Assembly: GCA_024763355.1 (NCBI GenBank)
Contig: JANTFR010000004.1
Location: forward strand, 1-40,082
DNA from: Anaerolineales bacterium
GTDB lineage: Bacteria > Chloroflexota > Anaerolineae > Anaerolineales > DRKV01
Reading direction: 5' to 3'
Length of the DNA: 40,082 nt
Translations under genes and position numbers: made by a program
Shown here: one piece after another, positions 1 to 40,082 of the stretch
Numbering within the stretch: the stretch's first letter is position 1
How the letters are laid out: the number at the start of each line of letters is the position of its first letter
Notes under the pieces: generated by a model
Databases searched by the model: none
Told to the model about the DNA's origin: nothing
Seen by the model: only the letters and a program-made list of their open reading frames with translations

Positions 1-119
1 ACGGCCTTTTCCCCCGCCTGGAGGAGATGACCAGACGATTTTGTGAGGTCGCCCACCACTTCCGCGGGGACGACTACGGGTATAATGCAAACCTGACCGT
101 TTATGCCTGCCGTTGGTAA
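1..119 (+). CDS. C-terminal fragment of a protein truncated by the window edge, possibly a SAM-dependent methyltransferase
   Basis: Frame 3 is open from the window start: ...GLFPRLEEMTRRFCEVAHHFRGDDYGYNANLTVYACRW*, stop TAA at 117-119. The family guess rests on a short tail only. Confidence 0.45.
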   Translation, partial: GLFPRLEEMTRRFCEVAHHFRGDDYGYNANLTVYACRW

Positions 120-258
120 CTCGCCCACTTGCAAACTTCCTCCTCCGGCGACTGAAAGTCGCGGCAACGCTTGCGAAACCTGCCTTCGCAGGTTGACTCC
201 CAAGAGACTGTCCCACTTTCCCACTTTCCCACTTGCTTACTTCCCCACTTGCAAACTT
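120..258. repeat. Degenerate word array (CCCACTT / GCAAACTT words) surrounding a palindromic unit
   Basis: cccacttgcaaactt ... cccactttcccactttcccacttgcttacttccccacttgcaaactt. Internal hairpins GCGACT-GAA-AGTCGC (148-162) and AACCTGC-CTTC-GCAGGTT (177-194). Confidence 0.8.
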
Positions 259-259
259 T

Positions 260-808
260 ATGAACTTCCTCCCCACCGCCATTTCCGACATCATCATTGT
301 TGAACCGCAAGTATTCGGCGATGCCCGCGGCTTCTTCATGGAAACCTACCATCAGGCCAAATTCCACGCGGGCGGCATCACCGCTGAATTCGTCCAGGAC
401 AACCACTCCGGCTCGCGGGGCGGCATCTTGCGCGGCCTCCACTACCAGATTCGCCATCCGCAAGGGAAACTGGTGCGCGTCGTAGTCGGGCGCGTTTTCG
501 ACGTGGCCGTGGACATCCGCCGTTCCTCTCCCACTTTTGGTAAGTGGGTGGGCGTGGAACTTTCCGCCGAAAACAAGCGCCAGATGTGGATTCCCGAAGG
601 TTTTGCCCACGGATTTTACGTTCTCAGCGAGTGGGCGGAGGTGCTCTACAAGGCCACTGCCCTGTACGCTCCTGAATGGGACCGCAGTATCCGTTGGGAC
701 GACCCCGACCTCGGCATCACCTGGCCTCTGCTGGGCGGGCAGCCGCCGCATCTCTCGCAAAAAGATGCCAATGCGCCCTTCCTCCGGGACGCCGACCTCT
801 ACGAATAG
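260..808 (+). CDS. rfbC: dTDP-4-dehydrorhamnose 3,5-epimerase
   Basis: MNFLPTAISDIIIVEPQVFGDARGFFMETYHQAKF...VQDNHSGSRGGILRGLHYQ; RmlC family motifs; adjacent to rfbB/A/D. Confidence 0.95.
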   Translation: MNFLPTAISDIIIVEPQVFGDARGFFMETYHQAKFHAGGITAEFVQDNHSGSRGGILRGLHYQIRHPQGKLVRVVVGRVFDVAVDIRRSSPTFGKWVGVELSAENKRQMWIPEGFAHGFYVLSEWAEVLYKATALYAPEWDRSIRWDDPDLGITWPLLGGQPPHLSQKDANAPFLRDADLYE

Positions 809-841
809 TATCCCCCATCCCCTCATCTCCCCAAATTTCCC

Positions 842-1936
842 ATGAAAAACATCCTCGTTACCGGCGGAGCGGGCTTCATCGGCTCGAATTTCATCCGCTA
901 TATGCTGAGCCACGAACCCGAAATCCGCATCGTCAACCTGGATAAACTTACCTATGCCGGCAGCCTGGAGAATCTGAAAGACCTGCCCGACCCGGAACGC
1001 CACACTTTCGTGCAGGGCGACATCTGCGATGCCGACCTGGTGGCGCGTTTGCTGCGCGAGCACCGCGTGGATACCATCGTCCACTTTGCCGCCGAATCCC
1101 ACGTAGACCGCTCCATTCTGGGGCCGGACGCTTTCGTGCAGACCAACATCGTGGGCACGTTCACCTTGCTGGAGGCCGCCCGCGTTTTCTGGCTCAACGA
1201 AGATGGCCTCGGCGGCGCGCCGGTGCGCTTCCACCATGTCTCCACGGATGAGGTCTACGGCACGCTGGGGCCGGATGACCCGCCCTTTGACGAAAATACG
1301 CCCTACGCGCCGCGTTCTCCCTATGCGGCTAGCAAGGCCTCCAGTGACCATCTCGTGCGGGCCTACTTCCACACCTACGGCCTGCCGGTCACGATTACCA
1401 ACTGCTCGAACAATTACGGTCCGTACCAGTTCCCTGAAAAACTCATCCCTCTGATGATTTTGAACGCCCAGGAGGGTAAACCCCTGCCCGTTTACGGCGA
1501 CGGGATGCAGATTCGCGACTGGCTCTACGTGGACGACCACAGCGAGGCCATCCGCCGCGTCATTCGCGGCGGGCGTCCCGGCGAGACCTACACCGTCGGC
1601 GGCGACAACCAGCCTCCCAACATCCAGATTGTGCGTACCATTTGCCAGATTTTGGACGAATTGCAGCCGACCTCCCCGCATACCCCGCACGAGAAACTCA
1701 TCATCCACGTTGCCGACCGTCCCGGCCATGACCGCCGCTACGACATAGACATCACTAAAATCCATACCGAACTGGATTGGGCGCCGCGTGAAAAACTGGA
1801 GAGCGGTTTGCTGAAGACCGTCCGTTGGTATCTCGACAATCCCGCCTGGGTGGCTGCCATCCGCAAACAGCAGGAGTACCAGCAATGGATGGATGCGAAC
1901 TACGCGGGACGACGGACTGTGGATGAAGGACGGTAG
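842..1936 (+). CDS. rfbB: dTDP-glucose 4,6-dehydratase
   Basis: [22 protein letters not shown]...; Rossmann GxxGxx[25 protein letters not shown]. Confidence 0.96.
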
Positions 1937-2033
1937 ACCGTGCGATGTACGGCGTGCGACGTGCGGGCAAACCGATGAACCAATGCAACCGACAAACCAA
2001 TGCAACCGATGAACCAATGAACCAATGCGACCC
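1905..2033. repeat. Degenerate word array (GACGACGGAC-type words, then AACCAATG/CAACCGATG-type words)
   Basis: gggacgacggactgtggatgaaggacggtagaccg... then aaaccgatgaaccaatgcaaccgacaaaccaatgcaaccgatgaaccaatgaaccaatgcgaccc. Confidence 0.8.
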
Positions 2034-2933
2034 ATGAAAGGAATCATCCTCGCCGGCGGGAAAGGCACCCGCCTCTACCCCCTCACGTTGAGCGCCAGCA
2101 AGCAGATGCTGCCGGTGTACAACAAGCCTATGATTTACTACCCGCTCTCGATGCTCATGCTGGCGGGTATCCGTGACATCCTGGTGATTAGTTCCCCGGA
2201 TGCACTGCCCGCCTTCGAGCACTTGCTGGGAAGCGGGGCGCAGTGGGGCCTGCGTTTCACCTACGCCGAACAGCCCGAACCGCGCGGCCTGGCCGAGGCT
2301 TTCATCATCGGGCGGGATTTCGTGGGGCAGGATAACGTGGCCCTGATTTTGGGCGACAACATTTTCTACGGACACGGTCTGCCTGCTCAACTGCGGAAGG
2401 CCGCGGCTCTCCAAAGTGGCGCCAGCATCTTTGCCTATGCCGTGCGCGACCCTGAACGCTACGGTGTGGTGGAATTCGATGAGAACGGTACGGCCCTGAG
2501 CATTCAGGAGAAGCCCGAACAGCCGCGCTCGCATTACGCGGTCCCCGGCCTGTATTTTTACGATAACCACGTGTTGGAAATTGCCGCCGGGCTGACCCCC
2601 TCACCGCGCGGCGAATTGGAAATCACGGATGTCAACCTGGAATACCTGCGCCGCGGCCAACTCAAGGTGCAGGTCATGGGGCGCGGCGTGGCCTGGTTGG
2701 ATGCCGGGACGCACGAATCGCTCTTGCAGGCCGCTAACTTCGTCCATGCGGTGGAAGAACGTCAGGGGATGATGATTTCCTGCCCCGAGGAAATCGCCTA
2801 CCGCCTGGGCTACATCGGGGTTGATGCTTTGCGCGCCCTGGCGGAGCGCTACAAGGGCAACGACTACGGCCAATACCTGCTGCGCCTGGCGCGAGATGCC
2901 ACCCTGCCCTCTTACTTGCAGGAATTGCATTGA
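2034..2933 (+). CDS. rfbA: Glucose-1-phosphate thymidylyltransferase
   Basis: [56 protein letters not shown]. Confidence 0.96.
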
Positions 2934-2989
2934 ATCCCCCTCCCCCTGAGGAGGACGGGAAGCGACTACCGTCTGCATCAATGTATGCG

Positions 2990-3871
2990 ATGAAAATTCT
3001 CTTGATTGGGAATCACGGCCAACTGGGCTGGGAATTGGAGCGCACGCTGGCGACCCTCGGCCCCGTGACGGCTCTCGATTACCCTGAAATTGACCTCACC
3101 GATACGAGAAACGCCTCCGCCCTGGTGCGCGACCTGCGCCCGGATGTAGTCGTCAACGCCGCGGCCTATACCGCTGTGGATAAGGCCGAATCAGAGCGGG
3201 AGGCTGCTTTTGCGCTCAACGCTGCCGCCCCCCGCGCCCTGGCGGAGGAAACCGCCCGCCTGGGCGCGGCCCTGATTCACTACTCCACCGATTACGTCTT
3301 CGACGGCGCGAAAGGCGCGCCTTACACCGAAGACGACCTCCCGGCCCCGCTCAACGTCTACGGAGAGAGCAAACTGGCCGGAGAGCAATCTGTTCTGGAG
3401 GCGGGCGGCGCGGCGCTGGTCTTCCGCACGGCCTGGGTGTACAGTTTGCGGCGTCCCAGTTTCGTCACCAAAGTGCTTTCCTGGGCGCAGAAGAACCCCG
3501 TTCTCCGCATCGTGGACGACCAGGTGAGTAATCCGACCTGGGCGCGTGCCCTGGCGGAAGCCACCGCGCAAATCCTGGCGCAGGCCCTCGTTGACGGAGC
3601 CCCCCTCGACTGGCTGGGGGAACGCGCCGGACTGTATCACCTGGCGGGGGGCGGTTACGCCAGCCGTCTGGCCTGGGCGCGGGAAATCGTTTCTCTGGGG
3701 GGGCTGGCAAACCCTCCTTTGGTGGAAGCCGCTAAAAGCGCGGAATTTCCCACCCCGGCGCAGCGCCCCCTCTTCTCGGCGCTGGATTGTTCCAAATTCG
3801 AGGCCACCTTCGGGCTGCGTCTGCCTCCCTGGCGCGAGGCGCTGCATCTGGCAATGGAATCTGAAAGATGA
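2990..3871 (+). CDS. rfbD: dTDP-4-dehydrorhamnose reductase
   Basis: MKILLIGNHGQLGWELERTLA...DVVVNAAAYTAVDKAE...STDYVFDG...NVYGESKLAGE. Start chosen at the internal ATG. Confidence 0.95.
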   Translation: MKILLIGNHGQLGWELERTLATLGPVTALDYPEIDLTDTRNASALVRDLRPDVVVNAAAYTAVDKAESEREAAFALNAAAPRALAEETARLGAALIHYSTDYVFDGAKGAPYTEDDLPAPLNVYGESKLAGEQSVLEAGGAALVFRTAWVYSLRRPSFVTKVLSWAQKNPVLRIVDDQVSNPTWARALAEATAQILAQALVDGAPLDWLGERAGLYHLAGGGYASRLAWAREIVSLGGLANPPLVEAAKSAEFPTPAQRPLFSALDCSKFEATFGLRLPPWREALHLAMESER

Positions 3872-4968
3872 AAGTGCTCTCTGTAGTTGGCACCCGCCCT
3901 GAGGCGGTCAAGATGGCTCCCGTTATCCTGCGCCTGCGGGAAACTCCCGGCGTGGAATCCGTGGTGTGCGTCACGGCGCAGCACCGCGAGATGCTCGACC
4001 AGGTGTTTTCCCTCTTCGGCATCATCCCGGAGATTGACCTGAACCTGATGCGCCCCGGTCAGACGCTGGCGGGAATCTCGGCGGCCATTTTCACCCATCT
4101 CGACCCTGTGTTGAACGATGTGCGCCCCGATTGGGTGCTGGCGCAGGGGGATACCACCACCGTGATGGCGACCGCCTTGCTGAGTTACTACCACCGCATC
4201 CGCTTTGGACATGTGGAAGCCGGGCTGCGTACCGGCGACAAGTGGCAGCCTTTCCCGGAGGAAATCAACCGCCGGGTAGCGGGCGCGGTGGCCGACCTGC
4301 ACTTTGCCCCTACCGCCTGGTCGCGGGAGAATTTGCTGCGCGAGAACGTCCCCGATGAGACCATTCGAGTGACCGGGAACCCGGTGATTGACGCCCTGCA
4401 ATGGGTGGCGGAGCGCCCCTTTGCGTGGGATGCCTCCCCCCTGGCTGTTTTGCCGGTTGATAAGCGCCTCATCCTGGTGACCGCCCACCGCCGCGAGAAT
4501 TTCGGGCAGCCGCTGGAGAACATCTGCGCCGCCCTGAAAGCGCTGGCCGCCCGCGGGGACGTGCATCTGGTCTATCCGGTGCATCTCAACCCCAATGTGC
4601 AGGAGCCGGTCTACCGCCTACTGGGGGATGTCCCGAACATCACCCTGTTGCCCCCGCTGGATTACCTCCCCCTGGTGCATCTCCTCAAGCGCAGTACGCT
4701 GGTGCTGACCGATTCGGGCGGCTTGCAGGAAGAAGCTCCCGGCTTGGGCGTCCCCGTCCTGGTGCTGCGGGAGGTCACCGAGCGCCCTGAAGGTGTGCAG
4801 GCGGGGACGGTTAAACTGGTGGGCACCGATACCGTCCGTATCGTGGATGAGGCCGCCCGTCTGCTGGATGACCCCGCGGCGCACGCCGCCATGGCGCAAG
4901 CCGTCAACCCCTATGGCGACGGCCACGCCGCCGAGCGCATCGTCGCGGCTTTGCCCCGTTACCCCTGA
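3868..4968 (+). CDS. wecB: Non-hydrolysing UDP-N-acetylglucosamine 2-epimerase
   Basis: MKVLSVVGTRPEAVKMAPVILRLRE...GDTTT...HVEAGLRTGD...HRRENFG...TDSGGLQEEAPGLGVPVLVLREVTERPE; ATGA overlap with rfbD. Confidence 0.95.
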   Translation: MKVLSVVGTRPEAVKMAPVILRLRETPGVESVVCVTAQHREMLDQVFSLFGIIPEIDLNLMRPGQTLAGISAAIFTHLDPVLNDVRPDWVLAQGDTTTVMATALLSYYHRIRFGHVEAGLRTGDKWQPFPEEINRRVAGAVADLHFAPTAWSRENLLRENVPDETIRVTGNPVIDALQWVAERPFAWDASPLAVLPVDKRLILVTAHRRENFGQPLENICAALKALAARGDVHLVYPVHLNPNVQEPVYRLLGDVPNITLLPPLDYLPLVHLLKRSTLVLTDSGGLQEEAPGLGVPVLVLREVTERPEGVQAGTVKLVGTDTVRIVDEAARLLDDPAAHAAMAQAVNPYGDGHAAERIVAALPRYP

Positions 4969-4969
4969 A

Positions 4970-5800
4970 ATGCACAACCGTATGGCTACTGTCTACTACG
5001 ACTCTGATTCCATCCGTTCCCCTGAAATCCAGGAACTGCGCGAACTGTGGCGCTACCGTGACTTGTTGCAACTGCTGGTCTCCAACAGCATCAAAACGCG
5101 CTACAAACGCTCCGCCCTGGGCGTGCTCTGGACGCTGCTCAACCCGTTGCTGACCACCATCGTGCTCACTGTGGCGCTCTCGCAGTTGTTCCGCTTCCGC
5201 ATCGAAAACTACCCCGTTTACCTGCTTTCCGGCCTGATTGCCTGGAACTTCTTTTCCCAGACCGTCACGCAAGTGATGAGCACTCTGATTTGGGGAAGTC
5301 GTCTGATGAAGCGCATTTATGTGCCGCGTACCGTTTTCCCCATTTCTGTTGTCGGAAACGGCCTGGTCAACCTGACGCTGGCGCTTATTCCCTTGCTGGT
5401 GATTATGCTTTTTGTGCATCAGCCTCTGCGCTGGACGCTGCTCTTGCTACCTCTGGCAATGCTGGTTTTGAGCATGTTCACCACCGGGGTATCCTTGCTG
5501 CTGGCAACTGTGGCGGTGTATTTCGTTGACCTGGTGGAAATGGTCAAGATTTTGCTCATGGCGTGGTTCTACCTGACGCCCATCATTTACCCGCTGGAGG
5601 CTGTACCGCCCAGATTCGCGTGGTTCATCAAACTGAACCCCATGAGTTACTTCATCGAAGTGTTTCGCGGCCTGATTTACGATGGCTGTATTCCCTCTGC
5701 ATCTCATTTGGCACCGGCGCTGGTGTTGAGTATCATCATTTTGCTGGCCGGCTGGGTGATTTTCACGAGAAAGGCCAATGAATTTGCCTACCGCATCTGA
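4970..5800 (+). CDS. ABC-2 type polysaccharide/polyol-phosphate export permease (Wzm-like)
   Basis: ELRELWRYRDLLQLLVSNSIKTRYKRSALGVLWTLLNPLLTTIVLTVALSQLFRF; multiple TM segments; followed by a Wzt-like ATPase. Confidence 0.9.
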   Translation: MHNRMATVYYDSDSIRSPEIQELRELWRYRDLLQLLVSNSIKTRYKRSALGVLWTLLNPLLTTIVLTVALSQLFRFRIENYPVYLLSGLIAWNFFSQTVTQVMSTLIWGSRLMKRIYVPRTVFPISVVGNGLVNLTLALIPLLVIMLFVHQPLRWTLLLLPLAMLVLSMFTTGVSLLLATVAVYFVDLVEMVKILLMAWFYLTPIIYPLEAVPPRFAWFIKLNPMSYFIEVFRGLIYDGCIPSASHLAPALVLSIIILLAGWVIFTRKANEFAYRI

Positions 5801-7034
5801 ACAAACGCCCGTCATTCAACTGGATGGCGTGACCGTGGAATACCAGGCGGCGCAGGAACGCATCCCTTCGTTCAAAGAGTATGCCATCCGCTGGTTGAAG
5901 CGCGAAATTCGCTACCAGCGTTTCACTGCTTTGCGAGACATTACTCTCCAGGTTTACCCCGGTGAAATTCTAGGTATCATCGGGCCGAATGGAGCTGGGA
6001 AAAGCACCTTGCTCAAGGTGGTGGCGCGCGTGCTGCACCCCACCCGCGGGCGGGTGCGCATTGCGGGACGCGTGTTTCCTTTGCTGGAACTGGGCGCCGG
6101 CTTCGACCCGGAATTGACCGGCCGAGAAAATGTGTACTTGAACAGCGCCATTTTGGGTTTTCCCCGCCGGGACGTGGAAAAACGCTTCGACCACATCGTG
6201 GAATTCGCCGGCCTGCAGGAATTCATTGATGCCCCTGTGCGCACCTACTCCACCGGTATGGGGGCGCGCCTGGGGTTTTCGGTTGCCACCGATGTGCAGC
6301 CCGAAATCCTGATTGTGGATGAAATCCTGGGTGTTGGCGATGCCAATTTTCAGAAGAAATCCTTTGAGCGTATTCAGCAGTTCCAGGCCGATGGTTCGAC
6401 CATTCTGCTGGTGACTCATAGCCTGCAAAAAGTGCGTGAGATGTGTACGCGCGTCATCTGGCTGGAGCAGGGCAATCTGGTGATGGAGGGCGATGCCGAG
6501 CAGGTGGTTGGGCAATACCTGGAACGGAACAAAAAACGGGAAGAGTCCCGTTTGCAGAAAAAACGCGTGGTGCAGAAGAAAAAGGAAGCCCCCAAGCGAT
6601 GGGGAAACCGCAAGGTGGAAATCATTGACGTGCGCATTGAAAATGGCCACGATGAGGAGCAACATGTCTTTCAAACGGGGGACGAACTGCGTTTGCGTAT
6701 CCGTTACCACGCACATGAGCCGGTTGATGACGCTGTTTTTGGGATGGCTATTCACAATCACAAGGGCATTCACATCACCGGCCCGAATACGCAGGTGGCA
6801 GGGCTGGATTTGCCGGTTTTGCGGGGGCAGGGGGAAGTATTGTTCAAGGTGCCGGCACTCCCTTTGCTGGATGGCCTCTATCACATTTCCGTAGCCATTG
6901 TTGACGAACAGGATACGGATACCTACGATTATCACAATCGGCTTTATGATTTTCGTATCGATAACGTGGATAGTTCATCCATTGAAAAATACGGCCTGGT
7001 GACGTTAGGAGGCCAGTGGGAGTTGCTGGGATGA
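5778..7034 (+). CDS. ABC transporter ATP-binding protein with C-terminal Wzt-like sugar-recognition domain
   Basis: Walker A GPNGAGKST; YSTGMGARLGFSVA signature; Walker B ILIVDEIL; extended C-terminal region after a K/R-rich linker (KKREESRLQKKRVVQKKKEAPKRW). Confidence 0.92.
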   Translation: MNLPTASEQTPVIQLDGVTVEYQAAQERIPSFKEYAIRWLKREIRYQRFTALRDITLQVYPGEILGIIGPNGAGKSTLLKVVARVLHPTRGRVRIAGRVFPLLELGAGFDPELTGRENVYLNSAILGFPRRDVEKRFDHIVEFAGLQEFIDAPVRTYSTGMGARLGFSVATDVQPEILIVDEILGVGDANFQKKSFERIQQFQADGSTILLVTHSLQKVREMCTRVIWLEQGNLVMEGDAEQVVGQYLERNKKREESRLQKKRVVQKKKEAPKRWGNRKVEIIDVRIENGHDEEQHVFQTGDELRLRIRYHAHEPVDDAVFGMAIHNHKGIHITGPNTQVAGLDLPVLRGQGEVLFKVPALPLLDGLYHISVAIVDEQDTDTYDYHNRLYDFRIDNVDSSSIEKYGLVTLGGQWELLG

Positions 7035-10000
7035 GTATGCCCGACATGACCGTTGTGGTGTACACCAACGTAGCGTGGGAACATGCCCTGGCCTGGTTGC
7101 GCTACCGTGCTCCCTTGGACATGCTGGGCTGGCGGGTGCTGCGCGGCAACCAGGGTGTACATGTTTCCCCGGAATTAGCCGCGCAGGCTGACATCGTGCT
7201 CATCCAGCGCGGTTTTCCGCAGAACTATGCGGCTTTCTCCGCCGTCTTGCAGACCGCCAGGGCGCATGGCCGGCCCGTGTTATACGAAATCGATGACTGG
7301 CTGCCAGAAATGCCGGAAGAACACCCGGCTTTCGATTCGCATGTTGAGCAACTGATTCCCGTTTTTTTGGGGATACTGGAAGCCGATGGAGTGCTGGTCT
7401 CTTCGGAGGTGCTGCGCACCCAGGTGCAGGCCTTTCACCCGCGGGTGTGGCTGCTTCCCAATGGTTTGCCGGATACCCTGTGGAACGTGCGCCCTCCACG
7501 CTTCCCTTCGCCTGATGCCCCTGTCACCATTGGGTACATGGGCACGGCCACCCACCTGCCCGATTTGGAAGCCATCGTCCCCGTCCTGTTGCGCGTGCTG
7601 GAAGCGCGCCCTCAGACGGTTGTCAAAGTGTGGGGCTGCCCGCTGCCCGCCGCGCTGACAGAACATCCACAGGTATTTTCCGCTTCCGCTGAAGTGGGGG
7701 ACTACTGCGAATTTGCGGCCTTTTTCCAGCAACAGCAAGCCGATTTCTGGATTGCCCCTTTACTGGATACGCCCTTCAACCGCGCCAAAAGCCCCATCAA
7801 ATTTTGGGAATACGCTGCGAGCGGGGCACCTGGGGTATTTCAGGCCATGCCGCCTTACGATGGCGTAGTGCAACACGGCGAGAACGGCCTGCTGGCCGGT
7901 GATGAGGATGCCTGGGTGGCTGCCTGTCTGCGTTTGATTGACCATCCGGAAGAGCGGTACCGCCTGGCACAAGGAGCGCAGCACACGTTACGAGAACGCG
8001 GGATGCTCTCCCGCGTGTTACCCCGCTGGGAGCAAGTTCTTCGAGACGCTGCGGTGCTGTCCGGGGGAGTGCGACACCCGGATGACCGGGAAATGCTGCG
8101 GCAAACCTTGCATCGGGCGCAGCAACGTGCCTGGCAGCGTCACCTGGATACGCTGGATATCCTGGCGCGCTTGGATGACTTGCAAGCGCAGCATACCGAC
8201 TTGCAGGCACGCCACGCCGACTTGCAGCGTACCCATGCCATGGTGCGGGGTGAGTTGCAGGCCATTCTCGATAGCCGCAGTTGGCGTTTCATGCGGCGGG
8301 TGCAGCGCGTGCGCGAAGTGCTCATTCCCCCTGGGGGACGTCGCGAACAGGCTCTCAAGGCTGTTTTCCGTGCCTTACGCGCCTGGCGACGGGATGGAAC
8401 GCGTTTTACTCTCCGGCGTATAACCGACATGGCGCACACGACTGTTTCCCGGCACTATTTTCGCTGGCAGCAACGCCGCTACGGGGATGTGTTTTTCCCG
8501 GTCGAAGCCGTACCGTCGCCGCTGCCAGTGGCAGCCCGGCACGCATCTGTGGATGTCATCGTGTGCGTACACAATGCGCTGGATGACGTGCGCCGCTGTC
8601 TGGAATCGGTGGTGCGGTACACGGCTCCGCCATACACCATCATTTTGGTTGACGATGGCAGCGACGTCCCTACGCGTGACTACTTGCAACGCTTTGCCGA
8701 TTCTCAGGGGGCGGTGTTGTTGCGCAATGAGCAGGCGCGCGGGTACACGCTGGCTGCCAATCAGGGGTTACGCGCCTCCTCTGCCGATTATGCCCTGCTT
8801 CTCAACAGTGATACCATCGTCACCCCCGGTTGGCTGGATGGTATGGTGGCCTGTGCAGAATCGGACCCCCGCATTGGGCTGGTGGGGCCGCTTTCCAACA
8901 CGGCCTCCTGGCAATCGGTGCCGCAAACGCTCAATGAGGAGGACGATTGGGCTGATAATACCCTGCCCGAAGGGGTTTCTGTGGTCGAGATGGCGCGCCG
9001 CATTCGCACCGATTCCGCACGCCTGTACCCCCACATCCCCTTCCTGAACGGTTTTTGCCTGATGATGAGGCGCGCCGTATTGGAAGACGTTGGCTATTTC
9101 GACGAGGAAACTTTCGACGCGGGGTATGGTGAAGAGAACGACTATTGCCTGCGCGCCCGCAAGGCCGGCTGGGAACTGGCTGTAGCGGACGATGTGTATA
9201 TCTACCATGCCCAATCGAAGAGTTATTCCCACGAGCGCCGCCGCAAACTGGCGCGCCGCGCCGACCAGAAACTGGCCGCCAAGCACGGCCAGCCGCTCAT
9301 CTCACGAGGGGTACAGGCGTGCAGGGAAGACCCGGCCTTGATGGGGGTGCGTGCGCGTGCGCAGGTAGCCCACCAGCGTGCAAGTCTCATTCAACAAGGG
9401 TTGGCGTGCTGGGAAGGCCGCCGGATGCTGTTCATCCTGCCGGTGCTGCATGCCACCGGCGGCGGACACGTGATTGTGCAGGAGGCCAAATCTATGCGCC
9501 AGATGGGGGTGGATGTGCATCTCCTCAACCTGCGCCCCCACAAGGCCACTTTCGAGCGTGAATACCCGGAGTGTGACCTGCCGGTAGTGTACGTGGACGA
9601 ACCCCGCCTGCCTGCTCATCTTCATCAGGCCTACGACGCCGTTTTCGCCACCGTGTATCACACCGTCAAGTGGCTGGAGCCGCTGGATGGCGTGCGCCGC
9701 GGTTACTACATCCAGGACTTCGAGCCCTGGTTCTTCGAGCCAGGTACGCCTGAATACCGGGAGGCCTGGGAATCGTACACTCGCTTCGACGACCTCGTGC
9801 GGGTGACCAAGACCGAGTGGAATAACCGTACCCTGCGAGAACAGGTAGGCATTGAGGCGCAGGTCATCGGCCCCAGTTTGGATATCAACCTCTTTCGTCC
9901 GCGCCCGCCCTCTGCCCCTCCCTGGCCGGAGCGTCCGTTGCGCATTGCTGCCATGGTGCGCCCAAGCACGCCCCGTCGCCAGCCGCAATTTACCGTGGAA

Positions 10001-10462
10001 GTGCTGCGCGAGTTCAGCCGTCGCCGTGATGTGGAAATTGTGTTTTTTGGCTGTGACCCCGGCGACCCGGATTTTCAGCGCTGGGCGCAAGGTTTTCGCT
10101 GGCGACATGCCGGGGTGCTCACCCGTCCCCAACTGGCGCGTCTGTTCAGCGAGACGGATATCTTCCTGGATGCTTCCGCTTTTCAGGCCATGGGGCTGAC
10201 AGCTATGGAAGCCATGGCTTGCGGTGCGGCGGTGATTGTGCCGCAGGCAGGCGGGGCAGAGAGTTTTGCCGTCCATGAGCGCAATGCGCTGGTGGCGGAT
10301 ACCTCCTCCCACCCTGCCGTTTTGCAGGCCCTGGAACGCCTGAGCACCGACCATGCACTGCGCAAACGCATACGACAGCATGCCATTGCCGATATTTGCG
10401 CGTACGCGCCGGAGCAGGCCGCATACCGTTTGCTGGATGCCTTGTGGGGGGAGACTGCCTGA
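7031..10462 (+). CDS. Tripartite glycosyltransferase: GT4-like, heptad coiled coil, GT2, C-terminal GT4-like
   Basis: TIGYMGTATHLPDLEAIVPVLL (GT4-like); DVIVCVHNALDDVRRCLESVVRYTAPPYTIILVDDGSD (GT2); C-terminal SETDIFLDASAFQAMGLTAMEAMACGAAVIVPQAGGAESF (GT4). Confidence 0.88.
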   Translation: MSMPDMTVVVYTNVAWEHALAWLRYRAPLDMLGWRVLRGNQGVHVSPELAAQADIVLIQRGFPQNYAAFSAVLQTARAHGRPVLYEIDDWLPEMPEEHPAFDSHVEQLIPVFLGILEADGVLVSSEVLRTQVQAFHPRVWLLPNGLPDTLWNVRPPRFPSPDAPVTIGYMGTATHLPDLEAIVPVLLRVLEARPQTVVKVWGCPLPAALTEHPQVFSASAEVGDYCEFAAFFQQQQADFWIAPLLDTPFNRAKSPIKFWEYAASGAPGVFQAMPPYDGVVQHGENGLLAGDEDAWVAACLRLIDHPEERYRLAQGAQHTLRERGMLSRVLPRWEQVLRDAAVLSGGVRHPDDREMLRQTLHRAQQRAWQRHLDTLDILARLDDLQAQHTDLQARHADLQRTHAMVRGELQAILDSRSWRFMRRVQRVREVLIPPGGRREQALKAVFRALRAWRRDGTRFTLRRITDMAHTTVSRHYFRWQQRRYGDVFFPVEAVPSPLPVAARHASVDVIVCVHNALDDVRRCLESVVRYTAPPYTIILVDDGSDVPTRDYLQRFADSQGAVLLRNEQARGYTLAANQGLRASSADYALLLNSDTIVTPGWLDGMVACAESDPRIGLVGPLSNTASWQSVPQTLNEEDDWADNTLPEGVSVVEMARRIRTDSARLYPHIPFLNGFCLMMRRAVLEDVGYFDEETFDAGYGEENDYCLRARKAGWELAVADDVYIYHAQSKSYSHERRRKLARRADQKLAAKHGQPLISRGVQACREDPALMGVRARAQVAHQRASLIQQGLACWEGRRMLFILPVLHATGGGHVIVQEAKSMRQMGVDVHLLNLRPHKATFEREYPECDLPVVYVDEPRLPAHLHQAYDAVFATVYHTVKWLEPLDGVRRGYYIQDFEPWFFEPGTPEYREAWESYTRFDDLVRVTKTEWNNRTLREQVGIEAQVIGPSLDINLFRPRPPSAPPWPERPLRIAAMVRPSTPRRQPQFTVEVLREFSRRRDVEIVFFGCDPGDPDFQRWAQGFRWRHAGVLTRPQLARLFSETDIFLDASAFQAMGLTAMEAMACGAAVIVPQAGGAESFAVHERNALVADTSSHPAVLQALERLSTDHALRKRIRQHAIADICAYAPEQAAYRLLDALWGETA
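8177..8239 (+). repeat. Three tandem 21-bp units encoding DLQ-x4 heptads
   Basis: GACTTGCAAGCGCAGCATACC / GACTTGCAGGCACGCCACGCC / GACTTGCAGCGTACCCATGCC = DLQAQHT DLQARHA DLQRTHA, in frame. Confidence 0.9.
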
Positions 10463-11493
10463 TGCGTGTTCACGTCCTGTTTGCTCACGCTGGCGACCAG
10501 AAACCTTTTGGGTGTTCGTACATCCGCCTCTTGCAGCCTCTGCAGCACCCCGCGGCAGAAAATCGAGGCGAAATCACCTTTGGGGTGCAACCTGAACTTG
10601 CAGATGTGCTTATCGTAGAGCGTACCTGGGGGCCGCGCACCACGCTGGCGCAGGTCGAATCTCTGGTTCAGGCTGTCCGCCGCCAGGGGGCATGTCTGCT
10701 CTTCACGCTGGATGACAATTTACTTGATTTGGATACCATCTCAATTGAGCAGAAGATGTACATGCGCTACCTGGCGCGGCATGCCGATGGGGTGCTGGTT
10801 TCCACCCCTCCGCTGGCGGAGCGCATGCGCAGGCTGAACAGGCGCGTCGTTGTGTTGCCTAATCAGGTGGATGAGCGTCTTTTTCCCACCGAGTATCCTT
10901 CGTTTCCCAAAACAGCACCTCTTACCATTGGGTACATGGGCACACCTACCCATGACGGCGACTTGCGTATGGTGTTGCAGGCCCTGCGGACGGTCTTGCG
11001 CCGTTTCGATGGACGCGTAGAACTGCAGTTGGTTGGCGGCGTGGCCGATTCCCGCTTGCTGCGCCTGTTTGATGGACTGCCAGTGCAGGTATTGCGTGTC
11101 CCGGTGGAGGACATGGCCTACCCCCGCTTTGTGGACTGGATGCGCGCCAACCTGCATTGGGACCTGGCGATTGCCCCGCTGGATGACACCTTTTTCAACC
11201 GCTTCAAATCGGATTTGAAATTTTTGGATTACAGTGCCCTGGGTTTCCCCGGTGTGTACAGCCGCATGCTGGTATACGAGGGGACGGTGCGGCATCTGGA
11301 AACCGGTTATCTGGCCGAGAATACGGTGGCTGCCTGGGAAGAAGCCCTGACCTGGATGTTGGAACATCCCGAAGAACGGCGGCGGATGGGGCAGGCTGCC
11401 TGGCGTTTTGTTCAAGACGAGCGGACTTTGCAGTATCATGCTGCGGCCTGGTGGAAGGCCATCCGAGACCTGTGCGGAGACACCCATGTCTGA
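10462..11493 (+). CDS. Glycosyltransferase, GT4-like
   Basis: MRVHVLFAHAGDQKPFGCSYIRLLQPL...LTIGYMGTPTHDGDLRMVLQALRTVL...; start overlaps the previous stop (TGATG). Confidence 0.82.
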   Translation: MRVHVLFAHAGDQKPFGCSYIRLLQPLQHPAAENRGEITFGVQPELADVLIVERTWGPRTTLAQVESLVQAVRRQGACLLFTLDDNLLDLDTISIEQKMYMRYLARHADGVLVSTPPLAERMRRLNRRVVVLPNQVDERLFPTEYPSFPKTAPLTIGYMGTPTHDGDLRMVLQALRTVLRRFDGRVELQLVGGVADSRLLRLFDGLPVQVLRVPVEDMAYPRFVDWMRANLHWDLAIAPLDDTFFNRFKSDLKFLDYSALGFPGVYSRMLVYEGTVRHLETGYLAENTVAAWEEALTWMLEHPEERRRMGQAAWRFVQDERTLQYHAAAWWKAIRDLCGDTHV

Positions 11494-12259
11494 AAAATCC
11501 CCTTTGCATTGCCTGGTGTGCGGCTACGAGCGCGGCGGTACCACGCTGGTGGGGGAATTGATTCGGCAGCATCCCCAAATGGACGGGCGTTTTGAAGGGG
11601 GGCTGCTCCTGGCTGAGAATTCAGCCGACTTTGCTACGCTTGAACCGTATGTTTCCAACATCAAACGCTTTTGGCACCTTGATGACGATGATATCGCTTA
11701 CCTTTGCGGTGCTGAAAGTTGGATGGATGCCTACAGGCGCTTGCGGGAATGCTCTGATTTGCCAGACAAAAATGTTTCACTATATGACAAGACGCCGGCC
11801 TATATGTTGCGTCTCTCTGAAGTACTGGAAAAAATAGATGTCCCTGCCGTATGCGTGGTGCGTGACCCAAGGGCGCTCTATTGGTCCCACTGGAAACATG
11901 CTATGGAGTCGAAAAATGAACAATCTGCCAAGCCTCCTGTGAGAGATTGGGCACGCTACTATTTGCGTTATGCAAATGGTTTGCACCAAGCACAAAAACA
12001 GTTTTTACACCGCATTCTGGTTGTGCAGATGGAAGAACTTGTTACTGCCCCAGAGCGAGTCGGGCGACAAATATACGATTTTCTAGGGCTAGAGTTTCGT
12101 CCCGAATACACTGGACTACCCGATACTGACAATCCGTACGTTTCCAGGGGAGGAATTGTTAGCAACGTGATTTATGAGTATCTCCAGCATCTCTCGAAAA
12201 TAGACCAATTTTTGTTGCGCTTTTACACCCGCTCTTGTGTTGAGTGGCATTGGAAATGA
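11486..12259 (+). CDS. Sulfotransferase family protein
   Basis: LHCLVCGYERGGTTLVGELIRQHPQ (5' PAPS-loop-like); VPAVCVVRDPRALYWSHWKHAMES (3' PAPS-binding-like). Confidence 0.8.
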   Translation: MSEKSPLHCLVCGYERGGTTLVGELIRQHPQMDGRFEGGLLLAENSADFATLEPYVSNIKRFWHLDDDDIAYLCGAESWMDAYRRLRECSDLPDKNVSLYDKTPAYMLRLSEVLEKIDVPAVCVVRDPRALYWSHWKHAMESKNEQSAKPPVRDWARYYLRYANGLHQAQKQFLHRILVVQMEELVTAPERVGRQIYDFLGLEFRPEYTGLPDTDNPYVSRGGIVSNVIYEYLQHLSKIDQFLLRFYTRSCVEWHWK

Positions 12260-14997
12260 CCTCGCCGCGCTACCTGTCTGCCGCACGGGATGCCGGGCGG
12301 ATGGCAGACCGTCCCTTGCTTGTCACGCTGCAGGGCGGACGAGTGGCGATAGATGAAATTTTGCTGGAAATCTGGCGCTACGCGCAGGAACGCAGCCTGG
12401 CGGATGTGGTCGCGCATTTCGCGGATTTTCCCGCGGACGGTGTGCGCGCCGCGCTGGCCTGCCTGGCCGAAGGGGGGCTGCTCACTCGTCAGGGAACGGA
12501 AGCCCCTGAAAGGGAGTCCAAAAATCAACGGGCAGCATGGCATGGGGGGGGCAGCGAGGCCATCTCCCCCAAAACAGGGGGGGAACGCGTCTCGGTGGTG
12601 CTGGTCACACACAACAGCCGCGCCTGGCTGGATATTTGCCTGCCCTCGCTGACAGCGCAGACCTGGCGTGACATTGAAGTCATCATAGTAGATAACGGTT
12701 CCCGCGATGACACCATCGCCCGGCTGCGGGCAACCCACCCAGAAATTCGGGTACTGGAAATGCCCGCCCCGAGTTCCCTGGCCGCGGCCATCAACGCCGG
12801 CGTGCAGGCCGCCAGCGGCGATTTTTTCCTTCTGCTCAACCCGGATGTGCGCCTGGCACCGGATGCGCTGGCGGAACTGGTGTCCGTCGCCCGCCGTAAC
12901 CCGGATGCCGCCGCCGTTGTTCCGAAATTGAGTTTCCTCTACGCGCCGGGTTTTCTCAACGGCCTGGGCAACCACGTCGGACGTTTTGGCTTTGGGGTAG
13001 ATAACGCCCTGGGGCACCTTGACCTGGGACAGTTCGACCACTGGCGTGACCTGCCTTCAGCCTGTTTTGCGGCTGCCCTCATTCCGCGGTGGGCATGGCA
13101 GGCCGTTGGTCCGATGGATGAGGAGTTCCCGCTCTATTATGAGGACAGCGAGTGGAGTTATCGGGCGCGGCTGCTGGGCTGGCGCATCGTGGGCGCGCCG
13201 CAGGCGGTGGTGTATCACGCTTACGGCGGGCATGCCGAAGCGCAGCCGCAGGCCGGTCTCTCGGCTTTCAAACTGGAACGCGCGGCCTGGGGGCGTTACC
13301 GCTTTGCCTGCAAAATTCCACAGGCCCCCTGGCGCTTTCTGTGGACGTATGCCCTCGATGATGTATTGCGCGCTGGTTTGGCGCTGCTGCGTAGGCAAGG
13401 GGATGTCTTGCAGGCGTACCGCAGGGTATGGACGCGCCTCTGGCGGGAACGGAAGACCTTGCGCGCTGCCCGGCGCGAGGTGCAGTCTCGCCGCAGAGTG
13501 ACGGATGCCGCTCTGTTCGCGTTACAACGGCACATACCGCCGCCCCGCGTGTGGCGCGGTATGCCCGAATTGACCTGGAATTCTGTGTTACACGAGTACC
13601 TGCCGCTCATAAAGGCAGGCAAGACCCGTTCCATGCCCGAATTTGATTCGTCACCTGTGCATTTGCTCATCGTCAGCCACGATGTGGTGGGAGAGAAAAT
13701 GGCCGGCCCCGGCATGCGCTACCTGGAGATGGCGCGTGCCTTGCAAGGCGATGCTCTGCAGGTCACGCTCGCGATGCCGGGCGAGGCCGCACTGTCCGAT
13801 GCCGGCGTGCCGCTGGCGGCCTACCGTGGCGCATCCGACTTGCGCATCCTGCTTGCCGAAAGTGATGTGGTACTTTTCTCGGCGTATTTGCTGGAGCGTT
13901 ATCCCTTCCTGGCCGAAGGTGCGCCGCGGCGAGTGGTAGACCTGTATGACCCGTTGGTGCTGGAAAATTTGCACTATCACCTGGATGAGCCGCTGGAAGC
14001 GCAGCAGGCGCGCAATCGCCAGGTGGTGACGCAGATGAATCGACTGGTGCAGGCCGGGGATTTCTTCCTGTGCGGCAATGAGCGTCAGCGCGATTTTTGG
14101 CTGGGGGTGCTGGCGGCCAACGGGCGCGTCAACCCTTCTACTTACGCCCAGGATAGCACCCTGCGGCAATTGCTGGATGTGGTTGGAATTGGGATTCCGG
14201 CGCGCCGGCCGCAGCATGAAACACCTTTTTTGCGCGGTGTGCATCCCGCAGTGCCGGAAGATGCCCGCATTGTCTTGTGGGGTGGGGGAATCTGGAACTG
14301 GCTTGACCCGCTTACGCTGGTACGCGCCTGGCCCCAGGTGCTGACGCGTCACCCCAATGCGCGGCTGGTCTTCATGGGCACGCGGCACCCCAATCCCCAG
14401 GTGCCTGTCCACGAGATGGCGCATAAAACCGAAGCCCTGGCCGAGGAATTGGGAGAAAAAGGTCGCAGTATCATCTTTTTGGAGTGGGTCCCGTATACTC
14501 AACGGGAAGCCTTGCTGGTGGAAGCGGATGTCGGCGTGACGTTGCATCCCGTCCACGTGGAGACGCGCTACTCGGCGCGTACGCGGGTGCTGGATTATCT
14601 GTGGGCGCGTTTGCCCGTGGTGATTACCGAGGGGGATGTGACTAGCGAGTGGGTACGGGAATATGACCTGGGGTGTGTTGTCCCCGAATCTGGCGTAGAT
14701 GCGGTTGCTCAGGCTCTTCTCGATGTGCTGGGGCAGCCAAAAGAAGCCTTCGCACCGGCTTTTACCCCGTTGCTGGAGCGGTTTACATGGAAGCGGGTGG
14801 TGCAGCCTCTGGCACAGTATTGTCTGCATGGCGCCCCCGCCCCTGACCGCGTCTCTGGCACCAAACAGTATGGCTCTCTGTTGCCGACGGGCACCCCTTC
14901 CCTGGTGGGGCAGGCTGCTCTCGTATGGCGCACGCAGGGATTACGGGCTATGCTGCGCAAGGGAATGCGTTATTTGCAATGGCGCTTGCGGTATTGA
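12256..14997 (+). CDS. Multi-domain glycosyltransferase: N-terminal PqqD-like small domain, GT2, C-terminal GT4
   Basis: N-terminal ...VAIDEILLEIWRYAQERSLADVVAHFADFPADGVRAALACLAEGGLLTRQG; GT2 VSVVLVTHNSRAWLDICLPSLTAQTWRDIEVIIVDNGSRDDT; GT4 region PEDARIVLWGGGIWNWLDPLTLVRAWPQVLTRHPNARLVFMG. Confidence 0.85.
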   Translation: MTSPRYLSAARDAGRMADRPLLVTLQGGRVAIDEILLEIWRYAQERSLADVVAHFADFPADGVRAALACLAEGGLLTRQGTEAPERESKNQRAAWHGGGSEAISPKTGGERVSVVLVTHNSRAWLDICLPSLTAQTWRDIEVIIVDNGSRDDTIARLRATHPEIRVLEMPAPSSLAAAINAGVQAASGDFFLLLNPDVRLAPDALAELVSVARRNPDAAAVVPKLSFLYAPGFLNGLGNHVGRFGFGVDNALGHLDLGQFDHWRDLPSACFAAALIPRWAWQAVGPMDEEFPLYYEDSEWSYRARLLGWRIVGAPQAVVYHAYGGHAEAQPQAGLSAFKLERAAWGRYRFACKIPQAPWRFLWTYALDDVLRAGLALLRRQGDVLQAYRRVWTRLWRERKTLRAARREVQSRRRVTDAALFALQRHIPPPRVWRGMPELTWNSVLHEYLPLIKAGKTRSMPEFDSSPVHLLIVSHDVVGEKMAGPGMRYLEMARALQGDALQVTLAMPGEAALSDAGVPLAAYRGASDLRILLAESDVVLFSAYLLERYPFLAEGAPRRVVDLYDPLVLENLHYHLDEPLEAQQARNRQVVTQMNRLVQAGDFFLCGNERQRDFWLGVLAANGRVNPSTYAQDSTLRQLLDVVGIGIPARRPQHETPFLRGVHPAVPEDARIVLWGGGIWNWLDPLTLVRAWPQVLTRHPNARLVFMGTRHPNPQVPVHEMAHKTEALAEELGEKGRSIIFLEWVPYTQREALLVEADVGVTLHPVHVETRYSARTRVLDYLWARLPVVITEGDVTSEWVREYDLGCVVPESGVDAVAQALLDVLGQPKEAFAPAFTPLLERFTWKRVVQPLAQYCLHGAPAPDRVSGTKQYGSLLPTGTPSLVGQAALVWRTQGLRAMLRKGMRYLQWRLRY

Positions 14998-15014
14998 TTT
15001 TTGTGCTGTTTGTG

Positions 15015-15044
15015 TTGCGAAAAATGGGGGAGTTATGGTATAGT
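15015..15044 (+). promoter_or_regulatory. Candidate sigma70-type promoter with extended -10
   Basis: TTGCGA (15015-15020), 18-nt spacer, TGG-TATAGT (-10 at 15039-15044). Confidence 0.6.
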
Positions 15045-15050
15045 TTGTCA

Positions 15051-15260
15051 AGGCGCCTTGTGTTTTCATGATTTTAAGCATCGCAATATGCGCCTGCTGG
15101 TGCGTGTGATGGACAGGGAAGAAACTAATGTGCCCGGTTACAACGTTAGCGTTGCAAGGAAAGGGCATCACTTGTTCCGGGTGTGGACAACACGACAAGG
15201 GGTATATCGAGGTCTTGTTGGACCATACCCGCCAAGTCACCTGCCAAAGGAGAACCTCGA
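15051..15260 (+). ncRNA. Structured 5' leader upstream of the secreted protein (candidate cis-regulatory RNA, class unknown)
   Basis: Three consecutive two-part hairpins: 15130-15168, 15171-15199, 15200-15230; then SD aaaggaga at 15246-15253 before ATG 15261. Confidence 0.45.
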
Positions 15261-17126
15261 ATGGCACAAAAAGCGCTTCGTATTCTGTTGTGGGTGAGCC
15301 TGATTCTGCCCTTTATTGAGATACCAACACATGCCGCTGTTCAAGAGGGCGCGCCGCTGGTTTCTGGAGAGGGGGAAGATTTTGCCACCACGTACCTGCG
15401 CGACCCCTGGGACATGGATGCCTTTACGGATATTTCGACTGGCTTCAACGGCGATATCTTCCACATAACGAATTTCTCGACCTCGGGAGGTGTGTTTTCC
15501 GGCAAATCCACCACGGGAGCGGCGTCTTTTTACGTCCTGCACCCTGGCTATCTTCCCGGCATGCGCACCAGCAAAATCGGGTATCTGCATCCCATTGACC
15601 CCAATCAGTATTCCTGTGTAGCGGTTGCCTCGTATGTGCCTGCAGATTCCAACCCGCGCTATCACTGGGTTTCCTGGGTTGAGGATATGAACCTTACCCA
15701 AGGCGGTTACACCTATGGCATGCGCCTGGATACCGGCCGCTGGAAATTGTACCAATACGACCTCTCTACATGGCCGTATGTGGAAGGAAAGGCGTGGACC
15801 AGCCAAAATTGGCCGGGATTACGCGTTGTTGTGACAAACCAACAAAACGTCAACTTTCAGGTGGACTGGGTACGTCTGACCGATTGCACCCCGGTGTACG
15901 TTACCTTGAACGGCCTGACCGCAGGGCAGACTTATGATATATGGGTTGGACACGGTTCCCCGGAGCGTCAGATTCTGGTTGCCGAGGGTATCTCTCCGGA
16001 TGGTGACGGGAAATACCAACTGGATGTGCAGGGTATAGAGCCGGATACTTACACGTATTACGTCAAACAAGGCAGCAGTGTGGTGCAGCAAAATACCCTG
16101 ACTATCTACCCCAAGCCCCTGCCCGATTTCACGCACCCCTCACCGTTCAGCGGCGACGAATACAGCGCGCTGGCGGGCAACGAGTGGGATATGAGCGCTT
16201 CGGACGATATCGTGGCAGTGTATTGCGCCCAATGGAACGTCGCGGGTGGGGTATTCAATGTGGATACCAAACCTTCCTCGCAATTACCGCCCGAATGTGT
16301 AGGAGCGGGTGCCAATGAGGCCGACCCCCGCGTCTATCTTAACACCCCCGTCTCTGAAGACATTTCCTCCTACCGTTACCTGTCTTTCCGGCATTACATT
16401 GACGGCTCCTGGCAATTGCCCGCCGAAGGCATGGTGGTGCGCTGGGTCTGGCGTGTGCAGCATCCCACCAAACCCGGCGAATTTTGCGAATACGTCTCGG
16501 CTGAGGTAGTGCTGGATGTCAACTGGCAAACCTACTGGGCAGATTTGTACGATGCCTTCAACGGTACACCGGTGGAGACGGGCGGCTCTGTCAACGGAGT
16601 AAGCACCTGCCCAAAGAACATCCCCTGGCAAAATCAGCACAACGCCGTGCTGTATTTCCGCATTGACCCCAACGAAAACATTACCTCTGGCACCTTCCAT
16701 CAGGAGTTCGACTGGATTGCCCTCCGCAAGCCGGATAGTGTGACGCGAGGCTCTCCCTTTGATGTTCAGATGTCCCTCAACGTAGACCCGGCTTCGCTGA
16801 CGACCATGAAACTGTACTACACCACCGACCCTTCCAATCCTACTCAATACATTGCCCAGGGACAGTTCCTGGTTGGCGCACCCCAAAATCCGCTGCGGGC
16901 TGTCTCTCCAGACACGCACATGCCTGCCGGAGCATTCAGCCTCTATCTTCCGCTGATGATGCAAAATTACGAACTGCCTCCTTACCTGCCGCCAGTACCC
17001 AACGAAGTCCGTTACCGTTGGGATACCGCTGGCGTAGCCGCTGGCACATACTACATCTGTGCGGTCAGCAATGACGGGTATAATCAGAGTACGTATTGCA
17101 GTTATACCCCCGTAATCGTTCAGTGA
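15261..17126 (+). CDS. Secreted protein of unknown function with duplicated beta-sandwich-like region
   Basis: Signal peptide MAQKALRILLWVSLILPFIEIPTHAA; strong SD upstream; repeated motif RDPWDMDAFTDI / GNEWDMSASDDI; SLYLPLMMQNYELPP motif. Confidence 0.75.
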   Translation: MAQKALRILLWVSLILPFIEIPTHAAVQEGAPLVSGEGEDFATTYLRDPWDMDAFTDISTGFNGDIFHITNFSTSGGVFSGKSTTGAASFYVLHPGYLPGMRTSKIGYLHPIDPNQYSCVAVASYVPADSNPRYHWVSWVEDMNLTQGGYTYGMRLDTGRWKLYQYDLSTWPYVEGKAWTSQNWPGLRVVVTNQQNVNFQVDWVRLTDCTPVYVTLNGLTAGQTYDIWVGHGSPERQILVAEGISPDGDGKYQLDVQGIEPDTYTYYVKQGSSVVQQNTLTIYPKPLPDFTHPSPFSGDEYSALAGNEWDMSASDDIVAVYCAQWNVAGGVFNVDTKPSSQLPPECVGAGANEADPRVYLNTPVSEDISSYRYLSFRHYIDGSWQLPAEGMVVRWVWRVQHPTKPGEFCEYVSAEVVLDVNWQTYWADLYDAFNGTPVETGGSVNGVSTCPKNIPWQNQHNAVLYFRIDPNENITSGTFHQEFDWIALRKPDSVTRGSPFDVQMSLNVDPASLTTMKLYYTTDPSNPTQYIAQGQFLVGAPQNPLRAVSPDTHMPAGAFSLYLPLMMQNYELPPYLPPVPNEVRYRWDTAGVAAGTYYICAVSNDGYNQSTYCSYTPVIVQ

Positions 17127-17130
17127 CTTG

Positions 17131-18264
17131 ATGACCATCCTCGCCATCGACGCTACTGCCCTGCCTCCCAACCCTGTCGGGGCGGGGCAGTACATCATCC
17201 ACCTCATCCGGGCATTGCCGCAGGTCGCCGGCGATGCCCGTTTTCTCGTCTATGCCCAGCCGCATGGACGGAGCCTCATCGCCCTGCCGGAAAGTGAAAC
17301 CCTGCGCTTTGTCGTTCTCCCCCAGATGTCTCCGGCGCGCCGCCTGCTGTGGGAACAGACCGCCTTCCCGGCCATGCTGCGCCGCTCCGGAGCGGATGTC
17401 CTGCTTTCGCTGCATTACACCATGCCGTTGGTCAAGCCGCTGCCCCAGGTAGTCGTCTTCCATGACATGACCTTTTTCCTTTTCCCGCATCTGCACACCT
17501 TCAGCAAGCGTCACTTCTTTCGCTGGATGATACGCCAGAGCGCCCGCCGCGCCGACCATATCTTGACCGTATCCGAAAGCACCCGGCAGGACACCCTGCG
17601 TTTTTCGGATGCGCCGCCCGAAAAAATCACCGCCGCACCTCTGGGAGTCACCCCTGATTTCCATCCCATTGACGATGCCGCTGCCCTGGAAGGGGTACGC
17701 GCCCGCTATGCCCTGCCGCAACGCTTCGTACTTTTCGTCGGCCTGCTGGAACCTCGTAAGAACCTGCCAGCCCTGCTGCGCGCCTTCCAAAAGGTTGCCC
17801 CGGCCTGTCCCGATGTGCAACTGGTTATTGTCGGTCGCAAAGGCTGGATGTACGAACAGGCGCTACACTTGGTAACCAGCCTGGGGCTGCAGGGACGCGT
17901 GCATTTTACCGGTTACGTTACCCAGCAAGACCTGCCGGTGGTGTATAATCTGGCGGAAGTGGTGGCCTACCCCTCCCTGTACGAGGGCTTTGGATTGCCC
18001 GTCCTGGAGGCGATGGCCTGCGGCAAACCGGTGGTGACCTCCAACCGCTCGGCCATGCCTGAAATTGCCGGGCAGGCCGCCGTGTTGGTTCCCCCTGAAT
18101 CTCCCGATGCGCTGGCGCAAGCCCTGGCGCGCCTGCTGGAATCCCCCGAAGAACGTGTCCGCCTGTCCGCGGCCGCCCTGCGCCGTGCCGCGCAATTTAC
18201 CTGGCAGCGCACCGCCCGTCTCACGCTGGATGCCTGCCGCAAAGTGATGAAGGCAGAGGGGTGA
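17131..18264 (+). CDS. Glycosyltransferase family 4
   Basis: MTILAIDATALPPNPVGAGQYIIHLIRALP...LFVGLLEPRKNLPALLRAF...AYPSLYEGFGLPVLEAMACGKPVVTSNRSAMPEIAG. Confidence 0.95.
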   Translation: MTILAIDATALPPNPVGAGQYIIHLIRALPQVAGDARFLVYAQPHGRSLIALPESETLRFVVLPQMSPARRLLWEQTAFPAMLRRSGADVLLSLHYTMPLVKPLPQVVVFHDMTFFLFPHLHTFSKRHFFRWMIRQSARRADHILTVSESTRQDTLRFSDAPPEKITAAPLGVTPDFHPIDDAAALEGVRARYALPQRFVLFVGLLEPRKNLPALLRAFQKVAPACPDVQLVIVGRKGWMYEQALHLVTSLGLQGRVHFTGYVTQQDLPVVYNLAEVVAYPSLYEGFGLPVLEAMACGKPVVTSNRSAMPEIAGQAAVLVPPESPDALAQALARLLESPEERVRLSAAALRRAAQFTWQRTARLTLDACRKVMKAEG

Positions 18265-18265
18265 C

Positions 18266-18350
18266 TACCCGACCAACAGCCACGGAACTGCACGGAATTA
18301 CGCGGGCTGGCAGACTACGCGACCAGCCGACTACCCGACTACCTCCCCCC
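18266..18350. repeat. Degenerate word array (GACTACCCGAC / CGACCAGCC words)
   Basis: ctacccgaccaacagccacgg...gactacgcgaccagccgactacccgactacctcccc between two GT genes. Confidence 0.65.
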
Positions 18351-19235
18351 ATGCTCTCCATCTGCATCCTGACCCTCAACGCGCGTGACTACCTGCGGGA
18401 ATGTCTGCGCTCCATCGAAGCGCATACCCACGTCCCGCATGAAATCATTGTCGCCGATAACGGCTCCACCGATGGCGTGGCAGAAATGCTGGAACGCGAA
18501 TTCCCGCAGGTGCAGTTCCTCCCCGGCACGCACAACGAAGGCTTCACCAAACCGATGAACCGCGCCATGCGCCGGGCGCGGGGCACATACGTCGCCCTGC
18601 TCAACCCCGATACGGTCGTTCAGGAGGGCGCATTCGACGCCTTGATTGCCTTTATGGAACAGCACCCCAAAGCGGGCATCGTCGGCCCCAAAGTGCTCAA
18701 CCCCGACGGAACCCTGCAAGGCCCCTGTCGGCGCGGCGAACCGCGTCCGTGGGCGGTCGTCAGTTACTTCAGCGGCCTGTCGCGCCGCTTCCCCGACAAA
18801 CCCTTCTTCAACGGCTACCTCCTCTCCCACCTCCCCGAAGACCAAACCGCCCGCGTGGATGGCGTTTCCGGCTCGTGCATGCTCATCCGCCGGCAGGTCA
18901 TCGAACAAATTGGCTATCTGGACGAACGCTTCTTCGCCTACCAGGAGGACGCCGACTACTGCGCCCGTGCCCGCGCCGCCGGCTGGGAGGTGTATTACGT
19001 CCCCGCGGCGCGAGTCATCCATTACGGTGGACAGGGCGGCTCCGCTGTCCAGCCCTACCGCGCCCTGTTCGCCTGGCACCACTCCTACTACCTGTACTAC
19101 CGCAAACACCTGGCGCAAGATTACTTTTTCCTGCTAAACTGGGGCTACTACGCCCTGATGGCAGTGAAACTTTTCTCGGCGTTGGCTTTGAATGCGTTAC
19201 GAAGCCGTCCGCATTTCTTCTCCCCCCGGCACTGA
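18351..19235 (+). CDS. Glycosyltransferase family 2 (rhamnosyltransferase-like)
   Basis: MLSICILTLNARDYLRECLRSIEAHTHVPHEIIVADNGSTDGVAEML...ALLNPDT...VDGVSGSCMLIRRQVIEQIGYLDERFFAYQEDADYC. Confidence 0.93.
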   Translation: MLSICILTLNARDYLRECLRSIEAHTHVPHEIIVADNGSTDGVAEMLEREFPQVQFLPGTHNEGFTKPMNRAMRRARGTYVALLNPDTVVQEGAFDALIAFMEQHPKAGIVGPKVLNPDGTLQGPCRRGEPRPWAVVSYFSGLSRRFPDKPFFNGYLLSHLPEDQTARVDGVSGSCMLIRRQVIEQIGYLDERFFAYQEDADYCARARAAGWEVYYVPAARVIHYGGQGGSAVQPYRALFAWHHSYYLYYRKHLAQDYFFLLNWGYYALMAVKLFSALALNALRSRPHFFSPRH

Positions 19236-19263
19236 AACGCCCCGCTTTGTGCGGGGCGTTTTT
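19235..19263. terminator. Intrinsic terminator between convergent genes, potentially bidirectional
   Basis: AAACGCCCCGC-TTTGT-GCGGGGCGTTTTT; sits between the stops of the GT2 (+) and GT39-like (-) genes. Confidence 0.85.
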
Positions 19264-19266
19264 CGT

Positions 19267-21972
19267 TTACGGACATTCCAACGGCACATCGGCGCTGCGC
19301 CACAACACCGCCTGCACCTGTCCATCCGTATCCGCTCGTGCTACCAGACGCGCCTCGACGAATTCCCTTTCCCCCGGCTGGACGCAGCCCGCTACCACCA
19401 CGTCGCTCCCGTTGGGGAAGGCTGTGCGCAGCCCCTCCAGCGGCAGACGCACGACGTAATTGCGCTCCCCAACCAGAAAGAACACCAGCCGCCCGTAAGG
19501 CTGCACCGCCACCAGTGGCGCGTCGCTTAGGCGGTTGCCATCCCCCGCCTCCAGATAGCGCGGATACAGCGCCCGCCCGCTTAGCACCAGCAGGCCCTCC
19601 ACCTGCGCTTGCTCGGTCGGAGAAATGGCGGCCAGGACGGCTTGCTCCATGTGCGTCTGTACGGCAGGAGAATAGCGCCGGGGAATCAGTCGCTCTCCGA
19701 TAGGAATCGCCAGCCCCAGGAGCAATACCGCTCCCAGAGGTACAATCACCCCCCCCCGGCGCGGGGAGCGAACTCCCTTTGAGAGGCCGCCGTTCTTCGG
19801 GGAAACGGCAGCCCTCCAAAGGGAGTCCGCACCTTCTAGCCATCCCAGAGCGCGCCCGACTCCCAGGGTTAACGCGGCAATCCCTAAAGTGTAGTACAAA
19901 ATCACAATCCAGTTCACCGGCTGGATGTAGCGCCCGCCGGAGACCAGAAAGGCGGCGTTGGTTGCCAGATACGCGATGTGTACAAAAGCGGGGAGCGCTC
20001 CGGCCCAGCCCATCCGCCGCGTTGCCAGCCCTACGCCCAGCGCCACGAGCAGCAAATTGCCCGCCAGGAGAAAAGCGGCTTGTCGCGGCAAGCCTTCGAA
20101 GTACGGCCAGAAAGGCAGGCGCGCCCGGTAGCCTTCCAATTGGCAGCACTGGGCCCAAAAGAGGGTGTTTTCGCGGTACAGGCGGCGGTCGAGATGTTCC
20201 CCGGCCAGCGCGGGGTTGTCAGGCCGCTCGTTCAAATACAGGCGGATATCGCGAAGGTACAGAAATCCGTAAGAAAGCAGCGTATCCGGCAGGCGAAAAG
20301 TTGCCGGTAGCGCCAGAAAACTCTGGATTTCGCTGTTCAGGTAATGCTGGATTACCAGCATGGGCAGATTGGGCGGTTGGGAGGACGGCGGTATGGGCAG
20401 GGCAACTTTGGAGGGCGTCCCGCTTTGAGGCTGCGGCGTAGCCGTGGCTGGCGGGATTGCCTCTGGCTCCAAAGGCTCCGGTGGGGACGGGTGGAGCGAA
20501 TCCCACGCCCGGCGGATGGCGATGTACACCCGCGGGTCGGGCGAATCGAAAAAGGGTTTGCCGTAACGCGCCCAATTGCGTCCCACCCACGGAGCAGTTA
20601 CCAGCCCCGCTCCCAGCGCGAAGATGACTGCGTGCTGTGCCCATAAGCGCGGCTGTCGCCTCCATTGCAGAAGCGCAGTCAGAAGGGCGGCGATGCCTGC
20701 CGTGATGCTTTCCGGGCGCACCATCAGCAGCGCGCCCAGGGCTGCTCCGCTGTAGAGCGCCCCCTGCCAGCGCGGGGAACGTGCCCGTTGCCAGCGCACT
20801 GCCAGCACTAAAAAGGCGGCCATCAACACCGCCATCGGAAGGTCGGGCATCAACAGGCGGGCGTGTGACACGGTGAACAAATTGGCGTAGGCGATGTTGG
20901 TATACCCCTGTAAAGCCAGCAGGCCTGCCAGCAGCACACCCGCCGTTCGCCCGTGCAGAGCGCGCCCCAGGAAGTAGGCCAGGACCACGAAGGCCGCCAG
21001 TACCCATACCTGGAGATGGGTTACGGGGTCATACTCGATGCCTCTCACGAGATGGAACAGCGCCAGCGCGCCGGTATAAAGCGGACGTAAGGTGCGCGCC
21101 TGGTTCTCGGTTTGCAGCCCGTTGCCAATCAGCGCGTTTTGGGCGGTAGCATCGTAGCGCAAGGCGTCGGAGGCGGGGTAACGCTGAAAATTGGGCGCTG
21201 TGGGGGGGGTGAAGAACCACGTCGGGCGGTCGGGAGGCATCTGCCACAGGAAAACGGCCAGCAGGTACAGCCCCAGGGCGAGCGCAAAATCCGCTTGTCG
21301 GGCGGAGAGCCGCAAACCGCGGCGGGCTGCCGCGTCTGCCCCTTTCCGCAGTCCGACGGCCAGCCCCCAGGCCAGCAGGAGTTGTGTTTCCAGGAGGGGA
21401 ACTCCCATCTCATAAAAATACTCCGAGAGAGGATGCACCCCCCAACCGGTGCGGGCAACGAAGGCCCACGCGCCCAGCAGCACGCCGAAGAGCGCCGCCG
21501 TCAGGCGAAAGATGCGCTGCCGCCCCAGATGCCGAACGTCCTCCCGCGAAATGGACAGCATTAGGAGGGCGCCTTCCAGACAGGCCGCGCTTCCGTAAAA
21601 CAAAAGCGGCGCGGCGCGCAGCAGTACGGCGCGGGCGGCGGCGTCCGTCAGGTCGGGAGGAAGAATCAGCAGGTAAAGCCCGTTGAAGGCCGCCAGCATG
21701 AGCCAGAAGGCGCGTCTGCGGCGGCGCAGCGTGTTTCTCAGGTGAGTTTCCCAACGCGGCAGAAGATGCCTTTGGGCGGCGGGGAGCAATCCGGCCAGCG
21801 GCAATCCCGTCCCCATCAGCAATAACCCCAACAACACAAGCCGCGCCGCCGAAAGACCGCTCTCCGATGGGATACGCAGCAGCCAGATGAGGGCAATCAT
21901 CCCGTCCAGCGCGGTCAGCGTCAGCAGCAGGCGCAGCGTGAATTTGGGGGTAAAATGCGGCGTGTTTTTCAT
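19267..21972 (-). CDS. Multi-pass membrane glycosyltransferase (GT39/ArnT-like, PMT superfamily)
   Basis: MKNTPHFTPKFTLRLLLTLTALDGMIALIWLL...; many TM helices; periplasmic Pro/Thr-rich segment. Start set at the ATG at 21972, since upstream overlaps the divergent gene. Confidence 0.75.
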   Translation of the reverse strand: MKNTPHFTPKFTLRLLLTLTALDGMIALIWLLRIPSESGLSAARLVLLGLLLMGTGLPLAGLLPAAQRHLLPRWETHLRNTLRRRRRAFWLMLAAFNGLYLLILPPDLTDAAARAVLLRAAPLLFYGSAACLEGALLMLSISREDVRHLGRQRIFRLTAALFGVLLGAWAFVARTGWGVHPLSEYFYEMGVPLLETQLLLAWGLAVGLRKGADAAARRGLRLSARQADFALALGLYLLAVFLWQMPPDRPTWFFTPPTAPNFQRYPASDALRYDATAQNALIGNGLQTENQARTLRPLYTGALALFHLVRGIEYDPVTHLQVWVLAAFVVLAYFLGRALHGRTAGVLLAGLLALQGYTNIAYANLFTVSHARLLMPDLPMAVLMAAFLVLAVRWQRARSPRWQGALYSGAALGALLMVRPESITAGIAALLTALLQWRRQPRLWAQHAVIFALGAGLVTAPWVGRNWARYGKPFFDSPDPRVYIAIRRAWDSLHPSPPEPLEPEAIPPATATPQPQSGTPSKVALPIPPSSQPPNLPMLVIQHYLNSEIQSFLALPATFRLPDTLLSYGFLYLRDIRLYLNERPDNPALAGEHLDRRLYRENTLFWAQCCQLEGYRARLPFWPYFEGLPRQAAFLLAGNLLLVALGVGLATRRMGWAGALPAFVHIAYLATNAAFLVSGGRYIQPVNWIVILYYTLGIAALTLGVGRALGWLEGADSLWRAAVSPKNGGLSKGVRSPRRGGVIVPLGAVLLLGLAIPIGERLIPRRYSPAVQTHMEQAVLAAISPTEQAQVEGLLVLSGRALYPRYLEAGDGNRLSDAPLVAVQPYGRLVFFLVGERNYVVRLPLEGLRTAFPNGSDVVVAGCVQPGEREFVEARLVARADTDGQVQAVLWRSADVPLECP
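19768..19830. repeat. 63-bp imperfect palindrome inside the GT39-like coding region
   Basis: GCGAACTCCCTTTGAGAGGCCGCCGTT-cttcgggga-AACGGCAGCCCTCCAAAGGGAGTCCGC; 22 of 27 Watson-Crick positions plus one wobble by hand alignment. Confidence 0.8.
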
Positions 21973-22035
21973 GATGTTTGCGCGTGGTATTATACCCTCG
22001 CACTCTGCACTTTCGTACTTTCGCACATTCTCGTC

Positions 22036-23088
22036 ATGTGGAACCTCCGCCAATTCCTCCTCCGCTACGCTTCCCGCTGGCCGTGGATGGCCGCCCTGAT
22101 GCTCTTGGGTGCGGTCATCGGCTGGGGGGGGGCGCGCCTGGCTTCTCCGCAGTATCGCGCCTCCGCCGAACTCTACGTCGGCCTGCACGCCTACCGCGCC
22201 CCGCAGGAGCAGAACCGCAATCCATCCTCCTACTATGATTTCCGCAATCTGGATGATTTCAAGAACTGGCAACTGGAGCAATTGAACCAGTTTGTGCGCC
22301 ACGACGAAATCGTGGCCGAGACGCTGGCACGTTTACAGGCCGAGGATGAATCCTGGCAGCAGGTTACGTCCGCCGATTTGCAGGCCATGCTCACCCCCCA
22401 GTGGCGCACGGTAGGTAAGTGGCGCTTGACCGCCACCGCGCCGGCGGCGCGCATGGCGGAAGAAGCCGCCGAAACCTGGCGCGCCGTTGCCCTGGATGCG
22501 CTGGATGCCGCCATGCAGTCCGCTGCCGAGGTGATGCGCCTGGATATGGCAATGCAGGCTACTGCCACCGCCCAGGCGGATTTGGCGCGCCGTACTGCCC
22601 TGCTGGAGAACGCTCGCGCCGCGCTGGAGAGTTGGCGCGCCGAAGCACAATCGCTGCCACCCGATGCTCCTCTCCCTCCCGAGGAACGTTGGCGCTTGCA
22701 GGCCCTGGCGGCGCAGGCCAGCGGTTTCACCCCTGCCTGGGAATCGCTGCTGAGAGATTTCCCACCCCCCGATGCGCCCCGCAGCGCAGTCCTGGCCTGG
22801 AGCGGGCGGGCGCTGGCCGCCGTGGAAGCGGAGCAATCCGCCATCCCTTCCCTGCAACAGGAGACACAGGCGCGTCTCGACGACCTGCTGGCGCAGTACG
22901 AAGCCGCCAACGCCGCTTCCTACGGCCTTTCGCTCAATCTCTCCCTGGACGGAATTTCCACCGTGCCGGTGCGGGCGCAAGCGGTACGCTCCACGGGGGC
23001 GTGGGCTTTGACGGGGGCTATCCTGGGGATGCTGGCGAGTATCCTCTTGTGGCTCGCGGCCCTGGGCGCGGAGGCTCCCGATGCGTGA
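22036..23088 (+). CDS. Wzz-like chain length determinant / polysaccharide co-polymerase
   Basis: MWNLRQFLLRYASRWPWMAALMLLGAVIGWGGARLASPQYRASAELYVG; long Ala-rich helical middle; C-terminal TM; no Walker motif. Confidence 0.7.
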   Translation: MWNLRQFLLRYASRWPWMAALMLLGAVIGWGGARLASPQYRASAELYVGLHAYRAPQEQNRNPSSYYDFRNLDDFKNWQLEQLNQFVRHDEIVAETLARLQAEDESWQQVTSADLQAMLTPQWRTVGKWRLTATAPAARMAEEAAETWRAVALDALDAAMQSAAEVMRLDMAMQATATAQADLARRTALLENARAALESWRAEAQSLPPDAPLPPEERWRLQALAAQASGFTPAWESLLRDFPPPDAPRSAVLAWSGRALAAVEAEQSAIPSLQQETQARLDDLLAQYEAANAASYGLSLNLSLDGISTVPVRAQAVRSTGAWALTGAILGMLASILLWLAALGAEAPDA

Positions 23089-24559
23089 GCGCCTGGGCGA
23101 AATCCTGTGGGCTGCCCTGCTGATTTCCCTGCCGGTGACCAGTTTCCCTTTCTTCCCCGGTGGGGTGGGAGGGGCGACGCTGGTGCGCCCCCTGGCGGTC
23201 TATCCCCTGCTTCTCCTTCTTCCCATCGTCATCCTGCCGCGCTTGTGGAAAGCCTCCCTGCCGCGTCCTGCTCAGCCCTTATTGGCTTTCGCGGTAGTTG
23301 CCACGGGGAGCACCCTGCTGGCGCTTGTCTCCCTCCAGGCAGGGGTACGCGGTGTGAGCGTCCAGGCCCGCGCCCTCCGCTCTCTGGCGACCCTGGGATT
23401 GGGGCTGGCGTTGTACTTCACCGTGGTCCTCTATCTGCGGGATGAGGCCGCTTTGCGCCGCTCCCTGCGCTGGCTGTACCTCGGCATGGCGCTGACGTTG
23501 GCCTGGGGGAGTTTGCAGGCCGTCTACATTTTGCATTTCAATCAGGACTATTTTGACCTGCTCGGCAAAATCCAGCGCTTTATTTCCACCCGCCCGCTGT
23601 TCGAGCGGCGCGTCTCCGGGATGACTTTTGAGCCGAACTGGTTCGCCGAGCAAATCGTCTTCCTGTGGATGCCGTGGCTGCTTGCTGCTGCCCTCACCCG
23701 GCGGAGCGCCTTCCGCTGGCGCTGGGGCGGCCTGATGGTGGAGCATCTTTTGATTGTTTGGGGCGCGGCGGTGACGCTTTTTACCTTTTCCCGCCTGGGA
23801 TTGGCTGCGCTAGGGGGATTGGCGGTACTTGCCGCGGGGATGGCAATCCCCTGGGGGAAGGCGCGCCGCCTGAAAGGGCGGAGGCTTCTCCTATGGGGAA
23901 CAGGCGTTTTTTTGAGCGGCGCGCTGGCCCTGGGGCTGGTCTTCACGTTGGGGCAGCGCAATCAGTATTTTTCCCGTTTGTGGCGTTACTGGACGAACCC
24001 TGAAGAGCGCGGCGGGCAGTCTTATCTGGAGTTCATCGCTTTCGGCCAGCGCATGACCTACTGGGAGACGGCCTACCGCATGTACGCCGACGCGCCCTGG
24101 CTGGGAGTTGGGCTGGGGAATTACGCTTTCCACTTTGGGGAGTACCTGCCTTACCGCTCGTGGCATCGCCAGCCGGAGATTGTGCGCCAATTGACGCCTT
24201 TGGAGGGCAATATCCGTCTGATTACCCCCAAGAATCTCTATCTGCGCTTGCTGGCCGAGACCGGCTTGCTGGGGACGACTTTCTTTGCTGTGTTCGTGCT
24301 GCTGCTGGCGCGACAGGCCGTACATCTGCGGAGCATCGGCGGAGAGGCGCGCTTCTGGGGCACAGGCGGGTTGTTGGGGCTGGCAGTCTTCGCATTTGCT
24401 TCGCTGTCTTACGATTCGCTGGCGCTGCCGAATATGTGGGTGCTCTTCGGGCTGCTGAGCGCGGAAAGTTTGCAAGTGGGGAAAGTGGGCAAGAGGATGG
24501 TGCGGCGTGCGACGACGAACGGCCTGACTACCCAATCACCAAACTACCCAACTAACTAA
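23081..24559 (+). CDS. O-antigen ligase/polymerase family membrane protein
   Basis: Multi-TM; SRLGLAALGGLAVLAAG; long loop with YWETAYRMYADAPWLGVGLGNYAFHFGEYLP...PKNLYLRLLAETGLLGTTFF typical of Wzy_C/WaaL proteins. Confidence 0.88.
   Translation: MRERLGEILWAALLISLPVTSFPFFPGGVGGATLVRPLAVYPLLLLLPIVILPRLWKASLPRPAQPLLAFAVVATGSTLLALVSLQAGVRGVSVQARALRSLATLGLGLALYFTVVLYLRDEAALRRSLRWLYLGMALTLAWGSLQAVYILHFNQDYFDLLGKIQRFISTRPLFERRVSGMTFEPNWFAEQIVFLWMPWLLAAALTRRSAFRWRWGGLMVEHLLIVWGAAVTLFTFSRLGLAALGGLAVLAAGMAIPWGKARRLKGRRLLLWGTGVFLSGALALGLVFTLGQRNQYFSRLWRYWTNPEERGGQSYLEFIAFGQRMTYWETAYRMYADAPWLGVGLGNYAFHFGEYLPYRSWHRQPEIVRQLTPLEGNIRLITPKNLYLRLLAETGLLGTTFFAVFVLLLARQAVHLRSIGGEARFWGTGGLLGLAVFAFASLSYDSLALPNMWVLFGLLSAESLQVGKVGKRMVRRATTNGLTTQSPNYPTN
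24464..24559 (+). repeat. Word arrays forming the last codons of the O-antigen ligase-like gene
   Basis: aaagtttgcaagtggggaaagtgggcaag...gtgcggcgtgcgacgacgaacgg...ctgactacccaatcaccaaactacccaactaac, translated SLQVGKVGKRMVRRATTNGLTTQSPNYPTN*. Confidence 0.75.
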
Positions 24560-24563
24560 CTTG

Positions 24564-24725
24564 CATTGCGGATAGGCCATTTCAGTCCACCGCGCAGAGC
24601 GGAGCGACCCTGAGCCTGTCGAAGGGGAGCGCAGTCGAAGCGCAGATTCCGGCTGTTTCGACTACGATTGCTGAGCAATCTCCGCTCAATGCGGGAGGCC
24701 ATGCTTTATCCGCAACTGAGATTAG
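24564..24725. mobile_element. MITE-like element, copy 1
   Basis: Ends ATTGCGGATA...TTTATCCGCAACTGAGATTA; ~160 bp; near-identical to 25519-25685; internal hairpin GATTGCT-G-AGCAATC. Confidence 0.8.
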
Positions 24726-24754
24726 GCAAGTGGGAAAGTTTGAAAGTATCCCCC

Positions 24755-25171
24755 TCAACTATCGTCTTCGCTGTTCGCAAATACATCGAGTGCAATTGCG
24801 TCTGCGGGGAATTCTCGCAGGATTTGTTTGTCCACCGTTACCACGGGAACTCTTAACGCTCGCGCCAGAGCCACAAATTCGCAGTCATAAGCCGAACACG
24901 TGCTTTCCTTAACCAACTGCAGCACGTCCATAGACGGCACTTCGTATTCCCTTCCTTCCATCAATCTCGCGGCTTCATCCATGATGCGGACGGCATCTTC
25001 AAATGACAGGATGCCTTTCCTGATGTAGTGTGCCAGGACGTTCTGCAATTCGCTTCGCCACAATCTGGGTGCAGCCCATTCAGAATCTTTCAGCAAGGCT
25101 TGCTCAGCCTGCCCAGACCGCTCGCTGCTCAGATACAGGTATCCGATGACGTTTGTATCCACGACTATCAT
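24755..25171 (-). CDS. PIN-domain toxin (VapC/FitB type)
   Basis: MIVVDTNVIGYLYLSSERSGQAEQALL...WRSELQNVLAHYIRKG...SAYDCEFVALARALRVPVVTVDKQILREFP; conserved acidic residues. Confidence 0.92.
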   Translation of the reverse strand: MIVVDTNVIGYLYLSSERSGQAEQALLKDSEWAAPRLWRSELQNVLAHYIRKGILSFEDAVRIMDEAARLMEGREYEVPSMDVLQLVKESTCSAYDCEFVALARALRVPVVTVDKQILREFPADAIALDVFANSEDDS

Positions 25172-25410
25172 GGCCGTCCTGTCGTCTTCGCGAGGTTAAA
25201 TGCCTCATCAGTGATGGGATGCTGCTTCGTTTTTTCGCGCAGTTGCCGTGCTCTGGGCAGGTAGTCTTCGGGTTGAACCCGACGGCTGCGGATTGCCCGT
25301 TCAATGCACAAGATGACTTCGCTGTTGAGGCTGCGCCGATTGATTTCTGCGTAGCGTTTCAGCTGGATGTACAGGTCTTCGGGGATGTTTTTGATAGTCA
25401 GGGTTGGCAT
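25168..25410 (-). CDS. Ribbon-helix-helix antitoxin (FitA/VapB-like)
   Basis: MPTLTIKNIPEDLYIQLKRYAEINRRSLNSEVILCIERAI; 4-nt overlap with the toxin gene. Confidence 0.9.
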   Translation of the reverse strand: MPTLTIKNIPEDLYIQLKRYAEINRRSLNSEVILCIERAIRSRRVQPEDYLPRARQLREKTKQHPITDEAFNLAKTTGRP

Positions 25411-25439
25411 GTCGCTACCTCTGAGGTGGTTCCGTTTTG

Positions 25440-25473
25440 CATCCATTATGGATGATGTCCGCTGTCTTGTCAA
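25440..25473 (-). promoter_or_regulatory. TA promoter with overlapping palindromic operator
   Basis: Minus strand TTGACA (25473-25468), 17-nt spacer, CATAAT (25450-25445); perfect palindrome CATCCAT-T-ATGGATG at 25440-25454 covers the -10. Confidence 0.75.
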
Positions 25474-25484
25474 GGGGAGTGAGA

Positions 25485-25516
25485 AAAGTTTACAAGTGGG
25501 CAAGTTTGAAAGTAGG
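25485..25516. repeat. Degenerate word array (AAGTTTACAAGTGGGCAAGTTTGAAAGTAGG)
   Basis: Same words as at 24464 and 25829. Confidence 0.65.
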
Positions 25517-25518
25517 AA

Positions 25519-25685
25519 ACCTGAATTGCGGATAAGCCATTGCAGCCCACCGCGCAGAGCGGAGCGACCCTGAACCTGTGAAGGGGAGCGTAGTCGAAGC
25601 GCAGATTTTGGGCGTTTCGACTACGATTGATGGGCAATCTCCGCTCAACGCGGAAGGTCATACTTTATCCGCAACTGAGGTTAGG
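25519..25685. mobile_element. MITE-like element, copy 2 (same orientation as copy 1)
   Basis: AACCTGAATTGCGGATAAGCC...TTTATCCGCAACTGAGGTTAGG; internal hairpin GTAGTCGAA...TTCGACTAC. Confidence 0.8.
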
Positions 25686-25717
25686 AAAGTTTGCAAGTTG
25701 GGGCTCTCTTCAGATTT

Positions 25718-25810
25718 GTGGGGGTAAGACTTCCGAGATTTTGACGAGAGCCGCTTCGGGGGCGAACATCGTCCCCCGGAAATCTCGGAAGTCTGTCTCT
25801 CCTACCCCAC
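25718..25810. repeat. Large inverted repeat
   Basis: AGACTTCCGAGATTT (25727-25741) / AAATCTCGGAAGTCT (25780-25794), with outer GTGGGGGTA/TACCCCAC and inner GGGGGCGA/TCGTCCCCC-like pairing. Confidence 0.85.
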
Positions 25811-25828
25811 AATTTCGCGTTGACCCCC

Positions 25829-25908
25829 AAGTTGGAAAGTGGGAAAGTGGGGAAGTTTGCAAGTGGGAAAGTTTGAGAGTGGGAAAGTCGGCGAGACTTC
25901 GGAAGTCT
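25829..25908. repeat. Degenerate word array (GGAAAGTGGGAAAGTGGGGAAGTTTGCAAGTGGGAAAGTTTGAGAGTGGG) ending in a small palindrome
   Basis: Direct reading; palindrome AGACTTC-G-GAAGTCT at 25894-25908. Confidence 0.8.
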
Positions 25909-25945
25909 GGTAAAGCGGGGAAACACCCCTCTCCCCTCTTTCCTC

Positions 25946-27685
25946 TCACCTCTCCTCTCTCCCCACCACCGGCAAAAAAACGTGCCAGGGAGCGGCCAGG
26001 TACACGCCCAGGAGCGGGTCGTGGTCGCTGGCGCGGTAGTACGAATCGGCCTGCGCCTGAAAAATCTCCGGCATGTCGGCATCCACGTGAACCGCCTGCA
26101 TCTGGAGCACCGCTCCGTTCCAGAAGGCCGCGTTGCCGCAGGCGTGGTCGAGAGGCTGGGAGATGCCCTCGTGGATGTAGGTGTAGCGTTTCGCGTGGGG
26201 AATGGTCTCTACGGCATCGAACAGGCCGTAAATCCGAAGTGCCTCCAGCGGGGCGGAGTTGGGGGTATCGTTCAGGTCGCCGAGCACCAGGACGGGGAAA
26301 TCGGCGCGGGCTGCCGCCAGCGCGCCCGTGAATTGCGCCTGCTCCAGGCGGCGGGGGAGGGTGTAGGCCGTCTCTGTGGTGTCCTGGGTCTTCGATTTCC
26401 AGTGGGAAACGATAACCCACATCTCGCCTTGGGAACCGTCCCCCAGGGTGAGGCGCAGATGAATGGCCAACGGCGGGCGCGAAAACAGGCGGTTGCCGTC
26501 GAGGCTGCCGTCGCCGTCCGTATCGCAGGTCAGGGCGTTGGCGGGATGCGCCATGTCCAGGTTTCCGTCCGGGCCGAGACCGTCTTGCAGGGTGGTGCAG
26601 CCCTGCTCTTGCGTATAGCCGAGAATCGTGACCAGGTCGGGGCGGTAGAGCAGCCCCACGTCAATCCCGCGGCGGTCAGGGCCTTCCACGAGCAGCCAGT
26701 GGTAGACGTGCTCCCATTCGGGACGCGCCGCCAGCCATTCCAGCACCTCGGCGTTTTCCGCCTCTTGCACGGCGATGAAAGCAGGCTCGCCCAGGATGTC
26801 GTGCATCAGACGGGCGTGCTTCTCCAGCCGGCGGTGGAATTCGGCGCTGGAGGGGACGGAGTCCTCCGTGGCGGGGTCGTCGTAGGGGTCGAACAGGTTT
26901 TCCAGATTGAGGGACGCGAAGGAGAAAGCCGCCGCTCCGGGAGGAGGCCGCAGCCCGGAAGGCGGTGCGCCCCCCGCGGGATACAGCAAAGGAGCGGACG
27001 TGGCCTGCAGGTGGTACGCGCCCCCTTCAAAGGTCAGCAGCCCCTCGAAATCCACGCGGTCCCCGACGCGGCCCTCCGGGGAGAGGGCGAAATTCCCGCG
27101 GGAATCGAGCACCAATCGGGCGTCGTACCCCTGGGCATCGTCCCAAAACAAGCGCGGCAGGCCGAGCGAGGCGGGCAGCAGCCAGGTTTCGGAGCGGGAG
27201 TCGGTGGGGCCAATCACGGGGGCCTGCGCCAGCGAGACCAGCATCCCCTCGCTGGATTCGTAGTATGTCTTGTCGTCATCCAAAGCCGGGGAAAGCGGGA
27301 CGGGAACGGGCAGCGTGTTGCCCTGCGAGAGAATGGTGGCATCGGAGGGGTCGGCTCTCAGACGCGTCAGGCCATAGTACTCCTCCACCGTGCCGGTGAC
27401 CCGCACCCGGTCGCCGCGCTGCACCACATCTTGCGATGTGCCCAGGGATACGAAAACCCCGTCCGAGGTGGCGGGGTCGGAATCGCAATCTATCTGTTGG
27501 AGGGCAAAGCCTTTGGGCGGACGCTGGTCGAAATCGGCGGTGACGATGCCCTCAATGGTCACACTTTGCCCGACGTAAGGCGAAGTCTGGCCACTGCCCT
27601 GCACGGCGCAGATGGGGGTTGACGCGGTTGTGCGGGGGATGTGGAGTATCAGCGGAAGAAGGCAGAGGAACGGCCAGGGTTTCAT
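25946..27685 (-). CDS. Secreted ExeM/NucH-like endonuclease/exonuclease/phosphatase family protein
   Basis: MKPWPFLCLLPLILHIPRTTAST signal; OB-like ICAVQGSGQTSPYVGQSVTIEGIVTADF; nuclease SLNLENLFDPYDD...VQEAENAEVLEWL...VIVSHWKSK...LVLGDLNDTPNSAP...SDHDPLLGVYL. Confidence 0.9.
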   Translation of the reverse strand: MKPWPFLCLLPLILHIPRTTASTPICAVQGSGQTSPYVGQSVTIEGIVTADFDQRPPKGFALQQIDCDSDPATSDGVFVSLGTSQDVVQRGDRVRVTGTVEEYYGLTRLRADPSDATILSQGNTLPVPVPLSPALDDDKTYYESSEGMLVSLAQAPVIGPTDSRSETWLLPASLGLPRLFWDDAQGYDARLVLDSRGNFALSPEGRVGDRVDFEGLLTFEGGAYHLQATSAPLLYPAGGAPPSGLRPPPGAAAFSFASLNLENLFDPYDDPATEDSVPSSAEFHRRLEKHARLMHDILGEPAFIAVQEAENAEVLEWLAARPEWEHVYHWLLVEGPDRRGIDVGLLYRPDLVTILGYTQEQGCTTLQDGLGPDGNLDMAHPANALTCDTDGDGSLDGNRLFSRPPLAIHLRLTLGDGSQGEMWVIVSHWKSKTQDTTETAYTLPRRLEQAQFTGALAAARADFPVLVLGDLNDTPNSAPLEALRIYGLFDAVETIPHAKRYTYIHEGISQPLDHACGNAAFWNGAVLQMQAVHVDADMPEIFQAQADSYYRASDHDPLLGVYLAAPWHVFLPVVGREER

Positions 27686-28165
27686 TATTTGCGCAATTTG
27701 GCCAGCGTGGATTGCTGACCAAAGACTTGGATAGCGCGCTGGCGGGAACTGGAACGATTCTTTTGTACAGTATCCCGTGGGCGATGTCAAGCAAGATACC
27801 TGCAAAAAGGTCTGGGTTCGAGAAGAATGCGCTTTGCAACGGTATTATTGCAATGCTGCCGGGTATCTCTTCTCGGCTTCGAATTCGCCACAGGTGGGGG
27901 AAACAGACGTATACTCCCTCTATACGGGGGCTGCTTTGGGGGAAACCGAAGCAGCCCAGGGAAGTTCTTATCTAAATAATATGTAAATAACGGGCTGAAG
28001 ATGAGACTATTTTGCATCTTTGCTGTTTAAATAAATACACGCCAGAAGATTTGTCTGAAAGGAGGCCTGCCTATACGTTCATTGTGTTGTCAAGATGTTT
28101 GCTTTTTTATGTCTGTTTGTTTCATTCCCAATTGCTTTTTGGGGCAACCTGTTTCGGAGGAGAAT

Positions 28166-29974
28166 ATGTCGAAAGTATCGCAAAAGTTCCTGGTTGTATT
28201 GTTGCTGATTGGCGCGCTGGTTGTCTTGGCGGGATGTTCCCCCTCTCAGCCTGCCACCGAGAAGCCGGCGGAAGTGCCTGCTGCCACTGAAGCGCCTGCT
28301 GCCGCGCCGACATCTATGCCGGCTCCTACCGAGGCCGCTGCGCCTACTGAGCCGCCTGCTCAGCCGGCTGAGCCTAAAACCATTATCTTTGGCCTCTACC
28401 AGGAGCCTGATGTCCTTAATCCCTTCATTGCTACCCAATATGCTGCGGATGAAGTCAGCAAGATGGTGGTAGAGGGCTTAGTGGATGTTGACCCAGACGG
28501 TAATTTTTATCCCGTTCTGGCGGAGGATGTTCCCAGTATCGCCAATGGTATGGTTTCGGAAGATGGCCTTAATGTCACCTATCATCTCAAAAAAGGAGTC
28601 GTCTGGGCTGACGGAGAGCCTTTTACCTGTGACGATGTCAAATATACGTGGGAAATCGTGACAACGCCTGACAGTGGTGCGGTCAATACGGCGGGATACG
28701 ACAAAATTGAATCTGTGACTTGCCCTGACCCTGAAACTGTCCAGGTGACATTCAAGCAATTCTATGCTCCTTACCTGACGCTTTTCGAGTCGGTACTCCC
28801 CAAACATGCGGTGGGAGATTCGACCGACATGACCACCTGGGATTACAACACTACAGGACTTCTGGGAACAGGCCCCTTTGTGTTGAAAGAGTGGGAATCG
28901 GGCGACCATATCACTTTGGTCAAGAATGAAAAATACCGGGACTATCCGGACAAGCCTAAAGTTGACCAGATTATCGTACGCATCATTCCCAGTCGCGAAG
29001 TGGGCAAGGCCCTCATCACGTCGGGAGAAATTGATGTTTTGTGGGACCTCTCTGAGGCGGATGTCCCGGAATTTGAAGACAATCCTGATATAGTCGTCAA
29101 CATACGCCCGGGCCCCGGTTCCGAACGCTTACTGCTGAATCTGGCCGACCCCACGCTGGACGCTACCGACGACCCCATCAATCATCCTCATCCCATTTTG
29201 GGAGACCTGAAGGTACGCCAGGCGATTCAATACGGCATTGACAAACAGTTGATTGTGGATGAATTGTTGTATGGTGCTACGACGGTAGGAACCAGCGAAC
29301 TGAGCATTGGGTGGGCCAAATGCGATATTGCCCCCTCGGAATACAATCCCGATAAGGCCAAGGCCTTGCTGGACGAAGCCGGCTTCACCGATGAAGATGG
29401 CGATGGCGTGCGTGAATGTCATGGTTGTCTGTATGCTGAAGAAGGAACGCCTTTGCGTTTGAAGATTCAGACTACTTCGGGCAACCAGTTGCGTGAGGAG
29501 AGCGAACAGTTGCTGGTGGAGATGATGAAAGACATCGGCATCGAATTTTATATTGAAAATGTTCCTAGTTCCGAACTCTTTGGCTCCTGGGCCAGCGGCG
29601 CTTTCCGTAAGCACGGCAATTTTGATATCCTCATGTACACCACCAGCGATAGAATCGACCCCCAAAGCCACATGTATGGCTATTTTCACAAGAACAGCAT
29701 TCCGACAGAAGCCAACAATGGCAAAGGGTTCAACTATGTGCGCTGGATTAACGAGCGGGCGAGTGATGCTCTGGACAAGGCTGGGGCGACGCCTGACATG
29801 GACGAGCGCAAGGCGCAGTATCAAATCGCGTGCGAAGAAATTGCTTCGGACATTCCTCACCTTTACCTGTACGACCGCTCTGAAATCCATCTGACACGCG
29901 CTAATATCGTGGGGTTCAAGGTTAATCCCTGGGGCCGCCAGACGTGGAACGTGGAAGAATGGGATAAGAAATAA
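28166..29974 (+). CDS. Family 5 peptide/dipeptide ABC transporter substrate-binding lipoprotein
   Basis: MSKVSQKFLVVLLLIGALVVLAGC lipobox; A/P/E/T-rich linker; EPDVLNPFIATQYAADEVSKMVVEGLVDVDPDGNFYPVLAED; SD GGAGG at 28156-28161. Confidence 0.93.
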   Translation: MSKVSQKFLVVLLLIGALVVLAGCSPSQPATEKPAEVPAATEAPAAAPTSMPAPTEAAAPTEPPAQPAEPKTIIFGLYQEPDVLNPFIATQYAADEVSKMVVEGLVDVDPDGNFYPVLAEDVPSIANGMVSEDGLNVTYHLKKGVVWADGEPFTCDDVKYTWEIVTTPDSGAVNTAGYDKIESVTCPDPETVQVTFKQFYAPYLTLFESVLPKHAVGDSTDMTTWDYNTTGLLGTGPFVLKEWESGDHITLVKNEKYRDYPDKPKVDQIIVRIIPSREVGKALITSGEIDVLWDLSEADVPEFEDNPDIVVNIRPGPGSERLLLNLADPTLDATDDPINHPHPILGDLKVRQAIQYGIDKQLIVDELLYGATTVGTSELSIGWAKCDIAPSEYNPDKAKALLDEAGFTDEDGDGVRECHGCLYAEEGTPLRLKIQTTSGNQLREESEQLLVEMMKDIGIEFYIENVPSSELFGSWASGAFRKHGNFDILMYTTSDRIDPQSHMYGYFHKNSIPTEANNGKGFNYVRWINERASDALDKAGATPDMDERKAQYQIACEEIASDIPHLYLYDRSEIHLTRANIVGFKVNPWGRQTWNVEEWDKK

Positions 29975-30035
29975 CTCCCGCCATTTCGTTCCGGTAGAGT
30001 AAGTCCTACCCCTATCAATCATTGAAACATTCTGT

Positions 30036-30070
30036 TGACCTCCGAGGGGCAATCCGCCTCTCGGAGGTCA
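30036..30070 (+). promoter_or_regulatory. Intercistronic hairpin that sequesters the Shine-Dalgarno of the first permease gene
   Basis: TGACCTCCGAGGGGC-AATCC-GCCTCTCGGAGGTCA, 15-bp stem with one G-U; SD GGAGG (30063-30067) lies in the 3' arm, ATG at 30075. Confidence 0.8.
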
Positions 30071-30074
30071 GGTG

Positions 30075-31109
30075 ATGGAGATTGTCTTGATTAACTACAT
30101 CCTTCGTCGAGTGGTCTACTCTATTCCTCTGCTTGTTCTTATCAGTATCATTGTGTTTGTGCTGATTTCTCTGGCTCCGGGCGGGCCGATGTCTGCCTTT
30201 GAAGAAAATCCGAATCTAACCCCGGAAGACATCGTGCGTCTGGAGGAGGAATTTGGCCTCAACCAGCCCATTTACGTGCGCTACTGGAAATGGGCAAGCC
30301 GCATCATGGTAGGTGATTGGGGCTACAGCAATGTGACCCACCAGCCAGTCCTGGAAGAGATTGGACATCGTCTGCCTAATACCTTGCAACTGATGTTGGT
30401 GTCATTCAGCCTCACCCTGCTGGTGTCTATCCCTATCGGCTTGTACTCGGCGCTGCATCAGTATTCTCTCTTTGACCACTTTGCTACGTTGTTTGCCTTT
30501 GTGGGACAAGCCATTCCGATTTTCTGGTTTGGGCTTATCCTGATTATCGTCTTCAACGTTTGGCTCAACAATCCGGTCAGCCCGCGTGATGGTTTTGCCT
30601 GGGCGCATTTTACCCACTGTGCCGATTGTCCACCGCTTTTGCCGGGTGGCGGCATGGCTCCATACGGGGTAGACAATCCTACCCTGGCCCAGCGCATCCA
30701 GCACATGATATTGCCTGTGGTTATGCTGGCAATGTTTGGCATGGGGACATACACGCGGTACATGCGGGGGCAGACACTGGAAGTCATTTATCAGGATTAC
30801 ATCCGTACGGCGCGTTCCAAAGGTCTGACCGAGCGCATGGTCGTGATACGACATGCGTTCAAAAATGCCCTTGCCCCGGTTGTGACCATCATTGCCCTGA
30901 ATTTGCCGGGCTTGTTCGGCGGTGCACTCTTTACCGAGACAATTTTTTCTTGGCCGGGGATGGGACGCCTTTTTTATCGCTCAGCCCAGCGCGGTGATTA
31001 TCCCCTCTTGATGGGAATTGTGATGATAAATGCTGTGCTGATTATTATTTTCAATTTGTTGGCAGACCTCTCTTACGCCTATCTCGACCCGCGGATTCGA
31101 TACGATTGA
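30075..31109 (+). CDS. Peptide ABC transporter permease (DppB-like)
   Basis: INYILRRVVYSIPLLVLISIIVFVLISLAPGGPM...; YIRTARSKGLTERMVVIRHAFKNALAPVVT (EAA loop). Confidence 0.95.
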   Translation: MEIVLINYILRRVVYSIPLLVLISIIVFVLISLAPGGPMSAFEENPNLTPEDIVRLEEEFGLNQPIYVRYWKWASRIMVGDWGYSNVTHQPVLEEIGHRLPNTLQLMLVSFSLTLLVSIPIGLYSALHQYSLFDHFATLFAFVGQAIPIFWFGLILIIVFNVWLNNPVSPRDGFAWAHFTHCADCPPLLPGGGMAPYGVDNPTLAQRIQHMILPVVMLAMFGMGTYTRYMRGQTLEVIYQDYIRTARSKGLTERMVVIRHAFKNALAPVVTIIALNLPGLFGGALFTETIFSWPGMGRLFYRSAQRGDYPLLMGIVMINAVLIIIFNLLADLSYAYLDPRIRYD

Positions 31110-31110
31110 T

Positions 31111-32037
31111 ATGACAACCACAAGTGCTTCCCTCTCTACATCCGACCTCCGTTCTGCCAAACCGCGCACCTTGCGCGATATAGCCTGGCAACAATTCCGG
31201 CACCATCAAATGGCTATGTTCGGCAGCGCGATATTGGGGATTTTGATTCTGGGGACGATTTTTGTCTCTGTACTCAGCCCGTACAGTCCGACTGACAGCA
31301 GTCTGCGGGAGCGCCGCGACCCGCCAAGCCTGATTCATCCGATGGGCACGGATACCTTGGGACGCGACCTGATGACGCGCGTCTTCTATGGCGGGCGTAT
31401 CTCTTTGACCATCGGCCTGGGCGCGACTTTGGTGGGGGTGCTCATCGGCGTATTCATTGGAGCCATGGCCGGCTTTTATGGCGGGAAAACAGACGAAATC
31501 CTGATGCGGTTGACGGATTTGTTCCTTTCGCTGCCTCGCATTTTCTTGCTTATCATCATGGCTATTTTGCTGCGAGAGGTGGATGTTCCCATCCTCAAAG
31601 CCAATGGAGATATGGGGGGAATCATCCTCATTCTGGGATTGTTGTCCTGGACCAGCGTAGCCCGCTTGGTGCGGGGACAATTTTTGAGCCTGAAGGAAAA
31701 GGAATTTGTCGAATCGGCGCGTGCCGTTGGCGATACCAATGCCCGTATCATTTTCCGGCACATCTTGCCCAACACAGCGACGCCTGTCATTGTGGCGGCC
31801 ACCTTGCTAGTGGCGCGTAACATCATTTCCGAGTCGGGGCTGAGTTTCCTGGGCTTCGGTGTTCAACCGCCTACGCCTACCTGGGGGAACATGCTCAACG
31901 CGGCGCAAGATGAGATGCGCAAGGGGAACTGGTGGATGGCCTTTTTCCCCGGCCTGATGATTTTTCTCACCGTCATCAGTATTAATTACATTGGCGATGG
32001 TTTACGCGACGCGCTGGACCCCCGCAAGATGAGATAA
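31111..32037 (+). CDS. Peptide ABC transporter permease (DppC-like)
   Basis: HPMGTDTLGRDLMTRVFYGGRISLTIGLGATLVGVLIGVFIGAMAGFYGGKTD; EFVESARAVGDTNARIIFRHILPN. Confidence 0.95.
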   Translation: MTTTSASLSTSDLRSAKPRTLRDIAWQQFRHHQMAMFGSAILGILILGTIFVSVLSPYSPTDSSLRERRDPPSLIHPMGTDTLGRDLMTRVFYGGRISLTIGLGATLVGVLIGVFIGAMAGFYGGKTDEILMRLTDLFLSLPRIFLLIIMAILLREVDVPILKANGDMGGIILILGLLSWTSVARLVRGQFLSLKEKEFVESARAVGDTNARIIFRHILPNTATPVIVAATLLVARNIISESGLSFLGFGVQPPTPTWGNMLNAAQDEMRKGNWWMAFFPGLMIFLTVISINYIGDGLRDALDPRKMR

Positions 32038-32082
32038 GAAATCCGAATTACGGGTGAGAAGACCTGCCCTGGAGAAGATACG

Positions 32083-33318
32083 ATGACCGAGCCAAATTTC
32101 GTCAAGCAGCGCGTGCAGGAATACATCGAGAGCATTTCGGATGAACTGTCTGCCATCAGCCATGACCTGCATGAGCACCCCGAGTTATCGTTTCAGGAAT
32201 ACCGCTCCATGGCGCTGTTGGCCGATGTAGCCGAGCGGCATGGCTTTCAGGTGCAGCGAGGGGTGGCGGGGCTGGATACGGCTTTCATTGCTCGCAGTAT
32301 AAAAGATGCTGACCATCCAGCCATTGCTATTCTGGCTGAGTATGATGCCTTGCCTGGGCTGGGACACGCTTGTGGGCACAATGTGATTGCTACTTCGGCT
32401 TTGGGAGCAGTTCTGGCGTTGCAATCAGTACGGGATGACATATCGGGGGTTATCGAACTTATCGGCACACCCGCAGAGGAAACCGGAGGAGGCAAGGCTA
32501 TTATGGTGGAACGGGGCGTGTTCGACCATCTGGACGCAGCCATGATGATTCATCCGGGCAGCAAAAACATGGTTGCCAGAGGGTCCATTGCCTCCAATGC
32601 AGTGGTGTGCGAATTCTTTGGCCGAGCCGCCCATGCCGCCGCGGCTCCGGACAAGGGTGTCAACGCTTTGGATGCTTGTATCCAGACCTTCAACAATATC
32701 AACGCGTTACGTCAGCACCTGACCCCCGATGTGCGGATTCACGGTATCATCACGGATGGCGGCGAAGCGCCGAATATCGTGCCTGCCTACGCCCGCGCCA
32801 TCTTTGGCGTGCGCGCTGCTACTTCCGATGCCTCGCTTGATGTTGTGGAGCAAGTGAAACGCTGCGCTGAGGCAGGCGCCTTGGCTGCCGGGGCCAGGGT
32901 CAAGGTTAAGCACTTACGACATTATGCCCACCGATTGCCTAATCCCACCTTGGCGCGGCTGTTTGCCCAGAATTTGGAACTGTTAGGGCAACCTGTCTTT
33001 GACCCTGCGCCAGACGAGCGGCGCGGCTCCAGCGATATGGGAAATGTCAGCCATCTCATCCCATCTCTGCATCCTTACATTGCCATGGTGCCGGATGATG
33101 TCGGCGCGCATACTCCGCAGTTTGCCTTGGCCGCGGCGGGAGAAGCCGGAGACCACACCTGGCGTATCGGTGCAAAAGCGTTGGCGATGACGGCTGTGGA
33201 CCTTTTCCAGCAGCCTGCCTTATTGCAGCAAGCCAAAGCGGAATTGGCTCAGATGAGCAATCCACAGGCGCGCTGGCGGAAGATGCGCTTCTTTGATGAC
33301 CTGAAAACGGGGGAGTGA
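32083..33318 (+). CDS. M20 family metallopeptidase / amidohydrolase
   Basis: HDLHEHPELSFQEYRS...ILAEYDALPGLGHACGHNVIATSALGA...GTPAEETGGGKAIMVERGVFD. Confidence 0.94.
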   Translation: MTEPNFVKQRVQEYIESISDELSAISHDLHEHPELSFQEYRSMALLADVAERHGFQVQRGVAGLDTAFIARSIKDADHPAIAILAEYDALPGLGHACGHNVIATSALGAVLALQSVRDDISGVIELIGTPAEETGGGKAIMVERGVFDHLDAAMMIHPGSKNMVARGSIASNAVVCEFFGRAAHAAAAPDKGVNALDACIQTFNNINALRQHLTPDVRIHGIITDGGEAPNIVPAYARAIFGVRAATSDASLDVVEQVKRCAEAGALAAGARVKVKHLRHYAHRLPNPTLARLFAQNLELLGQPVFDPAPDERRGSSDMGNVSHLIPSLHPYIAMVPDDVGAHTPQFALAAAGEAGDHTWRIGAKALAMTAVDLFQQPALLQQAKAELAQMSNPQARWRKMRFFDDLKTGE

Positions 33319-33459
33319 CGGAATCCGTACCGCGCATGGGAAACCCTATCCGGCTGCGTGATACAATTTTGGTCGTTCACAAATGTCGGGGCAGCAGAAA
33401 ATGTTGTTTATGTCTCGCCCCGATACTCTCGCTATTTTGCGCAATTCCGCAATACTTCC

Positions 33460-34080
33460 ATGCCCATCTTTCCTTCCGGCGTGCCCAAATCCAAGCGAAT
33501 CTTTGATTTGCTGGTGACAGTTATCGGGCTGGTTATACTCTCCCCGGTGATGTTGGTGCTGGCCCTCCTGGTGTGGATTTTCCACGGCTGGCCGGTGCTT
33601 TTCCGGCAGGTGCGCCCCGGCTACCGCGGCGTACCCTTTGCCCTCTACAAATTCCGCAGCATGACGAATGCTCGCGATGCGCAGGGCAATTTGCTGCCCG
33701 ATGAGGCCCGCCTGACGCGTTTCGGGCGTTTCCTGCGCGCTTCCAGTTTGGACGAACTGCCGGAGTTGTTCAACGTCCTGCGAGGGGAGATGAGTCTGGT
33801 AGGGCCGCGCCCCCTCCTGATGCAGTATCTGGAGCGCTATTCGCCGGAGCAAATGCGCCGCCATGAGGTGCTGCCGGGCATCACCGGCTGGGCGCAAGTC
33901 AACGGACGCAACGCCCTTACCTGGCAAGAGAAATTCCGCCTGGACGTGTGGTATGTGGACCACTGGTCTTTATGGCTGGACCTCAAAATCCTGGCAATAA
34001 CGGTGTGGAAAGTGCTCAAGCGGGAGGGGATTGACCAGGCCGGGCACGTCTCGGCGGAAGAATTTATGGGGAACGAATGA
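33460..34080 (+). CDS. Undecaprenyl-phosphate sugar phosphotransferase (bacterial sugar transferase family)
   Basis: [28 protein letters not shown]...[23 protein letters not shown]...[25 protein letters not shown]...[14 protein letters not shown]. Confidence 0.95.
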
Positions 34081-34086
34081 CCTCTA

Positions 34087-35271
34087 TCAGGGGGCGGGGG
34101 GCAGGGCGGTGCTGGCCGCCGAAATGCGCTCGATAATTTCCGCCGCCTCGGCTTCATCTGCCAGGTGAACGGTGCCGTCGCCGTCGGCGTACACGGGGGT
34201 GAACTCGTAACCCAGGTATTGCGTTCCCTGAAAACGTATCGTCAACAACACGGATTGCTGATTTTTGTGGTCCCAGGTCTGGTCGAAAACGAAATTGCCC
34301 AGCCCGTAAAACACGGGTACGCCGGAGATGGTTTGTACGGCCTGCACCACATGGGTGTGATTGCCCACTACCAGGTCGGCCCCGGCTTCGACGGCCATTT
34401 GAGCGTACTTGCGCTGGTTCCAGTTTGGGGTGGATGTGTACTCCGGCCCCCAGTGCGGCATGAAAATCACCACATCCCCCATCTGGCGGGCGGCAGCGAT
34501 TGCTTGACGCAGATTGGTCTCAGTCAACGGAGCAATGCCGGGGGTATCTGCATCGGCAAAGGCCATCGGCTCGATTTCTCCCAGCGAGACGATAGCGAAA
34601 CGCACCCCCTGAATTTCCACCACCACGGGCTGCAGGGCCTCCTTCACGTTTTTCCCCGCTCCGACAGGCAGGATGCCGACCCTGTGCAGGTTTTCGAGCG
34701 TATCCAGAAAGGCGCGGTCCCCGCAAGTGTTGGAATTGCAGTTCTTGATGTGGTTGGTGGCGACGCTCATCACGTTGAAGCCCGCCTTGGCGAGGGCGTC
34801 GGCGTTGTTGCTGCTGCCCGTCAGCACGAAAGTCTCGATGCAGCCGGTCATGGGGGCGTGATCGCTGAGAGATGCGTTGAGCGTCCCGATGGTCAGGTCG
34901 GCGGATTGCAAGATGTCGCGCACTTCGGCGTAGATGTAATCCGCGTTGCCGCGGGCGTCCACTCCGGCCTGGACGCAGCGCCCCGGCACGATTTGGCCGG
35001 TGAAGAGCAAGGTAATCTCCGCCGGCGTGGGGGTGGTCGTGGGAGAAAGCGGCGTTGCCGTGGCGGCAGGTGTGGGAGGGACGATGGTTGAGGCGGGGAG
35101 CGGTGTTGCGCTGGGAAGCGGGGTGGGGGTAGATTGTCCCAACACGAAGACCCCTTCCGCGGGTTTGACGGTGGCAATCTCCGGCGGGGTCCCGGTGCGG
35201 GCAGATTGGCAGGCGCTCAGGAGCATCAGGGCGAGGGAGATGATGAGTTTGTGTGTTGGGAGGCGGTTCAT
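34087..35271 (-). CDS. CapA family lipoprotein (poly-gamma-glutamate synthesis-like)
   Basis: MNRLPTHKLIISLALMLLSACQ lipobox; T/P/A-rich linker; ITLLFTGQIVPGRCV...VMSVATNHIKNC...VIFMPHWGPEY...GADLVVGNHTHVVQ. Confidence 0.88.
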   Translation of the reverse strand: MNRLPTHKLIISLALMLLSACQSARTGTPPEIATVKPAEGVFVLGQSTPTPLPSATPLPASTIVPPTPAATATPLSPTTTPTPAEITLLFTGQIVPGRCVQAGVDARGNADYIYAEVRDILQSADLTIGTLNASLSDHAPMTGCIETFVLTGSSNNADALAKAGFNVMSVATNHIKNCNSNTCGDRAFLDTLENLHRVGILPVGAGKNVKEALQPVVVEIQGVRFAIVSLGEIEPMAFADADTPGIAPLTETNLRQAIAAARQMGDVVIFMPHWGPEYTSTPNWNQRKYAQMAVEAGADLVVGNHTHVVQAVQTISGVPVFYGLGNFVFDQTWDHKNQQSVLLTIRFQGTQYLGYEFTPVYADGDGTVHLADEAEAAEIIERISAASTALPPAP

Positions 35272-35445
35272 TGGTCGCGTTGGTTGCATCGGTTGCATTG
35301 GTTCATTGGTTACATTGGTTGCATCGGTGGCGTGGTGCATGGTTTACCGCCCGCGGTCTGTTGTCCGTCGTCTGTTGTCCGCCGTCTGTTGTCCATTGTC
35401 TCTCGTCCGTCGTCTGTTGTCCGTTGTCCGGCGTCCAGTTGCTGG
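35265..35445 (-). repeat. Degenerate word arrays (GACGACGGACAACAG words, then CAACCGATG/AACCAATG words on the minus strand)
   Basis: Plus strand ggttcattggtcgcgttggttgcatcggttgcattggttcattggttacattggttgcatcgg...gtctgttgtccgtcgtctgttgtccgccgtctgttgtccattgtctctcgtccgtcgtctgttgtccgttgtccggcg. Confidence 0.85.
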
Positions 35446-36476
35446 AGGGCCCAGCGGGCGTGCGTCCGCACCAGGGGTTCGGGGTCGTCGAGAGCGGCGC
35501 GCAAGGCGGGGAGGCCCTCGACGGTGCCGGCGTTGCCCAACGCCACGCTCACATTCCGCAGGTAGCCGCGGCGTTTGGCGCGTTTGACGGGGCTGCCTTT
35601 GAATTTGCGGTTGAACTCCTGCGGGGAGAGACGCAATTCCTCACCCAAGATGGGAGCGGGAACGTCGGGTCGGGGGGCAAAGGCCGGTTCCGTGGCGGGC
35701 TTTGCAAAGCGGATGTTCCACGGACAGACCATCTGGCACACGTCGCAGCCAAAAACCCAGTCGCCCATCAGGGGGCGCAGGTCGGGGGGGATGGCGCCTT
35801 TGTTCTCGATGGTCTGGTAGGAGATACAGCGGCGGGCGTCCAGGGTGCGGTCGGGCAGGATGGCCTGGGTAGGGCAGGCCTCGATGCAGCGCGTGCAAGT
35901 GCCGCAGTGGTCGGTGGGGAAAGGCGGGTCGGGTCGGAGGGGCAGCCCCAGCAAAATTTCGGCCAGAAAGAAGTATGAACCAATGCCGGGCGCAATCAGG
36001 CAGGTGTTTTTCCCCACCCAGCCGAGACCGGCGCGCTGCGCCAGGTCGCGCTCCAGAAGGGGACCGGTGTCGGTGTACTCGCGGTGCGGGAAGGGATGTC
36101 CGACTTCCGCCTCCAGAAAGGCGACCAGCGCCCGGAGTTTGGGCGGGATGACTTCATGGTAATCCTCTCCCCAGGCGTAGGATGCAATCCTGCCCCGCTC
36201 CCCTGCCCCGGCCCTTTCCCCACCGGGGAGAAGGCCGGGGGGATTGTAGCGCATCCCCAAAACGAGGACACTTTCACATTCGGGCAGGATTTCCTTCGGG
36301 TTGGCGCGCTTGCGGAGGGCGTCTTCCCGCTCCAGGTAGCGCATCTCCCCGTGAAGGCCGGCCTGCACCCAGCGGGCGTAGACCTCAAAATGCGGGGGCG
36401 GCTCCGGGGTTGTGATTCCCGCCAGGTCAAATCCCAGATGGCGGGCTTCGTCTTTGAGGCGCGCCTCCAGTGTCAT
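35310..36476 (-). CDS. queG: Epoxyqueuosine reductase
   Basis: RIASYAWGEDYHEVI; DTGPLLERDLAQRAGLGWVGKNTCLI; two 4Fe-4S motifs CGTCTRCIEACPTQAI and CDVCQMVCPWN; C-terminal HEAT-like region, with the tail read from a word array. Confidence 0.93.
   Translation of the reverse strand: MTLEARLKDEARHLGFDLAGITTPEPPPHFEVYARWVQAGLHGEMRYLEREDALRKRANPKEILPECESVLVLGMRYNPPGLLPGGERAGAGERGRIASYAWGEDYHEVIPPKLRALVAFLEAEVGHPFPHREYTDTGPLLERDLAQRAGLGWVGKNTCLIAPGIGSYFFLAEILLGLPLRPDPPFPTDHCGTCTRCIEACPTQAILPDRTLDARRCISYQTIENKGAIPPDLRPLMGDWVFGCDVCQMVCPWNIRFAKPATEPAFAPRPDVPAPILGEELRLSPQEFNRKFKGSPVKRAKRRGYLRNVSVALGNAGTVEGLPALRAALDDPEPLVRTHARWALQQLDAGQRTTDDGRETMDNRRRTTDDGQQTAGGKPCTTPPMQPM
36190..36245. repeat. GC-rich palindromic element inside queG
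   Basis: CCCCGGCC (36206-36213) ... GGCCGGGG (36233-36240) with inner CCCC-ACC-GGGG; encodes PPGLLPGGERAGAGERGR. Confidence 0.65.
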
Positions 36477-37648
36477 CAGCGTTCTACGCGCAGGGAGGAC
36501 CACACGCCGCGGTCGCCGTGATAATCGCCGTCGGCATCGAAAACGAGGATGAACTGCACTTCCTCGCCGTTCAGGGAGGAAAGATCGACGTTGACTTTGA
36601 CGAGTTTGCCGTCACAGGAATCGCGCCAGTCTCCCAGGGTATGGACGGTACCGTCACTGGTCAGTTTGTAGCGGATGATGAAGACGGCTTGACCGGGGCC
36701 GCAGGAGCCGTCGCTCTCAGCCTGGAAGCCGAGTAATCCTTTGAGATAATCGCCGCTGTACACGGTGTAGGGGGGATAGGTGGCGGTGATGGAACCGTTG
36801 TTGTTGTGGGGCGGCATGGTGAACAGGACGGTGCCGGTGGTACGCCCGTCTTCCAGTTTCAGGTCGCGCTTGATTTTTGCGACGCCGTGGGGGTCGTCGT
36901 CGGCTCCGTTGTAGGTCAGCGCACCGGTTTCCGTGCCGGTATCGTACTCCCACGTAGCGGAGGATGCCTGCGCCAGGAAGTCGTAGGTGATGCCGCCGGG
37001 CAGGGTGACCTTGATGCGTACCCAGAAGGTCTTGTCCGCTTTGTCTCCGATGCCGAAGGTTTTGCCCTTGTCGTCTTTCAGTTGCCAGTTACCCTGGTAC
37101 GTTCCCAGCGTATCCGGAGCGGTCAGTTCCGCGGAGAGGTCTACCGTTTGACCGGGAGCCACGCTGACCGTGAGAGGCACTGCGTCAGGCGCGCCCATTC
37201 TGTCGCCGTCGGCGAAAACCAGGGCGTAGGAGGTCGTCCAGGTGCAGGAGCCGGTGTTCTTCAGCCGCCAGGTTTTTGTGAATTTGTCGCCGGGGCGGAA
37301 AGCGGTGTCGTCGGGGACGGTGACATCGGCCACAAAAGATGCCCGGTTACAGGGGGTGCCAGGGGTGTCGGTGGGCCTGGGTGTACTGCTGGGCGCGCCT
37401 GGCGCGGCGGTATCCGTAGGCGGCGGCGGGGGAGGGGTGGTTTCCTGGGGAAGAAGCGTCACCGCCGCGGGGGTGATGGTGGGACGCGGCGTGCCGGCCA
37501 GGATGGTTTGCTGGGCGGCGATGGTCTTGGCGGCGATGGTCTCTATGTTTTCGGCGGGCGGCAAATCGGTGGCCTGCATACCGGGGAAATTGCAGGCGCT
37601 CAACACAAGGGCGCTCAGTGCCAGGACAATCCAAAGTCGTGTACGCAT
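36476..37648 (-). CDS. Lipoprotein with NBR1-type Ig-like domain
   Basis: MRTRLWIVLALSALVLSAC lipobox; P/T-rich linker; DDTAFRPGDKFTKTWRLKNTGSCTWTTSYALVFADGDRMG...VAPGQTVDLSAELTAPDTLGTYQGNWQLKDDKGKTFG; start/stop overlap with queG. Confidence 0.85.
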   Translation of the reverse strand: MRTRLWIVLALSALVLSACNFPGMQATDLPPAENIETIAAKTIAAQQTILAGTPRPTITPAAVTLLPQETTPPPPPPTDTAAPGAPSSTPRPTDTPGTPCNRASFVADVTVPDDTAFRPGDKFTKTWRLKNTGSCTWTTSYALVFADGDRMGAPDAVPLTVSVAPGQTVDLSAELTAPDTLGTYQGNWQLKDDKGKTFGIGDKADKTFWVRIKVTLPGGITYDFLAQASSATWEYDTGTETGALTYNGADDDPHGVAKIKRDLKLEDGRTTGTVLFTMPPHNNNGSITATYPPYTVYSGDYLKGLLGFQAESDGSCGPGQAVFIIRYKLTSDGTVHTLGDWRDSCDGKLVKVNVDLSSLNGEEVQFILVFDADGDYHGDRGVWSSLRVER

Positions 37649-37784
37649 ATCTCCTCCTGATAAGTAGACGCGTTATCCAGGACTGCGATTATGCCTGATT
37701 GTACCGTGATAGCGCACCTCTTGGCCTTGCAATCTCGTGAAAGAAAACATCTCTTTGCGATTTTGCGTGGAGGGTAGTGTATCT

Positions 37785-37821
37785 GGGGGTGTTTTGCGGG
37801 CAAAGCCCGCAAAACACCCCC
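37785..37821. repeat. Perfect 17-bp-arm inverted repeat
   Basis: GGGGGTGTTTTGCGGGC-AAA-GCCCGCAAAACACCCCC. Confidence 0.9.
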
Positions 37822-37847
37822 AAATTTTCCCATCACCTTGCAAAATA

Positions 37848-37874
37848 CAAAACCGCCCGGCACAAGACGGGCGG
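37848..37874 (-). terminator. Intrinsic terminator downstream of miaB
   Basis: Minus strand CCGCCCG-tcttgtgc-CGGGCGG-TTTTGT, just after the miaB stop. Confidence 0.8.
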
Positions 37875-37880
37875 ATGGAT

Positions 37881-39254
37881 TCAGGCGTTGTGGAACGGGA
37901 CGGGTATGCCCCCCTGCGGTTTCGCCAGCGGCAGCGCCCCCTGCATAGACCACGGCCCCGTCCAGGTGATGGTGACGGGCAGGATTTGCCCCCGCAGGTC
38001 GGCCTCGCTTTCCACGAAGACCAGTTTGTTGGTCGGCGTGCGTCCCCGCCAGCGGCCCTTCACCTTGTCCTCGAAGAGGACTTCCACCTGCTCCCCCTGG
38101 TAGCGGGCGTTGATTTCGGCGGCGATGCCCTCCTGCAACTCCTCCAGCAGGCGGAAGCGCCGCCACTTCTCCTCCTCGGTCACGTCGTCGGGCATCCGCC
38201 GGGCAGAGACGGTGCCGGGACGGGGCGAGTAGCGCGCCAGGTGGGCGACATCCAGTTCGAGTTCGGCCAGCAAGTCGTAGGTATCCTGAAACTGTGCTGC
38301 GCTCTCGCCGGGGAAGCCCACGATGATGTCCGTGGCAATGGAGGCTCCCGGAATGCGGGCCCGGATTTTGCCTATCAGGCGGCGGTAGTCCTCGGCGGTG
38401 TACTCGCGGCGCATGTTCTTCAGCACCTCGTCGTTCCCGGCCTGGATGGGCACTTCGATGTGCGGCATCACACGCGGCAGTTCGGCGACGGCGTCCAGCA
38501 GTTCGTCCGTCATCCAGTTGGGGTGGGAGGTCAAAAAGCGGATGCGCTCCAGCCCCTCCACTTCCTCGTGCAGACGGTGCAGCAAATCCCACAGTTTGGG
38601 GCCGTCGGGGATGTCCTTACCATAGCGGTCCACGATTTGTCCCAGGAGAGTGATTTCCTTCACCCCCTGCCGCACGAGGGCGCGGGCCTCGGTCAGGATT
38701 TCCTCCGCCGGGCGGCTGCGCTCGACGCCGCGTTTGTAGGGGATGATGCAGTAGGTGCAGGCGTGGGAGCAGCCGTACACCACCGGGATGAAGGCCGAGA
38801 CCAGTTTGCCGCGCTCCGCTTCGGGGAGCAGCAGGTCCCCGTCCATCAGGGCGAACCGCCTTTGGGTGGATTCCGTTTCCAGAGAGCGGACTTCCTCCTG
38901 GGTGAGGTGGGCAATCAGCGGCCCCGGGTCCGAGGGGGGAGAGAAAACGTCCACAAAGGGAAAGCGCTGCCGCAATTTGTCGTGTCCCTTGACGCCCACC
39001 AGGCAGCCCATCAGGTTGATGACCAGGCCGGGATTGCGCTTCTTGAGCGGCTTGAGGCTGAACAGGCGTCCCACGGCCTTGTTTTCGGCGCTCTGACGCA
39101 CCACGCAGGTGTTGAGGACGATGACATCGGCCTCCTCGGGGCGCGGCGTGCCGCGGTATCCCAGACGCTCCAGCGCCGAAGATACCCGCCGGGAATCGGC
39201 CACGTTCATCTGGCAGCCTTCCGTCCAAATGTGATATTTCAACTCCGATTTCAT
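37881..39254 (-). CDS. miaB: tRNA-2-methylthio-N6-dimethylallyladenosine synthase
   Basis: MKSELKYHIWTEGCQMNVADSRRV...NTCVVRQSAE...VYGCSHACTYCIIPYKRGVERSR (radical SAM CxxxCxxC); C-terminal TRAM-like. Confidence 0.93.
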   Translation of the reverse strand: MKSELKYHIWTEGCQMNVADSRRVSSALERLGYRGTPRPEEADVIVLNTCVVRQSAENKAVGRLFSLKPLKKRNPGLVINLMGCLVGVKGHDKLRQRFPFVDVFSPPSDPGPLIAHLTQEEVRSLETESTQRRFALMDGDLLLPEAERGKLVSAFIPVVYGCSHACTYCIIPYKRGVERSRPAEEILTEARALVRQGVKEITLLGQIVDRYGKDIPDGPKLWDLLHRLHEEVEGLERIRFLTSHPNWMTDELLDAVAELPRVMPHIEVPIQAGNDEVLKNMRREYTAEDYRRLIGKIRARIPGASIATDIIVGFPGESAAQFQDTYDLLAELELDVAHLARYSPRPGTVSARRMPDDVTEEEKWRRFRLLEELQEGIAAEINARYQGEQVEVLFEDKVKGRWRGRTPTNKLVFVESEADLRGQILPVTITWTGPWSMQGALPLAKPQGGIPVPFHNA

Positions 39255-39263
39255 AGCGCGGAG

Positions 39264-39269
39264 ATTATA
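39264..39269 (-). promoter_or_regulatory. Extended -10 promoter for miaB
   Basis: Minus strand TGG-TATAAT, ~9 nt upstream of the miaB ATG. Confidence 0.5.
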
Positions 39270-39285
39270 CCATTGGAGGGGATAT

Positions 39286-39337
39286 AATAATCTGAGTTGC
39301 GGATAAGGAAACGCCCCTATCCGCAACTCAGATTATT
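39286..39337. mobile_element. Collapsed MITE-like hairpin with perfect 20-bp arms
   Basis: AATAATCTGAGTTGCGGATA-AGGAAACGCCCC-TATCCGCAACTCAGATTATT; arm sequence matches the termini of the two 165-bp elements. Confidence 0.8.
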
Positions 39338-39464
39338 TACAGCAAGATACGCTCCCCGCCCCCCCCCGCAATTACTTTCTGCCTGCCCCATTTCGTTGTA
39401 AACTCGCACTTTTTGTCTTGGCCGTTTCTATCAACCATCTTTGGCAGCAACTTGGTTTAAATGG

Positions 39465-39494
39465 GGAAACGCCTGCAACATTACAGGCGTTTCC
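39465..39494. terminator. Hairpin downstream of surE, possible terminator
   Basis: GGAAACGCCTG-caacatta-CAGGCGTTTCC; only a weak T-rich tract follows. Confidence 0.5.
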
Positions 39495-39590
39495 TACGAA
39501 AAGAGGAATATAGTCACGCAGCATACTTTTTACACAAACTATAGCAACAGCGTACTACTTCACCGTTAAATTGCACAATACGCTGGAATT

Positions 39591-40082
39591 TTATTTCCTT
39601 TCAGGCGTGGCTTTTTCGCTCCACTCCCAAGTATTCAGGTCTGTCAACGCGCGGTAGGCGGTCAGATCAAGGTGCAGGGGCGTAATCGAGACGTAACCAT
39701 CTGCGAGAGCACCGATATCCGTGCCGCGCTCGGGCACACCGGTTGGGGCTTCTCCACCAATCCAATAGTACGGGCGTCCACGGGGATCTACCCGTTCGTC
39801 AAGGCGACTGTGATAGACCCGCAACCCTTGTCGCGTCAAACGAAAGCCGCGTAATTCTTCATCCGTAAGAAAGGGCACATTGACGTTTAATAATATTCCT
39901 TCGGGCAATTCCTTTGCCAAAACATGCTCCACAACCTGACGCGCAGCTTTGGCCGCTGGTTTAAAGTCAATTGTACCGACGTGGTCTTCAGGCACTTCCA
40001 ATGAAACCGCCACGCTGGGAATCCCGGCAATCATGGCTTCCATTGCGGCAGTGACTGTGCCAGAATAAGTGACATCATGTCC
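39591..40082 (-). CDS. surE: 5'/3'-nucleotidase SurE, C-terminal portion; gene continues beyond the window
   Basis: GHDVTYSGTVTAAMEAMIAGIPSVAVSLEVP...LLNVNVPFL...DIGALADGYVSITPLHLDLTAY; open to the window end. Confidence 0.92.
   Translation of the reverse strand, partial: GHDVTYSGTVTAAMEAMIAGIPSVAVSLEVPEDHVGTIDFKPAAKAARQVVEHVLAKELPEGILLNVNVPFLTDEELRGFRLTRQGLRVYHSRLDERVDPRGRPYYWIGGEAPTGVPERGTDIGALADGYVSITPLHLDLTAYRALTDLNTWEWSEKATPERK

Follow-up and report, generated by a model that had tools for sequence, protein, structure and literature searches.

The sequence analysed here, referred to as the window, is a stretch of 40,082 nucleotides from an Anaerolineales bacterium. It is contig C4 of a 2.76-Mb MAG, which comprises 285 contigs and is 91% complete; genome-wide counts are based on pattern searches and DNA searches. 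Between positions 23081 and 27700, the window contains, in this order, a Wzy_C O-antigen ligase gene (forward strand), a left MITE, a PIN/RHH toxin–antitoxin (TA) operon (reverse strand), a right MITE, and an endonuclease/exonuclease/phosphatase gene (reverse strand). Both MITEs are intergenic and lie in octamer-repeat-rich DNA between the Wzy-like ligase and the nuclease genes. The features of this region, including terminal inverted repeats (TIRs) and target site duplications (TSDs), are as follows.

24559–24722, forward strand: MITE copy 1 (left), 164 bp, with TIRs at 24559–24575 and 24706–24722
24726–24748, forward strand: octamer array AAGTNNNN, which lies 6 bp from the toxin stop and forms the toxin-side copy of a 23-bp direct repeat
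24755–25171, reverse strand: PIN-domain toxin gene, 138 aa (Pfam PF01850, 1e-9)
25168–25413, reverse strand: FitA-like RHH antitoxin gene, 81 aa (Pfam PF22513, 1.3e-9)
25445–25473, reverse strand: TA promoter TTGACA-17-CATAAT, between the RHH gene and MITE copy 2
25486–25514, forward strand: octamer array AAGTNNNN upstream of the TA promoter, which holds the second repeat copy (25492–25514) and in which MITE copy 2 is inserted
25513–25518, forward strand: TSD TAGGAA, left of MITE copy 2
25519–25681, forward strand: MITE copy 2 (right), 163 bp, both TIRs perfect to the consensus
25682–25687, forward strand: TSD TAGGAA, right of MITE copy 2
25684–25889, forward strand: octamer array, which resumes past MITE copy 2 (25684–25699 and 25829–25889)

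A search for an empty orthologous site by way of the two neighbouring genes found none: a relative of the Wzy-like gene (L148, genome G003) lies on a contig that stops just beyond it, and the nuclease homologue of genome G002, 82% identical to that of the window, is cut off by a contig end.

The antitoxin gene overlaps the start of the toxin gene by 4 bp, so that RHH and PIN genes are adjacent in one operon, and the nearest solved structure to the toxin is PAE0151 (2fe1). The promoter and an operator-like palindrome recur upstream of the majority of homologous operons that were compared, across many phyla, and the upstream similarity among these relatives visibly starts at the −35 box. The motif TTGACA-N17-CATAATGGTTCCATAATGGAACCATTATGG is strongly conserved upstream of the RHH gene in loci L019–L049 and L170–L172, again from many phyla. 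From its sequence, the operon is predicted to be a self-contained type II TA system with its own promoter. Homologues are widespread in many phyla, with Chloroflexi and Anaerolineales records prominent among the closest; no homologue of the toxin turned up in genomes G001–G003, which come from the same genus and family and are 59, 84, and 92% complete. A toxin search of plasmids returned two matches, both distant, and PADLOC gave no match for the TA operon.

The two MITEs are short, non-coding elements without a transposase, which are bounded by 17-bp TIRs with the consensus ACCTSARTTGCGGATAA. The original prediction of a PIN/RHH pair between two elements of like orientation was confirmed, and the predicted length of about 165 bp was close to the 163–164 bp found. 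They are not near-identical as had been proposed: the alignment gave 89.0% identity over 163 columns, with a longest exact run of 27 bp. Similarly, the ends TTGCGGATA described earlier are present but form part of the longer 17-bp TIRs. A 15-mer TIR core occurs 12 times in the genome, compared with no occurrence of the reversed control, and the MITE pair is well beyond chance. Only four full copies were detected in the 2.76-Mb genome by DNA search (E 1e-51 or better): besides the window pair, contigs C110 and C128 each carry a single copy. Further TIR-bounded relatives are present beyond these four. The solo copies adjoin a GxxExxY-like gene and a hypothetical gene (names read from translations rather than from a family search). 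The right MITE is 96.9% identical to the C110 copy, compared with 90.8% for the left MITE. Since the right MITE is closer to the C110 copy than to its left counterpart, the pair in the window are not mutual nearest relatives. Two side observations concern related sequences. The element core GGAGCGACCCTGAGCCTGTCGAAGGGGAGC (about 24597–24650) matches repeats in the order relatives G022, G026, and G038, independent of the MITE ends, and a 46-bp palindrome at 39289–39334 of the window joins two IS982-type ends in a back-to-back arrangement around a short middle and may be either a remnant or a minimal MITE.

The parentage of the elements is indicated by their ends, which match those of complete insertion sequences (ISs) of about 972 bp from the IS982 family in genomes of the same order. 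Two of these were assigned with NCBIfam NF033520 (IS982 family, cut-off 130 bits), a 973-bp element in L126 with 283.9 bits and a 971-bp element in L125/L156 with 274 bits. These complete elements of 971–973 bp, in genomes G143 and G144, encode a 291-aa transposase; further IS copies are L157 and L158, and similar ends were seen on copies in G388 and G176. Two full IS copies are flanked by 5-bp duplications. Within the order, the 15-base TIR core was found in 18 of 400 genomes (G364 has 24 copies, G021 has 12), and TIR pairs bound short elements with differing cores as well as the complete 971–973 bp elements. Several IS982-type ends were seen in G021, G364, G146, and G027, where no IS982 transposase scored above the family cut-off. 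The search for an autonomous transposase with matching TIRs, suggested as a check on the original prediction, thus succeeded in the order but not in the window genome itself, in which protein and family searches that detect the transposases of G143 and G144 found none. Insertion sequences are often missing from assemblies. Judged by their sequence, the window elements are predicted to be IS982-derived MITEs.

The right MITE is flanked by the exact 6-bp target duplication TAGGAA. The solo copy on C128 likewise carries a 6-bp duplication, TAGATA, and exact 6-bp duplications were found at three other TIR-bounded elements. In total, the candidate TIR pairs number 28, including some spurious pairings, and 5 of these have an exact 6-bp TSD, compared with 0.4% when flanks were exchanged between elements; element ends were taken as ACC...GGT. 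Duplications of 4 bp (AGGA, AGAT) with ends AACC/GGTT were rejected, as ACC/GGT ends and 6-bp duplications give a better fit both to the IS982 copies and to the remaining elements. No target duplication is visible at the C110 copy. At the left MITE no TSD is recognisable (flanks ACTAACTA on the left and TAGGCAAG on the right), and its left TIR has three mismatches; its insertion is therefore less well documented, and recombination may have changed it, or it may be an older copy. Taken together, the 17-bp TIRs, the lack of a transposase, the TSDs, and the dispersed copies bear out the earlier description of the elements as MITE-like.

The same data bear on how the TA operon came to lie between the two elements. 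The original prediction was a composite, non-autonomous cassette, in which the MITE pair moves the TA operon as one unit and addiction selects against its loss. The geometry, with MITEs of the same orientation on both sides of the operon, is what such a cassette would show, and MITE-bracketed composite units are known (TIME-COMP; PMC4133298). In P. syringae, MITEPsy2 copies on a plasmid recombine at a frequency of 3.8 x 10^-3 when the TA systems have been inactivated; active TA systems make these MITE-mediated deletions about 50-fold rarer (PMC6354349). By analogy, the TA operon of the window could in principle be deleted by recombination between the direct repeats, with addiction acting against this loss; no deletion product of MITE–MITE recombination was seen, and the longest exact run available is the 27-bp one. 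Against a composite unit, the outer ends of the MITE pair, which had been singled out for a target duplication, share none (flanks ACTAACTA and TAGGAAAG differ), whereas the right MITE alone has a complete TSD. Furthermore, reading the sequence with the right MITE and one TSD removed shows the 8-bp octamer phase restored, as AAGTTTGA AAGTAGGA AAGTTTGC AAGTTGGG. The duplication at the right MITE, the unmatched outer ends, and the restored array thus argue for a separate insertion of the right MITE rather than a composite unit, and the fact that the right MITE resembles a solo copy more closely than its partner also counts against joint movement.

The distribution of elements and operons points in the same direction. 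Two of the four genomic copies, those on C110 and C128, have no TA genes nearby, so the elements do occur independently of this cargo, but they are not abundant. Conversely, no paired elements or TIR pairs were found around 80 TA relatives in genome contigs and 5 in order-level relatives, which gives 85 TA relatives without paired elements. Both kinds of observation that were named beforehand as contradicting the original prediction were thus largely made, apart from a high abundance of the elements. Searches of the genome and of the TA relatives revealed no second occurrence of an element together with a TA operon. A composite cassette is therefore very improbable. The MITEs most probably represent independent IS982-type hops, with the TA operon between them by chance and not as cargo. 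An IS982-type transposase acting in trans would recognise the 17-bp inverted ends, and the MITE would insert with a 6-bp target duplication, as read from the right element and the solo copy. Two copies would have landed separately in the intergenic octamer-rich stretch, and the PIN/RHH operon would have been caught between them through chance insertion. Since only four full copies exist, two MITEs around one operon are a mild coincidence.

The elements might alternatively be retained as RNA structures that serve the neighbouring genes as a terminator or a processing hairpin. The earlier description of dense folding holds in that both elements fold more strongly than dinucleotide shuffles (z = −6.7 for the right and −3.6 for the left MITE), although only the right one has a perfect GTAGTCGAA/TTCGACTAC stem. 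This strength would favour a structural role, but it follows from the inverted ends and the palindromic core, and an Rfam search of the elements gave no match. The TSDs and dispersed copies show transposition, and the TA operon has its own promoter, so that we consider retention as RNA structures highly unlikely compared with independent hops of MITEs.

The TA operon itself may have a separate history, as it is directly flanked by the 23-bp direct repeats listed above, which are identical at 21 of 23 positions; the second copy lies about 18 bp upstream of the −35 box. One explanation, which we regard as possible but unlikely, is that the TA unit from promoter to toxin stop (about 24749–25482) inserted into the octamer array with a target duplication, while the MITEs came independently. 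This reading is compatible with independent insertion of the MITEs, and it agrees with the position of the repeats directly outside the unit and with the start of similarity among TA relatives at the −35 box. Locus-specific direct repeats, unrelated in sequence to one another, were found at 8 of 75 TA relatives and at 1 of 137 control genes (p = 0.001), and an alignment-based test gave 6 of 74 compared with 1 of 100 (p = 0.024), in which inverted repeats never appeared. The geometry is tight in L046 and L052, where repeat copies lie 6 and 2 bp past the toxin stop. However, the octamer array is common in the genome, and its presence on both sides of the TA operon therefore need not reflect duplication: three consecutive octamer units have 83 genome matches compared with 45 for the reversed control pattern. 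In addition, the test was designed after the pattern had been seen, the counts are small, the repeat distances vary, and the search for an empty site yielded none. The first control, random intervals, had given 11 of 78 compared with 2.2%; gene-matched controls replaced it, which weakened the signal. Because of its post hoc design and the small counts, we offer the target-duplication lead as a hypothesis only.

Degenerate arrays of the AAGTNNNN type occur at about 35 places genome-wide, including 206–258, 24726–24748, 25486–25514, and 25829–25889 in the window; in L002 (C110) such an array apparently lies inside an open reading frame (KWASGKFAS). Further short-period arrays of the window at 1970–2039, 35265–35331, and 35332–35436 comprise arrays of the AACCAATG type, in opposite orientations, and a 14-bp array of the GTCTGTTGTCC type. 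A broader version of the insertion hypothesis, which we deem quite unlikely, is that a compact RHH–PIN unit (−35 box to toxin stop) would move between genomes alone, duplicating about 20–200 bp of target in the way proposed for restriction–modification genes, with octamer arrays as one landing site and the MITEs as later passengers. If insertion of the TA unit were true, it would constitute a travel route for small TA operons that themselves encode neither transposase nor integrase.

These results place a family of unlabelled repeats from this lineage in IS982 through matching ends and target duplications. They also illustrate that repeats flanking a TA operon need not signal a mobile cassette, and that the duplication pattern tells independent hops from a composite move. 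Compared with IS982-family ISs (NF033520), the window elements have the 17-bp inverted ends ACCTGAGTTGCGGATAA in common but lack the transposase, and their core, about 130 bp long, is unrelated. The IS982-derived MITE of Cardinium cOegib is likewise short and transposase-free (PMC9769881); it is about 240 bp long and present in many copies in a genome that also carries the intact parental IS, whereas the window MITEs are 164 bp long with four copies, and the parental IS was not seen in the genome. TIME-COMP units also have miniature elements on both sides of other genes, but transpose whole (PMC4133298), whereas the outer ends of the window pair share no target duplication. On plasmid pPsv48C, directly repeated MITEPsy2 copies likewise surround a segment, whose deletion is opposed by TA systems (PMC6354349). 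Those copies are 228 nt long and recombine at high frequency, in contrast to the window MITEs with their 89% identity and short exact runs. Insertion with long target duplication has been described for restriction–modification genes (PMC3874152), which the direct repeats around TA relatives resemble, while the 23-bp repeat of the window belongs to a common array. Finally, the TA operon has the same layout as PIN–RHH type II systems of the FitAB/VapBC type, with an RHH gene upstream of and overlapping the PIN gene and a promoter with an operator-like palindrome, and is an ordinary member of this FitAB/VapBC-like group, which has relatives in many phyla.
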